Shown: piece by piece, positions 1 through 64,000 of the stretch
How positions within the stretch are numbered: position 1 is the stretch's first letter
How the letters are laid out: each line of letters begins with the position of its first letter
Assembly: GCF_007860075.1 (NCBI RefSeq)
Contig: NZ_SJPP01000001.1
Span: 3,135,490-3,199,489, forward strand
Source: Symmachiella macrocystis
GTDB taxonomy: Bacteria; Planctomycetota; Planctomycetia; Planctomycetales; Planctomycetaceae
Direction of reading: 5' to 3'
DNA length: 64,000 bases
The notes under the pieces: generated by a model
What the model was told of the DNA's origin: nothing
The model's database searches: none
The model's input: only the letters and a program-made list of their open reading frames with translations
Made by a program: the position numbers and the translations under genes

Positions 1-1
1 C

Positions 2-1249
2 AGTTGGTTGATTTTGCCGTTGGTCGTATTGCTGGCCTGTTGGGGGATCCCCGACGATATCAAAGCCCGCTCGCTGCACACCGTGGTGACTAAACCGGTG
101 TATCGCAGTGAAATTGTCCTGGGGCGAATTTTTGGCTATGGGATGATCGGCACATTGGCCTTAGTCGCAATGGGGGTGGCAGGCTATGCATGGCTGTATC
201 GCCAAGTCGACGAGGATTCTCGCGCTTCGCTCACCGCAAAAGTACCAGTCTACGGTGACGACATCATCTGGCTAGACCAGCAGGGCCAACCCGCCGAATC
301 TGGCATCAATACCGGCGATGTCTGGGAGTTTCGTAGCTACATCCCGGGCAATACCAAGGCCCGCGCCACATGGGTCTTCGACGGTGTGGGCGAAGATTAT
401 TTACGTCCCAATCCCGAAACCGGCGATCCGGAGTTGCGGCTGGAATCGTCATTTCAGGTGTTTCGTTCGTTCATTGGGGATGCCGACCGCGGCATTCGTG
501 CCCGCTATACATTCGTGAACGAAGACAAAGATTTGCGGGTGCCGATTGCACCCTTTGAAGTCAAGGAATTTCATAACGGGGCCAACATCACAACAGTCCC
601 CCGCAACTTGCCGGTTCGCCGAGGAGAGACCGTCGACCTGATCGACGATTTGGTTAAAGACGGTAAGCTACGGGTCGAAGTCGAATGTTTGACCTCTGGC
701 CAATACCTGGGGATGGCACGTCCCGACTTGTTCATCCGCCTACCCGAACACAGCTTTGCCGCCAGTTATTGCAAAGCCCTGTTTGGAATTTGGATGATGA
801 TGGGAATGGCCGTTGTGCTGTGTGTCGGCTGGAGTTGTGTGGTCAAAGGTCCGGTCGCCACGCTCGCCAGTTCGGTGATGTTGATCGTCGGTAAGAGCTT
901 TTCAGGGTTCTTTGAAGAGTTGGCGGCTGGCAACGTCAAAGGGGGTGGTGTTCTGGAATCGATGGTCCGGATCTACAAGCACACCACACCCAATGTCGAT
1001 CTCGAAGAATCGACCGGCCAGACCGTGATCGAAACGATCGATGCCGTGCCTGAAGCGTTTTTGAAAGTGACCCAAAAGTTGGTGCCGAACTTCGGGTCGT
1101 TGGATTTTACGGAATATACGGCCAACGGGTTCGATGTTCCGTTTTCAGCGGCACTGCTGCCCGGAATTGCCCTTATGGTCGGCCATTGTTTGCCGTGGAT
1201 CTTTTTAGCGTACGTTGCACTGAAGTATCGTGAATTGGAATCGAAATGA
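2..1249 (+). CDS. ABC-2-type transporter permease-like membrane protein (5' end outside window)
   Basis: The frame is open from the first bases, so the true start lies upstream and only the C-terminal part (about 415 residues) is visible. The early segment 'GIPDDIKARSLHTVVTKPV' followed by 'EIVLGRIFGYG' is the usual signature of ABC-2 permeases, where a domain reporting on loss of permease regions is followed by a membrane helix. Next comes a soluble, presumably extracytoplasmic region of about 190 residues. A helix pair near residues 255-300 and a last helix near 385-405 follow. It overlaps the next gene by 4 bases (ATGA), so the two are translationally coupled. The transported substrate cannot be told, and the ATPase partner is probably upstream. 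Confidence 0.7.
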   Translation, partial: SWLILPLVVLLACWGIPDDIKARSLHTVVTKPVYRSEIVLGRIFGYGMIGTLALVAMGVAGYAWLYRQVDEDSRASLTAKVPVYGDDIIWLDQQGQPAESGINTGDVWEFRSYIPGNTKARATWVFDGVGEDYLRPNPETGDPELRLESSFQVFRSFIGDADRGIRARYTFVNEDKDLRVPIAPFEVKEFHNGANITTVPRNLPVRRGETVDLIDDLVKDGKLRVEVECLTSGQYLGMARPDLFIRLPEHSFAASYCKALFGIWMMMGMAVVLCVGWSCVVKGPVATLASSVMLIVGKSFSGFFEELAAGNVKGGGVLESMVRIYKHTTPNVDLEESTGQTVIETIDAVPEAFLKVTQKLVPNFGSLDFTEYTANGFDVPFSAALLPGIALMVGHCLPWIFLAYVALKYRELESK

Positions 1250-2616
1250 ACAAGCTCAATTCGCTACAACGCAAATTGGTATATCTGTTCGGAATTATCC
1301 TGCTGTTGATTCCGATCCTGTTGCTGGGACGTCCAGGGCGTACCGCGATTCCCGCGACGGAAACGCGCGCCGCGATTCCTGCGGAAACAGGGGGCCATCT
1401 CGACGCGCTGCGGAGGCAGAACGACCTCGGTGTCACCGATCTGGGAAACGTCGATCCCTCGAGTGCCACCATGAATTTGGTGCTGCTGGGATTGCGCGGC
1501 GTTGCGACCAATCTGCTGTGGATGGAAGCTCAAGAACAGCAACAGCATAAGGACTGGGCCGAGCTAAATCGCACGACCGAATCGATTATTCTGTTGCAGC
1601 CGCACTTTCAGAAAGTCTGGCAATTTCAAGGTTGGAACCTGGCATACAACGTCTCAGCGGAATGGGATGCGGTTCCGGACCGCTATCACTGGGTCAAGAC
1701 CGGCATCAAATTTTTGGAGCGAGGCACGAAGCGGAACCATAAGTTGCCCGAACTCTACTGGCATACCGGAAGTATGCTCGGCAAAAAAATTGGACGCTCC
1801 GACGAATGGAAACAGTTTCGCCAATACTTTACGGAACAAGATCCCAACCCGAAGATCGGCGAAAGTGACGAACGGATCGATCGCGACTTGAATCCAGACG
1901 GCAAGGACAACTACTTGGTGGCTAAGGAATGGTTTCAAAAGTCCAAGGATGTTGCAGCGCAATACCCGCAAAACCAGCAACACATCATGACCAATGAGAT
2001 TTTCAACACGTATCCCGCACGTTCACAAATCGACTACGCGGATGTATTCAGTCGTGAAGGCAAAGTGGGCGAAAGATCTCGGGAGGCCTGGCAAACTGCA
2101 TCCGATGACTGGCTGGCGGTTGGAAACGATAAAATCCGTACCGATTTCGGCGAAATTCGCATGGAAGTGCAAAGCGAAGCCGAATTCGAAGAAATGGCGG
2201 CCGAATACAATGTCGACGTGGAATCCGTCAAACGGGCCGTTTCGTATTTTCACAATTTGACCAACTACACGTACTGGCGGACCCGCGTTTTGGCTGAGCG
2301 CGAAACCAATACCATGGAAGCCCACAGTGATCTGTACGAGGGTGAGCAAAAGTACAAGACCGGCGAATTTATCGAAGCCGAGGCACTATTGCTTCGCGGT
2401 ATGCGGAAGTTTGAAAAAATGCTGGAGGACTTTCCGGTATTGCTCGATGAGGAACTCACCGTCGAAGAAGGGCTGGTGGCCATCTTAATCTATCGCGACA
2501 TCCAGCAAACGCTGGGAAAACGCGTCGATGTGCATCCGCTCAAGAAAATGTGGAACATGAACCAATCTCGAGTCCCCAACGCGCAATCGGAATTGCGACG
2601 GCGGACTCGCCAGTAA
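1246..2616 (+). CDS. Unknown membrane-anchored protein coupled to ABC permease
   Basis: 456 residues. One hydrophobic helix at about residues 10-26 suggests an N-terminal anchor, and the rest is soluble and rich in Trp, Tyr and charged residues. The segment around residues 80-150 ('LLWMEAQEQQQHKDWAELNR', then a Trp-rich stretch) and the helical C-terminal part look like irregular TPR-type helices, but no named domain is recognised. The start overlaps the stop of the permease gene by 4 bases, so it is probably an accessory subunit or a protein working on the same substrate. A similar permease/large-anchored-protein pair is my recollection for planctomycetes and is not proven here. Confidence 0.65.
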   Translation: MNKLNSLQRKLVYLFGIILLLIPILLLGRPGRTAIPATETRAAIPAETGGHLDALRRQNDLGVTDLGNVDPSSATMNLVLLGLRGVATNLLWMEAQEQQQHKDWAELNRTTESIILLQPHFQKVWQFQGWNLAYNVSAEWDAVPDRYHWVKTGIKFLERGTKRNHKLPELYWHTGSMLGKKIGRSDEWKQFRQYFTEQDPNPKIGESDERIDRDLNPDGKDNYLVAKEWFQKSKDVAAQYPQNQQHIMTNEIFNTYPARSQIDYADVFSREGKVGERSREAWQTASDDWLAVGNDKIRTDFGEIRMEVQSEAEFEEMAAEYNVDVESVKRAVSYFHNLTNYTYWRTRVLAERETNTMEAHSDLYEGEQKYKTGEFIEAEALLLRGMRKFEKMLEDFPVLLDEELTVEEGLVAILIYRDIQQTLGKRVDVHPLKKMWNMNQSRVPNAQSELRRRTRQ

Positions 2617-3036
2617 GACGGCGAGAATCGTTCCACGATGTAATAATCCGTTGAAGCGGACAAGCCACCCGCCGCATCAGGGCGGGAAGGGCTTAGTGGA
2701 GACAGCACTCCGCTCTGATTTACGCTCAATCGTCAGCTCTACCGCCCGGGCAATTTTCTCTGTGGCGACAGATCCGCGCCGTCGAGAAAAATCTCGCGGA
2801 TTTTCCGCAAATCGGCCGCTTTTGCCGATAGCCGCGACGTTGACAACGAACGTCGACGACCGCTACACTCGCGGCCTTTAGTCGCTGGAAATCATGAATT
2901 AACCATGAATTGCGGCACAACCGGCCCAGTTGCGTAGCGGCATTCTAATTGGGGCATCGCTCGTCCCGACCAAGTGGTCCGTCTGCGTTTTCTCTCTGGT
3001 TGTGTCAGCCTCAGTACAATGGAGATCAACCCCAGG
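2617..3036. other. Intergenic region before the pyrophosphatase gene
   Basis: About 420 bases without a convincing gene. A reading frame enters from a GTG at 2974 but lacks a ribosome-binding site and adds residues before a normal signal peptide. The region holds a good promoter-like pair (2840-2869) and otherwise nothing recognised. Confidence 0.5.
2840..2869 (+). promoter_or_regulatory. Sigma-70-like promoter candidate for hppA
   Basis: TTGACA at 2840-2845 and TACACT at 2864-2869 are separated by 18 bases. It is correctly oriented for the pyrophosphatase and would give a 5' untranslated region of about 160 bases. This is a sequence match only. Confidence 0.4.
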
Positions 3037-5652
3037 ATGAAACTCCTCTCATCGCGAGTCGGTCAGATGGTGAATCGTTGGAAACTGCTCTTGCCTTTGG
3101 CGATTACGGCTTTGTTTACCACGCCGATATTCGCACAAGAGTCTGCGGATGCTAACGCGGCGCTCGGTGCCTCGAATCAGGTCTCTGGCGCCATGATATT
3201 CATGATTTGGTGCCTTTGCTTTGTCGCTTCGATAGCGGCTTTGTGGTACGCCAAGAAATTCTACGACTGGATGATCACCCAGGACGAAGGCGACGAGGTG
3301 ATGGTCAAAATCGCCGGTCACGTCCGTGACGGTGCGAACGCCTACCTGAGACAACAATATAAAGTCGTGACGATATTCTTCATCGTCACCGGGATCATTC
3401 TGGGAATTGTGGCGTTCGTCTTTAAAGCCCAGCACCCGATTGTTCCCTTTGCCTTCCTGACCGGCGGTTTCTTTTCTGGTTTGGCTGGTTGGTTCGGTAT
3501 GAAAACGGCAACGCTCGCCAGTTCGCGGACCGCTCAGGGAGCCAAGAATTCACTTAACCAAGGCCTGCAAGTCGCTTTTCGTAGCGGTGCAGTCATGGGA
3601 CTGGTGGTGGTTGGACTCGGTCTGATCGACATCACGCTTTGGTTTGGCGGTCTGTATTACATTGCTCCTATGATGGGCTATCACTTTAGTTTGGAAGAAA
3701 TCACCGTCACCATGCTCTGCTTTGGCATGGGAGCCAGTTGCCAAGCGTTGTTCGCACGCGTGGGCGGTGGCATCTTTACCAAAGCGGCTGATGTGGGTGC
3801 CGACTTGGTTGGTAAAGTCGAAGCTGGAATTCCTGAAGACGATCCGCGGAACCCCGCGACGATCGCCGACAACGTGGGAGACAACGTGGGAGACGTCGCC
3901 GGTATGGGGGCGGATCTCTACGAATCCTATTGTGGCTCGATCTTGGCGACCGCGGCTTTGGGCGTGGCGGCATTTCAGGGTCACCTAAAAATGCAGGCCA
4001 TGATGCTGTTGTTGCCGTTCGCTATTGCAGCAGCGGGAATCGCAGTCTCCATCTACGGTGTCTTCCTCGTCAAAACCGAAGAAGGAGCCTCGCAGCGTAA
4101 TCTGTTGGCCGCCTTGGCTAAGGGGATTAACATTTCGAGTGCGTTGGTCGCCGTAGTGACGGCGGTACTCGCATTTTTCATCTTGTATCTACCCTCAACC
4201 GGCGATGTCGGCGAAATCCTGGAAACTGCAGGAATGCCGCATGGGTGGGGATTGGCATTTGGTGTGTTTATTGCCGTGGTGACCGGTCTGGTCGCCGGAA
4301 TCGGAATCGGCAAATGGACGGAATACTCTACGAGTGAAGAATACGCCCCCACAAAACGAATCGCTGACCAAGCCGTCACAGGACCGGCCACAGTCATCAT
4401 CGCTGGTGTTGCTGAAGGTTTCTACAGCGTCTGGGTTCCGATTGTTATCGTGGGTGCTGCTATTCTCGTCGCCTTCGGTGCCTGCACCGGTTTTGACTAT
4501 GCCAACGCCGATACGTTTGCTTTGGGGCTGTACGGAGTCGGTATTGCCGCTGTCGGCATGCTCAGTACGCTGGGCCTGACCTTGGCGACTGATGCATATG
4601 GGCCAATCGCCGACAACGCGGGTGGCAACGCGGAAATGAGCCACCAAGATCCGATCGTTCGCGAGCGGACCGACGCCCTCGACAGCTTGGGTAACACCAC
4701 GGCTGCGACTGGAAAGGGCTTTGCCATCGGCTCAGCTGCCTTGACCGCCTTGGCACTGTTGGCCGCTTACGTCGAGGAAGTCCGTATCGGTTTCGACCGC
4801 TGGGTGGAACCCTCGATTGTGGGAACAGAAGGCGAAGGCACGGTCAAAAAAATTGCCAGCGGGTTGCTCGCGACAAATTCGAAAGAAGAAGGTGGCAAAA
4901 ACGAAGCTTGGTTGGTCTTCCCGCCGACCGTTAAAGAGGAACACCGGGACAAAGACCTTCAAGCACTCATTGACCTCAAGCCAGGCGATTCCACGACTGT
5001 CGACCTCGATAAGTTGGCGAATCAAGGCTATATCGTGAATAACCGCTTTGCCAAAATCCCAGACTTTGTTCGCTATTACAATGTCACCGTCATGAACCCG
5101 CGGGTACTGGTCGGCATGTTTGCCGGTGTGGCCTTAGCGTTCGTGTTCTGTGCAATGACCATGAAAGCTGTGGGCCGCTCTGCGGGTGCGATGGTCGAAG
5201 AAGTTCGCCGACAATTTCGCGATATTCCAGGAATCATGGAAAGCGAAGCCGAACCGGACTACGCAGCCTGTGTCGCCATTAGTACGGCGGCCGCACAGCG
5301 CGAGATGGTTCTGCCGGCAGTCATGGGCTTGGTCGCCCCGATTGTGGTCGGATTGCTGTTGGGCGTGGCTGGAGTCATGGGCATGCTGGCTGGCGGACTG
5401 ACCTCCGGTTTTGCCGTCGCTATTATGATGGCCAACGCTGGTGGTGCCTGGGACAACGCCAAGAAGTACATCGAAGCGGGTGCCCACGGTGGAAAAGGGA
5501 CTGATGCTCATAAAGCCACCGTGGTGGGAGATACTGTTGGCGATCCGTTCAAGGATACCAGCGGTCCCAGCTTGAATATCTTGATCAAATTGATGAGTAT
5601 GGTTTCAGTGGTCTTCGCCGGCCTGATTGTGAAAATGGCGTTGGGCATGTAG
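3037..5652 (+). CDS. hppA: K+-dependent membrane-bound ion-pumping pyrophosphatase
   Basis: Couples hydrolysis of cytoplasmic pyrophosphate to H+ or Na+ export across the membrane. The substrate-binding motif '[11 protein letters not shown]' starts near residue 252, followed by '[12 protein letters not shown]'. Many membrane helices span the whole length. The '[10 protein letters not shown]' segment has Ala (about residue 556) where K+-independent enzymes have Lys, which indicates the K+-dependent class. Whether it pumps H+ or Na+ cannot be told by eye. Two oddities: the N-terminus carries a cleavable-type signal peptide ending 'PIFAQ', and an extra stretch of about 100 hydrophilic residues sits after the helix carrying GNTTAA, on the periplasmic side. 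In-frame starts are GTG 2974 and ATG 3019, 3037 and 3067. I chose 3037 (GGAG 12 bases upstream), but 3067 also fits the signal peptide. Confidence 0.95.
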
Positions 5653-5752
5653 CCTGGCGACGTTTCTAGCAGAACCGGCCGCGAACCATCGAAACGTGTC
5701 CTCCAGACAAATCACGTTTCTAACTGAAATGGCTCCGGCCGGAATTGGGGAG

Positions 5753-6169
5753 ATGAAGACGATTACGACTGAATCCAGTGAACCGCAAAACAGCGCTGCA
5801 CAGGAGCGCGCCTTACAGTTGGCGTGCGGCTGTGCACGCGTGGCCGATGATTATCGCGGCACCGATACGGTCGTGCTGAATCTGACTTCCGTGACACGGA
5901 TTGCGGACTACTTCGTGATCACCACAGCCACCAGTCGGCGACAGATGCACGCCATCGCCGATGAATCGAGCCGCATGATGCGGAAGTCCGGGTCGCAGCG
6001 GATCGGAACCGAGGGGTACGACGGCGATTCCTGGGTGTTGCAGGATTACGGCGACGTCGTCATCCATGTCTTCAATCCCGAGACCCGCACGTTGTATGAT
6101 CTGGAACACTTGTGGGCCGATGCGGAAAAAATCGACTGGCAGTCGGTCCCCCTCGACGACGCTGAGTGA
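5753..6169 (+). CDS. rsfS: Ribosomal silencing factor RsfS
   Basis: 138 residues from ATG 5753. In-frame ATG 5729 and GTG 5696 would lengthen it, but the conserved domain begins after 5753. RsfS binds ribosomal protein uL14 on the large subunit and blocks subunit joining when nutrients are short. The family core is visible: 'DTVVLNLTSVTRIADYFVI', then 'SRRQMHAIAD', 'GTEGYDGDSWVLQDYGDVVI' and 'HVFNPETRTLYDLEHLW'. It lies 45 bases upstream of argS on the same strand, and the two may be co-transcribed. Confidence 0.9.
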   Translation: MKTITTESSEPQNSAAQERALQLACGCARVADDYRGTDTVVLNLTSVTRIADYFVITTATSRRQMHAIADESSRMMRKSGSQRIGTEGYDGDSWVLQDYGDVVIHVFNPETRTLYDLEHLWADAEKIDWQSVPLDDAE

Positions 6170-6214
6170 TCCCTCCGTGATCGCAGCGATGCTGACCCTC
6201 TGCCAAAGGCCGCT

Positions 6215-8176
6215 ATGAACGTCCTGAAACAACTCCGCGACCAATTTGAGTCCGCGCTCAATAGCTACACCGACGATGCACCGCAGTTCGCTGCAATGAT
6301 CAAACCGGCCGGCGACCCGAAGTTCGGTGACTATCAAGCCAACTGCGCGATGCCATTGGGCAAACAGGTTGGAAAGAATCCACGAGAATTGGCCGCTGAA
6401 CTGGTTGCCAGCGTCGATCTGGACGAGCTGTGCGAACCGCTGGAAGTCGCCGGTCCAGGTTTTATCAATCTTAAACTGCGCGACGAATGGCTGGAAACGG
6501 CCGTCAACAATCTGGTCAACGACGAGCGCCTCGGCGTCGAGCCGGTCGCCCAACCGCGCAATTTCATCGTCGACTACTCCGCCCCCAATGTCGCCAAACC
6601 GATGCACGTGGGGCACCTCCGCAGCACGGTGATCGGCGCTGCTCTGTACCGCATCCTCTGCAGTCTGGGCCACAATGTCGTCGGTGACAATCACATCGGC
6701 GACTGGGGGACGCAGTTTGGCATGATCATCTACGGGTACAAACACTTCCTCGACCAGTCGGCTTACGAGGAAGCTCCCGTGCTCGAGTTGTCGCGGCTGT
6801 ATCGTCTGGTGAATCAACTCAGCGATTACCACGCCGCCGCCACGCAACTTCCGCAACTGCGCGAGACTTTGGCAGAGCGCGAAGCCACTTTAACTGCGGC
6901 CCAACAGGACGCCGACCCCAAAGACAAAAAAGCAAAAAAAGCGGTCAAGCAACTCACCAACCAAGTCGTCGGACTGCAGGATAAAATCAAAGTCGCTGAA
7001 AGCAAAATCGCCACAGTCGGTGGCGACGCGACACTCAAGGCCCTGGCTGACGCAGATCCCCAGATTGCGACCGCTGCCCGCAATGAAACCGCCAAACTGC
7101 ATGCCGGGGATGCGGAAAACCGGGCGTTGTGGGACCAGTTCATTCCGCTCTGCTTGGAAGCACTGCAGAGCGTCTATGATCGGATAGAAATCCATTTCGA
7201 CAAGTCGCTGGGCGAAAGTTTCTATCAACCGATGCTGGCCGACGTCGTCGCCGACCTGCAGGCAAAAGGGATTGCCCGCGAGAGTGAAGCAGCGATTTGC
7301 GCATTCGTCGAAGGCTTCGATGCCCCGTTTATCGTTCGCAAAACCGACGGAGCGTTTACGTACGCAACCACCGACTTGGCGACGGTCAAATACCGCATCG
7401 AGGAGTTGAAGGCCGACTCTATCATCTACGTCGTCGATGCTCGCCAAGGGGAGCACTTCAAGCTGCTATTTGAAACAGTTCGTAAATGGGGCTACGACCA
7501 GACCGAGCTTCAGCACGTCAGTTTCGGCACGATCCTCGGGGATGATCGACGTCCTTTCAAAACGCGTTCGGGCGATACGGTGGGGTTGGAGTCATTGCTG
7601 GACGAATCGATCGCCAAGGCTTATACGATTGTCAGTGACAACGACGATGCCAAGCCCAACGGTGCGGAACTCGATGAACCGGAGCGTCGTCGCATCGCAG
7701 AGATCGTCGGACTGGGCGGCATCAAATACGCCGACCTGCACCACAATCGCGACAGCGATTACGTCTTCAACTGGGACAAGATGCTCGCCACCACCGGTGA
7801 TACGGCGACATATATACAATATGCTTTCGCCCGCGTGTGCGGTATTCTCCGTCGTGCTGAGGTCGACCGGGAGTCGCTGCGACAGTCCGGCGCCGTCATT
7901 CGACTCTCCCACGAGTCTGAACGGCTACTCATATTGTCGCTATTGCGATTTCCCGAAGCGCTAACGCAAGCGGCGGCGGAATATCGGCCGAATTATCTGA
8001 CTGAATATCTGTTCAAGACCGCCGGTGTGTTCAGCGGGTTTTTCGAGCATTGTCCCGTGGTCAATGCGGAAACGGACGACCTGCGCAACAGCCGTTTATT
8101 GCTGTGCGACCTGACTGCCCGCGTGATCGCTCAAGGTCTTGAGCTGCTCGGCATCCACACCAGCGAGCGGATGTAA
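6215..8176 (+). CDS. argS: Arginine--tRNA ligase
   Basis: 653 residues, class I aminoacyl-tRNA synthetase that charges tRNA-Arg. It has an N-terminal arginyl-tRNA-synthetase domain. The HIGH-type motif is 'HVGH' at residues 131-134 inside 'APNVAKPMHVGHLRST'. The KMSK-equivalent loop is 'KTRSG' at 449-453. The C-terminal anticodon-binding domain contains 'YIQYAFARVCGILRRA'. The protein is about 75 residues longer than typical bacterial ArgS. The excess is a Lys/Glu/Gln-rich, probably coiled-coil stretch at about residues 211-270 inside the catalytic domain. Both catalytic motifs are intact, so the insertion is likely tolerated rather than inactivating. Confidence 0.95.
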   Translation: MNVLKQLRDQFESALNSYTDDAPQFAAMIKPAGDPKFGDYQANCAMPLGKQVGKNPRELAAELVASVDLDELCEPLEVAGPGFINLKLRDEWLETAVNNLVNDERLGVEPVAQPRNFIVDYSAPNVAKPMHVGHLRSTVIGAALYRILCSLGHNVVGDNHIGDWGTQFGMIIYGYKHFLDQSAYEEAPVLELSRLYRLVNQLSDYHAAATQLPQLRETLAEREATLTAAQQDADPKDKKAKKAVKQLTNQVVGLQDKIKVAESKIATVGGDATLKALADADPQIATAARNETAKLHAGDAENRALWDQFIPLCLEALQSVYDRIEIHFDKSLGESFYQPMLADVVADLQAKGIARESEAAICAFVEGFDAPFIVRKTDGAFTYATTDLATVKYRIEELKADSIIYVVDARQGEHFKLLFETVRKWGYDQTELQHVSFGTILGDDRRPFKTRSGDTVGLESLLDESIAKAYTIVSDNDDAKPNGAELDEPERRRIAEIVGLGGIKYADLHHNRDSDYVFNWDKMLATTGDTATYIQYAFARVCGILRRAEVDRESLRQSGAVIRLSHESERLLILSLLRFPEALTQAAAEYRPNYLTEYLFKTAGVFSGFFEHCPVVNAETDDLRNSRLLLCDLTARVIAQGLELLGIHTSERM

Positions 8177-8368
8177 ACGGCTCGGTTTGCTCCCCGTGAT
8201 GGTGATCCACACTGCGCGGATTCTCTAAAAAATGTGAATCTCCGGGAATTATTTCTCGCTGCGGCGCATCTCTAATAGATAGCCAATGCCGGTCGCGCTC
8301 AATGCTCGCACCGCGACGCTAACTTCTATCGAACACGGGCACCTCACAATTCTTGAGGAGGGGATGCG

Positions 8369-9952
8369 ATGCGCTTTGTTCTGGTCCTGCTGGGCACGAT
8401 GTGTATGGTTGGTTGCAGCTACGAGGTGAATCAACCGATGGACGCAGAGAGAAAGGCGGCATCGATTGATGTCCAGTCCATGACACAAAGCTGTGCTCTC
8501 AGCGACACAGATTTTAGCGGCGAAGCCTACGACCAGATTGTTGAAAACCGCTTCCTCAATGCCGCGGTCAATCCCCTTTCGACGTTTTCGATCGACGTCG
8601 ACACCGCTTCCTACTCCAACGTTCGCCGCTTCTTGAAACAAGGGCAACTGCCACCGGCTGGGGCGGTGCGGATTGAGGAAATGCTGAATTACTTCCCGTA
8701 CGAATACCCTCCTCCCAGCGGCGACGAACCGTTTTCTGCCAGTATCGAAATGGCGGGTTGCCCCTGGAATTCTGCACACCGTTTGGCGCGCATTGCACTA
8801 AAGGGGCGGGAAATCAACAGTGCGCACCGCCCGGTCAGCAATCTGGTGTTCTTGCTAGATGTCTCCGGGTCGATGGCCGAACCCAATAAACTTCCGCTCG
8901 TCAAATCGGCGATCAAAATGCTCGTCGACAACTTCGGCGAAAACGACCGCGTGGCGATCGTGGTCTATGCGGGCGCATCGGGATTGGTGTTGCCCTCCAC
9001 GACCGGCGATCAACGCGATGTGATTCACGACGCCCTGGAGCGGTTGAATGCCGGTGGCGGGACCAACGGCGGGGCGGGTGTTGAATTGGCCTACAAAGTG
9101 GCGGTCGAAAACTACATTGCCGGCGGCGTCAATCGCGTGATTCTCTGTACCGACGGTGATTTCAATATCGGCACCACCAACCAAAGCGAACTCGTGCAGT
9201 TAATCGAAAGCAAAGCCCAAAGTGGTGTCTATTTGAGTGTGCTGGGATTTGGCATGGGGAACTACCAAGACTCCACGCTGGAAAAATTAGCCGACCACGG
9301 GAATGGCAACTACGGTTACATCGATACGCTCAACGAGGCCCGCAAGGTGTTCGTTGAACAAATGACCGGCACGCTGATCACGATTGCCAAAGACGTGAAG
9401 ATCCAAGTCGATTTCAACCCGGCGCGCGTCGCTGGCTACCGGCTGATCGGTTATGAAAACCGTATGCTGCAAGCGGAGGATTTCCAGGATGACGCAAAAG
9501 ATGCCGGCGAAATTGGTGCGGGGCATACGGTGACCGCACTCTACGAAATTGTGCCGGTCGGCAGCGAGACCCCCCTGCCCCAGGTCGACCCGTCGCAATA
9601 CCAGGAAACGACGAGTCCAGCTGCAGTTGCTAATGAGTTCGAAGTGCTCACGCTGCGGTTGCGTTACAAAGATCCCGACGGCAGCGACAGTCGCGAGTTG
9701 CGGTTCACACTGCAGCACAGCGACAAGTCGTTTGCGGAAGCCTCGCCCGATTTTCAATTCGCAACAGCAATCGCCGCCTTTGGAATGCTGTTGCGTGATT
9801 CGGAACATCGCGGTACAGCCACGCTCGACGCGGTTTTGGAAATTGCCCGCGCCAATCTGACCTGGGATCCCCACGGGTACCGCGCGGAGTTTGTAGAACT
9901 CGTCGAACGCGCTCGGTCGTTAAAGGCCGGCAATCAATTGAGTAAACTCTAG
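8369..9952 (+). CDS. von Willebrand factor type A / DUF3520 lipoprotein (YfbK-like)
   Basis: 527 residues. The signal peptide ends in a lipobox with the acylated Cys at residue 16 ('MCMVGC'), so it is a lipoprotein. Residues about 50-130 match the N-terminal region of YfbK-type proteins ('NPLSTFSIDVDTASYSNVRR'). A vWA domain follows with an intact metal-ion-dependent adhesion site 'DVSGS' at 164-168. The C-terminal third corresponds to DUF3520. vWA proteins of this kind bind other proteins in the periplasm, but the partner is unknown. The start is well supported: GAGGAGGGG lies just upstream of ATG 8369. Confidence 0.88.
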   Translation: MRFVLVLLGTMCMVGCSYEVNQPMDAERKAASIDVQSMTQSCALSDTDFSGEAYDQIVENRFLNAAVNPLSTFSIDVDTASYSNVRRFLKQGQLPPAGAVRIEEMLNYFPYEYPPPSGDEPFSASIEMAGCPWNSAHRLARIALKGREINSAHRPVSNLVFLLDVSGSMAEPNKLPLVKSAIKMLVDNFGENDRVAIVVYAGASGLVLPSTTGDQRDVIHDALERLNAGGGTNGGAGVELAYKVAVENYIAGGVNRVILCTDGDFNIGTTNQSELVQLIESKAQSGVYLSVLGFGMGNYQDSTLEKLADHGNGNYGYIDTLNEARKVFVEQMTGTLITIAKDVKIQVDFNPARVAGYRLIGYENRMLQAEDFQDDAKDAGEIGAGHTVTALYEIVPVGSETPLPQVDPSQYQETTSPAAVANEFEVLTLRLRYKDPDGSDSRELRFTLQHSDKSFAEASPDFQFATAIAAFGMLLRDSEHRGTATLDAVLEIARANLTWDPHGYRAEFVELVERARSLKAGNQLSKL

Positions 9953-10342
9953 CCGGTTTGTGAACGGAGAAGCACAGCCAGTGCGCGGATCTCTCCGTTT
10001 ACCAATGCATCGACCGTGCTACGCAAGCCGCTATTGGCTCCAGTCCTCTCTGCAAAGATGTGCGTCGCGACGCGCTCACAAGAAAGAAAAACCTCACGCA
10101 AAGGCGCGGAGACGCAAAGAGTTATCTTTTGAAGATTGAGGTGTTGTGTCACATTGAGGGGTCGCGTGCGGCTTGGTTGGAAACAGGTATTACTGTTTTA
10201 TCTACACGGGATTTCAACGGTTTCCTCTTTTCCCTTCTTTGCGGCTCAGCGTCTTTGCGTGAGTCCTTTTTTTAAAGGCGCATCTCTCGGCTTACGAAGA
10301 AAGGTGCGTCGCGACGCACCCTACGGTGTGTTGTTGCCATCC
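9953..10342. repeat. Intergenic repeat cluster (TGCGTCGCGACGCA palindrome and CGCAAAG elements)
   Basis: No gene seen in 390 bases. A near-copy of the palindrome TGCGTCGCGACGCA sits at 10061-10074 (last base changed), and a full copy inside the longer 39-bp-type repeat at 10291-10325. A purine-rich element with 'ACGCAAAG' units at 10092-10119 is matched in inverted orientation at 10237-10263, so the two could pair over about 27 bases. The same element recurs at 45994-46022 and the palindrome at 45933-45971 and 51868-51906. Confidence 0.7.
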
Positions 10343-10612
10343 TTAGAATGGGGGTTGGAAGCCCATGACTTGGAATCGTGGTAGGTCGATGATTTCGGTG
10401 ATTTTTACGGCGCTAATTGATTCGTAAGCCAGCATCACTTTTCGGCCGCCGACCGCATCGGGTTTGTCTCGTTCGAACAATACGATGCCGCCCGAAATCA
10501 TAAAATCGACGAAGGGGATCGTCTCCTGGAACTTTGTGACTAATAGCCCTTTACGCGAGATCGAGTCAGGCCAATTCTCGAACAACATTTTCCAACTTTC
10601 CGATGTCTCCAT
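10343..10612 (-). CDS. Small conserved protein of unknown function
   Basis: 89 residues from ATG 10612. A GTG at 10651 would add 13 residues. The N-terminus 'METSESWKMLFENWPDSI' is followed by an alternating hydrophobic segment ('FVDFMISGGIVLFER') that looks like a mixed alpha/beta domain of about 85 residues. No signal peptide or membrane segment is seen. I think I recognise it as a planctomycete-specific short protein, but no function is known to me. It stands alone between a repeat cluster and a divergent gene. Confidence 0.6.
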   Translation of the reverse strand: METSESWKMLFENWPDSISRKGLLVTKFQETIPFVDFMISGGIVLFERDKPDAVGGRKVMLAYESISAVKITEIIDLPRFQVMGFQPPF

Positions 10613-10835
10613 GATTTTCGTCCGTGAGTTCGTTGATTTAAGGAATTCCACAATGCAGTCCGGCTATGCTGCCGCGCTGCGATAGCGCGTATGTTAACGG
10701 AATTCCACGTGACCGGAAGAGCGATCCCCCGTCCGCCCCGATGCTTCATCGGGCGGCAATATGAGCGATGTAAACTGACTAGGAGCAGAGTGCCATTTCA
10801 GGGTAAGATTGTCTTGGAAAGGCTCCCCGTTGAAA

Positions 10836-11276
10836 ATGAATAAAGCGTTTGTCAAAGAACCCGAGGATCATGGCGACCGCTGTCCGGCTTGCGGAACAGC
10901 CGGGCACGCTGTTTATCGGGAGACGCTTGCCGTCCATTTGCCGGAGGAGTTGCGGAACCAAATCAGCGACGCCGCCTTTTTTTGCCCGCATCCCCCCTGC
11001 TCTGTCGCTTATTTCGATCAGTTGGAACGCACGATCGCAGCCAAGAGTCTCTTGCAGCCGGTTTATCCCAAGGATTCCGCTGCGCCGATCTGCCCCTGTT
11101 TCGGGCTGACGTGTGATGAGATCGAAGAGGCTGCCCTGAGTGGCGATGTCGCTCAGGTACGGGAACATCTGCGGCGTGCTGCCACCGAAGAAGCCCACTG
11201 CGTCACAGCGGCGGCTGATGGCCAATCGTGCGTTGCCAACGTGCAACGTCATTTTATGCGTTTCCATGGCCAATGA
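10836..11276 (+). CDS. CopZ-like zinc / [2Fe-2S]-binding protein
   Basis: 146 residues from ATG 10836; a TTG at 10809 is in frame but less likely. Two cysteine sets are visible. C16, C19 ('CPACG'), C50 and C55 ('FFCPHPPC') resemble the zinc-binding half of archaeal CopZ. C86 and C88 ('PICPCFG') followed by C122 and C132 resemble the BFD-like [2Fe-2S] half, though the last spacing is longer than usual. In Archaeoglobus CopZ the domain helps deliver copper to a P-type ATPase. Here the heavy-metal-binding domain is absent and no copper ATPase is nearby, so a redox or metal-handling role is inferred. It converges with the glycosyltransferase gene 12 bases downstream. Confidence 0.6.
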   Translation: MNKAFVKEPEDHGDRCPACGTAGHAVYRETLAVHLPEELRNQISDAAFFCPHPPCSVAYFDQLERTIAAKSLLQPVYPKDSAAPICPCFGLTCDEIEEAALSGDVAQVREHLRRAATEEAHCVTAAADGQSCVANVQRHFMRFHGQ

Positions 11277-11287
11277 TTGGCCGACCT

Positions 11288-12406
11288 TCAAGGGATGTGG
11301 CGTTCCGTCTGTTTCATCCAAACATCACGCAATTGCGTGGCAGCGCGGTCAATCGTGAAATCAGCTTCAATGCGCGCGCGAGCGGCCGCTCCTAGTTGGC
11401 GTCGCTTGTTTTCGTCGCTGAGGAGTTCACCCATAGCGGCTGCGAGCGCTGCTGCGTCATCGGCTGGTACGAGCAGTGCGGAGTCTCCATTAGTCAGCAT
11501 TTCCGCCGTGCCGCCGACATCGGTCGCCACAATCGCCCGTCCACAGGCAGCGGCTTCTAAGAGGACACGGCCAAACGGTTCTTGCCGCGCCGGATGCACG
11601 AGCAAATCGATCTCTGTCAATAACTGCAGCACGTCGTCCCGCACCCCCAAACGGTGCAAGCGCCCGGCTGGAAATCGTCCCGCAAGCGACTCGTCAAAAT
11701 CGATGTTCTCTTGTTTGCAGGAGTTCCGTTCTCCGATGAGCAAATAGTGCACGTCAGCGAATTCCGGCGGCAACGCCCGCGCCGCTGCCGCCAAGACATC
11801 CTGCCCTTTGCGGAGTCCAATCTGTCCAATTGTCGCAATGAGCAACGTCTGCGGCGGCAGTCCTAATTCTTGGCGGAGCCAACCGCTGGCCGCGCGCGGT
11901 TGGAAAGCGTCCGTATCGATGCCGTTATGAATCACCCGCGATCGTTCCTCGGAAAGTCCCTGCTGGACATGGAACGCGCGCGTCGCTTGCGAGACTGCGA
12001 CGATCTGCGTATTGCGATTCAGATCCGTAATCGCTGCACGGCTTAGCCGCAAAATATCGCGAATGTGGGCCGTACAAGGGATCTGCAACTGCGCGGCAAT
12101 CGCACCGGTCAAGCGTCCCATGGCGAGACTGTTGGCATGAACTAAATCCGCTCCAATTTGCGCAATCACCTCGAGGAGATGGGCCATGACCGCGTCCCGC
12201 GTGAGGCGTTGCCCAGTCGCGTCGCGCAGACGTAGTGGAATCAGTTCCCACCCGCGCTTGAGAATCGCCGCCGCCAACGGACCCTCTTCGGGCGCCAGCA
12301 TCACAAAATCGGTCGCCTCGGTCCGCAGCGTATCCAGCACTGCCAACATCGACCGCTCCCCGCCATTGAGCGTCGGATATTCAAAACAAATCGCAATGCG
12401 TGGCAT
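11288..12406 (-). CDS. Glycosyltransferase family 4 (GT-B fold)
   Basis: 372 residues from ATG 12406. The N-terminal half has the 'NGGERSMLAVLDTLR' loop of GT4 enzymes. The C-terminal half has the nucleotide-sugar binding segment 'EPFGRVLLEAAACG' (E-x7-E) followed by 'AIVATDVGGTAEM'. The middle segment 'IATIGQIGLRKGQDVLAAA' is the usual interdomain beta strand. It should move a sugar from a nucleotide donor to a glycan or lipid acceptor, which is not identified. There is no membrane helix. No other surface-polysaccharide genes lie nearby. Confidence 0.85.
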   Translation of the reverse strand: MPRIAICFEYPTLNGGERSMLAVLDTLRTEATDFVMLAPEEGPLAAAILKRGWELIPLRLRDATGQRLTRDAVMAHLLEVIAQIGADLVHANSLAMGRLTGAIAAQLQIPCTAHIRDILRLSRAAITDLNRNTQIVAVSQATRAFHVQQGLSEERSRVIHNGIDTDAFQPRAASGWLRQELGLPPQTLLIATIGQIGLRKGQDVLAAAARALPPEFADVHYLLIGERNSCKQENIDFDESLAGRFPAGRLHRLGVRDDVLQLLTEIDLLVHPARQEPFGRVLLEAAACGRAIVATDVGGTAEMLTNGDSALLVPADDAAALAAAMGELLSDENKRRQLGAAARARIEADFTIDRAATQLRDVWMKQTERHIP

Positions 12407-12467
12407 GGAATTCAACTTCCACAAGGAGTGGCGAGAGGCGCTATGCGTTCGCTTTCAAAAACAGCTT

Positions 12468-13424
12468 TCACGACGCATTCGGCGATTGCGTTTCGTTTAG
12501 ATAATTACGATAAGCGGCTGCGGGCGCGTACTGCTCTGCGCTGGGGGTGTCGTGTATGAAGACACCAAAACGTAGCCGCAGGGTTTCGCTCGGTTTGACG
12601 GCAACGGAACTCTTGTCGCCGCCGGTGAGTGCCTTGCGGCCGAAAGGGTTGGCCAGCATCAGGCCGTAGTCGCGGACGTGAAACCAACTGCGGCGGAAAT
12701 TGTCCGGGTGCGGCATGACGGTCAGGCCCACGTGGCGGTCGTTGATGGTGCCGCTGTAGTCACACCAGTCGGTCGCTTTGCCCCAGACTTGTTTCTCGTC
12801 TTTGTGCCCGTCTGCATTCAGAATTTGGCCATTTCCCCCTTTCACACGCAGTTTACGATTCACGCGGACGCCGAAACCGAGTTCCTCTTGATCGCCGAAA
12901 GCAAACGGACCGTCGTCGTTGGCGAAGGTGGAGTCGCTGGCAAGCAAGTATCCGCCCTCTTGAGGCACGATCGTGTAGCGACGGGTTTCGGTGCAAATGA
13001 GTTTGCCGTCATGCCGGTATTCGTTTTTCACCGCAAACATCCCGCGGCCGTTTTTGACGTGCGGTTTTTCTACAAAACCGGCATGCACGACCTGGGCGCG
13101 ATTTCGCCAAAAGTCCGCACCGTTGATATCGCCAAAGGCCAGCCAGATCCCCGGATGCATCGTGCCATGATCCCCCCCTTCGCTCTGCGGATCGATGGGG
13201 TGTTTCCGTGTGACACGTATGTTGCCCGGCGTATGGACGTTGGAGAAATAGGGACGCAGCGTAGCGTCATCTTGGTAGACATAGGTGAGGGCGGGCTGTC
13301 CGGAAATCTGGACGTCGACTTGCCCCGGTCTTTCATGAAAGCTGACTGCAGACTCCGCAGCAAACGCTCCAGCGCAATGGCTGAGGATGAGGACCATTGA
13401 GAGGGCACAGGTTGGCTTCCACAT
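12468..13424 (-). CDS. Secreted DUF6807 (PmoA-like) family protein
   Basis: 318 residues with a signal peptide (cleavage near 'AFAAE'). The following 'YVYQDDATLRPYFSNVHTP' and the His-rich 'HPIDPQSEGGDHGTMHPGIW' block are characteristic of the DUF6807 family, common in planctomycetes. Databases sometimes label this family PmoA, with no real link to methane oxygenase. The fold is expected to be a galactose-mutarotase-like beta sandwich. A role in sugar or polysaccharide processing outside the cytoplasm is an inference. ATG 13424 is preceded by 'TTAGGAG', a good ribosome-binding site. Confidence 0.8.
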   Translation of the reverse strand: MWKPTCALSMVLILSHCAGAFAAESAVSFHERPGQVDVQISGQPALTYVYQDDATLRPYFSNVHTPGNIRVTRKHPIDPQSEGGDHGTMHPGIWLAFGDINGADFWRNRAQVVHAGFVEKPHVKNGRGMFAVKNEYRHDGKLICTETRRYTIVPQEGGYLLASDSTFANDDGPFAFGDQEELGFGVRVNRKLRVKGGNGQILNADGHKDEKQVWGKATDWCDYSGTINDRHVGLTVMPHPDNFRRSWFHVRDYGLMLANPFGRKALTGGDKSSVAVKPSETLRLRFGVFIHDTPSAEQYAPAAAYRNYLNETQSPNAS

Positions 13425-14172
13425 GGGTGACTCCTAAGGTGAATCAACGAATTGTCGGCAATAGTCGAGTGCTGGCTGTTGACGCGGAGGCGTAGTATAC
13501 CAGTCCCGGTACCTGTTGTCGGTGGCTGATGGATTTGGGCTTTTGTCGAGTAAATTTTGCCAAGAGAGACGCTGGACGCAAGTCTTTTTATTTCAATGAC
13601 TTGAGAGGAATTGTTGATGTATAGCTGTTTGGGGGGATTGGCGGGAAACGGTCGGATTTTCCGGGGGAACTCCGCGTGGCTTATCTCAAAATTGGCAAAA
13701 ATGAAAATTATATGAATCGCGGCAAGTCCTTTTTAGGGCTGGGACTTACGAACTTGGATCCGGGGAGGAATGGCGAAACGCAAGCAGTCGCGTATTGACA
13801 AAGTGAATCGCCAATTTATAGTAGATCCTTCCAGTGATCGCTACATGTGGTGCACGTTATTGCCGATGTACCCAAGGGATGGTATTGCATGAAGTGCCAA
13901 CCATTCCTACAATATAGTGGTCGTTTGTTCACATTTCTGGCAGTCGTCTGTCGATAAACATCCACGAAAGGCCGCGAAACGGGCAATGGGGTTGGTTGGT
14001 GCGCACTGCTGATTTTACAGCTGAGAAGCCATGGCTTCATCACCAAGATGCACGCTTCTCCCCCCACCAAGCACAACCGTGATTGAATTGCTCAGACGGC
14101 GGTTTTGAACAGGACCAATCGTTCGACACAGACGCAACCGCGTTTAACCTATGGAATCTTAAGGAGTGCATG
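13425..14172. other. Long intergenic region upstream of nrdJ
   Basis: About 750 bases. No B12 box or other cobalamin-riboswitch core was found, although the downstream enzyme uses B12. A short frame with a strong ribosome-binding site lies at 13770-13892 (listed separately). AT-rich stretches around 13690-13715 could be promoter material, but no good -35/-10 pair was found. Confidence 0.4.
13770..13892 (+). CDS. Candidate 40-residue small protein or leader ORF
   Basis: An ATG directly follows 'GGGGAGGA' and opens a 40-codon frame ending at a TGA at 13890. The start 'MAKRKQSRIDKVNRQF' is strongly basic. The continuation 'WYCMKCQP' in another frame hints that it may be a decayed or frameshifted small gene. 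The ribosome-binding site is closer to the ATG than ideal. No family recognised. Confidence 0.25.
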   Translation: MAKRKQSRIDKVNRQFIVDPSSDRYMWCTLLPMYPRDGIA

Positions 14173-17112
14173 ATGCACAAAGTGCATGGAACTGCTACCA
14201 CCGAGTCTCACACCCACAACGGCCATAACGGCCACCGTCCCGTGGAGCCGACTTCGATGAAGGTCGCCACCACTCCCTCATTCTGTCCAGCTGGCACCGA
14301 CCCGTTTGATACGGTGGAATGGGAACATCGTTCCGCCCATATCAAAGACGAGAACGGGAACGTTCTGTTTGAACAAACCGACTGCGAAGTTCCCGCCGGC
14401 TGGAGTTCGCTGGCGACCAACGTCGTCGTCAGTAAGTACTTCTTTGGCGAACCGGGAACGCCGGAACGCGAAAACAGCGTTCGCCAGTTGATTCACCGCG
14501 TCTCGCGGACGATCACCGATTGGGGCATTCGGGATGGCTATTTCGCTTCCAGTGAAGATGGCGAAATCTATTACCGCGATTTGACTTGGTTGCTGCTGCA
14601 CCAGCACGGGTCGTTCAACTCACCGGTTTGGTTCAACGTGGGGCTGTATCACCAATACGGCGTCAAAGGCTGTCGTGGCAACTACCGCTGGGATGTTGAG
14701 ACCAACTCCATCAAGCGGCCCGATACGCCGTACGAATACCCGCAAGGCTCGGCCTGTTTTATTCAGTCGGTCGACGACAACATGGAAGACATCATGCGGC
14801 TGGCGACCAGCGAAGCGATGCTCTTCAAATTCGGCTCGGGAACGGGAACCGATCTGTCGACGATCCGCAGTGCCCGCGAAAAACTGACGGGCGGCGGAAT
14901 TCCCTCGGGACCGCTCTCCTTCATGCGGGTCTACGACCAAATCGCGGCTGTGGTCAAATCGGGTGGCAAAACCCGTCGTGCGGCCAAGATGCAAAGCCTG
15001 AAGGATTGGCATCCGGACATCTTGGAGTTCATCGAAGCCAAGGCCAAGGAAGAAAGAAAAGCCCGGACGCTGATCGAAAGCGGCGAATACGAATCGAACT
15101 TCAATGGCGAAGCCTATAGTTCGATCATGTTTCAAAACGCGAATCTGTCGGTCCGCACCAGCGATGCGTTCATGGAAGCCGCCACCAACGGCAAGAAATG
15201 GCAAACGCACTGGGTTACTGACGAAAATCAGCCCGGCCCCGAATACGAAGCCAAAGATGTGCTGCGGGCCATGGCCGAAGGCACTTGGTACTGTGGTGAT
15301 CCCGGCGTGCAATATGACACGACGATCAATCAGTGGCATACCTGCCCGAATTCGGGACCGATCAATGCCTCGAATCCCTGCTCGGAATATATGTTCCTGG
15401 ACGACACGGCTTGCAACTTGTCCAGCTTGAACCTGATGAAGTATCAGAACGCCGATGCGACGTTCGACGTCGACCGGTTCCGCCGGGCGTCTGCGATCTT
15501 CATCACCGCTCAGGAAATTCTCGTCGACCACGCCAGCTATCCGACGCCGGCGATTGCCGAGAACAGCCATATGTACCGCCCGTTGGGGTTGGGTTATGCC
15601 AATCTCGGCAGCCTGCTGATGTCGATGGGAATTCCCTACGACAGCGAGACCGGCCGCGGCATCTGTGGCTCGTTGACGGCATTGCTCAATGGGCAAGCGT
15701 ATTTGACCTCCAGTCAGATCGCCAGCAACATTGGAACGTTTGCCGGATACCACGAAAACCGCGAATCGATGCTGAACGTCATGCAAATGCATCGCGATGC
15801 GGTGGAGAAGATCGATCCGCAATGTCCGGTGTATCTCCGCGACGCAGCTCGCGAAGTGTGGAACGACTGTCTGACTTCGGGCCGTCAACATGGTTACCGC
15901 AACGCCCAAGCGACGGTGTTGGCTCCGACCGGCACGATCGCGTTTATGATGGACTGCGACACGACCGGTATTGAGCCGGACATCGCGTTGGTCAAGTACA
16001 AGCAACTCGCCGGCGGCGGCATGATGAAAATCATCAACCGCACAGTGCCGATGGCGTTGCGATCACTGGGCTACGACGGTGCTGCGATCGACGGGATCTG
16101 CAAGCACATCGAAGAGTTCGACACGATCGAAGGTGCCGCGGACATCAAAGAAGAGCACTTGCCGGTATTTGACTGTGCCTTTAAGGCGCTCAAAGGCGAG
16201 CGTTCGATTAGTTGGCGGGGACACGTCGGCATGATGGCCGCCGCTCAACCGTTCCTCTCCGGTGCGATTTCCAAAACCGTCAACATGCCCGAAAACTCGA
16301 CCGTCGAGGACATCGAGGAAGCTTATGTTGAGGGCTGGAGACTGGGATTGAAAGCGTTGGCGATTTATCGCGACGGTTCCAAGAAAAGCCAGCCGCTCAA
16401 CACCAGCAAAAACGGAGACGACAGCAAAAAGCAAGCCCCGCAAGTGGCTGCTCCGGCGCGGCGACGGTTGCCTTCGACGCGGAATTCGCTGACGCACAAG
16501 TTTTCCGTCGGCGGCCACGAAGGCTACATCACCGTGGGGCTGTTCGAGGATGGCACGCCGGGTGAGTTGTTTATCAACATGGCCAAAGAAGGGAGCACGA
16601 TCGGCGGACTGATGGATGTCATCGGCACCGAAACGTCGATGGGTCTGCAATACGGTGTCCCGTTGGAAGTCTTCGTCAACAAGTTTTCGCACTCCCGGTT
16701 TGAACCGGCGGGCTGGACGAACAACCCGGATATTCCCAACGCCAAAAGCGTGGTGGACTATATCTTCCGTTGGTTGGGCATGGAGTTCCTCACCGGTTAT
16801 CGCGAAGCAAATGCTCCGCAACGGGAGGAGCCGGAAGAAGTGCCCTCCCAAGCGACAGCCGTGGCGGCAACTGCTGAAACCGCAACGGTAGCCACGCCGG
16901 AGGTTCTGCCTGACACCCCTGCCAATGGTCATTCCACGAACGTGACCAAACAGGATATGGTGCAGTTGGAAGACACCCCCGCAGCTCGCAGCGAGTTGTT
17001 CGCCAAATACCAATCGGATGCTCCGGCATGCGACAATTGCGGAGCGATCACCGTCCGCAATGGAAATTGCTATCTCTGCCACAACTGCGGGAACAGCATG
17101 GGTTGTAGTTAA
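14173..17112 (+). CDS. nrdJ: Adenosylcobalamin-dependent (class II) ribonucleoside-diphosphate reductase
   Basis: 979 residues. Reduces ribonucleotides to deoxyribonucleotides using a thiyl radical made from B12. The 10-stranded barrel is visible through 'GSACF' (first redox Cys), 'LFKFGSGTGTDLSTIR', 'NPCSE' (thiyl-radical Cys and Glu) and 'DTACNLSSLN'. 'QATVLAPTGTIAFMMD' follows. A C-terminal zinc-ribbon-type tail carries 'CDNCG' and 'CYLCHNCG' before the final Cys. A region of low complexity rich in Ala/Thr/Glu separates the catalytic part from the tail. The start is chosen because AAGGAG lies 6 bases upstream of ATG 14173; ATG 14170 is directly adjacent. It ends at a strong terminator. Confidence 0.95.
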   Translation: MHKVHGTATTESHTHNGHNGHRPVEPTSMKVATTPSFCPAGTDPFDTVEWEHRSAHIKDENGNVLFEQTDCEVPAGWSSLATNVVVSKYFFGEPGTPERENSVRQLIHRVSRTITDWGIRDGYFASSEDGEIYYRDLTWLLLHQHGSFNSPVWFNVGLYHQYGVKGCRGNYRWDVETNSIKRPDTPYEYPQGSACFIQSVDDNMEDIMRLATSEAMLFKFGSGTGTDLSTIRSAREKLTGGGIPSGPLSFMRVYDQIAAVVKSGGKTRRAAKMQSLKDWHPDILEFIEAKAKEERKARTLIESGEYESNFNGEAYSSIMFQNANLSVRTSDAFMEAATNGKKWQTHWVTDENQPGPEYEAKDVLRAMAEGTWYCGDPGVQYDTTINQWHTCPNSGPINASNPCSEYMFLDDTACNLSSLNLMKYQNADATFDVDRFRRASAIFITAQEILVDHASYPTPAIAENSHMYRPLGLGYANLGSLLMSMGIPYDSETGRGICGSLTALLNGQAYLTSSQIASNIGTFAGYHENRESMLNVMQMHRDAVEKIDPQCPVYLRDAAREVWNDCLTSGRQHGYRNAQATVLAPTGTIAFMMDCDTTGIEPDIALVKYKQLAGGGMMKIINRTVPMALRSLGYDGAAIDGICKHIEEFDTIEGAADIKEEHLPVFDCAFKALKGERSISWRGHVGMMAAAQPFLSGAISKTVNMPENSTVEDIEEAYVEGWRLGLKALAIYRDGSKKSQPLNTSKNGDDSKKQAPQVAAPARRRLPSTRNSLTHKFSVGGHEGYITVGLFEDGTPGELFINMAKEGSTIGGLMDVIGTETSMGLQYGVPLEVFVNKFSHSRFEPAGWTNNPDIPNAKSVVDYIFRWLGMEFLTGYREANAPQREEPEEVPSQATAVAATAETATVATPEVLPDTPANGHSTNVTKQDMVQLEDTPAARSELFAKYQSDAPACDNCGAITVRNGNCYLCHNCGNSMGCS

Positions 17113-17139
17113 GGAGGGCTCATCGCATATCCTGTTCCC

Positions 17140-17171
17140 AACGCCCCGGCCAAAAGCCGGGGCGTTTTTTT
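17140..17171 (+). terminator. Intrinsic terminator after nrdJ
   Basis: An 11-bp GC-rich stem (17140-17150 with 17156-17166) closes a 5-base loop (CAAAA) and runs into a T-tract ending at 17171. It lies 28 bases after the nrdJ stop. Confidence 0.93.
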
Positions 17172-17219
17172 GTGGGGGTTTTGGTGTCCCATGTCACTGG
17201 ATGTGATCAGGAGGTGGTT

Positions 17220-17678
17220 GTGAATAATGCTTCCCATGAGTTTCTGGGGAAAAAAATACAGCATGTCACTGCTGAGCAGAGCTTCGAAGGATTTGGGAAA
17301 CCGCATATCAGCACAGATCCTGTTGGCACCACCTATATCAGCTATTTGACAGCTGGGATTAGTTTCGTTGCATCATCGACAGGGCGTATTCGGGCCATTC
17401 AGTTTTATGGGGAAGCGTACGATGATGATTTCGTGTCGTTTCAAGGCTTGCTGCCTGAAGAGATTCATTTCAATACAACAAGACAGCAAGTTCACAAACA
17501 TCTAGGACCATCTGACGAAGAGGGAGGCGACGAGGTCATTGAGGTTCTAGGTTATATCCCGCGGTGGGACCGATACACCCGAGCGGAATACTTATTGCAT
17601 ATCCAGTACACCAAGGATTGCAACGGAATCGAGCTGGTGACCCTCATGGAACCAGGATGGCAACCAGGCGGCCATTGA
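17220..17678 (+). CDS. Unknown protein, immunity-protein-like pattern
   Basis: 152 residues from GTG 17220, chosen because AGGAGG lies 5 bases upstream. The longer frame from 17172 would start inside the terminator. Segments such as 'YISYLTAGISFVASSTGRI' and 'GLLPEEIHFNTTRQQVHKHL' follow a pattern I associate with small proteins of the SMI1/immunity-type repertoire. They read: hydrophobic strand, 'G-(I/L)-S-F', then 'LP-E-(I/L)-x-F-x-x-(S/T)R-x-x-V-x-x-x-LG'. This is resemblance only. No toxin gene is adjacent. It is the first gene of the repeat-rich accessory stretch. Confidence 0.6.
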   Translation: MNNASHEFLGKKIQHVTAEQSFEGFGKPHISTDPVGTTYISYLTAGISFVASSTGRIRAIQFYGEAYDDDFVSFQGLLPEEIHFNTTRQQVHKHLGPSDEEGGDEVIEVLGYIPRWDRYTRAEYLLHIQYTKDCNGIELVTLMEPGWQPGGH

Positions 17679-17762
17679 ACGGTCGCATTTCACTCAGAGC
17701 GCTCCGTTGCCACAGCTTTGTAAGCGGGTCGGCTGAGCGACCACCTAACGGATTGCGCGATC

Positions 17763-18100
17763 GATCGTCCTGTGTCATTCACGTCAGGCAGGAGCCTGAC
17801 CTACGGTACTGACCTACCGCACCGAGCGGCATGTTGGCCGAAGGCCAACCGACACCTTAGCCTGCGGCAACGCCGTAGGGAGCATGTGCGACAACACGAA
17901 TTTGGCCGCAGGCCATATTCAACGCGCGGTGAATGAACCAGCGGGTGATGTTGGCCGTTGGCCAACCATGGAATTTGCGGTTTCCGATTCCAGGGGCGTT
18001 GCCCCTGGCTATGATGTCAATAGGCCTTCGGCCATGGATCTGCACCTGAGCGCAATTGATCGTCCTGTGTCATTCACGTCAGGCAGGAGCCTGACCTACG
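17763..18100. repeat. Composite element: two identical 43-bp direct repeats around a cluster of triloop hairpins
   Basis: The 43-bp sequences at 17763-17805 and 18058-18100 are identical. Each contains the inverted repeat GTCAGGC/GCCTGAC around a 4-base loop. Between them lie inverted repeats whose loops are all three bases: GTTGGCC-GAA-GGCCAAC (17833-17849), CGGC-AAC-GCCG (about 17865-17875), TGGCC-GCA-GGCCA (17903-17915), GTTGGCC-GTT-GGCCAAC (17950-17966), CCAGGGGC-GTT-GCCCCTGG (17990-18008) and GGCC-TTC-GGCC (18023-18033). No gene is supported in 17679-18442. Confidence 0.8.
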
Positions 18101-18442
18101 TTGGTTGGCACCCTTGATCACGTCTCTGTCATCCCATGTCCGGCGAAAACAGACGCCCCCAGATGCCCCACCGCACGAGCCATTACTCGCGCGTTTCTTC
18201 GCACACTATCTCTTCAGGGGCAGAACGGAGTATGATGCCCGCTCGTGAAAAACATGGGCCAAGTCTACAGGGGGAGGCGGTGCAATTTGGATACGGAAGC
18301 GTGCGTTTTGTTGCTGCTCCCTCGAATTTGAACATCTCTGGCTAGGCGGCAGATTGGCGGCGACGGGTTCCCGCAATACCGCGGTTGAATTTGTGGTCGT
18401 TGGGTCGCTGAGGTCGAACACAGCAATATAAGGAGCATGGTC

Positions 18443-19897
18443 ATGAAAAAAGAGACACCCCCACCCACGACAACTGATGCAGGGATTCCCGTTTCCAGTG
18501 ACGAACATTCGCTGACCGTGGGGCCTGATGGACCGATTCTGCTACACGACCATTACCTGATTGAACAGATGGCGAATTTCAATCGGGAGCGGATTCCCGA
18601 GCGGCAACCTCATGCCAAGGGGTCCGGCGCATTTGGGCACTTCGAGGTGACTCACGATGTCAGCGGCTTTACCAAAGCGGCGTTGTTTCAGCCGGGGGTT
18701 AAAACGGGCACGTTGATCCGCTTTTCCACGGTGGCCGGTGAGCGGGGTAGCCCCGATACGTGGCGCGATCCGCGTGGCTTTGCGCTGAAGTTTTATACCA
18801 GCGAAGGCAACTATGACATGGTGGGGAACAACACGCCGGTGTTCTTCCTCCGCGATCCTATGAAGTTTCAACACTTCATCCGCTCTCAGAAACGCCGTGC
18901 GGACAATGGTCTCCGCGACCACGACATGCAGTGGGACTTCTGGACCCTTTCGCCGGAGTCGGCACACCAAGTCACTTGGTTGATGGGGGACCGCGGGATT
19001 CCCAAGAATTGGCGGCACATGAACGGCTATTCGAGTCACACCTATATGTGGGTCAATGCGGCTGGCGAACGGTTCTGGGTGAAGTACCACTTCAAGACCG
19101 ATCAGGGAATCGATTTTCTCCCGCAGGACGAGGCGGACCGACTGGCAGGCAGCGACGGCGACTACCATCGCCGTGACCTATTCGAATCGATCCAGCGCGG
19201 GGACTACCCCAGTTGGTCGCTGAAGGTGCAAATCATGCCTTTCGAAGAAGCGAAAACGTATCGCTTCAACCCGTTCGACCTGACGAAAGTATGGCCGCAC
19301 GGCGACTATCCGCTGCACGACGTCGGCCGGCTAACGCTCGACCGCAATCCGACGGACTTCCACTCGGAAATCGAACAGGCGGCGTTCGAACCAAACAACT
19401 TGGTGCCGGGAATCGGAATCAGCCCGGATAAAATGTTGCTCGGCCGCATGTTTGCTTATGCCGACGCCCACCGCCACCGCTTGGGAGTCAACTACAAGCA
19501 AATTCCGGTCAACCGCCCCGAGTCGCCTGTGCATAGCTACAGCAAGGATGGTGCTATGCGCGTCGACAACGTGTCCGATCCCGTGTATGCCCCGAACTCC
19601 AAAGGAGGCCCGCAGGCTGACGGGGAGCGCTATCCTGAGTCGGCCGTCTGGGAGGCCAACGGCGAATTCATCCGCGCCGCTTACACTCTGCGAGAAGACG
19701 ACGATGATTGGGGCCAAGCCGGCACCTTGGTCCGCGAGGTCATGGACGATGCGCAGCGCGACCGGTTAGTGTCGAATGTCGTCGGACACCTCTCGGCAGG
19801 CGTCTCTGATCCGGTATTGCAGCGTGCGTTTGAGTACTGGCGCAACATCGACAAAGCCATCGGCGACCGCATCGCGCAAGGCGTTACGGGCGGGTGA
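18443..19897 (+). CDS. katA: Monofunctional haem catalase
   Basis: 484 residues, small-subunit (clade 3-like) catalase that breaks hydrogen peroxide into water and oxygen. The active-site His is H57 in '[11 protein letters not shown]', where most catalases have Val-Val or similar before the His. The proximal haem ligand is Y339 in '[13 protein letters not shown]'. '[19 protein letters not shown]' and 'HYRRD'-type segments match the family. ATG 18443 has AAGGAG 7 bases upstream; ATG 18437 is too close to it. No OxyR/Fur-type gene is adjacent. The surrounding genes are small unknowns, so it may have come in with an accessory block, but codon use does not look different by eye. Confidence 0.93.
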
Positions 19898-19983
19898 TGA
19901 TGTGAATCGGTCAGGCAGCTGCTTGAAGGCGTGCGCGGTTGATCATTGGAGATCGCGCGCGTCAGGCAGCCGTCAGACGCATT

Positions 19984-20454
19984 TCACTCAGTTTCACATG
20001 ACAGGCCAGAGGGCACCATAGCGCCATTTGAGGCGAGGATCGTCCGCAATTCACGACATAGTGAGTGAATAGTGTCCTCGTCTACATCTTGCAGATACGA
20101 GTGCATCTTCTGGCCACGCACGTGAATCCAAAGCCCTCGTTCGAATCGATTCTTTCGCAGTTCAACGATCTTTTCCCGATCACACTCGAAGGTCGTCAAA
20201 TTACCGCTCTCACGCGATACCAATTCCATTCGAAATCTATCAGGTGTGACACAAAAGATGGCGCGCGGCGGTGGTTGTATGCGACAAATCGACCGAACCA
20301 GCATCGAACAAGTCACCCATACCGGAATGGCGACGAACGAAAAAAAATCAAGTGACAAAATCCACTCGGGGACCGGGGAATAAGGTAACGGCATGGGTAG
20401 CCTGACGGTCGTGCTACCATCCGTTTGAACAATACTCAAATCGGAGTATTCCAA
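19984..20454 (-). CDS. Unknown membrane protein
   Basis: 156 residues. A hydrophobic stretch at about residues 30-56 ('WILSLDFFSFVAIPVWVTCS') suggests one or two membrane passes. It is followed by a soluble domain with 'PPPRAIFCVTPDRFRMEL' and a C-terminal helix. The layout resembles small bacterial PH-like membrane proteins, which I cannot confirm. It precedes nothing obviously related on the same strand. Confidence 0.5.
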   Translation of the reverse strand: MEYSDLSIVQTDGSTTVRLPMPLPYSPVPEWILSLDFFSFVAIPVWVTCSMLVRSICRIQPPPRAIFCVTPDRFRMELVSRESGNLTTFECDREKIVELRKNRFERGLWIHVRGQKMHSYLQDVDEDTIHSLCRELRTILASNGAMVPSGLSCETE

Positions 20455-20529
20455 TAGTCTCTCCCTACTTCAGCCACCTCCTTAGGCGGCCGCTTGGTGG
20501 GTATTGCTTAGCGATCTCACGCCAAGCAA

Positions 20530-21234
20530 TCACAACTCCAAGACCTGCCGCGTGGGGCGTTTCACGAGTTGGAAGACCGTTAAGGAAATGATCAGTAGCA
20601 TCAGGGCACCCACGATGACCGAGGCCCAGGTGGGGCCGATGGTGTAGCCGAGCCAATTCATCAATTGCTTCATTCCGCTGCGACGGCCGGTGGCTTCGTA
20701 GTTTGGGTCGGAGATTGTGGTGAAGTAGATGAAGAATCCACCGATCGCGGCGAAGATTGCCAACGTAACCAACGGCCCCTGTATGACCGACCAAGCGTCG
20801 GCCTCTTCCTCGCTGACCTTGCCGCCGAGGTGTTGTCCGACTGCTTCAAAGACCTGTTTCTGCTCGTCGTCGTCTCCTTTTGCGATCTTCTGTTTTTTTC
20901 CGGCCTTGTCGGTGATCGCCAACTGCTTGAGGTCTTCTACATAAGTCACGCGGGCGATGTCGTTACGCGACAGATGCTGTCCGCCTTTTTGTTCTCCGAT
21001 CAAAGCGGCGGTTTGATCCGGCTGAGCCGCCAGTCTGCCAACGAGTTGCCCGAATGCCTCGGGCTTTTTCATCCCCAAGGCCCAAGTCATGCCCGCAGGA
21101 TCGATATGCACAATATGTGACTTACTCCCGTCGCTGTTGCTGATCGTCCAGGAAACCAATGTTCCAGCATCCCCCTGCGGTTCGGTGTTCGTTGTGGGCT
21201 TCAGAGAATCTCCATCGTTGAGCGTGTCAGACAT
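20530..21234 (-). CDS. Unknown protein with two C-terminal membrane helices
   Basis: 234 residues from ATG 21234; ATG 21243 is 3 codons earlier. The first 155 residues are soluble and hydrophilic, with a 'MTWALGMKKPEAFGQLVGRL' helix and a Lys/Asp-rich linker. Two helices follow at about 165-185 and 210-230, with a short tail. The order soluble-domain then helices suggests a cytoplasmic sensor or adaptor anchored at its C-terminus. No family recognised. Start choice: AGGA about 9 bases upstream. Confidence 0.6.
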   Translation of the reverse strand: MSDTLNDGDSLKPTTNTEPQGDAGTLVSWTISNSDGSKSHIVHIDPAGMTWALGMKKPEAFGQLVGRLAAQPDQTAALIGEQKGGQHLSRNDIARVTYVEDLKQLAITDKAGKKQKIAKGDDDEQKQVFEAVGQHLGGKVSEEEADAWSVIQGPLVTLAIFAAIGGFFIYFTTISDPNYEATGRRSGMKQLMNWLGYTIGPTWASVIVGALMLLIISLTVFQLVKRPTRQVLEL

Positions 21235-21572
21235 GAAGAGCATCCTAATTTGAAAGAAAAAGATAACGACTAGTGCATGCGCAGCACTTAGACTTTTGCT
21301 TTTACAATGCGATGATTTCCACCGCCTTATCACATTGAAACCAACGGTACAGGAGAAAAATCGCCGCGTCAAATTTTTTCAGGTCCTTTTCTGAAACAGA
21401 GCCGGTCTCGTTGCAAGATGCTTGGCGAGTTGACTGTGCTGCCTCGCTCGCATGAGGCAGGCTCGTCTATTCAATGGGGTCGAAGTTCCGTAGAATTTCC
21501 GGAACCATTACTGCGAGTACTGCGTCAGAATCAAGAGCTTCCCCCGGTCACATTCTCATTGGAGCGATCACA
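21235..21572. other. Intergenic region between divergent genes
   Basis: About 340 bases between two outward-facing starts. It should hold both promoters, but no convincing -35/-10 pair or repeat was seen. Confidence 0.35.
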
Positions 21573-22094
21573 ATGAAACGCGCGATTCCGCTGCTAGCAG
21601 CGATCTTGATTCTTTCCGCCGGCCCGCTGTACGCCATTTATTCGGTGAAAGACAGCGGGGACTGGCCGAAAGATTGGCCCCAGGAATTAGAGCCGCTCCG
21701 CAAGCAGGCGCGGACCCTGGAAGGACCGATGCTACCACAGTTGCATTATGCGATCCCTTTCTCAACGCGCGAAGAATTCGAAGCAGCGTGGCCACACATC
21801 CTGAAGGTCAAAACCGAAGGAGCACCGATTGTGCTGCGGCGCGGCCCCAGTTTTTGGTTGGACGGCAAAGGCGATGCCGGAGTTTGTATACATACGCCGC
21901 CCGCAAATGCGGTCCAAAAGAACAAGCGGGCCGTGGTTCCCAAGAATGCAAAACTGCACAGGGCATGGTGGCGGGCCGACACGATCTACATTGAGTTGAT
22001 TGTCGATGGCAAAATCGTCGACTTGAATCGCATCCCGCTGCCGGCGGAGACGCCGATTGTTGATGAGCGGTTTGGGGAGGAGAGAGGCAAGTGA
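21573..22094 (+). CDS. Secreted protein of unknown function
   Basis: 173 residues from ATG 21573, with GGAG 8 bases upstream. A signal peptide with cleavage near 'PLYAI' is clear. The mature part begins with a Trp-rich segment ('SGDWPKDWPQELEPLRKQ'), then 'YAIPFSTREEFEAAWPHILK' and a beta-rich region ending 'DTIYIELIVDGKIVDLNRI'. This pattern is common among planctomycete exported proteins without a named domain. It lies 25 bases upstream of the next + strand ORF. Confidence 0.65.
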   Translation: MKRAIPLLAAILILSAGPLYAIYSVKDSGDWPKDWPQELEPLRKQARTLEGPMLPQLHYAIPFSTREEFEAAWPHILKVKTEGAPIVLRRGPSFWLDGKGDAGVCIHTPPANAVQKNKRAVVPKNAKLHRAWWRADTIYIELIVDGKIVDLNRIPLPAETPIVDERFGEERGK

Positions 22095-22119
22095 TCTAGC
22101 ATTAGGTCACTCAGAAATC

Positions 22120-22440
22120 ATGCTGAAGCCAATCAAGAACCTTTTCCGTTATTTGATGAAACGGAGACATCGCAAGATCTATCGCGATGGATGTGTACTG
22201 TCTCGATTTATCGCGCGTGACGTTCGTCGGGATGTCATGATTCTCTCTGCTCATGATATTGATGACGGATTTATTGCAGCGAGAATTCGCACCACGAACG
22301 TGATGTATTTGTCACGCGGCGCGGTTTCGAGTCTTGGGTTTGGGCCACCACAGCGGATTGCTCTCGATCAGTTGTGGGACTGGAGCGGCCAACCTTGGGG
22401 AGGGCTCGCCGACGGGACGTCGATTGCAGATAAAATCTGA
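22120..22440 (+). CDS. Short unknown protein
   Basis: 106 residues from ATG 22120. The N-terminus is strongly basic ('KNLFRYLMKRRHRKIYRDG'), followed by 'RDVMILSAHDIDDGFIAARI'. No signal peptide, helix or known motif. The weak ribosome-binding site makes the gene itself uncertain. Confidence 0.4.
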   Translation: MLKPIKNLFRYLMKRRHRKIYRDGCVLSRFIARDVRRDVMILSAHDIDDGFIAARIRTTNVMYLSRGAVSSLGFGPPQRIALDQLWDWSGQPWGGLADGTSIADKI

Positions 22441-22530
22441 TTCGGAGAATCTCGCGAACACAATTTGAGGCAAAATAAAGTAGCATAGCGACCAGTGATT
22501 CGGTCGAGTCAGCAACTGATAACTCGTGCA

Positions 22531-22580
22531 ATTGACGTTCCCATGTCGTGCGCGTCACGCGGGAGTCTGACCTACGGTGC
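22531..22580. repeat. Degenerate repeat, upstream copy
   Basis: About 50 bases of the form 'TTGACG-TCCCA-GTCG-GCGCGTC…CTACGGTGC'. A related copy at 23031-23080 lies in the same orientation, so the two bracket the gene at 22589-23035. The 3' part resembles the end of the 43-bp repeat at 17763. Confidence 0.6.
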
Positions 22581-22588
22581 ATCCTGTC

Positions 22589-23035
22589 ATGAAATATTTA
22601 TACCCTGCAAGACTGGTTCTGTTCCTCTGTTTTCTCTTGTCAATGCCACTGACAATGATCAATGGGCACGGACGAGGGGGGTTAGCAGATCCGGGTCATT
22701 GGCAGGGATATGATATCACATTTTTCTGGAGTTCTCTGATCGTCATGGCTCCTGTGCATTTCGGGCCTTTTTTCATGGCTTCCACCATGATGTTCTTCAC
22801 CCCGTTTCTAATTGTTCCCGAGCTGAATACGTTTTGCAAACTGATCATTAGCGTTTGGTCTATTGGTGCATTGTTCGCTATTCCGATTGTTTGTTTATGG
22901 GGTGCGCACGACGGTATGTTCCCTGCAGTCTTGCTTTGGATTATTCCTGTATTTGGAATTGGAACGATGAATCTCTATCAATGCATTCCTCATAGCGCAT
23001 GGGTGAATTGGCTGTCTGAGGGCTTGCGTAGTTGA
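22589..23035 (+). CDS. Small polytopic membrane protein of unknown function
   Basis: 148 residues from ATG 22589; a GTG at 22577 lies inside the repeat and is less likely. Four hydrophobic stretches are visible (about residues 5-22, 42-70, 76-98 and 103-126), separated by short loops with 'GHGRGGLADPGHWQGYD'. No transport or enzymatic motif is seen. The gene is AT-richer than its neighbours by eye, and its stop lies within the downstream copy of the flanking repeat. Confidence 0.5.
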   Translation: MKYLYPARLVLFLCFLLSMPLTMINGHGRGGLADPGHWQGYDITFFWSSLIVMAPVHFGPFFMASTMMFFTPFLIVPELNTFCKLIISVWSIGALFAIPIVCLWGAHDGMFPAVLLWIIPVFGIGTMNLYQCIPHSAWVNWLSEGLRS

Positions 23036-23080
23036 CGGTCCCAGGTCGAGCGCGTCTGGCGACTGCCTGAGCTACGGTGC
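23031..23080. repeat. Degenerate repeat, downstream copy
   Basis: Same family as 22531-22580: 'GTTGACGGTCCCAGGTCGAG' and then 'CTACGGTGC'. It begins inside the stop region of the membrane-protein gene. Confidence 0.6.
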
Positions 23081-23601
23081 TAAGCCTGTGTGACCAGGAG
23101 ATCCTTATCCTTCTCGATGCAGATGTCCAGCCATTTCAGAAACGTACGCCTCTCGTCGGCCAACCAACTCAGGTCTTCGACTGTGTCGATTGTCGCAATC
23201 TCTTCAACGCATCCTGCCAACTTCTCACGCTCTTGTTTCACTTGGGCGAGTGCGATATGCGAGACATTCTCGTCGCCTGCCGGGAATCCGAACGGAGGTA
23301 TTCCATCTAGAAGCGCCGTGTCGATTTCCAAAACGTAAACACCGCACATTGTCCCTGGAAGCACAACACCAAAGTTCTTGCAGAACCAACGAAACGCGAC
23401 TGCGAGGTCAATGCGTTTTGGAATGGACAAGACTTCCCGCAATCCAAATATCACTTCAAGTGTAATCACGTCATCGTCGACCAAATCCCCTGTTGCTGAT
23501 AATTCGTCGAGAGCAATTTCCACAATACCTACTGCCTCTGACCGAGGTGTGGATGAAATCGCCTCTAAATCAATCGCGTATCCTGTAGTGTAGACAGTCA
23601 T
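23080..23601 (-). CDS. Unknown soluble protein
   Basis: 173 residues, acidic, no signal peptide or membrane helix. The N-terminal 'YAIDLEAISS' and the region 'VAFRWFCKNFGVVLPG' suggest a compact alpha/beta domain. The C-terminal third is helical and charged. It is the kind of stand-alone protein seen next to Suf/immunity-type genes in accessory regions, but no family was recognised. It is 31 bases downstream of nothing and lies between the repeat at 23031 and the photolyase gene. Confidence 0.5.
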   Translation of the reverse strand: MTVYTTGYAIDLEAISSTPRSEAVGIVEIALDELSATGDLVDDDVITLEVIFGLREVLSIPKRIDLAVAFRWFCKNFGVVLPGTMCGVYVLEIDTALLDGIPPFGFPAGDENVSHIALAQVKQEREKLAGCVEEIATIDTVEDLSWLADERRTFLKWLDICIEKDKDLLVTQA

Positions 23602-23632
23602 GGCAACTCATCTCTTTGTTTCTCGCATCTAC

Positions 23633-25051
23633 CTACGTTGCTTTAATCTCCTCATAAGCCGCCAGCGCCGCCTTCCGCGCCTCGCCATGATCCACAATCG
23701 GCTGCGGATAATCCTCGCCCAACTCAACGCCCGCATCAGCCAATACGTCCGCGGGGGCATCCCACGGGTTGTGGATCCATTTCTTCGGTAGCGATTTTAA
23801 TTCCGGCACCCACTGACGTACATAGTCGCCAGCGGGATCGAATTTTTCTCCCTGGCGGACGGGGTTGAAGATGCGGAAATAGGGGGCGGCGTCGGCGCCG
23901 CTGCCGGCGGTCCATTGCCAGCCCATGGTGTTGTTGGCCAGATCGGCGTCGACCAGTGTGTCCCAGAACCAGCCCGCGCCTTCCCGCCAATCGATCAGCA
24001 GATCTTTAGTCAGAAACGAGGCGACGATCATGCGGACGCGATTGTGCATCCAGCCGGTTGCCCACAGTTCGCGCATACCGGCATCGACGATCGGGTAACC
24101 GGTTTGCCCACGCTGCCACTTCCGCAGTGCTTTTGCATTGTGCTGCCAGGGAAAGTTTTCAAACTGGGACCGCAATGGTTGGTCCGGGGTCTCAGGAAAA
24201 TTGACAAGCACGTGATACGCAAATTCCCGCCAGCCGAGCTCCCGCAAGTAGGCTTGGGAACCGTCACTGCCTTGCGTTTGCAGAGCATACCAAATTTTGT
24301 GCGGGCTGATTTCGCCAAAGTGCAGGTGCGGCGACATGCGGGAGGTGCCGTAATCGTCCGGCCGGTCGCGACCCGTTTCGTAATCAGCAACGGCCTGTTT
24401 TAGGAAACGCTTTAGTTTTTGATTCGCTCCCTGCTCGCCGGGTTGCCAGCGCTGGGAGAACTGGTCGGCCCAATCCCGTTGGGGGGCCAATCCGAGCGAA
24501 TCAATCGACGCCGATGCGGGCCAGTCTTGCGGAGCGGGTATTTTGCGGGGTGCGGAGTGCGGCTCGCGCGGCGGGTCAAGATTTAAACAGGCTTTCCAAA
24601 ACGGCGTGAATACCCGGTAAGGATTCCCCTGTTTCGTCCGCACGGCGTCCGGTTCAAACAGCAGCCGTCCGCTGTAGGAGACGGCTTCCACTCCCCGTTT
24701 GGTGAGCGACGTTTCCAGTTGCTGGTCACTTTCCAGAAGCGCCGGCTCGTAGCCGCGACTCCAATGGAGGGCATCTGCGGTGGTTTCTTCGACTAGCTTA
24801 GCGATTTCCTTATGGACGTCACCGGAGCGGATGATCAACCGCGAACCACGTCGCTGCAAATCCGCAGCGAGACTCCGCAGTGACCGGTCAAGCCACCACC
24901 GCGCTGCTGCCCCAGACGCCCAATCACCCGCTTCGTCTGGGGACCAAACGAAGGCCGGGATCACCGGCTGATTGCGTTGGAGAGCTGCGGTCAACGCCGG
25001 GTGATCATCAATCCGCAGGTCGTTACGAAACCGCACGATTGTGGCAGTCAT
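23633..25051 (-). CDS. phrB: Deoxyribodipyrimidine (CPD) photolyase, class I
   Basis: 472 residues, light-driven repair of cyclobutane pyrimidine dimers. An N-terminal Rossmann antenna domain is visible ('IVRFRNDLRIDDHPALTAAL'). The FAD-binding helical domain has 'LGWREFAYHVL', 'GYPIVDAGMRELWATGWMHN' and 'DADLANNTMGWQWTAG'. 'YFRIFNPVRQGEKFDP' is diagnostic. Length and motifs match class I CPD photolyases. The antenna cofactor (folate or deazaflavin) cannot be told by eye. The start ATG 25051 follows the first residue of the conserved strand. Confidence 0.94.
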   Translation of the reverse strand: MTATIVRFRNDLRIDDHPALTAALQRNQPVIPAFVWSPDEAGDWASGAAARWWLDRSLRSLAADLQRRGSRLIIRSGDVHKEIAKLVEETTADALHWSRGYEPALLESDQQLETSLTKRGVEAVSYSGRLLFEPDAVRTKQGNPYRVFTPFWKACLNLDPPREPHSAPRKIPAPQDWPASASIDSLGLAPQRDWADQFSQRWQPGEQGANQKLKRFLKQAVADYETGRDRPDDYGTSRMSPHLHFGEISPHKIWYALQTQGSDGSQAYLRELGWREFAYHVLVNFPETPDQPLRSQFENFPWQHNAKALRKWQRGQTGYPIVDAGMRELWATGWMHNRVRMIVASFLTKDLLIDWREGAGWFWDTLVDADLANNTMGWQWTAGSGADAAPYFRIFNPVRQGEKFDPAGDYVRQWVPELKSLPKKWIHNPWDAPADVLADAGVELGEDYPQPIVDHGEARKAALAAYEEIKAT

Positions 25052-25124
25052 AGTGAGTCACGCATTGAAGAAATAAGTTCTGCGGCGCTACGTTATAGTC
25101 ACGTGGCACACGCGGACAAGACCG

Positions 25125-26615
25125 TTACTTCAAGTGCTTGCGGCGATAGTCGATCATGTGTTGCAAGGTTGGCTTGGCGATCCCGTCAGGGCCGATCAGA
25201 CCGGAATGCGGGAAGGTGTGTGGCGTGGCGTCGGAGAATTGTGCCCAGTAGACTGCGGCGACGGCCGGTTTAGCGATCAACAGCGGCAGTAGCATGTCGA
25301 ACCACTGGGCTTGGGCGGTGGGACTCCACGGTTGTTTCCAGGCGGAGCGGTCGACTTCCAAATCACTGTCTGCCAGCGGATCGGGCTGGTCGCTGGTGGG
25401 AAATGCCAAGGTGATGTGCAGAGGGATTCCCAATGCACACCAACGGTCAATCATCGACGAAAAATCAAGCAGATCGCGAGACGGCGTCCCGCGGGGACGA
25501 TAACCAATAGCGATTTCCAGATTGAGCGCTGACAGTCCCAGCCCGGCCCGCACGAGAGCATCGGCAAAATGTAGCGGGGAGAGCCGGTGTTGCCCGCGGG
25601 CCTGATATTCTCCCCAAGGCTGGTCGATGCGAATCACGAAACGCGCTTCTTCATCGATATGCCGCGCGACCTCTAATGCCTTGGCGACGAGGGTCAAACG
25701 CTGTTCTTCGTTGAGCACCAGTGCGCCGCCGCTGTTGGCGCAGGCGGCCAATTCCCAAATGCGGATTTTGCCGATGTACCGTGAGACAGCTGTCTCCACA
25801 AAGTCGCAGACAAAACTCTGCAGGTTCCAAAAATCCTGTTCCCATTCCCACAGCCATTTCGGCAATCCGCGCGGGGAGAGATCAATTAACGGTCCGCCCC
25901 GCATGACCAATCGGTTTTCCATACACCATTCGACTTGCGCATCGAATACGGTCCAATCAGCTTGCCCCTCGATCGGCTCCACCAACTGCCATTCGATTGG
26001 CACGGATGCTGAATTGAAAGCGGAACAGAATAACTCCTGCTCCGGCGCCTCAGGGATTTGATTGTCCAATCGGCAGCCCAGCGAGGTCGGCAGTTGGTCG
26101 TATTGTTGATGTCGCGATTCCAGGAACTGTTGCGAGTAGGCGCGGGCCAACAGTTCAGCGGCGTGGCAGGCGTGGTGAATGGCTCGATTGGCAGCGTCGG
26201 TTGCATTAGCGACATCATCCTGGCAACTGGCTGCGTGTCCAAATTCGCGGTGAGCCTGCGCATACCGCTGATGATACTCAGGCGGCAAGGTCAAATCGGC
26301 CTGAGTTAATTCCGCGCGGAGATTGCGAACCTGGACGATTTTGCCGCGGGCTAATTCGACGGCCAAGACATAAGGGGCTTCGCGTTCGGGGAGCATGGCG
26401 GTCGCCAGCATGGGACGGCCAAAGTCCTGAACCGGCCAAGCGACGTGCATCCGGCTGCTTTCGGAGTTTTGCCGCCGACAAACGATGGACTGTCCGTCAA
26501 ATTCGATGCGGGTCGGCCAGACGCTGCGATCCAGTCCGCTGGAATAGGCGCGAAACACCTCGGGCCAATCGCTAAGCGATTCGCATTGAGGCACAACGAA
26601 TCGCATGACACCCAT
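25125..26615 (-). CDS. Glycoside-hydrolase-10-like TIM-barrel protein (function uncertain)
   Basis: 496 residues from ATG 26615, with GGGGAG about 8 bases upstream; the longer frame from 26780 is not supported. The N-terminal 170 residues are a beta-rich domain. The rest alternates strands and helices like a TIM barrel: 'IEWQLVEPIEGQADWTVFDAQ' region, 'RGGPLIDLSPRGLPKWLWEW', 'RIWELAACANSGG', 'LNLEIAIGYRPRG', ending 'HSGLIGPDGIAKPTLQHM'. The Glu in 'IWELAA' and 'LEIAIG' sit where GH10 acid/base and nucleophile would be. No signal peptide is seen, which argues against a secreted xylanase, so an intracellular role or degenerate enzyme is possible. Confidence 0.55.
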   Translation of the reverse strand: MGVMRFVVPQCESLSDWPEVFRAYSSGLDRSVWPTRIEFDGQSIVCRRQNSESSRMHVAWPVQDFGRPMLATAMLPEREAPYVLAVELARGKIVQVRNLRAELTQADLTLPPEYHQRYAQAHREFGHAASCQDDVANATDAANRAIHHACHAAELLARAYSQQFLESRHQQYDQLPTSLGCRLDNQIPEAPEQELFCSAFNSASVPIEWQLVEPIEGQADWTVFDAQVEWCMENRLVMRGGPLIDLSPRGLPKWLWEWEQDFWNLQSFVCDFVETAVSRYIGKIRIWELAACANSGGALVLNEEQRLTLVAKALEVARHIDEEARFVIRIDQPWGEYQARGQHRLSPLHFADALVRAGLGLSALNLEIAIGYRPRGTPSRDLLDFSSMIDRWCALGIPLHITLAFPTSDQPDPLADSDLEVDRSAWKQPWSPTAQAQWFDMLLPLLIAKPAVAAVYWAQFSDATPHTFPHSGLIGPDGIAKPTLQHMIDYRRKHLK

Positions 26616-26964
26616 TACGTTTTCTCCCCTCCGCCGGCCGCGCGCGACGTGCCGCAACCTCCGCCTGTCATTGTTGCCCCTGCCGCAGGACGCGTCAACG
26701 CGGAAGGCGTGATTTGTGCAGGGTTGGGCGAACCAATCCAACGGACCAAAACCACCGCAAATTGCCTCTGCTGACGACACTAGGGTTGATGCTGAAATTT
26801 TCTATGAACTCGTACAAATCAACACGAATTCCCGCAGATTTTCTAAGGGTTTGGGGAATTCTAAACGAGGTTGGCAGCTAAAAAGTTGACCTTCCTCGAC
26901 CATAGCCATACCGTTGGGTGAAATTTAAATACGAAGGCAAAATGGAAGAATCGAGACGCTCAAA
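26616..26964. other. Intergenic region, nothing recognised
   Basis: About 350 bases, AT-richer than the surroundings around 26780-26950. No repeat, terminator or RNA structure was noticed. Confidence 0.35.
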
Positions 26965-27165
26965 ATGGCTTCCAAACATCCATTCGAGACGGTTTTGGGA
27001 TGGTTCTCGAATTTGACCTTCGTACTCCTGTTGGCGTTTGCAATTTTGTTAGTCGCAGCGATCATTTACGCCACAATTGCCGAAAAGGTCCGTTGGTACC
27101 GATTAGAGCGGAAATGGATTTGTCGCCGCAAAGAAATTCACAAACGCCGCAGAAGGAAACGGTAA
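26965..27165 (+). CDS. Candidate small single-span membrane protein
   Basis: 66 residues. One strong hydrophobic helix at about residues 14-36, then a very basic tail ('RRKEIHKRRRRKR'), so the C-terminus should face the cytoplasm. No good ribosome-binding site is seen. The composition is what a real small membrane protein would have, but chance cannot be excluded. Confidence 0.4.
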   Translation: MASKHPFETVLGWFSNLTFVLLLAFAILLVAAIIYATIAEKVRWYRLERKWICRRKEIHKRRRRKR

Positions 27166-27218
27166 AGGTCGCAATGGTATCGTCGCACTTTCGAGTGACA
27201 ACCGGCGAGGCTAGGAAC

Positions 27219-28931
27219 TCACCGCAACAACTTCTTAAACTGCCCCCACGTCTTCGTGTTGGCCACGTCTTTTTTCTCGAGCCCCGCGCGACGAGCTTGG
27301 TAGATGCCGTACTGTAGAACGTCGAAGCCGGTTGTGGAGTGGGCGTCGGTGCTGATCACGATGGGAATGCCCAGATCCTTTGCCGCTGCGGCGGCGACGT
27401 CGTCGAGATCCAATCGACTGGGGTGCGCATTGATCTCCATCATCACGCCGTGATCGGCGGCCGCTTTGAGGATCTCCTGCATGTTCATCTCCGCTCCCGG
27501 TCGCTTTCCGATCAGACGTCCAGTCGGGTGCCCAATGATGGAGACATGCGGGTTTTGGATCGCTGTGAGCAACCGTTTGTGAATCTGTTCCTGTGGCTGT
27601 TTCAAACCATAATGCAGCACGGCGATCACCCAATCCGCTTCGGCCAACACGTCATCGGGCAAATCGAGTGTCGCATCCTCAAGGATATCGCATTCAATGC
27701 CTTTGAGGATCTCTATCCCCTTGGTCTCGGCATTGACCTTGTCGATCTCTTTCCAATGAGCGCGCAACCGCTTGGCATCCAAACCGCGAGCCATGGTGAC
27801 TCGTTTTGAGTGATCGGTAATGGCGATGTATTTCAACCCGCGCGCCTTGGCAGCGGCCGCCATGTCAGCGATCGAAGCCTTGCCGTCGGTGGCGGTGGTG
27901 TGCATGTGCAAATCGCCGCGAATGTCTTCTAATTCGATCAGCGTTGGCAGCTGATTGTTCTCTGCCCATTCAAATTCCCATCGGTCCTCGCGCAGTTCCG
28001 GTGGAATCCATGGCAGGTCGACGGCGGCGTAGACGTCTTCCTCGGTCTGTCCCGCAACGGCGTCATCGTCGCGAAACACGCCGTATTCATTGATCTTCAG
28101 ACCCCGTTCCTGGGCGCGGCGGCGGACGACGATGTTATGTGCCTTGGAGCCGGTGAAGTATTGTAAAGCAGCCCCGTACGATTCTGCGGGGACGACCCGC
28201 AGGTCCATCTCTAAACCGGATCGCAGTCGGACACGCTGTTTGGTTTCTCCGCGGGCAAGAACTTTTTCCACCAACTCGTGCTCTGCCAGCGCGTCCATCG
28301 GTTCGGTGGAGTCGTCGGCTGTGATCAACACGTCCAAATCACCGACGGTTTCCCGCCGCCGCCGCAAGCTGCCCGCTGCAGCGATTTGTTGAACCGAGGG
28401 TAGCTGCGATAGCGATTCGAGGATGGCGTCGGCTTGGATTTTTGCATCGGCCAAAAAGACACGTCCGGCGGATTGCTGTGCGTGTGCCAATCCTTCCAAA
28501 ATCGATTCTTCGGTCTTCTTACCGAACCCTTTCAGCGCGCGGATTTGTTCTTGCTCAGCGGCTTGCTTCAAATCCTCCAGCGTTGTGATGGAGAGTTCAT
28601 GAAACAAGATGGCTGCCTTTTTGGGGCCCATGCCGGGCAACCGCAGCATCTCCACAACTCCCGGTGGGATCTTGTCCCGCATCTCATCGAGTTGAGGCAA
28701 GATGCCGGTTTCGACCAACGTCACGATTTTTTCCGCGAGATCTTTGCCAATCCCGGGCAGCTCACTGGGGGAGCGGTCGGGGTCCTCGACAATCGCCGTC
28801 ATGGACTCCGGGAGATCGGTGATTAGTCGCGACGCATTGCGATAAGCCCGCAAGCGAAATGCATTGGCGCCGTCGATTTCTAAAAGATCGGCCAGGTCAT
28901 CAAACGCGCGCGCGATTTCAGAGTTTTGCAT
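27219..28931 (-). CDS. polX: Family X DNA polymerase with PHP domain
   Basis: 570 residues. Bacterial PolX fills short gaps in DNA repair, and its PHP domain carries a metal-dependent 3'-5' exonuclease or phosphodiesterase. The N-terminus has an HhH-type 8-kDa region ('[19 protein letters not shown]' and '[16 protein letters not shown]'). The polymerase palm has the metal-binding 'GDLDVLI'. The PHP domain starts at '[11 protein letters not shown]' and continues with 'ITDHSKR', 'GIECDIL' and '[12 protein letters not shown]'. All expected metal ligands appear present. It stands alone on the - strand. Confidence 0.93.
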
Positions 28932-29622
28932 GAGAATAGAGTAGGAGTGTTGTGGAAAGAGTTGGTATTCAAATCAGGTTCGACATTTTGCGACTTCGCA
29001 GTGAACACAACAAGGCCGACGGTCGCCGGGGCCGATTTGACGTGCGGGAATTTGTAACGTACGTTTTTAATGGCGAATGCCGTTTTTGTTGACTGAAGGA
29101 TTGACTTTAGAGATGTCAGTGCGATCATTCACGGTAGACGGCAGAAAGCTATTGTTGTTCCGGCACTGATGTCAGTCCATCTGCGGACGCAGCCGCCCGC
29201 CGTAGTTTTTTTTGAAAATTTGTAATCGGATGATATCAGCATTCGGTTCGTTGCCACATCTTTTGTGATGGAGAAGTCATCTCTGTCTCACATGCTTCGG
29301 GCAGACGGCTTCAGTCGTTTGGGTTTGAAGTGACATGTTGTAAATCATTTCCAAATCGTTGTTTCTGACGAATCGTCCCAGGCTGGGTAAACTTGTGGCG
29401 TGTCGAACAAGGAATCAGTTCGACGTCCGCAAATGTCTGTGTATGTTGACTATGGCACCCTGTCGTGCCATGGAGGATTGTTTTTTGCGCCTGTGAAAAT
29501 TGGTGATGCCTTAATTCCTGCTTTCGGTTAATGTTCCGCCCCTATCTTACAGAGTGGGGGGAGCAAAGCCACAGTTCTGTTCTGGATTGTGGCGCGACCG
29601 CTGAAGCATCGGAGGGAACACG
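28932..29622. other. Intergenic region between polX and the fatty-acid cluster
   Basis: About 690 bases between divergent genes. A 7-bp hairpin, ATGGCAC/GTGCCAT with loop CCTGTC, lies at 29452-29471, followed by GGAGG and a T-run at 29481-29486. The spacing is wrong for an intrinsic terminator. No gene is supported. The promoter for the cluster should lie here but was not identified. Confidence 0.4.
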
Positions 29623-31311
29623 ATGGCCGTAACTTCCCAACGCACCAAAATCGAACAACGATCACGGACTGCTCCGTGGTTGGATCATTATCCCGAGGGC
29701 GTTCCAGCCTCGCTGCAGTATCCGCAAATCCCTGCCTGGGGCTTTCTGGAGCGGACCGCTGCTGATTACGGCGATCGCGTCGCCTGTCACTACTATAACC
29801 AACGCATGACCTACGCGGAGCTCTTTGCAGCCGCGCGACAGATGGCTCATGTGCTCGTCAAATCGGGGATCAAGCCGGGTGATCGCGTGGGCGTGTTGTT
29901 GCCCAACACTCCTGAGATGCTGGTCGCCTTAAACGGCATTTGGATGGCCGGCGGCGTTGTTGTCGCCGTTAGCCCCCTGATGGTTGCGGGCGAAGTCACT
30001 GCTTTGCTGAAGACGACACAGTGCAAGACCGTTATCGGTTTGGACATGTTGTTGCCATTATTGTTCGACGGCGAGTATCAACCCGAATCCGTCTTGCTGA
30101 CGACAATCGCTGATCGATTGCCGTTGTTGCAAAAATTGGCATATAAGGCTGCTCGTATCGTACGATTGGGAATCCGCAGCAAAGCGTGGGACAACCGTTG
30201 CCGGAATTTGGCGAAAGAACTCGCTCAAGGCAACCCGATATTCCAACCGATCCAAAACCATTCTCTCGATGATCCGGCATTTATTCTTCCCACCGGGGGG
30301 ACCACAGCCGCTCCGAAGGCGGTCGTGCTCAGCCACCGCAATCTCGTCGCCAATGCTTGGCAATTGCACCATTGGGGCGGTGCGACGATGGCTGAAGAGA
30401 CTGTCTTGGCGGTCGTACCGTTTTTCCATAGTTACGGCTTAACCACCTGCGCTATGACGGGGACAGCCATGGCGGCCACATTGGTGTTACAGCACCGATT
30501 CGTCCCCCGCCGGGTCTTGCGGGCGATCGAAACCGCACGACCTTCGGTCTTCCACGCCGTGCCTGCCATGTTGTGTCAGCTGAACAAATTGATGCGCGAC
30601 GGCAAGGGAGATTATACGTCGATCAACTACTGCATGTCGGGGGGGGCTCCGCTGCCAACTAGCGTGGCTGAAGAATTCACCGAACATACCGGTGCGATTG
30701 TTGTCGAAGGATACGGTCTGTCAGAGGCCAGTCCCGTAACGCATGCCGGTCCGTTGGACGGGTCTGCGCGGGCCGGAACAATTGGTATGCCGTTGCCGGA
30801 CACCGAAGTACGAATCGTCGACGCCGATACAGGGTTTCGACCGGTTGCGCCGGGCGAAGTGGGTGAGATCACGGTCCGCGCTCCGCAAGTCATGGTTGGC
30901 TATTGGAACAACCCCGAGGCAACCAGCGGCGCGATTCGCGATGGCTGGTTGTACACGGGCGATTTGGCAGTCTGCGACGACCAAGGCTTCTTTCGCATCG
31001 TGGACCGCAAAAAGGATTTAATCATTACATCCGGATTTAATGTTTATCCATCGGATGTGGAACGAGTGATCAAACAGTTTTCAGGTATTCAAGACGCGGC
31101 GGTGGTCGGCGTCTCCGATCCTGACCGAGGTGAAATCGTCAAAGCCATATTGGTCTTAGAGCGCGGTGTGCAGTTTGACCGCAAAGAGTTCTTGAATCAA
31201 TGCAAAATACACCTGTCGAAACACAAGCAACCACGGAAGATCGAAATCGCCGACGGAGACTTGCCTCGCAATTTTTTAGGCAAGGTGCTGCGTAAAGATT
31301 TGCGTACATAA
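29623..31311 (+). CDS. Long-chain acyl-CoA ligase (AMP-binding family)
   Basis: 562 residues. Activates a carboxylic acid to its CoA thioester through an acyl-adenylate. The phosphate-binding loop is 'ILPTGGTTAAPKAVVLSHRN', a variant of the usual TSGTTG-x-PK loop. Further motifs are 'EGYGLSEASPVTHAGPL', 'GWLYTGDLAVCDDQGFFRIV' followed by 'DRKKDLI', and the C-terminal catalytic Lys in 'NFLGKVLRKDL'. GGAGGG lies 6 bases before the ATG. It is the first gene of a five-gene + strand cluster for fatty-acid activation and beta-oxidation, which supports a fatty acid as substrate. Confidence 0.9.
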   Translation: MAVTSQRTKIEQRSRTAPWLDHYPEGVPASLQYPQIPAWGFLERTAADYGDRVACHYYNQRMTYAELFAAARQMAHVLVKSGIKPGDRVGVLLPNTPEMLVALNGIWMAGGVVVAVSPLMVAGEVTALLKTTQCKTVIGLDMLLPLLFDGEYQPESVLLTTIADRLPLLQKLAYKAARIVRLGIRSKAWDNRCRNLAKELAQGNPIFQPIQNHSLDDPAFILPTGGTTAAPKAVVLSHRNLVANAWQLHHWGGATMAEETVLAVVPFFHSYGLTTCAMTGTAMAATLVLQHRFVPRRVLRAIETARPSVFHAVPAMLCQLNKLMRDGKGDYTSINYCMSGGAPLPTSVAEEFTEHTGAIVVEGYGLSEASPVTHAGPLDGSARAGTIGMPLPDTEVRIVDADTGFRPVAPGEVGEITVRAPQVMVGYWNNPEATSGAIRDGWLYTGDLAVCDDQGFFRIVDRKKDLIITSGFNVYPSDVERVIKQFSGIQDAAVVGVSDPDRGEIVKAILVLERGVQFDRKEFLNQCKIHLSKHKQPRKIEIADGDLPRNFLGKVLRKDLRT

Positions 31312-31420
31312 CGAATGTGACGTAAAGAATAACGGTGATGTTGATAAAAGGAATCATGGACACGGATGGACTTGCTTCAGAAACGCAACAAATGAATCAC
31401 ATTATAAACGAGGATCGATC

Positions 31421-32332
31421 ATGCGGGATCTGACGGCAAAACGAGTGTTGATCACCGGTGGCGGGCACGGCCTAGGTCGTGAACTAGCACTGCAATTCGC
31501 CATGCAAGGGGCGACGATCATCGTCACCGATCTGGATTTAGTGCGTGTCGAGTCAACCGTTGAGTATTTGACCAACGCCGGCCATACGGCAGTCGGTTAT
31601 CGTATGGACGTCTCGGACCCGGTCTCCGTGAAAGCGGTCCGCAATCAAGTGCGGGAAAGTGTCGGGAGTATCGACATCCTCATCAATAATGCGGGCGTCG
31701 TCTTCGGCGGCGCATTCATGGATGTCCCCATCGAAAAACATATGGCGACTTATCGCGTCAATACCCTGGGACCGGCGATCGTGACACACGCCTTCTTGCC
31801 GGATCTTGTGGAAAATAGTGAAGGGCACTGCGTGAACATCGCCAGCGCCGCAGCCATGATCGCCTTGCCCAATGCGGCAACCTATGCTTCCAGCAAATGG
31901 GCCGTGCTCGGTTTTTCCGAGTCGTTGCGCGAGGAATTGCGGCTCAACGGGCATGGACACGTAGGCGTCACTGCCGTCTGCCCCAGTTATGTCGGAACGG
32001 GAATGTTCGCCGGCGTGTGCACGCCGCGGTTTACTCCGATGCTGACACCGAAAAAACTGGCGAACCAAATCATCAATTCTGTTCGCAAGAATCAGGAACA
32101 GCTCCTGACTCCGTGGCTGGTTAAGTTGATTCCGCTTGGACGAGGAACGATGCATCGTTCACTCTTTCGGTGGTTATGCAACTGGCTGCGAGTTACGACA
32201 AGCATGATTACTTGGAACAGCAAACCCCCTCAGCCAACGGTCGAAGTGCCGGCGGCTCGTGTACCAACTTTACCCCCCCCCAAGCGGACTCGGAAGGCAG
32301 CTGCGATGGCGGTCGACGAGAGTTACCCCTAA
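31421..32332 (+). CDS. Short-chain dehydrogenase/reductase
   Basis: 303 residues. Classical SDR with the cofactor motif 'TGGGHGLG' near the N-terminus, 'NNAGVVFGG', the catalytic Ser in 'VNIASAAAMI' and the Tyr-x3-Lys 'YASSK'. Acidic 'VTDLDL' after the second strand suggests NAD(H) rather than NADP(H). The tail after about residue 240 is longer than needed and ends in a Pro/Lys-rich stretch. It sits 110 bases after the acyl-CoA ligase. The substrate is unknown; an oxidation or reduction of a fatty-acyl or fatty-alcohol intermediate is inferred from context. Confidence 0.88.
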   Translation: MRDLTAKRVLITGGGHGLGRELALQFAMQGATIIVTDLDLVRVESTVEYLTNAGHTAVGYRMDVSDPVSVKAVRNQVRESVGSIDILINNAGVVFGGAFMDVPIEKHMATYRVNTLGPAIVTHAFLPDLVENSEGHCVNIASAAAMIALPNAATYASSKWAVLGFSESLREELRLNGHGHVGVTAVCPSYVGTGMFAGVCTPRFTPMLTPKKLANQIINSVRKNQEQLLTPWLVKLIPLGRGTMHRSLFRWLCNWLRVTTSMITWNSKPPQPTVEVPAARVPTLPPPKRTRKAAAMAVDESYP

Positions 32333-32435
32333 TTCTTAATTCTCTACAAATCGAGTTTGCGGACACTACGACCATCTCAGCGAAGAAGGAGCGAAGCTCT
32401 GAGACGAATCGTCGGTTTTTACTTGGAGCGATATC

Positions 32436-33452
32436 ATGACTCTACAGCATTCTTCGCCGATTGGGCGGTCTAAACCCCGCCGGCTTCGTATCTTAATGTT
32501 GCTTTCGACTATTTGTATCCTCGGCGTGATCGTCAACACGCATCGGGGCAGTCAACGCCCGGTGGCCGATCCGCACGACTTCCGTAAAGCCAGTCGTCGC
32601 GCGGCGGCGGTTGCTCCCATCGCCAAGGCTTCAAATAGCGATATTCTCCAGGTTTCGGTGACCGAACAGACTTTGCAGTCCACGACCGCGCAGCCTGTGG
32701 CTGTTGAGGCGCAACAAGACCCGCAACTACATGCACTACAGACTGCGTTGACCTTGCTGCAAAACGGACGCGACCGGCTCAAAAGTATCAATCACTACAC
32801 CGCGACGTTTATCAAACAAGAACGCGTGGGCGATGAATTGACCGAAGGGGACGTTACGGAAATCAAGGTCCGTCACGAGCCGTTCAGTGTGTATATGAAA
32901 TGGGTCGAAACAGATGCCGGGCAGGAAATGTTGTACGCCGACGGCGTCAATGACGGAAATCTCTTGCTAAAGCAAGTGGGTTGGAAATCGCGACTTCTCC
33001 CGGTCATTAGCTTGGATCCGCACTGCGTGCTGGCTATGAGCCAGTCACGTTACCCGGTGACTCAAATGGGCTTGCTGCGTTTGGTAGAGACCCTCATCAC
33101 CGATCGTCGAAATGACATAGAGAAGAAGACCGAGTTGAAGTGCCAATTGTTCGACGATGAAGTCTGCCACGAACGCCCCTGCTATCGATTTGTCCTGGAA
33201 TATGGGAGCCAGCAGGTCTCTGCGACCTATCGAAAATCCGACTTGTTTATCGATAAAGAGCTCTCCGTTCCGGTCCAAATCGCCAACTTTACCTGGCCCG
33301 ATTCGGACTGGGGTGCGGATTGGGGCTGCGAGGAAATGGATGACGAAACGTTGATCGAATATTATGGTTATTGCGACTTGGTACTGGGCACTCCACTGAG
33401 CGACCTTGATTTTGATCGCTCAAACGAAGAATATGGGTTCCAGAAAGATTGA
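32436..33452 (+). CDS. DUF1571 domain protein, membrane-anchored or exported
   Basis: 338 residues. An N-terminal hydrophobic helix (about 14-32) follows a short basic tail, so it is exported or anchored. A 60-residue low-complexity linker leads to the DUF1571 domain. The domain starts near 'HALQTALTLLQNGRDRLKSI' and contains 'YTATFIKQERVGDEL', 'VYMKWVETDAGQEMLYADG' and 'DSDWGADWGCEEMDDETLIE'. The fold of this family is thought to be a LolA-like half-barrel that binds lipids; I state this as weak recollection. It has GGAG 7 bases upstream of its ATG and lies inside the beta-oxidation cluster. Confidence 0.8.
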   Translation: MTLQHSSPIGRSKPRRLRILMLLSTICILGVIVNTHRGSQRPVADPHDFRKASRRAAAVAPIAKASNSDILQVSVTEQTLQSTTAQPVAVEAQQDPQLHALQTALTLLQNGRDRLKSINHYTATFIKQERVGDELTEGDVTEIKVRHEPFSVYMKWVETDAGQEMLYADGVNDGNLLLKQVGWKSRLLPVISLDPHCVLAMSQSRYPVTQMGLLRLVETLITDRRNDIEKKTELKCQLFDDEVCHERPCYRFVLEYGSQQVSATYRKSDLFIDKELSVPVQIANFTWPDSDWGADWGCEEMDDETLIEYYGYCDLVLGTPLSDLDFDRSNEEYGFQKD

Positions 33453-33559
33453 GACCGTCGCGGAGCCCGCTCGCTCTGAATCGACGCGTCACAACGACGG
33501 ATGCCGGTGCACCAGTGCGCCGGTCACTTTAGGATAGCCATGATGGCAGGGAGGGACCG

Positions 33560-34849
33560 ATGGCCACAGCCGTCATTGTTGATGGGATTCGTACGCCGTT
33601 TGTAAAAGCGGGAGGACCGCTGACCGACGTCGACGCGCCCGAATTGGGGCGGATGGTCGTCCGTGAATTGCTCGACCGCAATAACTTTGATCCCGCGGCC
33701 GTCGACGAATTGATCGCCGGCAATGTGGCGTCACCCGCGGATTCGGCCAATGTCGCACGTGTGATCGCGCTGCGGTGCGGCATGCCGCAGGCCAGTATCG
33801 CGCACACCGTCAACCGCAATTGCGCCAGCGGCATGGAAAGCGTGACCGAAGCAGTCGCCAAAATCGAAGCGGGCGAAGCAAGCTGCGTCGTTGCTTTGGG
33901 GGTCGATTCCATGAGCAATATCCCCGTCTTTTGGAAAAAACGATTCGCCGAAAAGCTGTTTTCCGTCGTCAAAGGTCGCAGTCCGCTACAGAAATTGGGA
34001 GCCATCACCCGGTTTCGCCCAGCCGATTTTCAGCCGCAGATCGGCATCGAGATGGGCCTCAAAGATCCCGTTTCCGGTTTGATGATGGGAGACACGGCTG
34101 AAAAGTTAGCCCGTGAATATGACATCAGCCGTGAAGAACAAGATGCCTTTGCGCTCCGCAGCCACCAGCGCGCGGTCGAAGCCTGGAAAGAGGACCGGCT
34201 TAGCAATCAAACCATGACCGCCTATGCCGGCAAAAAGGCGACTCCGATCGAACAGGATATCGGACCGCGCGACAACCAAAGCCTCACGGCCCTTGGCAAA
34301 TTGAAACCTTATTTCGATCGTCGTTGGGGGACCGTTACCGTAGGCAATTCCTGCCAAGTCACCGACGGCGGGGTCGCCCTGTTGATCATGGAAGAAGAGA
34401 CCGCCAAGATGCACGGACTGCAACCGCTGGGGAGAATTCGCGGTTCGGCCTACGCCGGTTGTGATCCCGCACGCATGGGACTCGGACCGGTCTATGCCAG
34501 CGCCAAAGCGTTAAAAGCCAGTGGCATGAAACTCAGCGAAATGGAATTGGTCGAAATCAACGAGGCCTTTGCCGCCCAGGTGCTGGCGTGCTTGAAAGGT
34601 TTTGAAAATCCACCCCAGGATTGTGCCGCCTATGAGGACCGCACGCTGCTGGGGCCGCTGGATCAAGAGAAATTAAACGTCAATGGCGGCGCCATTGCCT
34701 TAGGACATCCTGTGGGGGCCACCGGGGCGCGATTGGTCTTAACAGCGCTGCGAGAATTGGAACGGCGCAACCAGCGCATCGGATTGGCGACATTATGTGT
34801 CGGTGGCGGACAAGGCGCAGCGGTCATCGTCGAACGCATCGCTGCGTGA
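33560..34849 (+). CDS. Acetyl-CoA acyltransferase (3-ketoacyl-CoA thiolase)
   Basis: 429 residues. Cleaves 3-ketoacyl-CoA with CoA to give acetyl-CoA and a shorter acyl-CoA. The acyl-accepting Cys is C88 in 'NRNCASGME'. The second catalytic pair is in '[18 protein letters not shown]' and '[10 protein letters not shown]'. The insertion around residues 115-175 resembles FadI-type (multienzyme complex) thiolases. GGAGGG lies just upstream of the ATG. Together with the next gene it makes a complete beta-oxidation core. Confidence 0.92.
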
Positions 34850-34963
34850 GCGTTTTTGCGAAATGTTCAAATTTGAATGAGCCACAGATTGAACACAGAT
34901 AAAAGTTATTAAAAACAGCAGAACGGAATTGACCGTCAGTACGACGGACAGGGAGGAAACAGG

Positions 34964-37120
34964 ATGGCCATTATGTGGCACTATGACGAACCGGTGGACG
35001 GTTTGTTGCATGTGCGGATTGATCGCGCCGATCGGCCGGTGAATTCGTTTTCGCGGGCAACCTTAGAGGAACTGCGCGATCTGTTGGTTCACGTGCGCAA
35101 CGAGGACTCGATTCAGGGCGTCGCTTTTTGCAGCGGACAGCCGGGCAACTTTATCGTGGGTGCCGATGTCACCGAGATGAAAGACCTGGATGGCGAAGCG
35201 GCGGCCCGCGAGATGTCGCAATTCGGTCAGAAGGTGTTTGACCAGTTGGCAGCTCTCAAGGTTCCCACCGTAGCGCTGATCTCAGGCGCCTGTTTGGGCG
35301 GCGGATTAGAATTCGCCATGGCCTGCAAATATCGTCTCGCCGACAAAAATCCCAAGACGCAGTTGGGACTCCCGGAAGTGATGTTGGGGCTGATTCCCGG
35401 TTGGGGGGGCACGGTCCGGTTGCCAAAACTGATTGGACTGATCGATGCGCTGCCGATGATGCTCACCGGAAAAATGCTCAACGGCTTTCAGGCACGCTCC
35501 AAGGGATTGGTGCATGATGTGCTTCCCAACGAAGGGTTAGAGCGCGCTGGCATCCAAGTGTTGAAATCGGGCTTGCCAAAAATGTCCGCCCGCAAGCCTC
35601 CGCTGTGGAAACGCATTGCCAATAATTTCGGTCCGATAAAAAAGTATATCCTCAATAAAGCCGAACAGCAGGTCCAACGCCAAACGCGGGGACATTACCC
35701 CGCACCGCTGAAAGTGATTGAATCGCTCCGTGAACAAATCGCGTCCGGAATGGATAGCGGCTTTGATGTTGAGGCGAATGCGATTGCGCAGCTCGGACAA
35801 AGTCCGGTTACACGAGAATTGATGCGGCTGTTCTTTCTCAGTGAAGCGGCCAAAAAGCCGCCTGAAGATTTGACCGTCAAACCGGACGCAAACGCTGTGA
35901 CCGATGCGGCTGTTTTGGGCGCTGGAGCGATGGGAGCTGGAATCGCGCTGCTACTGGCCCGCAAAAATGTTTGGACGCGGCTGAAGGACATCAATTCCAA
36001 AGCGGTTTCCGCTGGTCTGCAAACGATCAACGGGTTGTTGAAAAAGGATCTCGCGCGGAAGCGGATTACGCCGCTGGAGCGAACGCGTACGTTGGATCAT
36101 TTGCGGCCGATCACCGATTACAGCGGCTTGAAGCGCACGGATATTGTCATTGAGGCGATCGTCGAAAACCTCGAGATCAAACGGGAAGTCTTTCGCGATC
36201 TGGCTGAAGCGACCGGCCCGGATACGGTTTTGGCGACCAATACGAGTTCGCTGACTGTTTCCGATATCGCCGAAGGCATGTCCCGTCCGCAGCGGATTGT
36301 CGGCCTGCATTTTTTCAATCCTCCGCAACAGATGAAACTGGTGGAGATCATTCGCACGCCCTACACCAACGATGCGGCGATCGCTACCGCATTTGCCACG
36401 GTGCAAAAACTCGGCAAGACGGGGATCGTTGTCGGGGATTGCGCCGGTTTTCTGGTGAATCGCATACTAGCGCCGTATATGAACGAAGTCGGCTATCTGC
36501 TCGAGGAAGTCGCCGAACCGTTGGAAATCGACCGTGCGGCAACTGAGTTTGGGATGGTGATGGGGCCCATCAAAATGGCCGATCTGGTTGGTTTGGATAT
36601 TGCCGCCCACGTCGCCGCCAACATGCACGCCGCTTATGGCGACCGCATGAAATCGGCCACGCTGTGGACCAAGTTGGGTGAGATGCGCGCCAAATCCGGC
36701 GGCGGCAAACGCCTGATCCAAGGAACCGGCAAAAAGAAACAACTCGCTCCGGACGTGACAGAAGCCATTGACCAAATGCGGCGGAGTGGTCCGTCGGGAA
36801 TCAGTGCCACGTTATCGCGTGAAGTGATCATCCAGCGGTTGATCTATCCCATGATCAACGAAGCGGCCCGCTGCCTGGAAGAAGGCATCGCCTCGAAGCC
36901 GGACGATATTGACTTGGCGATGGTCCTGGGAACCGGCTTCGCGCCGTTTCGCGGTGGCCCGTTGCAATATGCCGACGCCGTGGGCATCCAGCATGTCTGT
37001 GAAACGCTCGACAAGTTCGCCGAGAAAATGGCGCGGATGACCCCTTGTGCCAAATTGCGAGAGATGGCCAAAGGGAACGAAAAATTCAGCGACGCCAAGG
37101 TCGCCACACCAGCCGCCTAA
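34964..37120 (+). CDS. Bifunctional enoyl-CoA hydratase / 3-hydroxyacyl-CoA dehydrogenase (FadJ/FadB-like)
   Basis: 718 residues. The N-terminal crotonase domain has 'FIVGADVTEMKDL', 'SGACLGGGLEFAMACKYRL' and 'LGLPEVMLGLIPGWGGTVR' with the hydratase Glu. The C-terminal half is the dehydrogenase with an NAD site 'GAGAMGAGIA', then 'ETNTSS'-type 'ATNTSSL', 'GLHFFNPPQQMKLVEI' and the helical dimerisation part. It performs the second and third steps of beta-oxidation. GGAGG precedes the ATG. It closes the cluster; the next gene is convergent and starts its stop 20 bases away. Confidence 0.93.
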   Translation: MAIMWHYDEPVDGLLHVRIDRADRPVNSFSRATLEELRDLLVHVRNEDSIQGVAFCSGQPGNFIVGADVTEMKDLDGEAAAREMSQFGQKVFDQLAALKVPTVALISGACLGGGLEFAMACKYRLADKNPKTQLGLPEVMLGLIPGWGGTVRLPKLIGLIDALPMMLTGKMLNGFQARSKGLVHDVLPNEGLERAGIQVLKSGLPKMSARKPPLWKRIANNFGPIKKYILNKAEQQVQRQTRGHYPAPLKVIESLREQIASGMDSGFDVEANAIAQLGQSPVTRELMRLFFLSEAAKKPPEDLTVKPDANAVTDAAVLGAGAMGAGIALLLARKNVWTRLKDINSKAVSAGLQTINGLLKKDLARKRITPLERTRTLDHLRPITDYSGLKRTDIVIEAIVENLEIKREVFRDLAEATGPDTVLATNTSSLTVSDIAEGMSRPQRIVGLHFFNPPQQMKLVEIIRTPYTNDAAIATAFATVQKLGKTGIVVGDCAGFLVNRILAPYMNEVGYLLEEVAEPLEIDRAATEFGMVMGPIKMADLVGLDIAAHVAANMHAAYGDRMKSATLWTKLGEMRAKSGGGKRLIQGTGKKKQLAPDVTEAIDQMRRSGPSGISATLSREVIIQRLIYPMINEAARCLEEGIASKPDDIDLAMVLGTGFAPFRGGPLQYADAVGIQHVCETLDKFAEKMARMTPCAKLREMAKGNEKFSDAKVATPAA

Positions 37121-37140
37121 AACACTGCCGGGGCACTCGG

Positions 37141-38466
37141 TTAGTCACCAAGTGTCGATTTGCTACGCAGAATGTGGTGGTAGTGCTGCGCGAAACGGTG
37201 GGCTTCGTCGCGGACGTATTGCAGCAACCGCAGACCGTAGGAATGTCGGCTCAGGCGGCGGGGTTCCTCTTCGCCGGGGACGTAGACCTCTTCCTCACGT
37301 TTGGCGAGAGAAATCGTAAACGGCGGGTCGATCTCCAGGGCGCGCATGGCGGCCATTGCCGAAGTGAGTTGGCCCTTTCCGCCGTCAATCAGCAGAATAT
37401 CGGGAAACGACTCGCCTTCATTGCGCAGACGGTCCAATCGACGGGCGACGACTTCGTGAATGGCGGCAAAATCGTCCACGCCGGCAACTGTGCGAATCTT
37501 GTAACGTTTGTAGCCGCTTTTGAATGGCATTCCGTCGATAAATTGCACCAAACTCGCCACGGTTTCGCCCCCGCCCAGGTGAGCAATGTCGACCCCTTCG
37601 ATGCGGCGGGGCGGGTGCTCCAGCTTGAAAATCTGCTTCAGCCCGGCGACCCCTTTTTTAGGATCGATATAAAACACTTCCGGTTGCACGTGCTCCTCCA
37701 AATCGCCACGGAGGTTCATGCTCTCCAGCAAATGCAATTGATCGCGCAGCCGCGCTGCTTTTTCAAATTGCAGTGACGAGGACGCCTGTTCCATTTCCTT
37801 CCGCATGTCGGTGAGCAACCGCGCCTTTTTGCCGTCGAGAAACATCCGCAAGCGGGCAATGTCGCGGCGATAATCTTCCTTGCTGATCCGTAAATTGCAG
37901 GGCGCCGTGCATTGGTTGATGCTGTGGAGCAAACAGGGCCGAAACCACCGCCAGCGCTCGTCGCCATCTTCGATGTCGAGGGTACAAGTGCGAAAACGAA
38001 AGATCTTCTGCAAGACAGCAATCGTGCCCCGCAATTTCTTGGCATTGGTGAACGGTCCATACAACTTCGTGCCGCGGTTTTGTGGTGTGCGGGTGAATTC
38101 CACGCGGGGGAAATCTTCGCGAATGAAAATTTCCAAATACGGAAACGTTTTGTCGTCCTTCAGTTCTTGGTTGAAGGTCGGCTGAATGTCCTTAATCAAC
38201 CGCGCTTCCATCAACAATGCATCGACTTCGCTATCCGCCTCCAGAAAATCAATATCGCGGATCTGCGTCACCAATTCCGCCGTGCGACGCTCAATAGCAG
38301 CCGCCTCGGTGAAATAACTCGATGCGCGGCTCCGCAGGTTGACCGCCTTGCCAACATAAATCACCCGCCCCTGCCCATCCTTCATCAGATAGACCCCCGG
38401 CGTTGAGGGAAAGGTACGAACCTTTTCACGCGGATCGGGGGGTGTTGGTTTGGTGGGGGTGGTCAT
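37141..38466 (-). CDS. uvrC: UvrC-type excinuclease subunit without C-terminal HhH region
   Basis: 441 residues against about 600 for typical UvrC. The GIY-YIG domain is intact at the N-terminus ('GVYLMKDGQGRVIYVGKAV'), with the Cys-rich segment ('PCLLHSINQCTAPC') and UVR motif ('LQFEKAARLRDQLHLLE'). The RNase-H-like nuclease has 'EGVDIAHLGGGE', 'LLIDGGKGQL' and the final His in 'RDEAHRFAQ', so both incision centres look complete. Sequence ends directly after the nuclease core, without the (HhH)2 domain that helps DNA binding. It may be a UvrC/Cho-like variant. The second true uvrC, if any, lies outside the window. Confidence 0.85.
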   Translation of the reverse strand: MTTPTKPTPPDPREKVRTFPSTPGVYLMKDGQGRVIYVGKAVNLRSRASSYFTEAAAIERRTAELVTQIRDIDFLEADSEVDALLMEARLIKDIQPTFNQELKDDKTFPYLEIFIREDFPRVEFTRTPQNRGTKLYGPFTNAKKLRGTIAVLQKIFRFRTCTLDIEDGDERWRWFRPCLLHSINQCTAPCNLRISKEDYRRDIARLRMFLDGKKARLLTDMRKEMEQASSSLQFEKAARLRDQLHLLESMNLRGDLEEHVQPEVFYIDPKKGVAGLKQIFKLEHPPRRIEGVDIAHLGGGETVASLVQFIDGMPFKSGYKRYKIRTVAGVDDFAAIHEVVARRLDRLRNEGESFPDILLIDGGKGQLTSAMAAMRALEIDPPFTISLAKREEEVYVPGEEEPRRLSRHSYGLRLLQYVRDEAHRFAQHYHHILRSKSTLGD

Positions 38467-38510
38467 TTTTGTTTGGTAGGCAGTAGGCAGAAAGGAGTGG
38501 CCGGTGGTTA

Positions 38511-38790
38511 GTGGCCAGTGGCCAGAAAAAAGGGGGGGGTGGCTTGTTCCTTAGGTTGTCAATTAGTACGGCAGGTACGTTTCTGCTTGGATCGGCCGGC
38601 CCTCACGTCTGTCGCCTCAGGCCAACGATACCTACGGTCTACAGCCTGATGCAGTGGCCAGTGGCCAGAAATAAAGCGGGGGGGGCTGCTGTAATCCTTA
38701 CATTGTCGGCGAGTTTGGCAAGTGCGATTCGGTCTGAATCGGCCGGGCCTCACGCCTGTTCCCTCACGCCTCACGCCTATTTCACCCAGT
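38511..38790. repeat. Diverged tandem duplication, about 143-bp period
   Basis: Two units begin with the same 15 bases (GTGGCCAGTGGCCAG) at 38511 and 38654. Both continue with a purine-rich run and G-tract, a 'CCTTA' segment and then 'ATCGGCCGG-CCTCACG-CTGT'. The second unit merges into 'CCTCACGCCT' units near 38760-38780, next to the end of the YbdK gene. No gene is supported here. Confidence 0.65.
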
Positions 38791-39901
38791 GATTGGCGGC
38801 TAGCATTTGTTGGACGACTTCTTTGCGACTGTTGGTTTCGGCGAAGATTTCTAGTTGTTGGTCGGCGCCGGTTTGCTTGGGGAGGTCGCGGACCGATTCG
38901 AGTCGTTCGAGGCAATCCAGGTCCTTGGCGATGGGGAGTAGCAAGTCGACCAAGTTGTCGGTCGTTTCTTGGACCGAGTAAGTCTTATAGTCGTCGCTGT
39001 TGACCAAGCGGGCATCGGAACCGTAACGGGTCGCCCGCCATTTGTTTTGCTCGACCATCATGGGGTGATATTCCGATTGATAGGTGCCGTTGTCAATTTC
39101 GCGCGAGAGCGCCACCACCAAGCATTGGGTTAAGGCGGTCAAGGCGAGCACCTGATCGAGTCGAGCGGGCATGTCGCACATACGGATCTCGACCGTGCCA
39201 AAATTGTTGTGCGGCCGCACATCCCACCAGATTTCGCGGACGGAGTTAATAAACCCTGTCTCTTCCAAGTGACGCACCAGCCAAACGTATTCGCTGTAGT
39301 TGCGCATTTGACTGGGGAGTCCGGCCGTTGGGAGGCCTTCCATGATTTTGGAACGATTGGAGTGCAGCCCCGTATTGCGGCCTTCCCAAAAGGGGGAGTT
39401 GACCGACAAGGCTAGAAACAGCGGCAGATGTCGCATCATGCGATCGCAAATCATGATCGCCTTGTCGCCCGTGTCGACGCCGACATGCACGTGAAGCCCA
39501 AATGTCACCAGCCGCCGGGCGACGTCCTGCATCAATTCTACGAGGCGATAATAGCGGTCGTTGACGGTGATTTTTTGATCCCGCCAGGAAGAAAAGGGAT
39601 GCGTCGCTCCCCAGAACAGCTTCAAGTCCAAGTTGTCGGTAATGGCTTCGACCTGTTGCAGGACCGAGCGGAGGTCGAGTTCGACATCGTTGACGGTATT
39701 GCAGATGCCGGTATTGATTTCTAAATACGACTGCATCAGTTCCGGTTTGACCCGCGCTTCAATTTCCGCAGGAAGTCCGGCCAGGATATCGGAAATGGAA
39801 TTCGACAAGGCCATGGTTTCGGCGTCGACGAGTTGTAATTCGATCTCCACACCGATCGTGGGATAGTCGTTACGTTTAAAATCCAATGATTGCATCGTCA
39901 T
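38777..39901 (-). CDS. Carboxylate-amine ligase, YbdK / glutamate-cysteine ligase 2 family
   Basis: 374 residues. ATP-grasp-like GCS2 family that joins a carboxylate to an amine through an acyl-phosphate, often with weak gamma-glutamylcysteine ligase activity. Family motifs are visible: 'GVEIELQLVDAETMAL', 'EINTGICNTV', 'FGLHVHVGVDTGD', 'NSPFWEGRNTGLHSNRSKI' and 'TVEIRMCDMPARLDQ'. It follows the M20 amidohydrolase by 7 bases, so the two are an operon: one makes amide-type bonds and the other cleaves them. A role in handling peptide-like or thiol-conjugate substrates is inferred. Confidence 0.9.
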   Translation of the reverse strand: MTMQSLDFKRNDYPTIGVEIELQLVDAETMALSNSISDILAGLPAEIEARVKPELMQSYLEINTGICNTVNDVELDLRSVLQQVEAITDNLDLKLFWGATHPFSSWRDQKITVNDRYYRLVELMQDVARRLVTFGLHVHVGVDTGDKAIMICDRMMRHLPLFLALSVNSPFWEGRNTGLHSNRSKIMEGLPTAGLPSQMRNYSEYVWLVRHLEETGFINSVREIWWDVRPHNNFGTVEIRMCDMPARLDQVLALTALTQCLVVALSREIDNGTYQSEYHPMMVEQNKWRATRYGSDARLVNSDDYKTYSVQETTDNLVDLLLPIAKDLDCLERLESVRDLPKQTGADQQLEIFAETNSRKEVVQQMLAANHWVK

Positions 39902-39908
39902 CAGTCAC

Positions 39909-41153
39909 TCACCCCTCGGAATCGGCTTTCAGTTCTTGAGAAATCAATAGCGCCGCCCGTAAAAAAATACGCGGCCCGAGTTGGAGCACGCGCTCGTCGA
40001 TATCGAATTTTGGCGAATGCAAAAAGTGCGACGGACAATTGGGAGCAGCACAGCCCAACCGATACATGGCGCCCGGCACATGTTCTAAATAGACGCCGAA
40101 ATCTTCTGAGCCCATGCTGGGTTTATCGATTTGTTTGACATGCGAGTCACCCAGCACGTCACGGGCGGCCTGCGTGACTAGACGGTTGATGTTTTTATCA
40201 TTGTCGACCGATGCGAGCGGGTTGCGGAATTCGACGGTGATTTTTACGCCGCTCGATTCACTCACGCCATGCGTGATCTCGCGGATGCGTTGAATGATTC
40301 GCGAGCGGGTGTCGCGGCCGATCGTGCGGAGCGTACCGAGCAGTTCAACGCTTTCTGGAATGACATTCGCGGCGTAACCCCCCAAGATTTTGCCGACGGT
40401 GAAGACCGCCGGATCGCGTGAATCAACCGACCGGGGGATATACTGGTACAACGCCCCGACCAATTGTGATGCGGCAGCGATGGGATCGATCGAATGATGC
40501 GGGCGGGCGGCATGTCCTCCACGGCCTTGAACGAAAAAATCGATTTCATCGCAATTGGCCGTCAAAAATCCGTCGCGTACGCCGGCATCGCCAACGGGCC
40601 GTTCGGGATCGAGATGCAAAGCCAGGATGGCGTCCACACCTTTGAGCACCCCCTGCTCCACCAGCGATTTCGCTCCTTCGCAGGTTTCTTCTGCCGGTTG
40701 AAAAATGAATCGCATCTTGACCCCCACCCCCGGTTCGCACTCAGCCATGGCTGCGCGAAGTTGTATCGCTGTTTTGGCAGCGGCGTAGGTGATGGTTGTA
40801 TGAGCATCGTGGCCACAGGCATGTGTGACGCCATGGTTTTGCGAAGCGTAGGGGACGTCTTTTTCATCCACCAATCGCAGTGCGTCCATATCGGCTCGCA
40901 CGGCGATGCGCGGTGCATCGGCGGCGGGATGGCCCAGTTCGAGGTCAGCGATCAGCCCCAACCCCCCGTGACAAATATGCGGTTCCAGCCCCGCCTCCTC
41001 CAAGCGGCCCAGCACCAGCCGCGTGGTCTGCACCTCTTCGCCGCTTGGTTCGGGATGGGCGTGCAAAAATCGCCTGAGTTCCGTCAACTCGGCATCCATT
41101 TCAGAGACCGAATCATCGATGACTTGGTAGCAACGGCCAAATGTGGTTTGCAT
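39909..41153 (-). CDS. M20-family amidohydrolase
   Basis: 414 residues from ATG 41153; the TTG at 41210 is not needed. Zinc/manganese-dependent N-acyl amino acid or peptide amidohydrolase. 'RRFLHAHPEPSGEE' opens the family. Metal-site motifs include 'HACGHDAHT', 'FIFQPAEETCEGA', 'HLDPERPVGD' and 'GGRGGHAARPHHSIDP' in the lid domain, and the last ligand lies in 'SMGSEDFGVYLEHVPG'. It is operonic with the YbdK-like gene. Confidence 0.9.
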   Translation of the reverse strand: MQTTFGRCYQVIDDSVSEMDAELTELRRFLHAHPEPSGEEVQTTRLVLGRLEEAGLEPHICHGGLGLIADLELGHPAADAPRIAVRADMDALRLVDEKDVPYASQNHGVTHACGHDAHTTITYAAAKTAIQLRAAMAECEPGVGVKMRFIFQPAEETCEGAKSLVEQGVLKGVDAILALHLDPERPVGDAGVRDGFLTANCDEIDFFVQGRGGHAARPHHSIDPIAAASQLVGALYQYIPRSVDSRDPAVFTVGKILGGYAANVIPESVELLGTLRTIGRDTRSRIIQRIREITHGVSESSGVKITVEFRNPLASVDNDKNINRLVTQAARDVLGDSHVKQIDKPSMGSEDFGVYLEHVPGAMYRLGCAAPNCPSHFLHSPKFDIDERVLQLGPRIFLRAALLISQELKADSEG

Positions 41154-41453
41154 AACGTCCTGAATTTTGGCCGCAAACGCGGCAAAGAGAACCGTGAACG
41201 TATTTCCCAATACAATGAGTGCGTTGGAAATCGACGGCTGGAATTGTGGATAAAAAAATCGTGGACTTTATTTGTCGCAGACCGCTGCTTGGGCGTCAAT
41301 CCCCACCAATATGTCAATTTCGGCGTTGTGGGCGGTTGGCCTCCAATCGAATTCCTTCACGCTGCATTCGCTCTCAACAAGATCACCGGATTTGGCTAAA
41401 CTTCCGCCGCCTCAAATTCGGCTCATCGACGATCTTGCCTGTAGGAATGGTAT

Positions 41454-42128
41454 ATGGTTCACGTCATCGGCACCTATTTGCCGCGCTTGCTTCGCCATGT
41501 CATCTGGGATCCGCTTTGGAAAATGCCCTCCCAGGGAAAAAATCTGTATTTGACGTTCGACGACGGACCGGATGAGGTCGCCACGCCGCAGTTGTTGGAG
41601 ATTTTAGACCGGCATCAGGCCAACGCCACATTTTTTCTAAGAGGCGACCACGCCAAGCAGCGGCCGCAACTCGTGCGGGATGTGCTGTCCGCAGGGCATG
41701 CGATCGGCAACCACACCTATTCGCACGCCAACGCCTGGAAGGTATCCAGCGACGAATACGAAGCGGAATTGGAACGCGCGACCGTCATCCTGCAGCAATT
41801 GGCCGGTGAGCCAATCCGTTGGATGCGCCCCCCGTTCGGACGGATCACGCCCGCCGCACTGACCTGGTGCAAACACGCCGGTCAGAAGTTAGTCATGTGG
41901 GACGTCCTGCCGGGGGATTTCACACCGACTGCGACGGCAGCGCAAGTCGCACAATGGACACACAACCGCATTCGCCCGGGAAGCATTGTTTGCTTACACG
42001 ACAACCCCAAGTCCCGCAGCGTGACACCAGCGGCGATGGAGGAGCTGCTGCCATGGTTATTGGATGACGGTTGGCGACTGTGTGCACTGCCACCGTTAAT
42101 CCACACGGAAAAAACGGCGGCCTTTTAA
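41454..42128 (+). CDS. NodB-type polysaccharide deacetylase
   Basis: 224 residues. Metal-dependent removal of acetyl groups from N-acetylglucosamine-type sugars. The NodB motifs are 'YLTFDDGPDEVATPQLLEIL', 'AIGNHTYSHANAW' (metal His pair), 'RPPFGRITP' and 'VMWDVLPGDF', with the last His in 'IVCLHDNPKS'. There is no signal peptide, and the N-terminus is a short amphipathic stretch, so cytoplasmic or membrane-side action is likely. AGGA lies 6 bases upstream of the ATG. Its 3' end overlaps the convergent CoA-ligase gene by 33 bases. Confidence 0.9.
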   Translation: MVHVIGTYLPRLLRHVIWDPLWKMPSQGKNLYLTFDDGPDEVATPQLLEILDRHQANATFFLRGDHAKQRPQLVRDVLSAGHAIGNHTYSHANAWKVSSDEYEAELERATVILQQLAGEPIRWMRPPFGRITPAALTWCKHAGQKLVMWDVLPGDFTPTATAAQVAQWTHNRIRPGSIVCLHDNPKSRSVTPAAMEELLPWLLDDGWRLCALPPLIHTEKTAAF

Positions 42129-43403
42129 CTCAAAGCGGGGGAGGCTGCCGCTGGGGACGACTTTGATCTCCGCATGGAAATTTTGGCGGTCCTTGATCGC
42201 CTCAGCCAATTGCGACGCCAACTGAAATTTGGCTTCCGATTCGGAAATGTGCGGTTGCGGCTCGATTTCGATTTTGACGTGATGCATCGATTTACGAGTG
42301 CTGACTTCGATGCGGTACTCGACGATGTCATCGAATTCTCGCAAAATGCCTTCTAACTTGGATGGATAGACATTGTTGCCGCGAATCGTGATCATGTCGT
42401 CTGTACGGCCCAGGATTCCCCCGTCCAAACAAAGCATTTGTAAGTCGTCGTCGGCTGCCGGGATTTCGGCGCGGACACGATCCCCTGTCCGGTAACGGAT
42501 GAGCGGGCTACCGAGACGGCCGAGATTCGTGATGACCAATTCCCCTTCTTCGCCTACGGCCACAGGTTGTCCGGTCTTGGGGTCGATGATCTCAGCAATG
42601 CACTCGGTTTCCAGCATGTACAAGCTGCCGGGACGGTCGATACTTTCCACGGCTAGCGCGCCGACCTCGGTCATTCCCCAATGATCGATCACCCGGGCGC
42701 CCCAAGCCGTTTCGATGGCATGACGAGTGGCAGGGATATTTCCACCCGGTTCGCCGGCTACCAAGATAATACGGACCGAGTTGCCGGCCAGATCGATGCC
42801 CTGTTCTCGCGCGATTTCGGCCAGTCGTAGTGCGTAGGTCGGCGTGCAACAGACAAACGTCGCGCCATGTTGTTCGATCAATTCCAGCCGGGCTTGGCTG
42901 CTCATTCCGCCACCCGGTAGGCACAGGTTTCCCAACCGGACCGCTCCTTCAAACCCGGCCCAGAATCCCAGAAACGGTCCAAAGGAAAACGGAAACACCA
43001 ACCGGTCTTGCGGTGTGAGACGAATGATTTGATAGATCTGGGACCAGCAACGCATCAGCCAGTTCCAACAGGTTGGCGTGTCCATCCAACGCATGGGCGA
43101 TCCGGTCGTGCCCGAGGTTTGGTGCAAACGGCTATAGGCATCAAATTCGTAGGTCAGATTCGACCCGTACGGCGGATGTGCCGCTTGGTCGGCAAGAATT
43201 TCGGCTTTGGTCACCGTTGGTAATCGCGGCAGGTCTTCGACACTCTTGATCGTCGCCGGATCAATTCCCGCTTCTTTAAGACGAGTCGTCCAAAACGAGT
43301 TTTGGGGAATGATCTCCGCTAACATTTCAACCAGCCTCTCGGACTGGATTTTGCGGATTTCTTCGCGGGTGAGGGAGCGGGGATCGGGGGGGGTGGTCGT
43401 CAT
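42096..43403 (-). CDS. Phenylacetate-CoA ligase-like AMP-binding enzyme
   Basis: 435 residues, the PaaK subfamily length. 'QTSGTTGSPMRWM' is the adenylate loop, 'DHWGMTEVGALA' the second motif, 'RLGSPLIRYRTGDRVRAE' and 'ILGRTDDMITIRGNNVYPS' follow, and the small C-terminal domain ends the protein. PaaK enzymes activate phenylacetate or other aryl acids. In archaea and bacteria they frequently accompany indolepyruvate oxidoreductase, which lies at 51914-54327 here, supporting an aryl acid substrate. Its 3' end overlaps the deacetylase gene by 33 bases on the other strand. Confidence 0.88.
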   Translation of the reverse strand: MTTTPPDPRSLTREEIRKIQSERLVEMLAEIIPQNSFWTTRLKEAGIDPATIKSVEDLPRLPTVTKAEILADQAAHPPYGSNLTYEFDAYSRLHQTSGTTGSPMRWMDTPTCWNWLMRCWSQIYQIIRLTPQDRLVFPFSFGPFLGFWAGFEGAVRLGNLCLPGGGMSSQARLELIEQHGATFVCCTPTYALRLAEIAREQGIDLAGNSVRIILVAGEPGGNIPATRHAIETAWGARVIDHWGMTEVGALAVESIDRPGSLYMLETECIAEIIDPKTGQPVAVGEEGELVITNLGRLGSPLIRYRTGDRVRAEIPAADDDLQMLCLDGGILGRTDDMITIRGNNVYPSKLEGILREFDDIVEYRIEVSTRKSMHHVKIEIEPQPHISESEAKFQLASQLAEAIKDRQNFHAEIKVVPSGSLPRFELKGRRFFRVD

Positions 43404-43605
43404 TTTGATCTACTGCTGTGCAAGACCCCCCGGCGGAGCCGGAGGCTGGGAGGACGAAATAGCCATTGTTATGGTAGTGGTTTGTAACTGCAGCGGCCAC
43501 GCGCATTACGACACGCGCCTTGGAATTCCAACCGGTTCCGCGATAAACTACGAGTCGCTCACACAACGATCAATCACTGCTGCCATCAACCTAAGGCCGT
43601 TCATA

Positions 43606-45927
43606 ATGAGACAACGTCATCTGCTCGCTTTCGTCACCGTATTGGCTGTCGCCTTAGGCGTGACGGAATTTGCCCTCGCCGGAAAGATATCGACTGTAGC
43701 GGGAACCGGCAAACCGGACAACAACGCCGATGCCGGCAAGGGCCTTCGGCAGAATATCGGACAGCCGTTCGGCGTAGAGCTTGGACCCGATGGGGCACTG
43801 TATATCACCGAAGTGCTCAACCACCGCGTATGGCGACTGGATCGAAAAACAAAAAAATTGACCGTTGTTGCGGGTAATGGCCAAAAAGGGTATTCCGGCG
43901 ACGGCGGCCCGGCGACCGAAGCCATGCTCAACGAACCGTACGAAGTTCGTTTTGATGCCGACGGAAATATGTTCTTCGTCGAAATGCAAAATCACCTCAT
44001 CCGCCGCGTCGATGCGAAAACGGGAATCATTTCCACCGTGGCAGGAACGGGCCAGCAAGGTTATGCCGGCGACGGCGGACCGGCGATTGAAGCTCAGTTT
44101 TCCAGACCACACAGTATTGCCTTGGATGACAATGGTGGTTTGTATGTGGCCGACATCGGCAATCACCGCATCCGCCGCGTCGATCTCAAGACAGGTATCG
44201 TCGACTCGATTGCTGGGAACGGCGAAAAAACCTTGCCAACCGACGGTGCAGCGGTAAAAGGCAAACCCATTCTTGGGCCGCGCGCTTTGTATATCGACGG
44301 CCAAACCATGTGGATTGCACTGCGCGAAGGACACAGTATTTGGAAATTGGATCTGGCCAGCGGCAAAATTCAACATATTGCCGGAACGGGTGAAAAAGGA
44401 TATTCCGGTGACAACGGACCCGCACTTGAAGCGACCTTCAACGGTCCCAAGGGCATTGCTGTGGGGAGCAACGGTGACGTATTCGTCTGCGACACCGAGA
44501 ACCAAGTCATTCGCAAAATCGATCCACGGACCGGCATGATTGCCACCGTGGCCGGAGCTGGACCGGATGTCGCAAAATATAACGGCGACAATCGCCCGGC
44601 ACTCACAGCGGGCTTGGCGCGTCCGCACGGGATCTGCGTGAGTCCCAGCGACGAAATCTTCATTGGCGATACCCTCAGTCATCGCGTACGAGAGGTGCAG
44701 CCCTATGATGTGAGTGTTTCGACTGATCGCGAAAACGCGCGCTATGAGACGTCGGAAGCGGTTGATTTTCAAATCGACGTACTTAAATACGGCCAACCAG
44801 CGACGTCGGGCCGGGTGAACTATACATTGACCAAGGATGGCCTGACGGCATTGACCGTTGGGCGAGCGGAACTACAAGGGGAACCAATCCACGTTCGTGG
44901 TGTGATGCCCGAACCGGGATTTTTGCGATGCGTTGTGAAGTTCACTCCCGACGCCGGTCGCTCCTTAACGGCCATCGCCGCGGCGGCGGTCAGTCCCGAA
45001 ATGATCCAACCCAGCCTGCCAACTCCGGAAGATTTCGACGAGTTCTGGACGATGCAAAAGGAGCGTCTCGCCACAGTGCCTGCGACGGCTGAAGTCACGC
45101 CGGTCAAGTCACCGGATGAGAAGATTGAGGCATTTGACGTGCAGGTCAATTGTCTCGGACCCACACCAGTGTCGGGGTATTTGGCGCGGCCCAAAAACGC
45201 AGCGCCCAATAGTTTGCCCGCGTTGCTCTATGTGCATGGCGCCGGCGTGCGAAGTTCTTCGTTGGGCAATGCCGTCGAAGGGGCGCGGATGGGTTTATTG
45301 GCTTTGGACATCAACGCCCATGGCATCGCCAACGGCCGTCCGGCAAAATTCTATCGCGACTTGGCGAGCGGAAAGTTGAAAAACTACCGCCACGATGGTC
45401 GCGACTCGCGCGATACGAGTTACTTTCTTGGCATGTATCTGCGACTGATGCGGGCAATGGACTTCTTGACCGCACAGCCGGAATGGGATGGCAAGATTTT
45501 GATCGTCAGCGGCCACAGCCAAGGGGGCGGACAATCCCTGGTGGCGGCAGGATTGGAACCACGCGTGACCGCCATTGCCGTGGGCGTGCCTGCGATGTGT
45601 GATCATTCCGGACGCGTGATCAATCGCATCAACGGTTGGCCCAAGTTGGTACCGACCGACGATACCGGCCAACCCGCACCAGCGGCTTTAGAGGCATCGC
45701 GGTATTTCGATGCAGTGAACTTCGCTGCTCAGACCGACGCGGACGCGATTCTGAGCATCGGCTTCATCGATGCCGTCTGCCCGCCTACGACAAACTTCGC
45801 CGCCTACAATCAACTCCGCGGCGAAAAACAAACCGTCGAGCGCCCCGCCATGGGCCACGCCGCCCCGCAAGACATCAAAGACGAATTCAAACAATTCATC
45901 CGCAACCATATTGAGAAGAATAAATAA
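43606..45927 (+). CDS. NHL beta-propeller fused to an acetyl-xylan-esterase-like hydrolase
   Basis: 773 residues from ATG 43606; upstream in-frame codons overlap the PaaK-like gene and are not used. A signal peptide ends near 'EFALAG'. Residues about 25-365 hold a series of NHL repeats with the recurring 'VAGTGQ-GY-GDGGPA' pattern. A beta-sandwich of about 90 residues follows. The C-terminal 320 residues are an AXE1-type alpha/beta hydrolase with '[15 protein letters not shown]', nucleophile S638 in '[10 protein letters not shown]', Asp in '[11 protein letters not shown]' and His near 'AMGHAAPQD'. It likely acts on acetylated polysaccharide outside the cytoplasm. Confidence 0.88.
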
Positions 45928-45932
45928 AACAA

Positions 45933-46022
45933 CGTAGGGTGCGTCGCGACGTACCTTTCTCGCGTAGGACGACCGATTCTCCTACTAAAAAAACCTCACG
46001 CAAAGCTGCCAAGTTCGCAAAG
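45933..46022. repeat. Inverted copy of the 39-bp palindromic repeat plus a CGCAAAG element
   Basis: 45933-45971 is the reverse complement of the repeat at 51868-51906, apart from two changes, and contains TGCGTCGCGACG. A 'CCTCACGCAAAG…CGCAAAG' element follows at 45994-46022, related to 10092-10119. The stretch 45928-46121 holds no other feature. Confidence 0.75.
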
Positions 46023-46121
46023 ACCGAGAAGGCACATTCACCCGACAACTCGTTCCCAAACTCTGTTTGGAAACGCCAGGGTGAGCACTACGAAAACATT
46101 CACACCGAAGGGACTCAACCT

Positions 46122-48215
46122 ATGACATCCAACACGGACACCTTGGAAAACAATCCGCTCTTGCAACATGCGGGCCTGCCGCTGTTTAACGCGATCCAAC
46201 CTGAGCACGTGGTGCCGGCGGTCAAACATTGCATTGCCGAAGCCGAAAAACAGTTGGCCGACATTGAACAAAACGCCACTCCCACCTGGGACGGCATTAT
46301 GCAGCCGCTCGAGGAGTTGGATCAACCCTTCGAACAGGCCTGGGGGCCGGTGGGGCATTTGTTGAGCGTGCAAAACTCGCCGGAAATCCGTGAAGCGCAT
46401 GAAACGGTGCTCCAGGATGTCGTGAATTTCGGACTCCGCGTTGGGCAAAGCCAACCGATCTACAAAGCACTCAAAGCCATCAAAGACGGGGATGTCTGGG
46501 CAACGTTATCCGAAACGCAGCAGCGCATCGTTGACGATAAATTGCTCAACGCCGAATTGGCTGGTGTTGGATTGGAAGGAGAGGCGCTCGAACGGTTCAA
46601 TCAAATCGCCCGCGATCTCTCGAAACTGAGCACCGATTTTTCCAATCACGTGCTCGATGCCACCAAAGCTTGGTCGCTGACCGTCACCGCTGCGGACGAT
46701 GTCGAAGGCTGGCCGGAAAGCCTCAAGCAACTCACCGCGCAGTCTCACAATCAGGCCAAAGACGAAGACGAACCCGCATCCACACCCGAGGCCGGCCCCT
46801 GGCGGGTCACGTTGGACGGCCCAGTTGTGCAGCCATTTTTGCAGCACAGCCGCAATCGCGAGCAACGCGAACAGGTGTATCGGGCTTATCTCACGCGTGC
46901 TTCGTCTGGGGAATGGGACAACACCGACATCATCACGCGCACGCTGCAACTCCGCCAACAAAAAGCGGCGCTGTTGGGCTATCAAAATTTCGCGCAACTG
47001 AGTCTGGCCAAGAAAATGGCGCCGAGCGTCGAAGCGGTGCTCACACTCTCGGAAGAACTGCGGGCCGCATCCTACGACAATGCGCAGCAAGACTTAGAAG
47101 ACCTCAAACAACTCGCCGCCGCCTCGGGGCAAACCGGCGACGTGTTGCATTGGGATGTCGCCTTCTGGGCGGAACGACTTCGCGAACAGAAGTTTGATTA
47201 CACTGACGAAGAACTGCGTCCGTACTTTGCTTTGCCTAACGTGCTGGAAGGGATGTTCGGTTTGGTGCGGCGGTTGTTTGGCATCGTGGTGACGGCGGCG
47301 GATGGCGAAGCGCCGGTTTGGCAGAAGGACGTGCGTTACTTCAAGATCGCGGATGAAGATGGCACACCGTTGGCGGCGTTTTATCTTGATCCCTTTTCCC
47401 GTCCGGAAAACAAACGGGGCGGCGCGTGGATGGACGATTGCCTCAGCCGGCGGATGTTGGATGGCGAGGTGCAATTGCCGGTCGCGCATCTGGTCTGCAA
47501 CAGCACGCCGCCGGTGGGCGACAAACCATCGCTGATGACCTTCCGCGAAGTCGAAACCTTGTTCCACGAATTTGGCCACGGTTTGCAACATATGCTGACC
47601 ACAGTCAACGAAGCGGACGCGTCGGGGATCAACGGTGTCGAATGGGATGCGGTCGAATTGCCCAGCCAGTTCATGGAAAATTGGTGCTACCACAAACCGA
47701 CGTTGATCGGCATGACGTCGCATGTCGAAACGGGAGAACCGCTGCCGGATGAACTGTTCGAGAAAATCTGTGCAGCGCGCAACTTCCGCGCCGGTTCGAT
47801 GATGCTGCGGCAATTGTCGTTCGGCATCACCGATCTGGAACTGCACAGCAACTTCGATCCCGACGGAACGGAAACCATTTTCGACGTGCAGCGCCGCGTG
47901 GCGGAAACCACCTCCGTCTTGCCGCTGCTGCCCGAAGACCGTTTCCTGTGCGCCTTCAGCCACATCTTCGCCGGTGGGTATGCGGCGGGGTATTACAGCT
48001 ACAAATGGGCCGAAGTCCTCAGCGCCGACGCTTTCTCCGCCTTCGAGGATGCCGGCTTGGAGGACGAAGCCGCCGTCGCCGACACCGGCCGCCGCTTCCG
48101 CAACACCATCCTCTCCCAAGGCGGCAGCCGTCACCCCATGGAAGTCTTCGAAGACTTCCGCGGCCGCCAACCGAGTACTGAAGCGCTGTTGCGGCACAAT
48201 GGGTTGCTGGGGTGA
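46122..48215 (+). CDS. M3-family oligopeptidase (oligopeptidase A-like)
   Basis: 697 residues from ATG 46122. The longer frame from 45939 would read through repeats. Zinc metallopeptidase that degrades short peptides in the cytoplasm. The zinc motif is HEFGH at 482-486 ('[14 protein letters not shown]'), with the third ligand Glu downstream in '[16 protein letters not shown]'. Other family motifs include 'SPEI'-type N-terminus, 'KDVRYFKI', '[20 protein letters not shown]' and '[20 protein letters not shown]'. The fold is all-helical. No signal peptide. Confidence 0.93.
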
Positions 48216-48244
48216 GGACGTGGGGGCGGATGTACCGGCCGTGT

Positions 48245-48301
48245 TTTCGTGTCTTTCGTAAATTTCGTGGTTCATTGATTACAACCACGAAAGGCACGAA
48301 A
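48245..48301. repeat. Inverted repeat of TTTCGTG units
   Basis: 'TTTCGTGTCTTTCGTAAATT' followed by 'TCGTGGTT' at 48245-48272 is matched in reverse by 'AACCACGAAAGGCACGAAA' at 48283-48301. It lies just after the peptidase stop and could act as a 3' hairpin, but there is no T-tract. Confidence 0.6.
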
Positions 48302-48324
48302 AAATTGAAATGGCAAGCAACGCC

Positions 48325-48451
48325 GGGTGGCCCCGAAAGATTCTCTTTCGGGGCGGCGCAGCCGCAGGAGTTTTCTGCGCCGCAGCGCCGTGAAAGTTGA
48401 AGCAACGCCTGCCGACTTCGTCGGCCCACAAAGAATCTTTGTGAGCCACCC
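48325..48451. repeat. 127-bp element with inverted ends and six triloop hairpins
   Basis: The ends are GGGTGGC (48325-48331) and GCCACCC (48445-48451). Inside lie six inverted repeats with three-base loops: CCCCGAAAGA with TCTTTCGGGG, loop TTC (48331-48353); GCGGC-GCA-GCCGC (48353-48365); CTGC-GCC-GCAG (48375-48385); GTTG-AAG-CAAC (48396-48406); GCCGAC-TTC-GTCGGC (48411-48425); CACAAAG-AAT-CTTTGTG (48427-48443). No gene is supported. It could be a mobile, MITE-like unit or a structured RNA. Confidence 0.8.
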
Positions 48452-48459
48452 CGGGGCAG

Positions 48460-49155
48460 TTATTTGTGCTCTTCTAGCCAGGTTTCAATAGCGCGCAATT
48501 GGTCTTGAACTTCAGGCCGATCAAAATACTTGCCCTTGATCAGTTTTCTTTCATCCATGATCTCCTGAAATGTCCTTCCTCCACAACGCGCGCTTTTGTA
48601 ATCTGCGCCACTTTCGAGGAGGAGTAAAACGACTTCAAAATCGTTTTGTAACGTGGCTACCGTTACCGGAGGACAGTCCAAGCGGTCCGGTTTATTGATA
48701 TCAGCACCGTATTCAATCAGGAGCTTGATATTGTCGATGTGGCTGCTGGAAATGGCGAAATGAAATGGAGTCCCTTTATTGGGAGGCCCAGAACCAATAT
48801 TGACTAGATCTGGATTGGCTCCATGCTCCAAGGCTAACTTGAGCCATTTCGGATCCTCTTCTATGGCTGCCCAATGTGTGACAACGCGCTGCTTGCTCAT
48901 AATGACATTGGGACCCGCACCGCACTCCAAAAGCGCTTTGTAGCTCTCGAAATGTTTCAGGGAGAGTGCGAGAAACAATGGTGTCTCTCCACCGAAGCTA
49001 CGGATGTCAAGGTCACCACCCGCATTGGAATAGGTTCTGATGGCCGCCGCATCGTTTTGTTCAACAGCGTCCCAAACATTAACGCCTCCGGCAGATCCTC
49101 CGCATCCTGTGATGAATATCATGGCCGTCATCAAAACGGCATAAAACCATCTCAT
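48460..49155 (-). CDS. Ankyrin-repeat lipoprotein
   Basis: 231 residues from ATG 49155. The N-terminus is a lipoprotein signal with the acylated Cys at residue 18 ('MIFITGCGG'). Four or five ankyrin repeats follow, for example 'GETPLFLALSLKHFESYKAL', 'GTPFHFAISSSHIDNIKLLI' and 'EYGADINKPD'. Ankyrin repeats bind other proteins, and a periplasmic or outer-membrane-facing location is inferred from the lipobox. No partner is suggested by the neighbours. Confidence 0.8.
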   Translation of the reverse strand: MRWFYAVLMTAMIFITGCGGSAGGVNVWDAVEQNDAAAIRTYSNAGGDLDIRSFGGETPLFLALSLKHFESYKALLECGAGPNVIMSKQRVVTHWAAIEEDPKWLKLALEHGANPDLVNIGSGPPNKGTPFHFAISSSHIDNIKLLIEYGADINKPDRLDCPPVTVATLQNDFEVVLLLLESGADYKSARCGGRTFQEIMDERKLIKGKYFDRPEVQDQLRAIETWLEEHK

Positions 49156-49226
49156 GTTTGCACCGTGGTTAAGTAGGGTTATTTTCAACGGAGGAAATTC
49201 ACGAAAAAAGAATGCGGGCCATGTTC

Positions 49227-49430
49227 CTATTCCGATTGCTGCCGCTTCCACTCATCCGTCAACAGGCCCGCATAGCCCCAGTCTTCTTCGGCGATTTCCT
49301 GAATCACGACATGGATATGTTCCGGTTGCTTTCCCAGCACGCGGACGAGCGAATCGGTCGTGTCTTTGACCAGCTCTGCTTTTTGCTCGCGGGTGGCGCC
49401 GCGGGTAATTTGAATGTTTACGTACGGCAT
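49227..49430 (-). CDS. 4-oxalocrotonate tautomerase family protein
   Basis: 67 residues from ATG 49430, preceded by a second ATG at 49433. Starting at 49430 places Pro at position 2, so Met removal exposes the catalytic N-terminal proline ('PYVNIQIT') that this family uses for tautomerisation. The rest 'HVVIQEIAEEDWGYAG' fits the beta-alpha-beta unit. Starting at 49433 would bury the Pro, so 49430 is preferred. The substrate is unknown; it lies next to pilT by chance or by loose clustering. Confidence 0.85.
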   Translation of the reverse strand: MPYVNIQITRGATREQKAELVKDTTDSLVRVLGKQPEHIHVVIQEIAEEDWGYAGLLTDEWKRQQSE

Positions 49431-49467
49431 CATCAGTTCCTTCGGTTTCTACAAGATGTTTGGGGCT

Positions 49468-50565
49468 TCACCGTGCCAACATCCCCGTGTCCGTCACAAA
49501 CCGCTCCGCTGTATCGCGTTCGATCTTTCCAGCATGCAGCAAACGTTTGATCGATTCGTCAAAGGTGATCATCCCGTCGGCGCGGCCGGTGAGGATATTG
49601 CGGTCGATGCTGTCGGTTTTGCCGGAGCGGATGGCGCTGGCGATGGGGGAGTTGCGGTAGAGGATCTCTAGGGCCAACTCGCGTTTTTCCCCGCCGGAGC
49701 TGGGGAGTAGGTGCTGGCAGATCACGGCTTGCAGACTTTGCGAGAGTTGCCCGCGGATTTCGTTTTGCACGTTTTGCGGAAAGAAATCGGTGTACCGTGA
49801 AATCGCCCCCTTGGCATCGCGGGTGTGCAGTGTGGATAACACCAAGTGCCCCGTCTCGGCGGCGCTGAGTGCCATTTGAGCGGTCTGTTTATCGCGGATT
49901 TCGCCAACCAAAATCACATCGGGATCCTGCCGCAAACCGTACTTCAAACCATCGGCAAAGGACCGCACATCACGACCGACTTCGCGCTGCGTGATCAACG
50001 AACCGCTCCGCGTGGGGAAGACATATTCGATCGGCTCTTCCACGGTGATGATCCGCAGCCCGCTGCCTTGCATCAAGAGATTGATGATCATCGCCAACGA
50101 GGTCGTCTTGCCCGCTCCGGTCACGCCGGAAAAGAGCACTAATCCGTTACGGATCTGCGTCAATCGGTCTGCAACTTCGACCGGAAAACCCGCCCATTGA
50201 AAACTGGGAATGGCAGTGGGGATCACGCGAAAACAGCCGCCGCAGTGCTCGCCATTCACGAAGTAATTCACGCGAAATCGGCCCCGTTGCCCGGCGATAT
50301 TCAACTCCAACGCGAAATCGACATTGTGCTCTGCCTCAAACAACTGCCAACGTTCCGGCGGGCACAAGTCGCGCAATGCCGGGGCGACAATCTCATCGGT
50401 CAAAACCGGCCCAGGCAATTCCTGCAACCGGCCGTTCAACCGCAACGTCAGCGGATGCCCGACGACCACATGTAAGTCGGAAGCCCCCTGCTCCACCGCC
50501 GCCGCCAGCGCGTTACGAAGTACGGCAGTCGTCTCGCGATGTTGCGACAAATGCGGTTCGTTCAT
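49468..50565 (-). CDS. pilT: PilT-type type IV pilus retraction ATPase
   Basis: 365 residues. Hexameric secretion-type ATPase. N-terminal PAS-like domain with 'ASDLHVVVGHPLTLRLNGRL'. Walker A is 'GVTGAGKTTS', the Asp box is 'IITVEEPIEYVF', Walker B is 'DPDVILVGEIRD' and the His box 'TGHLVLSTLHTRDA'. The C-terminal helical part follows. PilT drives pilus retraction and twitching. No pilin, PilB or PilC gene is in the window, so this is either isolated or a PilT-like paralogue. Confidence 0.92.
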   Translation of the reverse strand: MNEPHLSQHRETTAVLRNALAAAVEQGASDLHVVVGHPLTLRLNGRLQELPGPVLTDEIVAPALRDLCPPERWQLFEAEHNVDFALELNIAGQRGRFRVNYFVNGEHCGGCFRVIPTAIPSFQWAGFPVEVADRLTQIRNGLVLFSGVTGAGKTTSLAMIINLLMQGSGLRIITVEEPIEYVFPTRSGSLITQREVGRDVRSFADGLKYGLRQDPDVILVGEIRDKQTAQMALSAAETGHLVLSTLHTRDAKGAISRYTDFFPQNVQNEIRGQLSQSLQAVICQHLLPSSGGEKRELALEILYRNSPIASAIRSGKTDSIDRNILTGRADGMITFDESIKRLLHAGKIERDTAERFVTDTGMLAR

Positions 50566-50673
50566 GTTGGTTACCGAACGCTAAAGAGCCTGCCCTACGG
50601 CAATATGTATCCTGGAGTCATCCCACGGTTGTTCATGACACAGCTATTCAATTTCATCAGTCATTGACCGACA

Positions 50674-51444
50674 TCAGCTCGCCAAAGTATACCGCTGCCA
50701 TATCTGCTGCAGCGCGTCAGCGGCACCCAACTGTAGCTGATAATCAACCATGGACGAAATGATGGTTTCATCAGGATTGATTTCAATTGTCGGCACACCT
50801 CGTCGACGGGCGGCCACTATGGGTTCTTGGATGTAAGGAAACAGACCGCTGGTACCGATGCTGAAGACGACACTGAAGCCGGTTTCCAATTGACGTTGAA
50901 GCCTCCGCAACGACTCTTCGGGCAAGGCCTCTTCGAAAAGTACGACGTCTGGACGGAGGATGTCGTCGCAAGCAGGACACCGAGGCGGGATTTGTAAACC
51001 AGCCGTCTCATCTAGGTTCCGGCGAAAAGTGCAGCCCATACAGGAGAGTGACCGCATATTGCCGTGTATTTCGATCACGTTGCGTGAACCCGCCGCACGA
51101 TGAAAACCATCGACATTTTGAGGCAAAGTCCAGACACGGGAGAAATGGCGTTCCATTTCCGCGATAACAGCATGACCCCGGTTGATAGTGGCCCCCTGCG
51201 CTGCTGAGGCAATGGCAGCGAGGTACTTCCAAGTCAGTAGCGGATTGGTGCGAATCATCGTTCCGGAAAGGATGGCTTCAATCGGCAACCCGTCTTCCGT
51301 GGATTCAACCTCATAGAGCCCCCCAATCCCGCGATACGTCGGTACCCCAGAGTCCGCTGACATTCCCGCTCCAGTCACGAACAGGATGCTCCGGCTTTTG
51401 CGAAGTATGCGGACGATCGTATCAATGGTTTGTTGATGTGGCAT
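50674..51444 (-). CDS. Sir2-family NAD-dependent protein deacylase
   Basis: 256 residues. Removes acetyl or other acyl groups from lysines using NAD. 'TGAGMSADSGVPTYRG' is the NAD loop. 'LPQNVDGFHRAAGS' and 'VIEIHGN' carry the catalytic His. Zinc is bound by C-x2-C pairs in 'LSCMGCTF' and 'PRCPACDDILRPDVVLFEEA'. The GTSG segment follows ('IGTSGLFPY'). The length fits class III/V bacterial sirtuins. The specificity (acetyl versus succinyl) cannot be told here. Confidence 0.92.
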   Translation of the reverse strand: MPHQQTIDTIVRILRKSRSILFVTGAGMSADSGVPTYRGIGGLYEVESTEDGLPIEAILSGTMIRTNPLLTWKYLAAIASAAQGATINRGHAVIAEMERHFSRVWTLPQNVDGFHRAAGSRNVIEIHGNMRSLSCMGCTFRRNLDETAGLQIPPRCPACDDILRPDVVLFEEALPEESLRRLQRQLETGFSVVFSIGTSGLFPYIQEPIVAARRRGVPTIEINPDETIISSMVDYQLQLGAADALQQIWQRYTLAS

Positions 51445-51490
51445 GGGTGTGACCGGCCAAGGCGTAGTAGAACAATTCGAGCGGCGAGGC

Positions 51491-51835
51491 TTAGTATAGA
51501 TTGTAACAAAGCGACTTCAGCGTTTCCCGGTGGCGAGCTTCGGTCTCGGCGATTTGACGCTTCAAGTCTTCTTGGGCTGGTAGGCTGGCTGCCGACTGGA
51601 ATTGCTGCTCGATTTGCTGCATCTTTTCGTCAAACTCGGTTTGCAAGCTTTCCGCATATCTCCCCGCGCCGCCATAGATAATTCCGGGCATAGGTTTGTA
51701 CCTCGGTGGGATGACAATGTGTTCGCACTGATCCTTTGTCATACGCGTTTTGTCAGCCGACAGCAAGGTTTTCCCAGTGATTCGTGCGCGCGGGAGGCTG
51801 TCAAATTGCTGGATCGGATCAGCGCTGGGACGCAT
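51491..51835 (-). CDS. Unknown helical protein
   Basis: 114 residues from ATG 51835; ATG 51742 would give 83. The part after 'IPPRYKPMPGIIYGGAGRYA' is a charged helix, about 50 residues, likely coiled coil ('QIEQQFQSAASLPAQEDLKR'). No motif or membrane helix. Weak evidence for the gene itself; the position in a small gap between Sir2 and a repeat is neutral. Confidence 0.4.
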   Translation of the reverse strand: MRPSADPIQQFDSLPRARITGKTLLSADKTRMTKDQCEHIVIPPRYKPMPGIIYGGAGRYAESLQTEFDEKMQQIEQQFQSAASLPAQEDLKRQIAETEARHRETLKSLCYNLY

Positions 51836-51867
51836 TGGTGGCGCTGATTGAGTTGAGGGGGATCCTT

Positions 51868-51906
51868 CGTCCTACGCGAGAGAGGTGCGTCGCGACGCAC
51901 CCTACG
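51868..51906. repeat. 39-bp palindromic repeat, copy
   Basis: Contains TGCGTCGCGACGCA and the flanks 'CGTCCTACGCGAGAGAGG' and 'CCCTACG'. It matches the inverted copy at 45933-45971 and a shorter copy at 10291-10325. It lies 7 bases beyond the stop of IorB. Confidence 0.8.
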
Positions 51907-51913
51907 CTGTGCG

Positions 51914-52525
51914 CTATTTGGGTTTGCGCGGGGCGGCGGGGTGCACGAGAACGGCGTCGCTGCCAGCGGCGAACATATCGAGGTTGGCGGGGAGGAACCG
52001 TGGTTGTACGACCAATTCGATAGCGGCCTTCCAGGTCGACTCGTCGAAGGGCAAGATGCCGGACAGCGCGCCGAGCATATAAAAATTCAGGCTCCGCGTT
52101 TGCTCGGCGTCGTGGGTCGTTTCGGTACCGTCCAGCCACAGGCAGTTGGGATATTTCAGTTCGTCAAACTCCGGCGGCGGTTCGGAGCGGGCGGTGCCGT
52201 TGCTATCAATCCAGAAACGGTTGATCAGTGCGGTGCCGTTGTTGTTGAGATACGGCAAGCGTCGCAAGCCTTCTTGCATCTCCAGCGAAACTAAGAAATC
52301 AATCGCCCCTTCGCCGCAGACGGGCGAGTGGACTTCTTCGGCGATACGGACTTGGCACCAGACGCTGCCGAAGCGGCGGCTCAATCCGCGGATTTCACTT
52401 TTCTTGACGTCCAGCCCCGCTTGCAGGGCGACAGCCGCCAACACATCGCCCGCCAGCAGGATTCCCTGCCCGCCGACGCCGGTGAACATTACGGACGACT
52501 CGGTCGTTAGCGTTGCTGATCTCAT
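51914..52525 (-). CDS. iorB: Indolepyruvate ferredoxin oxidoreductase, beta subunit (gamma-domain)
   Basis: 203 residues. The 2-oxoacid:acceptor oxidoreductase gamma-type domain begins with 'VMFTGVGGQGILLAGDVLAA', then 'SEIRGLSRRFGSVWCQVRI' and 'PYLNNNGTALINRF'. Its start overlaps the IorA stop by 4 bases (ATGA), so the two are coupled. With IorA it converts arylpyruvates to arylacetyl-CoA and reduces ferredoxin. The C-terminus is followed by a palindromic repeat. Confidence 0.88.
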   Translation of the reverse strand: MRSATLTTESSVMFTGVGGQGILLAGDVLAAVALQAGLDVKKSEIRGLSRRFGSVWCQVRIAEEVHSPVCGEGAIDFLVSLEMQEGLRRLPYLNNNGTALINRFWIDSNGTARSEPPPEFDELKYPNCLWLDGTETTHDAEQTRSLNFYMLGALSGILPFDESTWKAAIELVVQPRFLPANLDMFAAGSDAVLVHPAAPRKPK

Positions 52526-54327
52526 GAGGGTTGCAACTCAATCAAGTTGGGAGTGGCCGTCAATGAGCGCGGCGCGATCGCATCTTCGGGACAGGCTTGA
52601 ACACACAACGTGCAACCGATGCACAGATCCTCGTTGATCCGCGCCACCCAATTGTCATCCAGCACCTGCTTTTCGACGGCCAGGCAACCAACTTTCATGC
52701 ATTCGCCGCATCCCGTACAGGCTTCGGCGGTGACGAAGGCTTGTTGCACGGGGGCTTTGCGTTCGATGAGCAGACAGGGGGCGCGGCTGATGACGACGCT
52801 TGGTCCGGGATGCTCCAGTGCGTCGCGGAGAATATCCTCGGTCTCATCCATGTCGTACGGATTGGCGACGCGGATCCACTCGATGCCGATCGCTTCGCAC
52901 AGCTTTTCGATGTCGATGCCCTGCGACTCGCGGCCTTGTAGGCCTTGGCCGTTGCCAGGATGCCCTTGCAGGCCGGTCATGGCGGTCGTGGAGTTGTCCA
53001 GAATGAGAATCGTGATCTGCCCCTTATTGTAGACCACATCCATCAACGCGGGAATGCCGGAGTGCAATAACGTGCCGTCACCAATGACCGCTAAAATCCG
53101 ACCTTGGCCTTTGTTCTTGAGCGCCTTTTCCATGCCCAAGGCAGTGCCGATGCTGGCCCCCATGCAGACAACCGTATCGATGCCATTCCAGGGGGCGAAC
53201 GATCCGAGCGTGTAGCAGCCGATGTCACCGGCGACTGTCACACCCAATTTGGAAACCACTGAAAAGATGCCCAAGTATTGGCAGCCAGGGCAGATGCGTG
53301 GGGCGCGGCCGGGGACCTCGGGGTCGCCATTTTCGATCGGTTGCGGAACACCAGCGGCGAAACTTGCCAAAATCCGCTGCGGAGTCAACTCGCCGACGCG
53401 GGGGATCCAACTCTTGCCTTCGACTTCGATTCCCAGTGCGCGAATATGCTCTTCGAGAAACGGGTCGAGTTCTTCGATGACCAACAACCGGTCGACCTTC
53501 GACGCGAAATCGCGAATCGATTCGGCCGGCAGCGGGTAGGTCATGCCCAATTTCAAGACCGACGCTTCCGGAAACGCTTCGCGGACATAGGCATAACACA
53601 TCCCGGACGTGACGATGCCCAATTTGGTGTCGCGGATTTCCGTCTGGTTGATATCGAGTCGCTCAGCCAAGTCGGCCATATGCAGCATGCGATCTTCGAT
53701 CACCATGTGCCGGCTAATCGCTTGCCGAGGCAGCAGGACGTATTTATCAAAATCGGGTTGAAACCCGGTGGCTCCGTTGCGCGATGGATCGGGGGACCCC
53801 AGCGTGACGCGACTTTGCGTATGGCAAACCCGCGTGGTGAGCCGCATCATGACCGGTGTGTCGTATTTTTCGCTCAGGTGCAAAGCGATCCCGACAAAGT
53901 CCTTCGCCTCCTGGCTGTTGGAGGGTTCGAGCATGGGCAGTTTGGCGGCGCGGGCGTAATGCCGACTGTCTTGTTCGTTTTGCGAACTGTGCGCCGAAGG
54001 GTCATCCCCAACGATGACCAGCATGCCGCCGTTGATGCCTGTGTACGAAGCGGAGAACAGCGGATCGGCGGCCACGTTCAACCCAACGTGTTTCATGGAG
54101 ACCATTGAGCGGACGCCGGCAAATGCGGCTCCCAGCGCGGTCTCCAGCGCGACCTTTTCGTTCACCGACCACATGGCTTCCAGTGAGCCATAGGTCGAGG
54201 CGCTCTCCACGATTTCTGTAGCGGGGGTTCCGGGATACCCGGTGGCGACACGAACGCCACTTTCATAGGCGCCGCGCGCAACTGCTTGGTTGCCGGAAAG
54301 TAATAGTGGTTCCAAAGGGTTCGTCAT
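52522..54327 (-). CDS. iorA: Indolepyruvate ferredoxin oxidoreductase, alpha subunit
   Basis: 601 residues. A thiamine-diphosphate enzyme with pyrimidine-binding domain first ('GNQAVARGAYESGVRVATGY', 'GYPGTPATEIVES'), a middle domain, and the ThDP-binding 'VVCMGASIGTALGMEKAL' with 'VIGDGTLLHSG' and 'TILILDNSTTAMTG' later. The C-terminus is a ferredoxin-type region with two clusters: 'CTGCGECMKVGC' and 'CIGCTLCVQACP'. It oxidises aromatic 2-oxoacids to acyl-CoA. The stop overlaps IorB by 4 bases, and the upstream acyltransferase ends 3 bases before its ATG. Confidence 0.92.
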   Translation of the reverse strand: MTNPLEPLLLSGNQAVARGAYESGVRVATGYPGTPATEIVESASTYGSLEAMWSVNEKVALETALGAAFAGVRSMVSMKHVGLNVAADPLFSASYTGINGGMLVIVGDDPSAHSSQNEQDSRHYARAAKLPMLEPSNSQEAKDFVGIALHLSEKYDTPVMMRLTTRVCHTQSRVTLGSPDPSRNGATGFQPDFDKYVLLPRQAISRHMVIEDRMLHMADLAERLDINQTEIRDTKLGIVTSGMCYAYVREAFPEASVLKLGMTYPLPAESIRDFASKVDRLLVIEELDPFLEEHIRALGIEVEGKSWIPRVGELTPQRILASFAAGVPQPIENGDPEVPGRAPRICPGCQYLGIFSVVSKLGVTVAGDIGCYTLGSFAPWNGIDTVVCMGASIGTALGMEKALKNKGQGRILAVIGDGTLLHSGIPALMDVVYNKGQITILILDNSTTAMTGLQGHPGNGQGLQGRESQGIDIEKLCEAIGIEWIRVANPYDMDETEDILRDALEHPGPSVVISRAPCLLIERKAPVQQAFVTAEACTGCGECMKVGCLAVEKQVLDDNWVARINEDLCIGCTLCVQACPEDAIAPRSLTATPNLIELQPS

Positions 54328-54330
54328 GAA

Positions 54331-55344
54331 CTACCGGTCCGTCAAAACAGGAGTTGTCGGGTCAATGGCATTGGCCGTTTCATCTCGTGCGAGCAAATCG
54401 GAGACCGTTTCAATTTTCGCGGAGGGATCAATGAACGGCATCATCCCGGTCAGAACGGCTGCAGCGCCGACTTCCACAAACTGCGTAATGCTCAAATCCC
54501 CCAACGCATGCATGGTTGCTTCCCAACGCACGGGTCGTTGGAGGAATTGGCCTAAATATCGGCGAACATCCACAGCGGTGTGCATGGGACTCGCTGTGTC
54601 GCAGTTCATTTGAGGAATAGTCGGATCGTCGATCGTAATCCTCGCCAGCGCTGTTTGGAGTTCGCGGTTCACATCGGCCAGCAACGGTGTGTGCATGGCC
54701 CGCGAACCGGCGATGCGTTGGGTTTTCTTTGCTGCCTGCTCTCCAGCTTTTTCCAAGGCAGCATCGACGCCGACGGCGCGGCCGGCAATCACAAATTGCT
54801 TCGGAGAGTTGCTGTTGGCAAGGTAAACATATTGTTCGTCGGCGCAGATCCGCGTCACAGTTTCCTCGTCCAGCCCGATGATCACACCCATCGCTTGTTC
54901 ACCGTCGGGAATACGTTGTTCCAACAGATCTTCGACGGCTGTGACCATTTCTAAACCGGATTCGAAATCGATCGCTCCGGCGGCGTAAGCAGCGGCCCAG
55001 CTTCCCAGGCTGTGCCCGCAGACGAACTGCGGCTGTCGGCCTAAGCTGCGCAAGACATCAACATAGGCACAATTGATGACATAAATGACCTGTGCTTCGA
55101 TTCGTGGCGGGACAAATTTTCGGCCACTACCGGAAAAGCACACCTCATGAATGTCATAACCTAGTTTCTGAGCAGCGAGCGTAATCAACTTATCGGCTGC
55201 GGGGGATTTGCCGATGATATCGGCTCCCATGCCAACGAACCGCGAGCCCAGTCCGGGGAAAAGCCAAGCGACCGGGTCGGCCGTGGAATGGGCTTTGACC
55301 GTTTCAGCTGTTTCGTCAATTGTTTTGCGTACGCCTACCGACAT
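54331..55344 (-). CDS. FabD-family acyltransferase lacking the malonyl-binding Arg
   Basis: 337 residues from ATG 55344 (AAGGA upstream; TTG 55347 adjoins). The fold is that of malonyl-CoA:ACP transacylase, with nucleophile S112 in 'GHSLGSW' and His 218 in 'RAMHTPLL'. An ungapped alignment to E. coli FabD from the Ser puts V137 where FabD has Arg117, the residue that grips the malonyl carboxylate. The N-terminal 'FPGLGSR' also replaces GQGSQ. The enzyme is therefore probably not malonyl-specific. It ends 3 bases before iorA, which suggests use of the IorAB acyl-CoA product. I call it FabD-like rather than fabD. Confidence 0.85.
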   Translation of the reverse strand: MSVGVRKTIDETAETVKAHSTADPVAWLFPGLGSRFVGMGADIIGKSPAADKLITLAAQKLGYDIHEVCFSGSGRKFVPPRIEAQVIYVINCAYVDVLRSLGRQPQFVCGHSLGSWAAAYAAGAIDFESGLEMVTAVEDLLEQRIPDGEQAMGVIIGLDEETVTRICADEQYVYLANSNSPKQFVIAGRAVGVDAALEKAGEQAAKKTQRIAGSRAMHTPLLADVNRELQTALARITIDDPTIPQMNCDTASPMHTAVDVRRYLGQFLQRPVRWEATMHALGDLSITQFVEVGAAAVLTGMMPFIDPSAKIETVSDLLARDETANAIDPTTPVLTDR

Positions 55345-55347
55345 CAA

Positions 55348-55864
55348 TTTCCTTGGTTGCCAATCGATACAGTGCGGTTTAATTCAGACGGCGCAACTTG
55401 AGGATTACCCTACCGAACTTAATTCCTCATCGACTGCCGACCTGTGCATACGACACAATTTGGCATCGCTTACACGATGCGAACCCTCACTGGGGATTTA
55501 GCGAATTGGTTATCCGAGTTACCACGATTGATCTTACGACCAGACCGGGCCAGAAACACCCGATTCGTGCTTCTTCAGGGAAAACTATCAACTAACTGCC
55601 TATGACCGATTGTTTCCAGCCCTGGGAGATGCGATCGCGGGAGGACCCAACGATAGTTTCCATTAGTGTGTAACTGCAGAATTGAAACGGTCGCAAAAAT
55701 GATGAAGTCCCAATTCACCATACCGACCGAAACGCACAACTCTGTGCAGTTTACACAGACTCTTTACAGCTCATGGTAAGGTTCTACCGGGAAAATCGCA
55801 AACGAATAAGGGAGAACAGTGCTGTCCCAATGCAGAATGTTCGCATAACGTAAAACTTATGGGT
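55348..55864. other. Intergenic region, nothing recognised
   Basis: About 520 bases, AT-rich. No gene, repeat, terminator or RNA element was recognised. It should hold the promoter of the acyltransferase-iorAB operon. A start-to-start gap of this size may also hide a small RNA, which cannot be judged by eye. Confidence 0.4.
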
Positions 55865-56911
55865 TCACATATTGCTAGGATTTAAGTGCGTTAGGAAAAA
55901 TGAGCGAACCTTGTCGTGGTATTCATGCTGTGCCACTTGAATGCTCTGGTTGTGCTTTGCCCCATTGACCTTCCAAAATTGCTCCGGTTGGCCGTTTCCA
56001 TTGAAAATCGCCTCGATCACCTCCGTGCGAACGTAATTGTCCCGATTACCGTGAATCAGGAACCACGGCCGCCGGGTAAGCGACCTAAACGATTTCTCCA
56101 TATGGGGATAGCGACAATGTCGGCGACGTTGGATGCGCGCCAACTCCATGCGAGTAATACCCGCATGCACCCATGGGGGGAGCATCCGTAGCAATCCGCC
56201 AAAGGCGACGACCAAGTGCACCCACCGCTCTACATAAATGGTGACGATGGAATGTGTGGGAAAGGCGCCATCTGTAATCACTGCCTGAATTCGTGGATTG
56301 CGCGCGGCTGCGACAATTGCCGCCCCACCACCCTTGGAGACTCCAAATAATCCAATTTCTTCGAACGAAGCAATTTGCTGCGACGTCACATATTCGATCG
56401 CGGAATCGACATCGGCCACTTCGTGCTCGGTGACCCATTGCAACGGCTGGTAGCCATCGATCGCGTCGCTTTGTCCGTGGTTCGAGAAGTCAAACGTAAA
56501 GACGTCGAAGCCGTCATCGCGAATGAAGTCCACGTAAGGTTGAAATAGCCAGCGATTGCCGGTGAATTCGTGGCAAAAGATGATCAGCCCGCGGCGCTCA
56601 CCGCCGCGATGCCGAAACAGACTTCCCACAAGTCGGCGGCCAGTTGAGGTGGTCAACTCGACGGGATCGTCGTCTGGAGCGGGGTCGACGAGTTGTGCCT
56701 GCAACGGCGGCGCGCTTTCAAACAGACGTTGGAATTCTTTGGTATAAAAAATCCCAAGCAAAATCGGCACGGCGACGACTGCGCACAATACGACCGCCAA
56801 GCCGTATCCCCCGATGGTCCACCAGTCGATCGTCGCGATTACCTGCACCGCTATCCCACGTTTGTCATTGATCCGAAACCAGGAGAGGCTGCCGCGGAGT
56901 GGCCATTGCAC
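55865..56911 (-). CDS. Membrane-anchored alpha/beta hydrolase
   Basis: 348 residues from GTG 56911; an internal GTG a short way downstream would be an alternative start. One helix at about residues 33-53 ('GYGLAVVLCAVVAVPILLGI') anchors the protein. The hydrolase domain has 'LIIFCHEFTGNRWLFQPYVD' (oxyanion region), the nucleophile in 'LFGVSKGGGAAIV', the Asp in 'IHGNRDNYV' and the His in 'NGAKHNQS'. The usual nucleophile elbow G-x-S-x-G is 'GVSKG'. A substrate is not indicated. It ends before the Tat-exported gene on the same strand by 19 bases. Confidence 0.82.
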   Translation of the reverse strand: MQWPLRGSLSWFRINDKRGIAVQVIATIDWWTIGGYGLAVVLCAVVAVPILLGIFYTKEFQRLFESAPPLQAQLVDPAPDDDPVELTTSTGRRLVGSLFRHRGGERRGLIIFCHEFTGNRWLFQPYVDFIRDDGFDVFTFDFSNHGQSDAIDGYQPLQWVTEHEVADVDSAIEYVTSQQIASFEEIGLFGVSKGGGAAIVAAARNPRIQAVITDGAFPTHSIVTIYVERWVHLVVAFGGLLRMLPPWVHAGITRMELARIQRRRHCRYPHMEKSFRSLTRRPWFLIHGNRDNYVRTEVIEAIFNGNGQPEQFWKVNGAKHNQSIQVAQHEYHDKVRSFFLTHLNPSNM

Positions 56912-56930
56912 CCACAGCGTAAGACGCCAA

Positions 56931-58229
56931 TTAACTCACAATGCCACCGATGTCGATGAGATGCAATTGTCGACCGTGTCCACCATGCGGGGTATCAACC
57001 ACGACTTTGGTCCCGTCGGGACTAAACCGTGGATGCGTGTCGCAGCGCCACTCGCCTTTATATTCCGGCGCGGAGCGAAAATAACCCAGCGGCACCACTT
57101 TGCCAGTTGCAATATGAAACAAATGCGGCATTTGGTTGCGGTTCGAGTCGGGATAGGTGTCGTTGAGGATCCACTCGTCACCCGGCAGATATGAGCAATG
57201 CCCGTCGCGTTTGAGGATCCCTTTTCCAATGAACTCGGCTTCGCCGCCTGTCTCGTCCTGGAACAAAAAGAATCCCCGACCGTGCGGCTGTTGCTCGGAG
57301 TAGGCCAGAATGGTGTTCGGGTCACGCCAGATAAAATGCGAGGTCAAGCCGTTGTCGTCGACAATCCGCAAGTCCTTGCCGTCGGTGTTCGCCGTTAACA
57401 TTCGCGTGCGGCGGTGACCGTCGGGATATTGCCAACGATGCAACATGATGAACCGCGTGCCGTCAGGATTCACGAGCAAGTGGTTAAAATAATGTTTGCA
57501 CTCCGGATTCCATTCCTTTTTGTCAACGGTTTTGAGCGCCTCGGCAATGGGGATAATGGTCTGGGATTCTCCCGTCTCTAGATCGACGCGATAGATCCCC
57601 GAGTCGGACGGCGCCAACTCATCCGCGTTGCTGTCAGGAATCCCCACATAGCCGTAACCGGGACGTACGTCGTTGACACGCGCAAAATCTAAGCCAACCG
57701 CCGACCGTCCGTCGGGGCTGAGCGCATAAATCGCTTGGTCGATGGTGCGCTGCTTGCGCGAGAAGACATCCATAATGCGACAAACGTACCGGCCGTCATC
57801 ACGATCATTCCAAACGATCTCGCGGTCCGAACCGGGGCGCCATTGCAACATGCATCCCTGCTGCCAACCCCACGCCGTGCTGCTGCCCAATTCGATCCAA
57901 CGGTCGTTGTCCTGCAGATCGACCATGCCGATTTTGATTTCGTCATCCGCCCGCGGCGAGCGGTGTTCGAAGTCGACCTCCATCCCCAAGACATACCGCC
58001 CGCTGGGGTCGAATTCCAATTTGTCATAGTAGCCAAACCAATGATATTTTGGCCCGCGCGTGATTGTCCGCGTGGGGGGCAGCTCTTGGGGAGCTGCCGC
58101 CTGCAGTCCGCTGGTCACAGCTGTGATCGATAACCCGGCCGCTGCGGCCGTCTTGAGAAACTGTCGGCGATTGTATGGGGAACATTGATCGGCAAAGTTC
58201 GTGGCGAGGTTGGGATGATTCATCGTCAT
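56931..58229 (-). CDS. Tat-exported beta-propeller protein
   Basis: 432 residues. A twin-arginine signal, 'NRRQFLKTAAAAG', at residues 20-32 is followed by a hydrophobic core, so it is exported folded. The rest is a six- or seven-bladed propeller with repeated 'W-x-D-x-x-x' patterns such as 'LEFDPSGRYVLGMEVDF', 'YALSPDGRSAVGLDF' and 'NHLLVNPDGTRFIMLHRW'. These resemble oligogalacturonate-lyase-type propellers. The His in 'HFIWRDPNT' and others could bind metal, but no activity is assigned. It starts 19 bases upstream of the hydrolase gene on the same strand, so the two are probably co-transcribed. Confidence 0.82.
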   Translation of the reverse strand: MTMNHPNLATNFADQCSPYNRRQFLKTAAAAGLSITAVTSGLQAAAPQELPPTRTITRGPKYHWFGYYDKLEFDPSGRYVLGMEVDFEHRSPRADDEIKIGMVDLQDNDRWIELGSSTAWGWQQGCMLQWRPGSDREIVWNDRDDGRYVCRIMDVFSRKQRTIDQAIYALSPDGRSAVGLDFARVNDVRPGYGYVGIPDSNADELAPSDSGIYRVDLETGESQTIIPIAEALKTVDKKEWNPECKHYFNHLLVNPDGTRFIMLHRWQYPDGHRRTRMLTANTDGKDLRIVDDNGLTSHFIWRDPNTILAYSEQQPHGRGFFLFQDETGGEAEFIGKGILKRDGHCSYLPGDEWILNDTYPDSNRNQMPHLFHIATGKVVPLGYFRSAPEYKGEWRCDTHPRFSPDGTKVVVDTPHGGHGRQLHLIDIGGIVS

Positions 58230-58265
58230 AGTTTCGAGTCAAGAGGTGTAGAATTGGTAGTGTTT

Positions 58266-58652
58266 TCAATTAGCCGACCGGTGAAAGTGAATGTGTCGCC
58301 AACTGCCATCGATGTGATGCCAGATTCTGGTTTCTTCAGCGGTCGCTGTTTCTGGCTCCCCCTCGATGCCGATAAACTGCGTCAATCGTGTATAAGTCAC
58401 TACGGCAACATCCCCGACCAACCTGACATGAGGAGAGCTGATCGTGCTTTGTCGCGGCCCTTCTTTTTCCAAATCGAAATAAAAGCGATGAAACTCCAAA
58501 CCTTTGACCAAATGGCCAACAGCTTCCGGTTCGAAGGCGGTGAGATCCGCGTCGCACAGATCGATGTACGTGCCCCAGTCCTTTCCGTCGATGGCTGCTA
58601 ACAGTTTCCGGTTGAGCGAAATCAGTTCGACAATGTCATGTTGGTCCGACAT
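58266..58652 (-). CDS. CaMKII-association-domain (NTF2-like) protein
   Basis: 128 residues. The whole protein matches the association domain of calcium/calmodulin-dependent kinase II: 'LNRKLLAAIDGKDWGTYIDL', then 'CDADLTAFEPEAVGHLVKGL', 'EFHRFYF' and 'AEETRIWHHIDGSWRHIHFH'. Bacterial members are NTF2-like cone folds with a deep pocket, often of unknown ligand and acting as oligomers. There is no kinase domain. It lies 36 bases upstream of the Tat-exported gene on the same strand. Confidence 0.85.
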   Translation of the reverse strand: MSDQHDIVELISLNRKLLAAIDGKDWGTYIDLCDADLTAFEPEAVGHLVKGLEFHRFYFDLEKEGPRQSTISSPHVRLVGDVAVVTYTRLTQFIGIEGEPETATAEETRIWHHIDGSWRHIHFHRSAN

Positions 58653-59047
58653 GTTTTGTGCCCGGTTTCAGCGTTAAAATTTGTTGTGAGTCTCCGGTGG
58701 CGGCAGTCGCCGAGACTTCGACTGTCGCGAAATATCACGTTATATTCAACACGATCTATGGTAACCGAGGCGGGGAATAAAACACAACAATAGTCCGGTC
58801 TCGGCCAATTGTTCCTGTTAATCTAATCTTAAGGTTTCGACCGGCCTTTACGGCGAACACCCACTTCAGACCCGGGCAATCGGAACAGGCGCGGCGGTCT
58901 CTATTTCAAGCCGATCTCCTCAAGCCCCGAGCCTAATATCATCTTGCGTTCGGGCACCCTCGTAAGTAGGCTGGTGAAATGAGCGAGAAAGTCGCCCAAT
59001 CCCGTTGATTGTTCATCAATTACCATTTTTCAAAGCCGGCAGCATTT
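58653..59047. other. Intergenic region between divergent genes
   Basis: About 395 bases between the CaMKII-association-domain gene and the hybrid kinase. No repeat or terminator of note; a weak GGCG/CGCC inverted repeat lies near 58700. The kinase promoter is expected here. Confidence 0.35.
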
Positions 59048-62000
59048 ATGAAGTTCGGGATTGCTTTCAAAATCGGTGCGCTGGCCACCGGGTTGGTCAT
59101 TTTAACTGCGGGGACCATTGGTCTGTTGATGATCAATGAGTCGGAGAGAATTCTCACCGAGCATGAACTGACCGATTTTCGCGACGAAGGGTACAGCCTC
59201 GGCCTGCAGATGTTGTCGTCGATTGCGACGCTTCGCGAAGATGTCTTGGCCTTATCGGGACTGCCGGAGGTCAGAGAGCTTGTTCGCGCGCAAAACTCCC
59301 CCGATGGCATCGATCCGATTGGCGGTCAAACGGAACAAGAGCTCCGCAAGGCCCTGTCGATCGCGTTTCAAAAAGCGATGAAAAATAAGCCGTACGACCA
59401 AGTGCGGCTGATTGGCGAAGCGGACGGCGGCCGTGAGTTGATTCGGATTGACGTGAAAGACGGGGAGGTGCACGAGCACTTATATCCCGAGGCCCGCAAC
59501 GGTGAAGAATTGTATTTCACCGAAACTGAAAAACTGTTGCCGCAACAGGTCTACTTGTCAGAAATCAACTTAAATCGCGATGAAGAGGGGGTCGTTGAAC
59601 AGCCGTTTTTGCCGGTGCTGCGCGCCGCCGTGCAAGTATTGAACGACGAGGGGGATTTCATCGGGATCGCCGTGATCAATCTCGATTTTCAAAAACTCGC
59701 GCGCACCATTCATTCATCACGGCTGTTTGTCTATCTGACGAACGATCGCGGCGACTTTTTGATCCATCCCGATAAAGACAAACAGTTCGTCTTTGACGCG
59801 GTTGATGTCGAAAAGTGGGCCGCTGACCACAAGGAATTCGGGAAGCACTATCGTCTGCAGAACCAGGAGGGGTTTGCCGAACTCAAACACGTCTACGACC
59901 TTCCCAATTCTGAAGATCTTCAGCGCCGCGGTATCTCGGTCGATAAAGAGCGACTCGATCTGCGGGACGAGTCGAAAATCGAAAAACGTCCGTTGTATAT
60001 GTTAACGATGCACGTCGATAGCGCGGCAGCGCCTGAAGGTGTCGACGAGCTCAACCAACGATTGCGGGAAATTCAAGACGAAGAATCCTCGGTGCCGTTC
60101 TTTCGCGATGTGTTTCCCGATGTGAGCATCATTCGTGTGCGTGGGAACGACCCTGAGGTGCTCGAACGGGTTGCTCGCGATTTGGAAAGACGCTTTCCCG
60201 GAAAACTCACACGCGATACAAACGTCCGCATGGATACGTTTGCACTGCACTTTCGCCGCTTGTATTTCGATCCCGGCAATTCCGATCGGTACCTGGGCAT
60301 GGTGATTGCTGCCTCCTATGAGGAGTTTCTCGCCGAAGGAGCTGCGGTCCGGAATTATGCGCTGTTGGTCGTTGGGATGTTGATCCTGATCGGGGCCTTG
60401 TTGGCCTTTCTCGTCTCGGGAGTGATGACGCGTCCTTTACAACGCATCAACGCAGCGACGACGCAATTGGCCGACGGCAACTTCGACGTCTCGCTACCGG
60501 TCAAAGACAAGAGCGAAATCGGTGTGCTCGCCCGGTCGTTCTCCGAAATGGTCAAGCAGTTACAAGAGCGAAGCGCTGATCTGGCTGACCGGGAAGCACG
60601 CATGAGCGCCATTGTCAGCACAGCTGCCGAAGGCATCATCATCTGTAACGGGCTGGGGATGGTGGAATCGTATAACCAAGCGGCTGAGGAGATTTTTGGC
60701 TATACGGCCGAGGAAGCGATCGGCACCAGTTTCAGCCGTTTGCTGGGCCGCGAAGGGCATACCCCGCCGCTCCCTACGGGTAGCGCCTCGGATTCAGCGC
60801 CTACTTTGACCCGCTTCAGCGAAATTATGGAACTCGCCAGCGAAACGATCGGCGAACGCAAGGATGGCACTAAGTTTCCCATGGAAATTTCGGTTAGCGA
60901 AGTCCGCATCGGCGAGCGCCGATTGTTCACCGCCATTGCGCGGGATGTGACGGAGCGAAAGGAAACCGAACGCCAGATTCGCAGTCTGAATGAACACCTC
61001 AAAGAAGCCAAGGTGCATTTGGAAAACCGCGTCCGCGAACGGACCTTGAAGCTACAACAAACCAACGCCGATCTCTCCACCGCTCGCGACGAAGCCGAAG
61101 ACGCCAACCGCGCCAAGAGCGCATTTCTGGCGCAAATGAGCCACGAATTGCGGACGCCTTTGAATGCGATAATTGGCTACGGCGAACTCTTGATCGAAGA
61201 TGCCGAGGACGATGGCAACCAGTCATTGATCGACGACTTGAACAAAATCATCGAAGCCGGGCGGCATCTGCTCACGCTGATCAACGATATTCTCGATCTC
61301 TCCAAAATCGACGCCGGAAAAATGGAGTTGCACCTAGAACGGTTCAACATCCAGCAGCTGGTGGAGAGCGTTGTCGACACGGTCGATCCCTTGGTCAAAA
61401 AGAACGGCAATACACTCACGCTGCAGAGTCATGACGACGTGGGCGAGATGTACGCCGATCACACACGCGTACGGCAAGTGCTATTGAACCTACTGAGCAA
61501 TGCTTGCAAATTTACCGAAAATGGGCAGATCGATCTCGTCGCTCAGCGAATCGATGTGGATGCCGCGCCGTACATTCAATTTCAAGTCAAAGATACCGGC
61601 ATCGGCATGACGCCGGAACATTTGAGCAAACTGTTTCAGACATTCACGCAGGCCGACAGTTCCACCACGCGTAAATACGGCGGCACGGGACTGGGGTTAT
61701 CGATCAGCCGCAAATTCTGCGAACTGATGGGCGGGGGTGTTGCAGTGGAAAGCCACCCCGGGACAGGCTCGACGTTCACAGTCCGGATTCCTGCTGAGGT
61801 GGTTCCGTCGGCGCCGGTTGAGGAACCGGAAACTCCCGTCGTGCACGAAATGCCCCTCATCAAGCCGCGTCCTGGGGAATCGACCGACGTGTTGGTCATC
61901 GACGACGACCCGGCGTCGCGTGATTTGCTACGACGTTTTTTAGAGAAGGAAGGGTTCCACGTAGTCACGGCCGATGGCGGACATGAAGGACTGCGGATCG

Positions 62001-62650
62001 CACGGCAAACCAAACCAGCCTTCATCACACTCGATGTAATGATGCCCGAGGTCGACGGCTGGGCTGTTTTGTCCGACCTCAAATCCGATCCGCAGCTTTG
62101 CGACGTACCGGTGATTATGATCACGATGGTCGATGACAAAAACCTAGGTTACGCGTTGGGGGCGACCGACTATTTGACCAAGCCGGTCGACCGTGACCGG
62201 TTGATGTCGTTGGTCAATAAACACCGCATCGGCGTGCCGTCTCAGGATGCGGTGTTGATTGTCGAAGATGATGATGCCACGCGGGAATTGCTCAGGAGGA
62301 TGTTGCAGAATTCGAATTGGACCATCGCCGAAGCTGCCAACGGCCGACTCGCATTGGACGAGGTTGCCAAGGTCCGGCCATCGCTGATTCTGTTGGATTT
62401 GATGATGCCCGAAATGGACGGATTCGAGTTCTTGGCCGAAATTCGCAAGGCGCCGCAATGGCGGAGCATCCCCGTGATTGTGGTGACTGCCAAAGAACTT
62501 GACGCCGAAGACCGCAAACGGCTCAATGGCGGTGTGACGCGGATCTTGCAAAAAGGGCACTGTTCGCGGGACGATTTACTAAGCGAGGTCCGCGCAATGA
62601 TGCACTCGGCGAGCGAGATCACACAAATAAGCACTGAAGAGGAGTCATAA
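59048..62650 (+). CDS. Hybrid sensor histidine kinase with two receiver domains
   Basis: 1200 residues from ATG 59048; the TTG at 59009 is in frame but not needed. An N-terminal helix (about 5-26) and a second one (about 436-458) bracket a 400-residue extracytoplasmic sensor that resembles a double-Cache. HAMP (about 459-511), PAS (about 520-645) and a coiled-coil linker follow. The DHp domain has phospho-acceptor H699 in '[11 protein letters not shown]'. The ATPase domain has '[13 protein letters not shown]', 'DTGIGM' and '[10 protein letters not shown]'. Two receiver domains carry D996 ('[11 protein letters not shown]') and D1117 ('[10 protein letters not shown]'). The second REC could be the output to the two regulators that follow. 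Confidence 0.93.
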
Positions 62651-62950
62651 TCCCGGTCGGATTGGGAAGACCCATGAGAATTAAGTTGCTATGTCACGAG
62701 CCTGGGTGTGACTGCTGATGGAACATTCTGCATTCAAGATTCCACGTTGCATCTAGGGTTTTGAGATGGAACAATGGTTGTAATCGCGCTCATCGATACC
62801 TCGTGCCTGCAGTTTGAAGCGATTCACGAAACCTTTGCCCGTACGGTGTCCGGTTTTTGTACGATCTTGTGATCTCTGTCTCGGGGGGCGGAGAAAAATG
62901 AAGATTCAGGATAACGGACGACATCCTCAATACTCGAAAGGACGCGGCGG
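62651..62950. other. Intergenic gap, nothing recognised
   Basis: 300 bases between the kinase and the CheY-like gene. No terminator or repeat, so transcription could run through. Confidence 0.3.
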
Positions 62951-63328
62951 ATGCCGAAGATTTTGCTTGTTGATGACACCGAAGACAATCGCGATATGCT
63001 GACGCGCCGACTTCAAAAGCGAGGTTTTGAAGTCGTGGGGGCCGTCAACGGCGTCGATGCCTGCGAAAAGGCTGCTTCCGAAGCGCCTGACTTGGTCTTG
63101 ATGGACATGCAGATGCCCGTGATGGATGGCTACGAAGCCACACGGACGATCAAAAATGCGGCCGAAACATGCGACATCCCCATCATCGGGTTGACCGCAC
63201 ATGCCATGGCCGGCGATCGCGAAAAGGCATTGGCAGCCGGTTGCGACGACTATGAAGCCAAGCCGATCAATTTTTCTCAATTGCTCGAAACCATCCAAGC
63301 CCTGTTGAAAAAACGGTCCACCCCATGA
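62951..63328 (+). CDS. CheY/DivK-like single-domain response regulator
   Basis: 125 residues, REC domain only. The acidic pair is in 'LLVDDTEDNRDML', phospho-acceptor D52 in 'LMDMQMPVMDG', the switch Thr in 'IGLTAHAMAGD' and the Lys in 'YEAKPIN'. No output domain, so it acts by protein contact or as a phosphate shuttle. 'GAAAGGA' precedes the ATG. The stop overlaps the next start (ATGA at 63325), so the two are translationally coupled. Confidence 0.93.
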   Translation: MPKILLVDDTEDNRDMLTRRLQKRGFEVVGAVNGVDACEKAASEAPDLVLMDMQMPVMDGYEATRTIKNAAETCDIPIIGLTAHAMAGDREKALAAGCDDYEAKPINFSQLLETIQALLKKRSTP

Positions 63329-64000
63329 CACACACACCTCGGTCGGGTGGCCAACAGCGTCGTCACGATGACGCACAGTCTGACCTCCCCACCACCACCA
63401 CCACACATGTGGCCGACCGCGTCCGACGGGCGTTCTTGGCTACAAAACGGGACGAATTGCTGACACCGGTCCGCGTGATCAGCGATGTCAGCGGTCACAT
63501 ACTCACAGTCGCCCGCGACATGGATCAGCCCGGCTTCTCCGGTGACATCCTCAAAATTCAATCCGCCGGCGAGTCGCTCACTGCCTTGGTGCATCAAATC
63601 CTCGCCCCGGCAGCACCGGGAGAACCGACCGTCGATGACGAATCGGTCCGCTCGCGGTTGCGGCATGATATGCTCAACGAACTCAACCCGGTCATCAACT
63701 ATTCGGAGATGTGGCTGGAAGATGCCGAAGAGCAATTTCTGTCCGGCTTCATTCCCGAACTGCGGCTGATTCATAACGCGGGATTGCGTTCGGCTGAACT
63801 GGTCGACAAAATTTTGGCGGCTTGGGATATCGATGCTTCCGACGTGGCCTCCGACCTGGGAGACTTGGATCACCTTCACGCAATTTTCGACTACAAAAAG
63901 GACTCCGCCATCGCCACGGAACAGGGACATGTGTTGGTTGTCGACGATAACGACATCAATCGTGACATTCTCAGTCGGCATTTAGAAATCCAAGGACACA
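63325..64000 (+). CDS. Phosphorelay protein with tandem DHp-like domains and REC (3' end outside window)
   Basis: The frame from ATG 63325 stays open to the last base: 225 residues and no stop. After a Thr/His-rich start it holds two helical hairpins related to histidine-kinase DHp domains. The first ('KRDELLTPVRVISDVSGHIL') has Asp where the phospho-His would be. The second ('LRHDMLNELNPVINYSEMWL') retains the His. A receiver domain then starts with 'HVLVVDDNDINRDILSRHL'. It is coupled to the upstream CheY-like gene by a 4-base overlap. The C-terminal output domain is not visible; adenylate/guanylate cyclase or ATPase outputs are common in similar planctomycete proteins. Confidence 0.85.
   Translation, partial: MTHTPRSGGQQRRHDDAQSDLPTTTTTHVADRVRRAFLATKRDELLTPVRVISDVSGHILTVARDMDQPGFSGDILKIQSAGESLTALVHQILAPAAPGEPTVDDESVRSRLRHDMLNELNPVINYSEMWLEDAEEQFLSGFIPELRLIHNAGLRSAELVDKILAAWDIDASDVASDLGDLDHLHAIFDYKKDSAIATEQGHVLVVDDNDINRDILSRHLEIQGH

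Follow-up and report, generated by a model that had tools for sequence, protein, structure and literature searches.

The described enzymes closest to the proteins of this locus are an acyltransferase, FabD, and an oxidoreductase, IorAB. FabD (TIGR00128; 1mla, 6u0j) resembles the acyltransferase-like protein AT in its predicted fold, its Ser-His dyad and its GHSLG motif, and is its nearest group in the tree. However, Arg117, Gln11, Gln14, Gln63 and Gln250 of FabD are all replaced in 13 of 13 ATs, and AT scores under the TIGR00128 cut-off and is paired with IorAB. Among the loading acyltransferases of polyketide synthases (PKS) and the VinK-type acyltransferases, some also lack the malonyl-binding arginine. 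According to sections of PMC6164871, VinK and the avermectin loading acyltransferase handle non-malonyl acyl groups toward ACPs, as is suggested below for AT; unlike AT, they serve PKS assembly lines. The PksD-type acyl hydrolases (PDB 8avz) share with AT both the acyltransferase fold and the loss of the malonyl-binding arginine. They usually have Gln or His at the arginine and oxyanion positions (as described in part of PMC11775670), where AT has Val, Ile or Thr and Leu, and they belong with trans-AT PKS, while no ketosynthase frame in the genome studied here exceeds 466 aa.

Indolepyruvate:ferredoxin oxidoreductase (IorAB; TIGR03336/TIGR03334) has the same subunit layout as the linked pair, with a TPP-enzyme and two [4Fe-4S]-motif regions, but in the linked pair CPGCPHR has become CPGCQYL, the RGG of IorB has become RFG, and IorB reaches only about half of the family cut-offs. 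Portions of PMC13285125 describe the partners of the IOR family as a phosphate acyltransferase with a kinase or an ADP-forming ligase (452 Peptostreptococcales sequences), and as an AMP-forming ligase in Bacteroides; the partners named in those portions do not include an AT, unlike the linked unit. An earlier note on this DNA knew of no described FabD-IorAB pairing, and none was found in the open-licence PMC literature.

The window analysed is a stretch of 64,000 nucleotides from Symmachiella macrocystis. Its features of interest, in window positions, are:

54331–55344, minus strand: FabD-like acyltransferase (AT) gene, ATG start, 337 aa
55350–55354, minus strand: AAGGA resembling a Shine-Dalgarno site, 5 nt upstream of the AT start (ATG at 55344), found by eye
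52522–54327, minus strand: iorA-like gene, TPP-binding subunit with two [4Fe-4S] motifs, 601 aa, CPGCQYL and not CPGCPHR
51914–52525, minus strand: iorB-like gene, gamma subunit, 203 aa, RRFGS and not QRGGS
55865–56911, minus strand: alpha/beta hydrolase gene, upstream of AT on the same strand after a gap of ca. 520 bp
42096–43403, minus strand: PaaK-like AMP-forming ligase gene, 195 bits against a PaaK cut-off of 646, 8.5 kb from the unit

The AT frame can alternatively be read from a TTG (54331–55347, minus strand) that the ATG directly follows; the AAGGA 5 nt upstream favours the ATG as the probable start. Residues R216, R36, E139, Ser113 and His219 of AT are counted here from the TTG, and numbering from the ATG is one lower (S113, H219 and V138 become S112, H218 and V137). 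The start of iorA at 54327 lies 3 bases past the AT stop, and iorA and iorB overlap by 4 bp (52522–52525), so the coordinates agree with the layout that the earlier note gave. The window AT matches Pfam Acyl_transf_1 at 6.2e-29, but is below the cut-offs of both the FabD model TIGR00128 (215.3 against 260.9 bits) and the MdcH model TIGR03131 (168.3 against 297.9 bits).

AT was detected in 13 of the 170 genomes of the window's family, from 6 of 58 genera, in a search at E ≤ 1e-65 with a profile built from five orthologs. Full-length IorA is equally rare in the family – only 13 of 170 genomes have it, at 647.7–677.9 bits, with 64.4 bits for the next match listed (the searches scored at most the 12 best AT and the 7 best IorA candidates per genome). 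The two sets are the same 13 genomes, and 157 genomes have neither gene. These 13 genomes are relatives, not 13 independent events. One of the 15 genomes of genus g34 has the unit, a pattern suggesting that AT-IorAB was gained or lost as a whole. Of 392 genomes drawn from the phylum, 72 had IorA at E ≤ 1e-100 and only two, the window genome and G003, had AT; the five best AT candidates were scored per genome, and the next match to the AT profile was at 1.8e-58.

The earlier note had proposed searching the planctomycetes for the three-gene order. AT directly precedes iorA in all 13 family genomes that have either gene, so the arrangement is not found only here; with the start codons chosen, the distance from stop to start is between -17 and +15 bp. 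This count includes G480, in which AT is split by a contig end and its C-terminal half lies before IorA on the other contig. The iorB gene comes directly after iorA in 11 of the 13 genomes; G003 and G529 instead have iorB-sulfotransferase-AT-iorA. AT was absent from 28 non-linked planctomycete IorA loci, searched together with at most 1.5 kb on either side; they came from the 28 genomes with the highest IorA scores among the other 70 of the phylum draw, and the one match had 18 residues (E 0.41). The same search detected AT at all 13 linked loci to which it was applied, which represent the 12 genomes other than that of the window (two contigs for G480). Because the pattern recurs in 13 genomes, it is not due to chance or sequencing error, and the conservation of the pairing within one planctomycete family is real. 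A scan of genome contigs with the single window AT sequence confirmed no relative, and an alignment scan, based on two peptide patterns only, returned six planctomycete loci (from G477, G479, G478, G031, G529 and G480) and no extra genome. A search of plasmid proteins with AT gave 90 records, all below 60% identity; the 10 matches listed had 29–34% identity and were mostly annotated as FabD.

A phylogeny of AT with FabDs and PKS-type acyltransferases placed the 12 unsplit AT orthologs in a clade of their own (100/100; stem length 2.22), with FabD rather than the PKS-type acyltransferases as the nearest group. The branching of the AT tree is similar, but not identical, to that of the linked IorAs. 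Between the window genome and its nearest relative, G001, the dN/dS of AT is 0.148, a sign of purifying selection; between the same two genomes AT has diverged more than IorA (88.8% and 98.5% identity) and is thus the faster-evolving protein. The fold predicted for AT aligned with the FabD structures 1mla, 3h0p and 6u0j at TM 0.81–0.83 and with PksD (8avz_A) at TM 0.76. It came from an AlphaFold model made with 6 sequences (best pLDDT 75.6, pTM 0.78; the other four models 54.0–60.8), and fine side-chain geometry taken from this model would be weak.

The active sites were compared in a MAFFT alignment of the 13 ATs with FabD of E. coli (NC_000913) and 26 planctomycete FabDs. As the earlier note had described for the window AT, GHSLG, the nucleophile Ser and the catalytic His are kept, and this is true of 13 of 13 orthologs (the gene halves of G480 were taken from two contigs). 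The note's ungapped pairing of E. coli Arg117 with V137 is reproduced by the alignment, and its report of GLGSR in place of GQGSQ also stands. The loss of the malonyl-specific arginine is fixed in the ATs – the Arg117 column has Val in 11, Ile in one and Thr in one – while Arg117 is kept in all 27 FabDs and in 16 of 16 planctomycete PKS-type acyltransferases (17 were fetched, and one that was too short was left out). FabD Gln11 is Leu, Gln14 is Arg and Gly118 is Glu in every AT, and Gln63 is Ala in 10 and Ser in 3. Val198, a Gly in planctomycete FabDs, is Arg in 13 of 13; Ser200, a Phe in planctomycete FabDs, is Met in 10, Ile in 2 and Val in 1; and Gln250 is Phe in 10, Ala in 2 and Cys in 1. 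Since Arg117 is absent from all 13 along with these other pocket changes, and kept in the FabDs and PKS-type acyltransferases, the predicted malonate-binding residue set of AT is replaced jointly. The charged residues R216, R36 and E139 are present in every one of the 13 ATs, at sites that in all 26 planctomycete FabDs are occupied by Gly, Gln and Gly, respectively; R216 is at the Val198 position, three residues ahead of the catalytic His.

The linked oxidoreductases are distinct as well. The window IorA scores 673.1 bits with TIGR03336 (cut-off 650.9), and 10 of the 13 linked IorAs are above this cut-off, with three just below it (647.7–650.3). The 13 form one clade (100/100) relative to 28 other planctomycete IorAs; the tree program warned of long branches, all of which are outside the linked clade. 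After CxGC the linked IorAs have QYL; all 13 share its Tyr-Leu, and each of the 28 non-linked sequences has His-Arg instead. Gly107, Trp380 and Leu453 are each found in all 13 linked and none of the 28 non-linked IorAs. These contrasts, like that of Tyr-Leu with His-Arg, hold when seven divergent rows are included; Ser92, Ser111 and Ala112, also seen in the linked IorAs, are shared by some non-linked rows. From the planctomycete IorA rows fetched, we infer that His-Arg after CxGCx is a mark of IORs at large. In IorB, the first Gly of RGG is Phe in 13 of 13 linked sequences, and RGG is found in 23 of 23 non-linked ones (IorB was found at 24 of the 28 loci, and one was too short); of three solved OFOR chains aligned at this site, two have RGG and one has KGG. 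The window IorB is below both family cut-offs (145.1 against 237 for TIGR03334 and 105.7 against 205.8 for PRK06853), and all five linked IorBs scored (the window's and four others) are far under them. Two non-linked IorBs were near or above cut-offs, one with best scores of 236.3/237 and 235.5/230 and the other with 222.2/230. Judged by these motifs, the oxidoreductase partner is re-specialised alongside AT.

In Sulfolobus OFOR the CXGC loop ligates the proximal cluster, as stated in a section of PMC5020499, and QYL would lie beside that cluster if the CxGC of IorA is equivalent to this loop. When the C-terminal region of IorA was compared with the PDB, the matches were mainly to ferredoxin domains and gave no placement of QYL in a solved IOR. 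A position of Leu453 beside the CoA/specificity loop of Sulfolobus OFOR was not used, since it was placed by eye only. The IorA of G477 (L114) has CTSWGEC as its first ferredoxin motif, compared to CTGCG(E/D)C in the other 12 linked sequences; this may be a sequence error.

Little else is conserved around the unit. Among the ORFs of at least 80 aa that were compared, no neighbour besides AT, iorA and iorB is conserved in all loci. A homolog of the alpha/beta hydrolase is upstream of AT in 4 of 13 genomes, from two genera (the window, L069, L070 and L121); being found in these four only, it is not part of the core unit and is possibly an accessory. By eye, the N-terminus of this hydrolase looks like a membrane segment. 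With AcpP and FabF of E. coli as queries, the stretches examined at the 13 units gave no homolog, while 16 and 14, respectively, of 27 control loci were positive. Thus the ACP that the earlier note had named as a recipient has no counterpart among these stretches, nor has a ketosynthase.

The same note had proposed an arylacetyl or similar group as the cargo; in view of the motif changes in the linked IorAs and IorBs (relative to 28 of 28 and 23 of 23 non-linked sequences) and of the ligases, arylacetyl is a candidate and not an established cargo. A phenylacetate-CoA ligase above the PaaK cut-off was found in none of 25 family genomes (13 with AT and 12 without). Full-length PaaK-like matches of 172–238 bits were found in 24 of these 25, namely in 12 of the 13 with AT (not G478) and 12 of the 12 without. 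The PaaK-like ligase of the window was therefore rejected as a partner of AT, as it is equally present in genomes without AT and is below the cut-off. Ten ORFs tested from the flanks of non-linked IorA loci included two PaaK-like, two AroA, one HisC-type transaminase and one transporter, with four unmatched; HisC and PaaK queries from these loci had no homolog in the 13 fetched linked stretches. With no PaaK above the cut-off and no linked aryl genes, nothing around the unit points to aryl acids.

The window genome (7.57 Mb, 6 contigs) has two AT-family genes, both of them single-domain frames – the window AT and a FabD on contig C2. Its nine ketosynthase matches, two of them short and weak, are all in frames of 395–466 aa, so no megasynthase is seen in this genome. 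There is a partial PF00109 match of 21 bits in the window at 33737–33919.

The reading that we favour, to which we give about an even chance, is that AT is a dedicated acyltransferase moving a non-malonyl acyl group from the oxidoreductase to a thiol acceptor encoded elsewhere. AT, IorA and IorB would form one functional module. The IorAB-like enzyme would oxidatively decarboxylate a 2-oxoacid, reduce ferredoxin and form an activated acyl group, which in the simplest case is an acyl-CoA. Ser113 of AT would accept this group as an acyl-serine ester, with His219 as the base, and pass it on to an ACP or to another pantetheine or thiol. The replacements of Gln11, Gln63, Arg117, Ser200 and Gln250 would have converted the pocket from malonate-binding to non-malonyl. 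From the sequences, we infer acyl transfer, its direction, an uncharged cargo and a thiol acceptor; an aryl or branched-chain 2-oxoacid is a guess at the substrate, drawn from the IOR family alone.

Several observations argue for acyl transfer – the co-occurrence in 13 of 170 genomes, the adjacency in 13 of 13, the retained Ser and His, and the separate FabD in the genome. The loss of Arg117, the single clades of AT and of the linked IorAs, and the FabD-like predicted fold count in its favour as well. The GHSL of transferases is also kept in the ATs, unlike in many acyl hydrolases. A PedD variant with the arginine changed to Gln was acylated by acetyl and did not hydrolyse it, as reported in part of PMC11775670, which fits a transferase that has lost this arginine. 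Against transfer are the lack of an AcpP or FabF homolog in any of the stretches searched around the 13 units, the faster evolution of AT than of IorA, and Leu in 13 of 13 at the Gln11 position, a conserved oxyanion-hole residue of acyltransferases and acyl hydrolases. This Leu may be tolerated, because the oxyanion hole uses the backbone NH of the equivalent residue in an acyl hydrolase (a section of PMC11775670). The invariant R216 may also put a charge into the pocket.

A more direct version of such transfer is distinctly improbable. AT would dock on an oxidoreductase whose acceptor is no longer free CoA, so that acyl-ACP is made directly from the 2-oxoacid. AT would receive the acyl group either from TPP, by way of a bound thiol, or from CoA that is channelled to it, before giving it to the carrier; the fixed changes in IorA (QYL, Gly107, Trp380, Leu453), in IorB (Phe52) and in AT would be the two sides of an interface.

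The AT-fold protein could instead be a thioesterase-like acyl hydrolase – the acyl-serine would be given to water, and the release of free acid and CoA would drive the oxidoreductase one way. This is unlikely, but has some points in its favour. Among trans-AT PKS acyl hydrolases the acyltransferase fold occurs without the arginine, and the absence of the arginine is called diagnostic there (portions of PMC11775670); PksD is among the fold matches of AT (8avz_A), and recycling of CoA would suit an oxidoreductase whose unit has neither a kinase nor a ligase. The details of the active site fit less well. In the same portions of PMC11775670, the arginine position of PksD is Gln, and Q124A is inactive, whereas the ATs have Val, Ile or Thr; Gln12 of the hydrolases is conserved as Gln or His, and is Leu in 13 of 13 ATs; the hydrolases often replace the His of GHSL, which is kept in 13 of 13 ATs; and acetyl-CoA is not hydrolysed by PksD. 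Nor does the window genome, with its single-domain acyltransferases and its ketosynthase frames of 395–466 aa, have a megasynthase to edit. If AT is a hydrolase, it would still be a partner of an IOR that was not found in print (open-licence PMC).

The arginine may also have been relocated rather than lost, with R216, possibly together with R36 and E139, anchoring a carboxylate or some other polar moiety on another kind of acyl chain, such as a longer dicarboxylic or hydroxylated one. The fixation of these three residues in the ATs, at sites with other residues in the FabDs, speaks for this, and the motif changes of the linked IOR allow a non-aryl 2-oxoacid. Tyr198 of PksD, which is also three residues before the His, packs on the pocket residue Phe200 (in the part of PMC11775670 that describes it), so R216 could reach the AT pocket. 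However, 2 of 16 PKS-type acyltransferases have Arg in the R216 column and yet keep Arg117, so an Arg there need not replace Arg117, and several residues around the former arginine have turned hydrophobic. Relocation is quite unlikely. It is highly improbable that AT serves the oxidoreductase as a subunit that is structural or lacks catalysis, or that the operon is merely co-regulated. Near-overlapping genes and strict co-occurrence are expected for a subunit too, but none of the 13 ATs has lost the nucleophile Ser, GHSLG or the catalytic His, and the dN/dS of 0.148 indicates purifying selection.

By their sequences, both sides of the AT-IorAB unit depart from known enzyme kinds, and their pairing was not found in print (open-licence PMC). 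This suggests that acyl groups derived from 2-oxoacids are used here in a manner not described before. If acyl transfer to a thiol is correct, ferredoxin-dependent 2-oxoacid oxidation would be linked to acyl-carrier or thioester chemistry by a route of which no description was found. The 13 Arg-less relatives of FabD, outside any PKS, are also a natural set on how FabD specificity is rebuilt.

Other genes near some of the units differ between strains. In the window, an ORF of 114 aa (51491–51835) after iorB has no Pfam or NCBIfam match, and its only counterpart among the loci compared is in G001. G529 has an NAD_binding_4 (thioester-reductase-like) gene after iorA (full order at L117:5532–11531), at best 57% identical to a copy in another family genome; this gene order could be a hint that acyl reduction and sulfation take place in G529. 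Both the thioester reductase (G529) and the sulfotransferase (G003/G529) were rejected as pathway partners, as homologs are found regardless of AT in 152 of 170 (E ≤ 1e-50) and 109 of 170 (E ≤ 1e-60) family genomes, respectively. In G480, large ORFs downstream of iorB (L122:444–5668) appear by eye to be nitrate-reductase-subunit-like. In G002, a sulfotransferase-family gene adjoins a 508-aa AT-like frame (G002:C28:220128–222447, partly L163), which grouped with the PKS-type acyltransferases and has kept the arginine. Outside the window, the window genome has two adjacent single ketosynthase frames of 455 and 466 aa (G000:C1:3385541–3387704), possibly a type II system and a possible user of unusual acyl starters.
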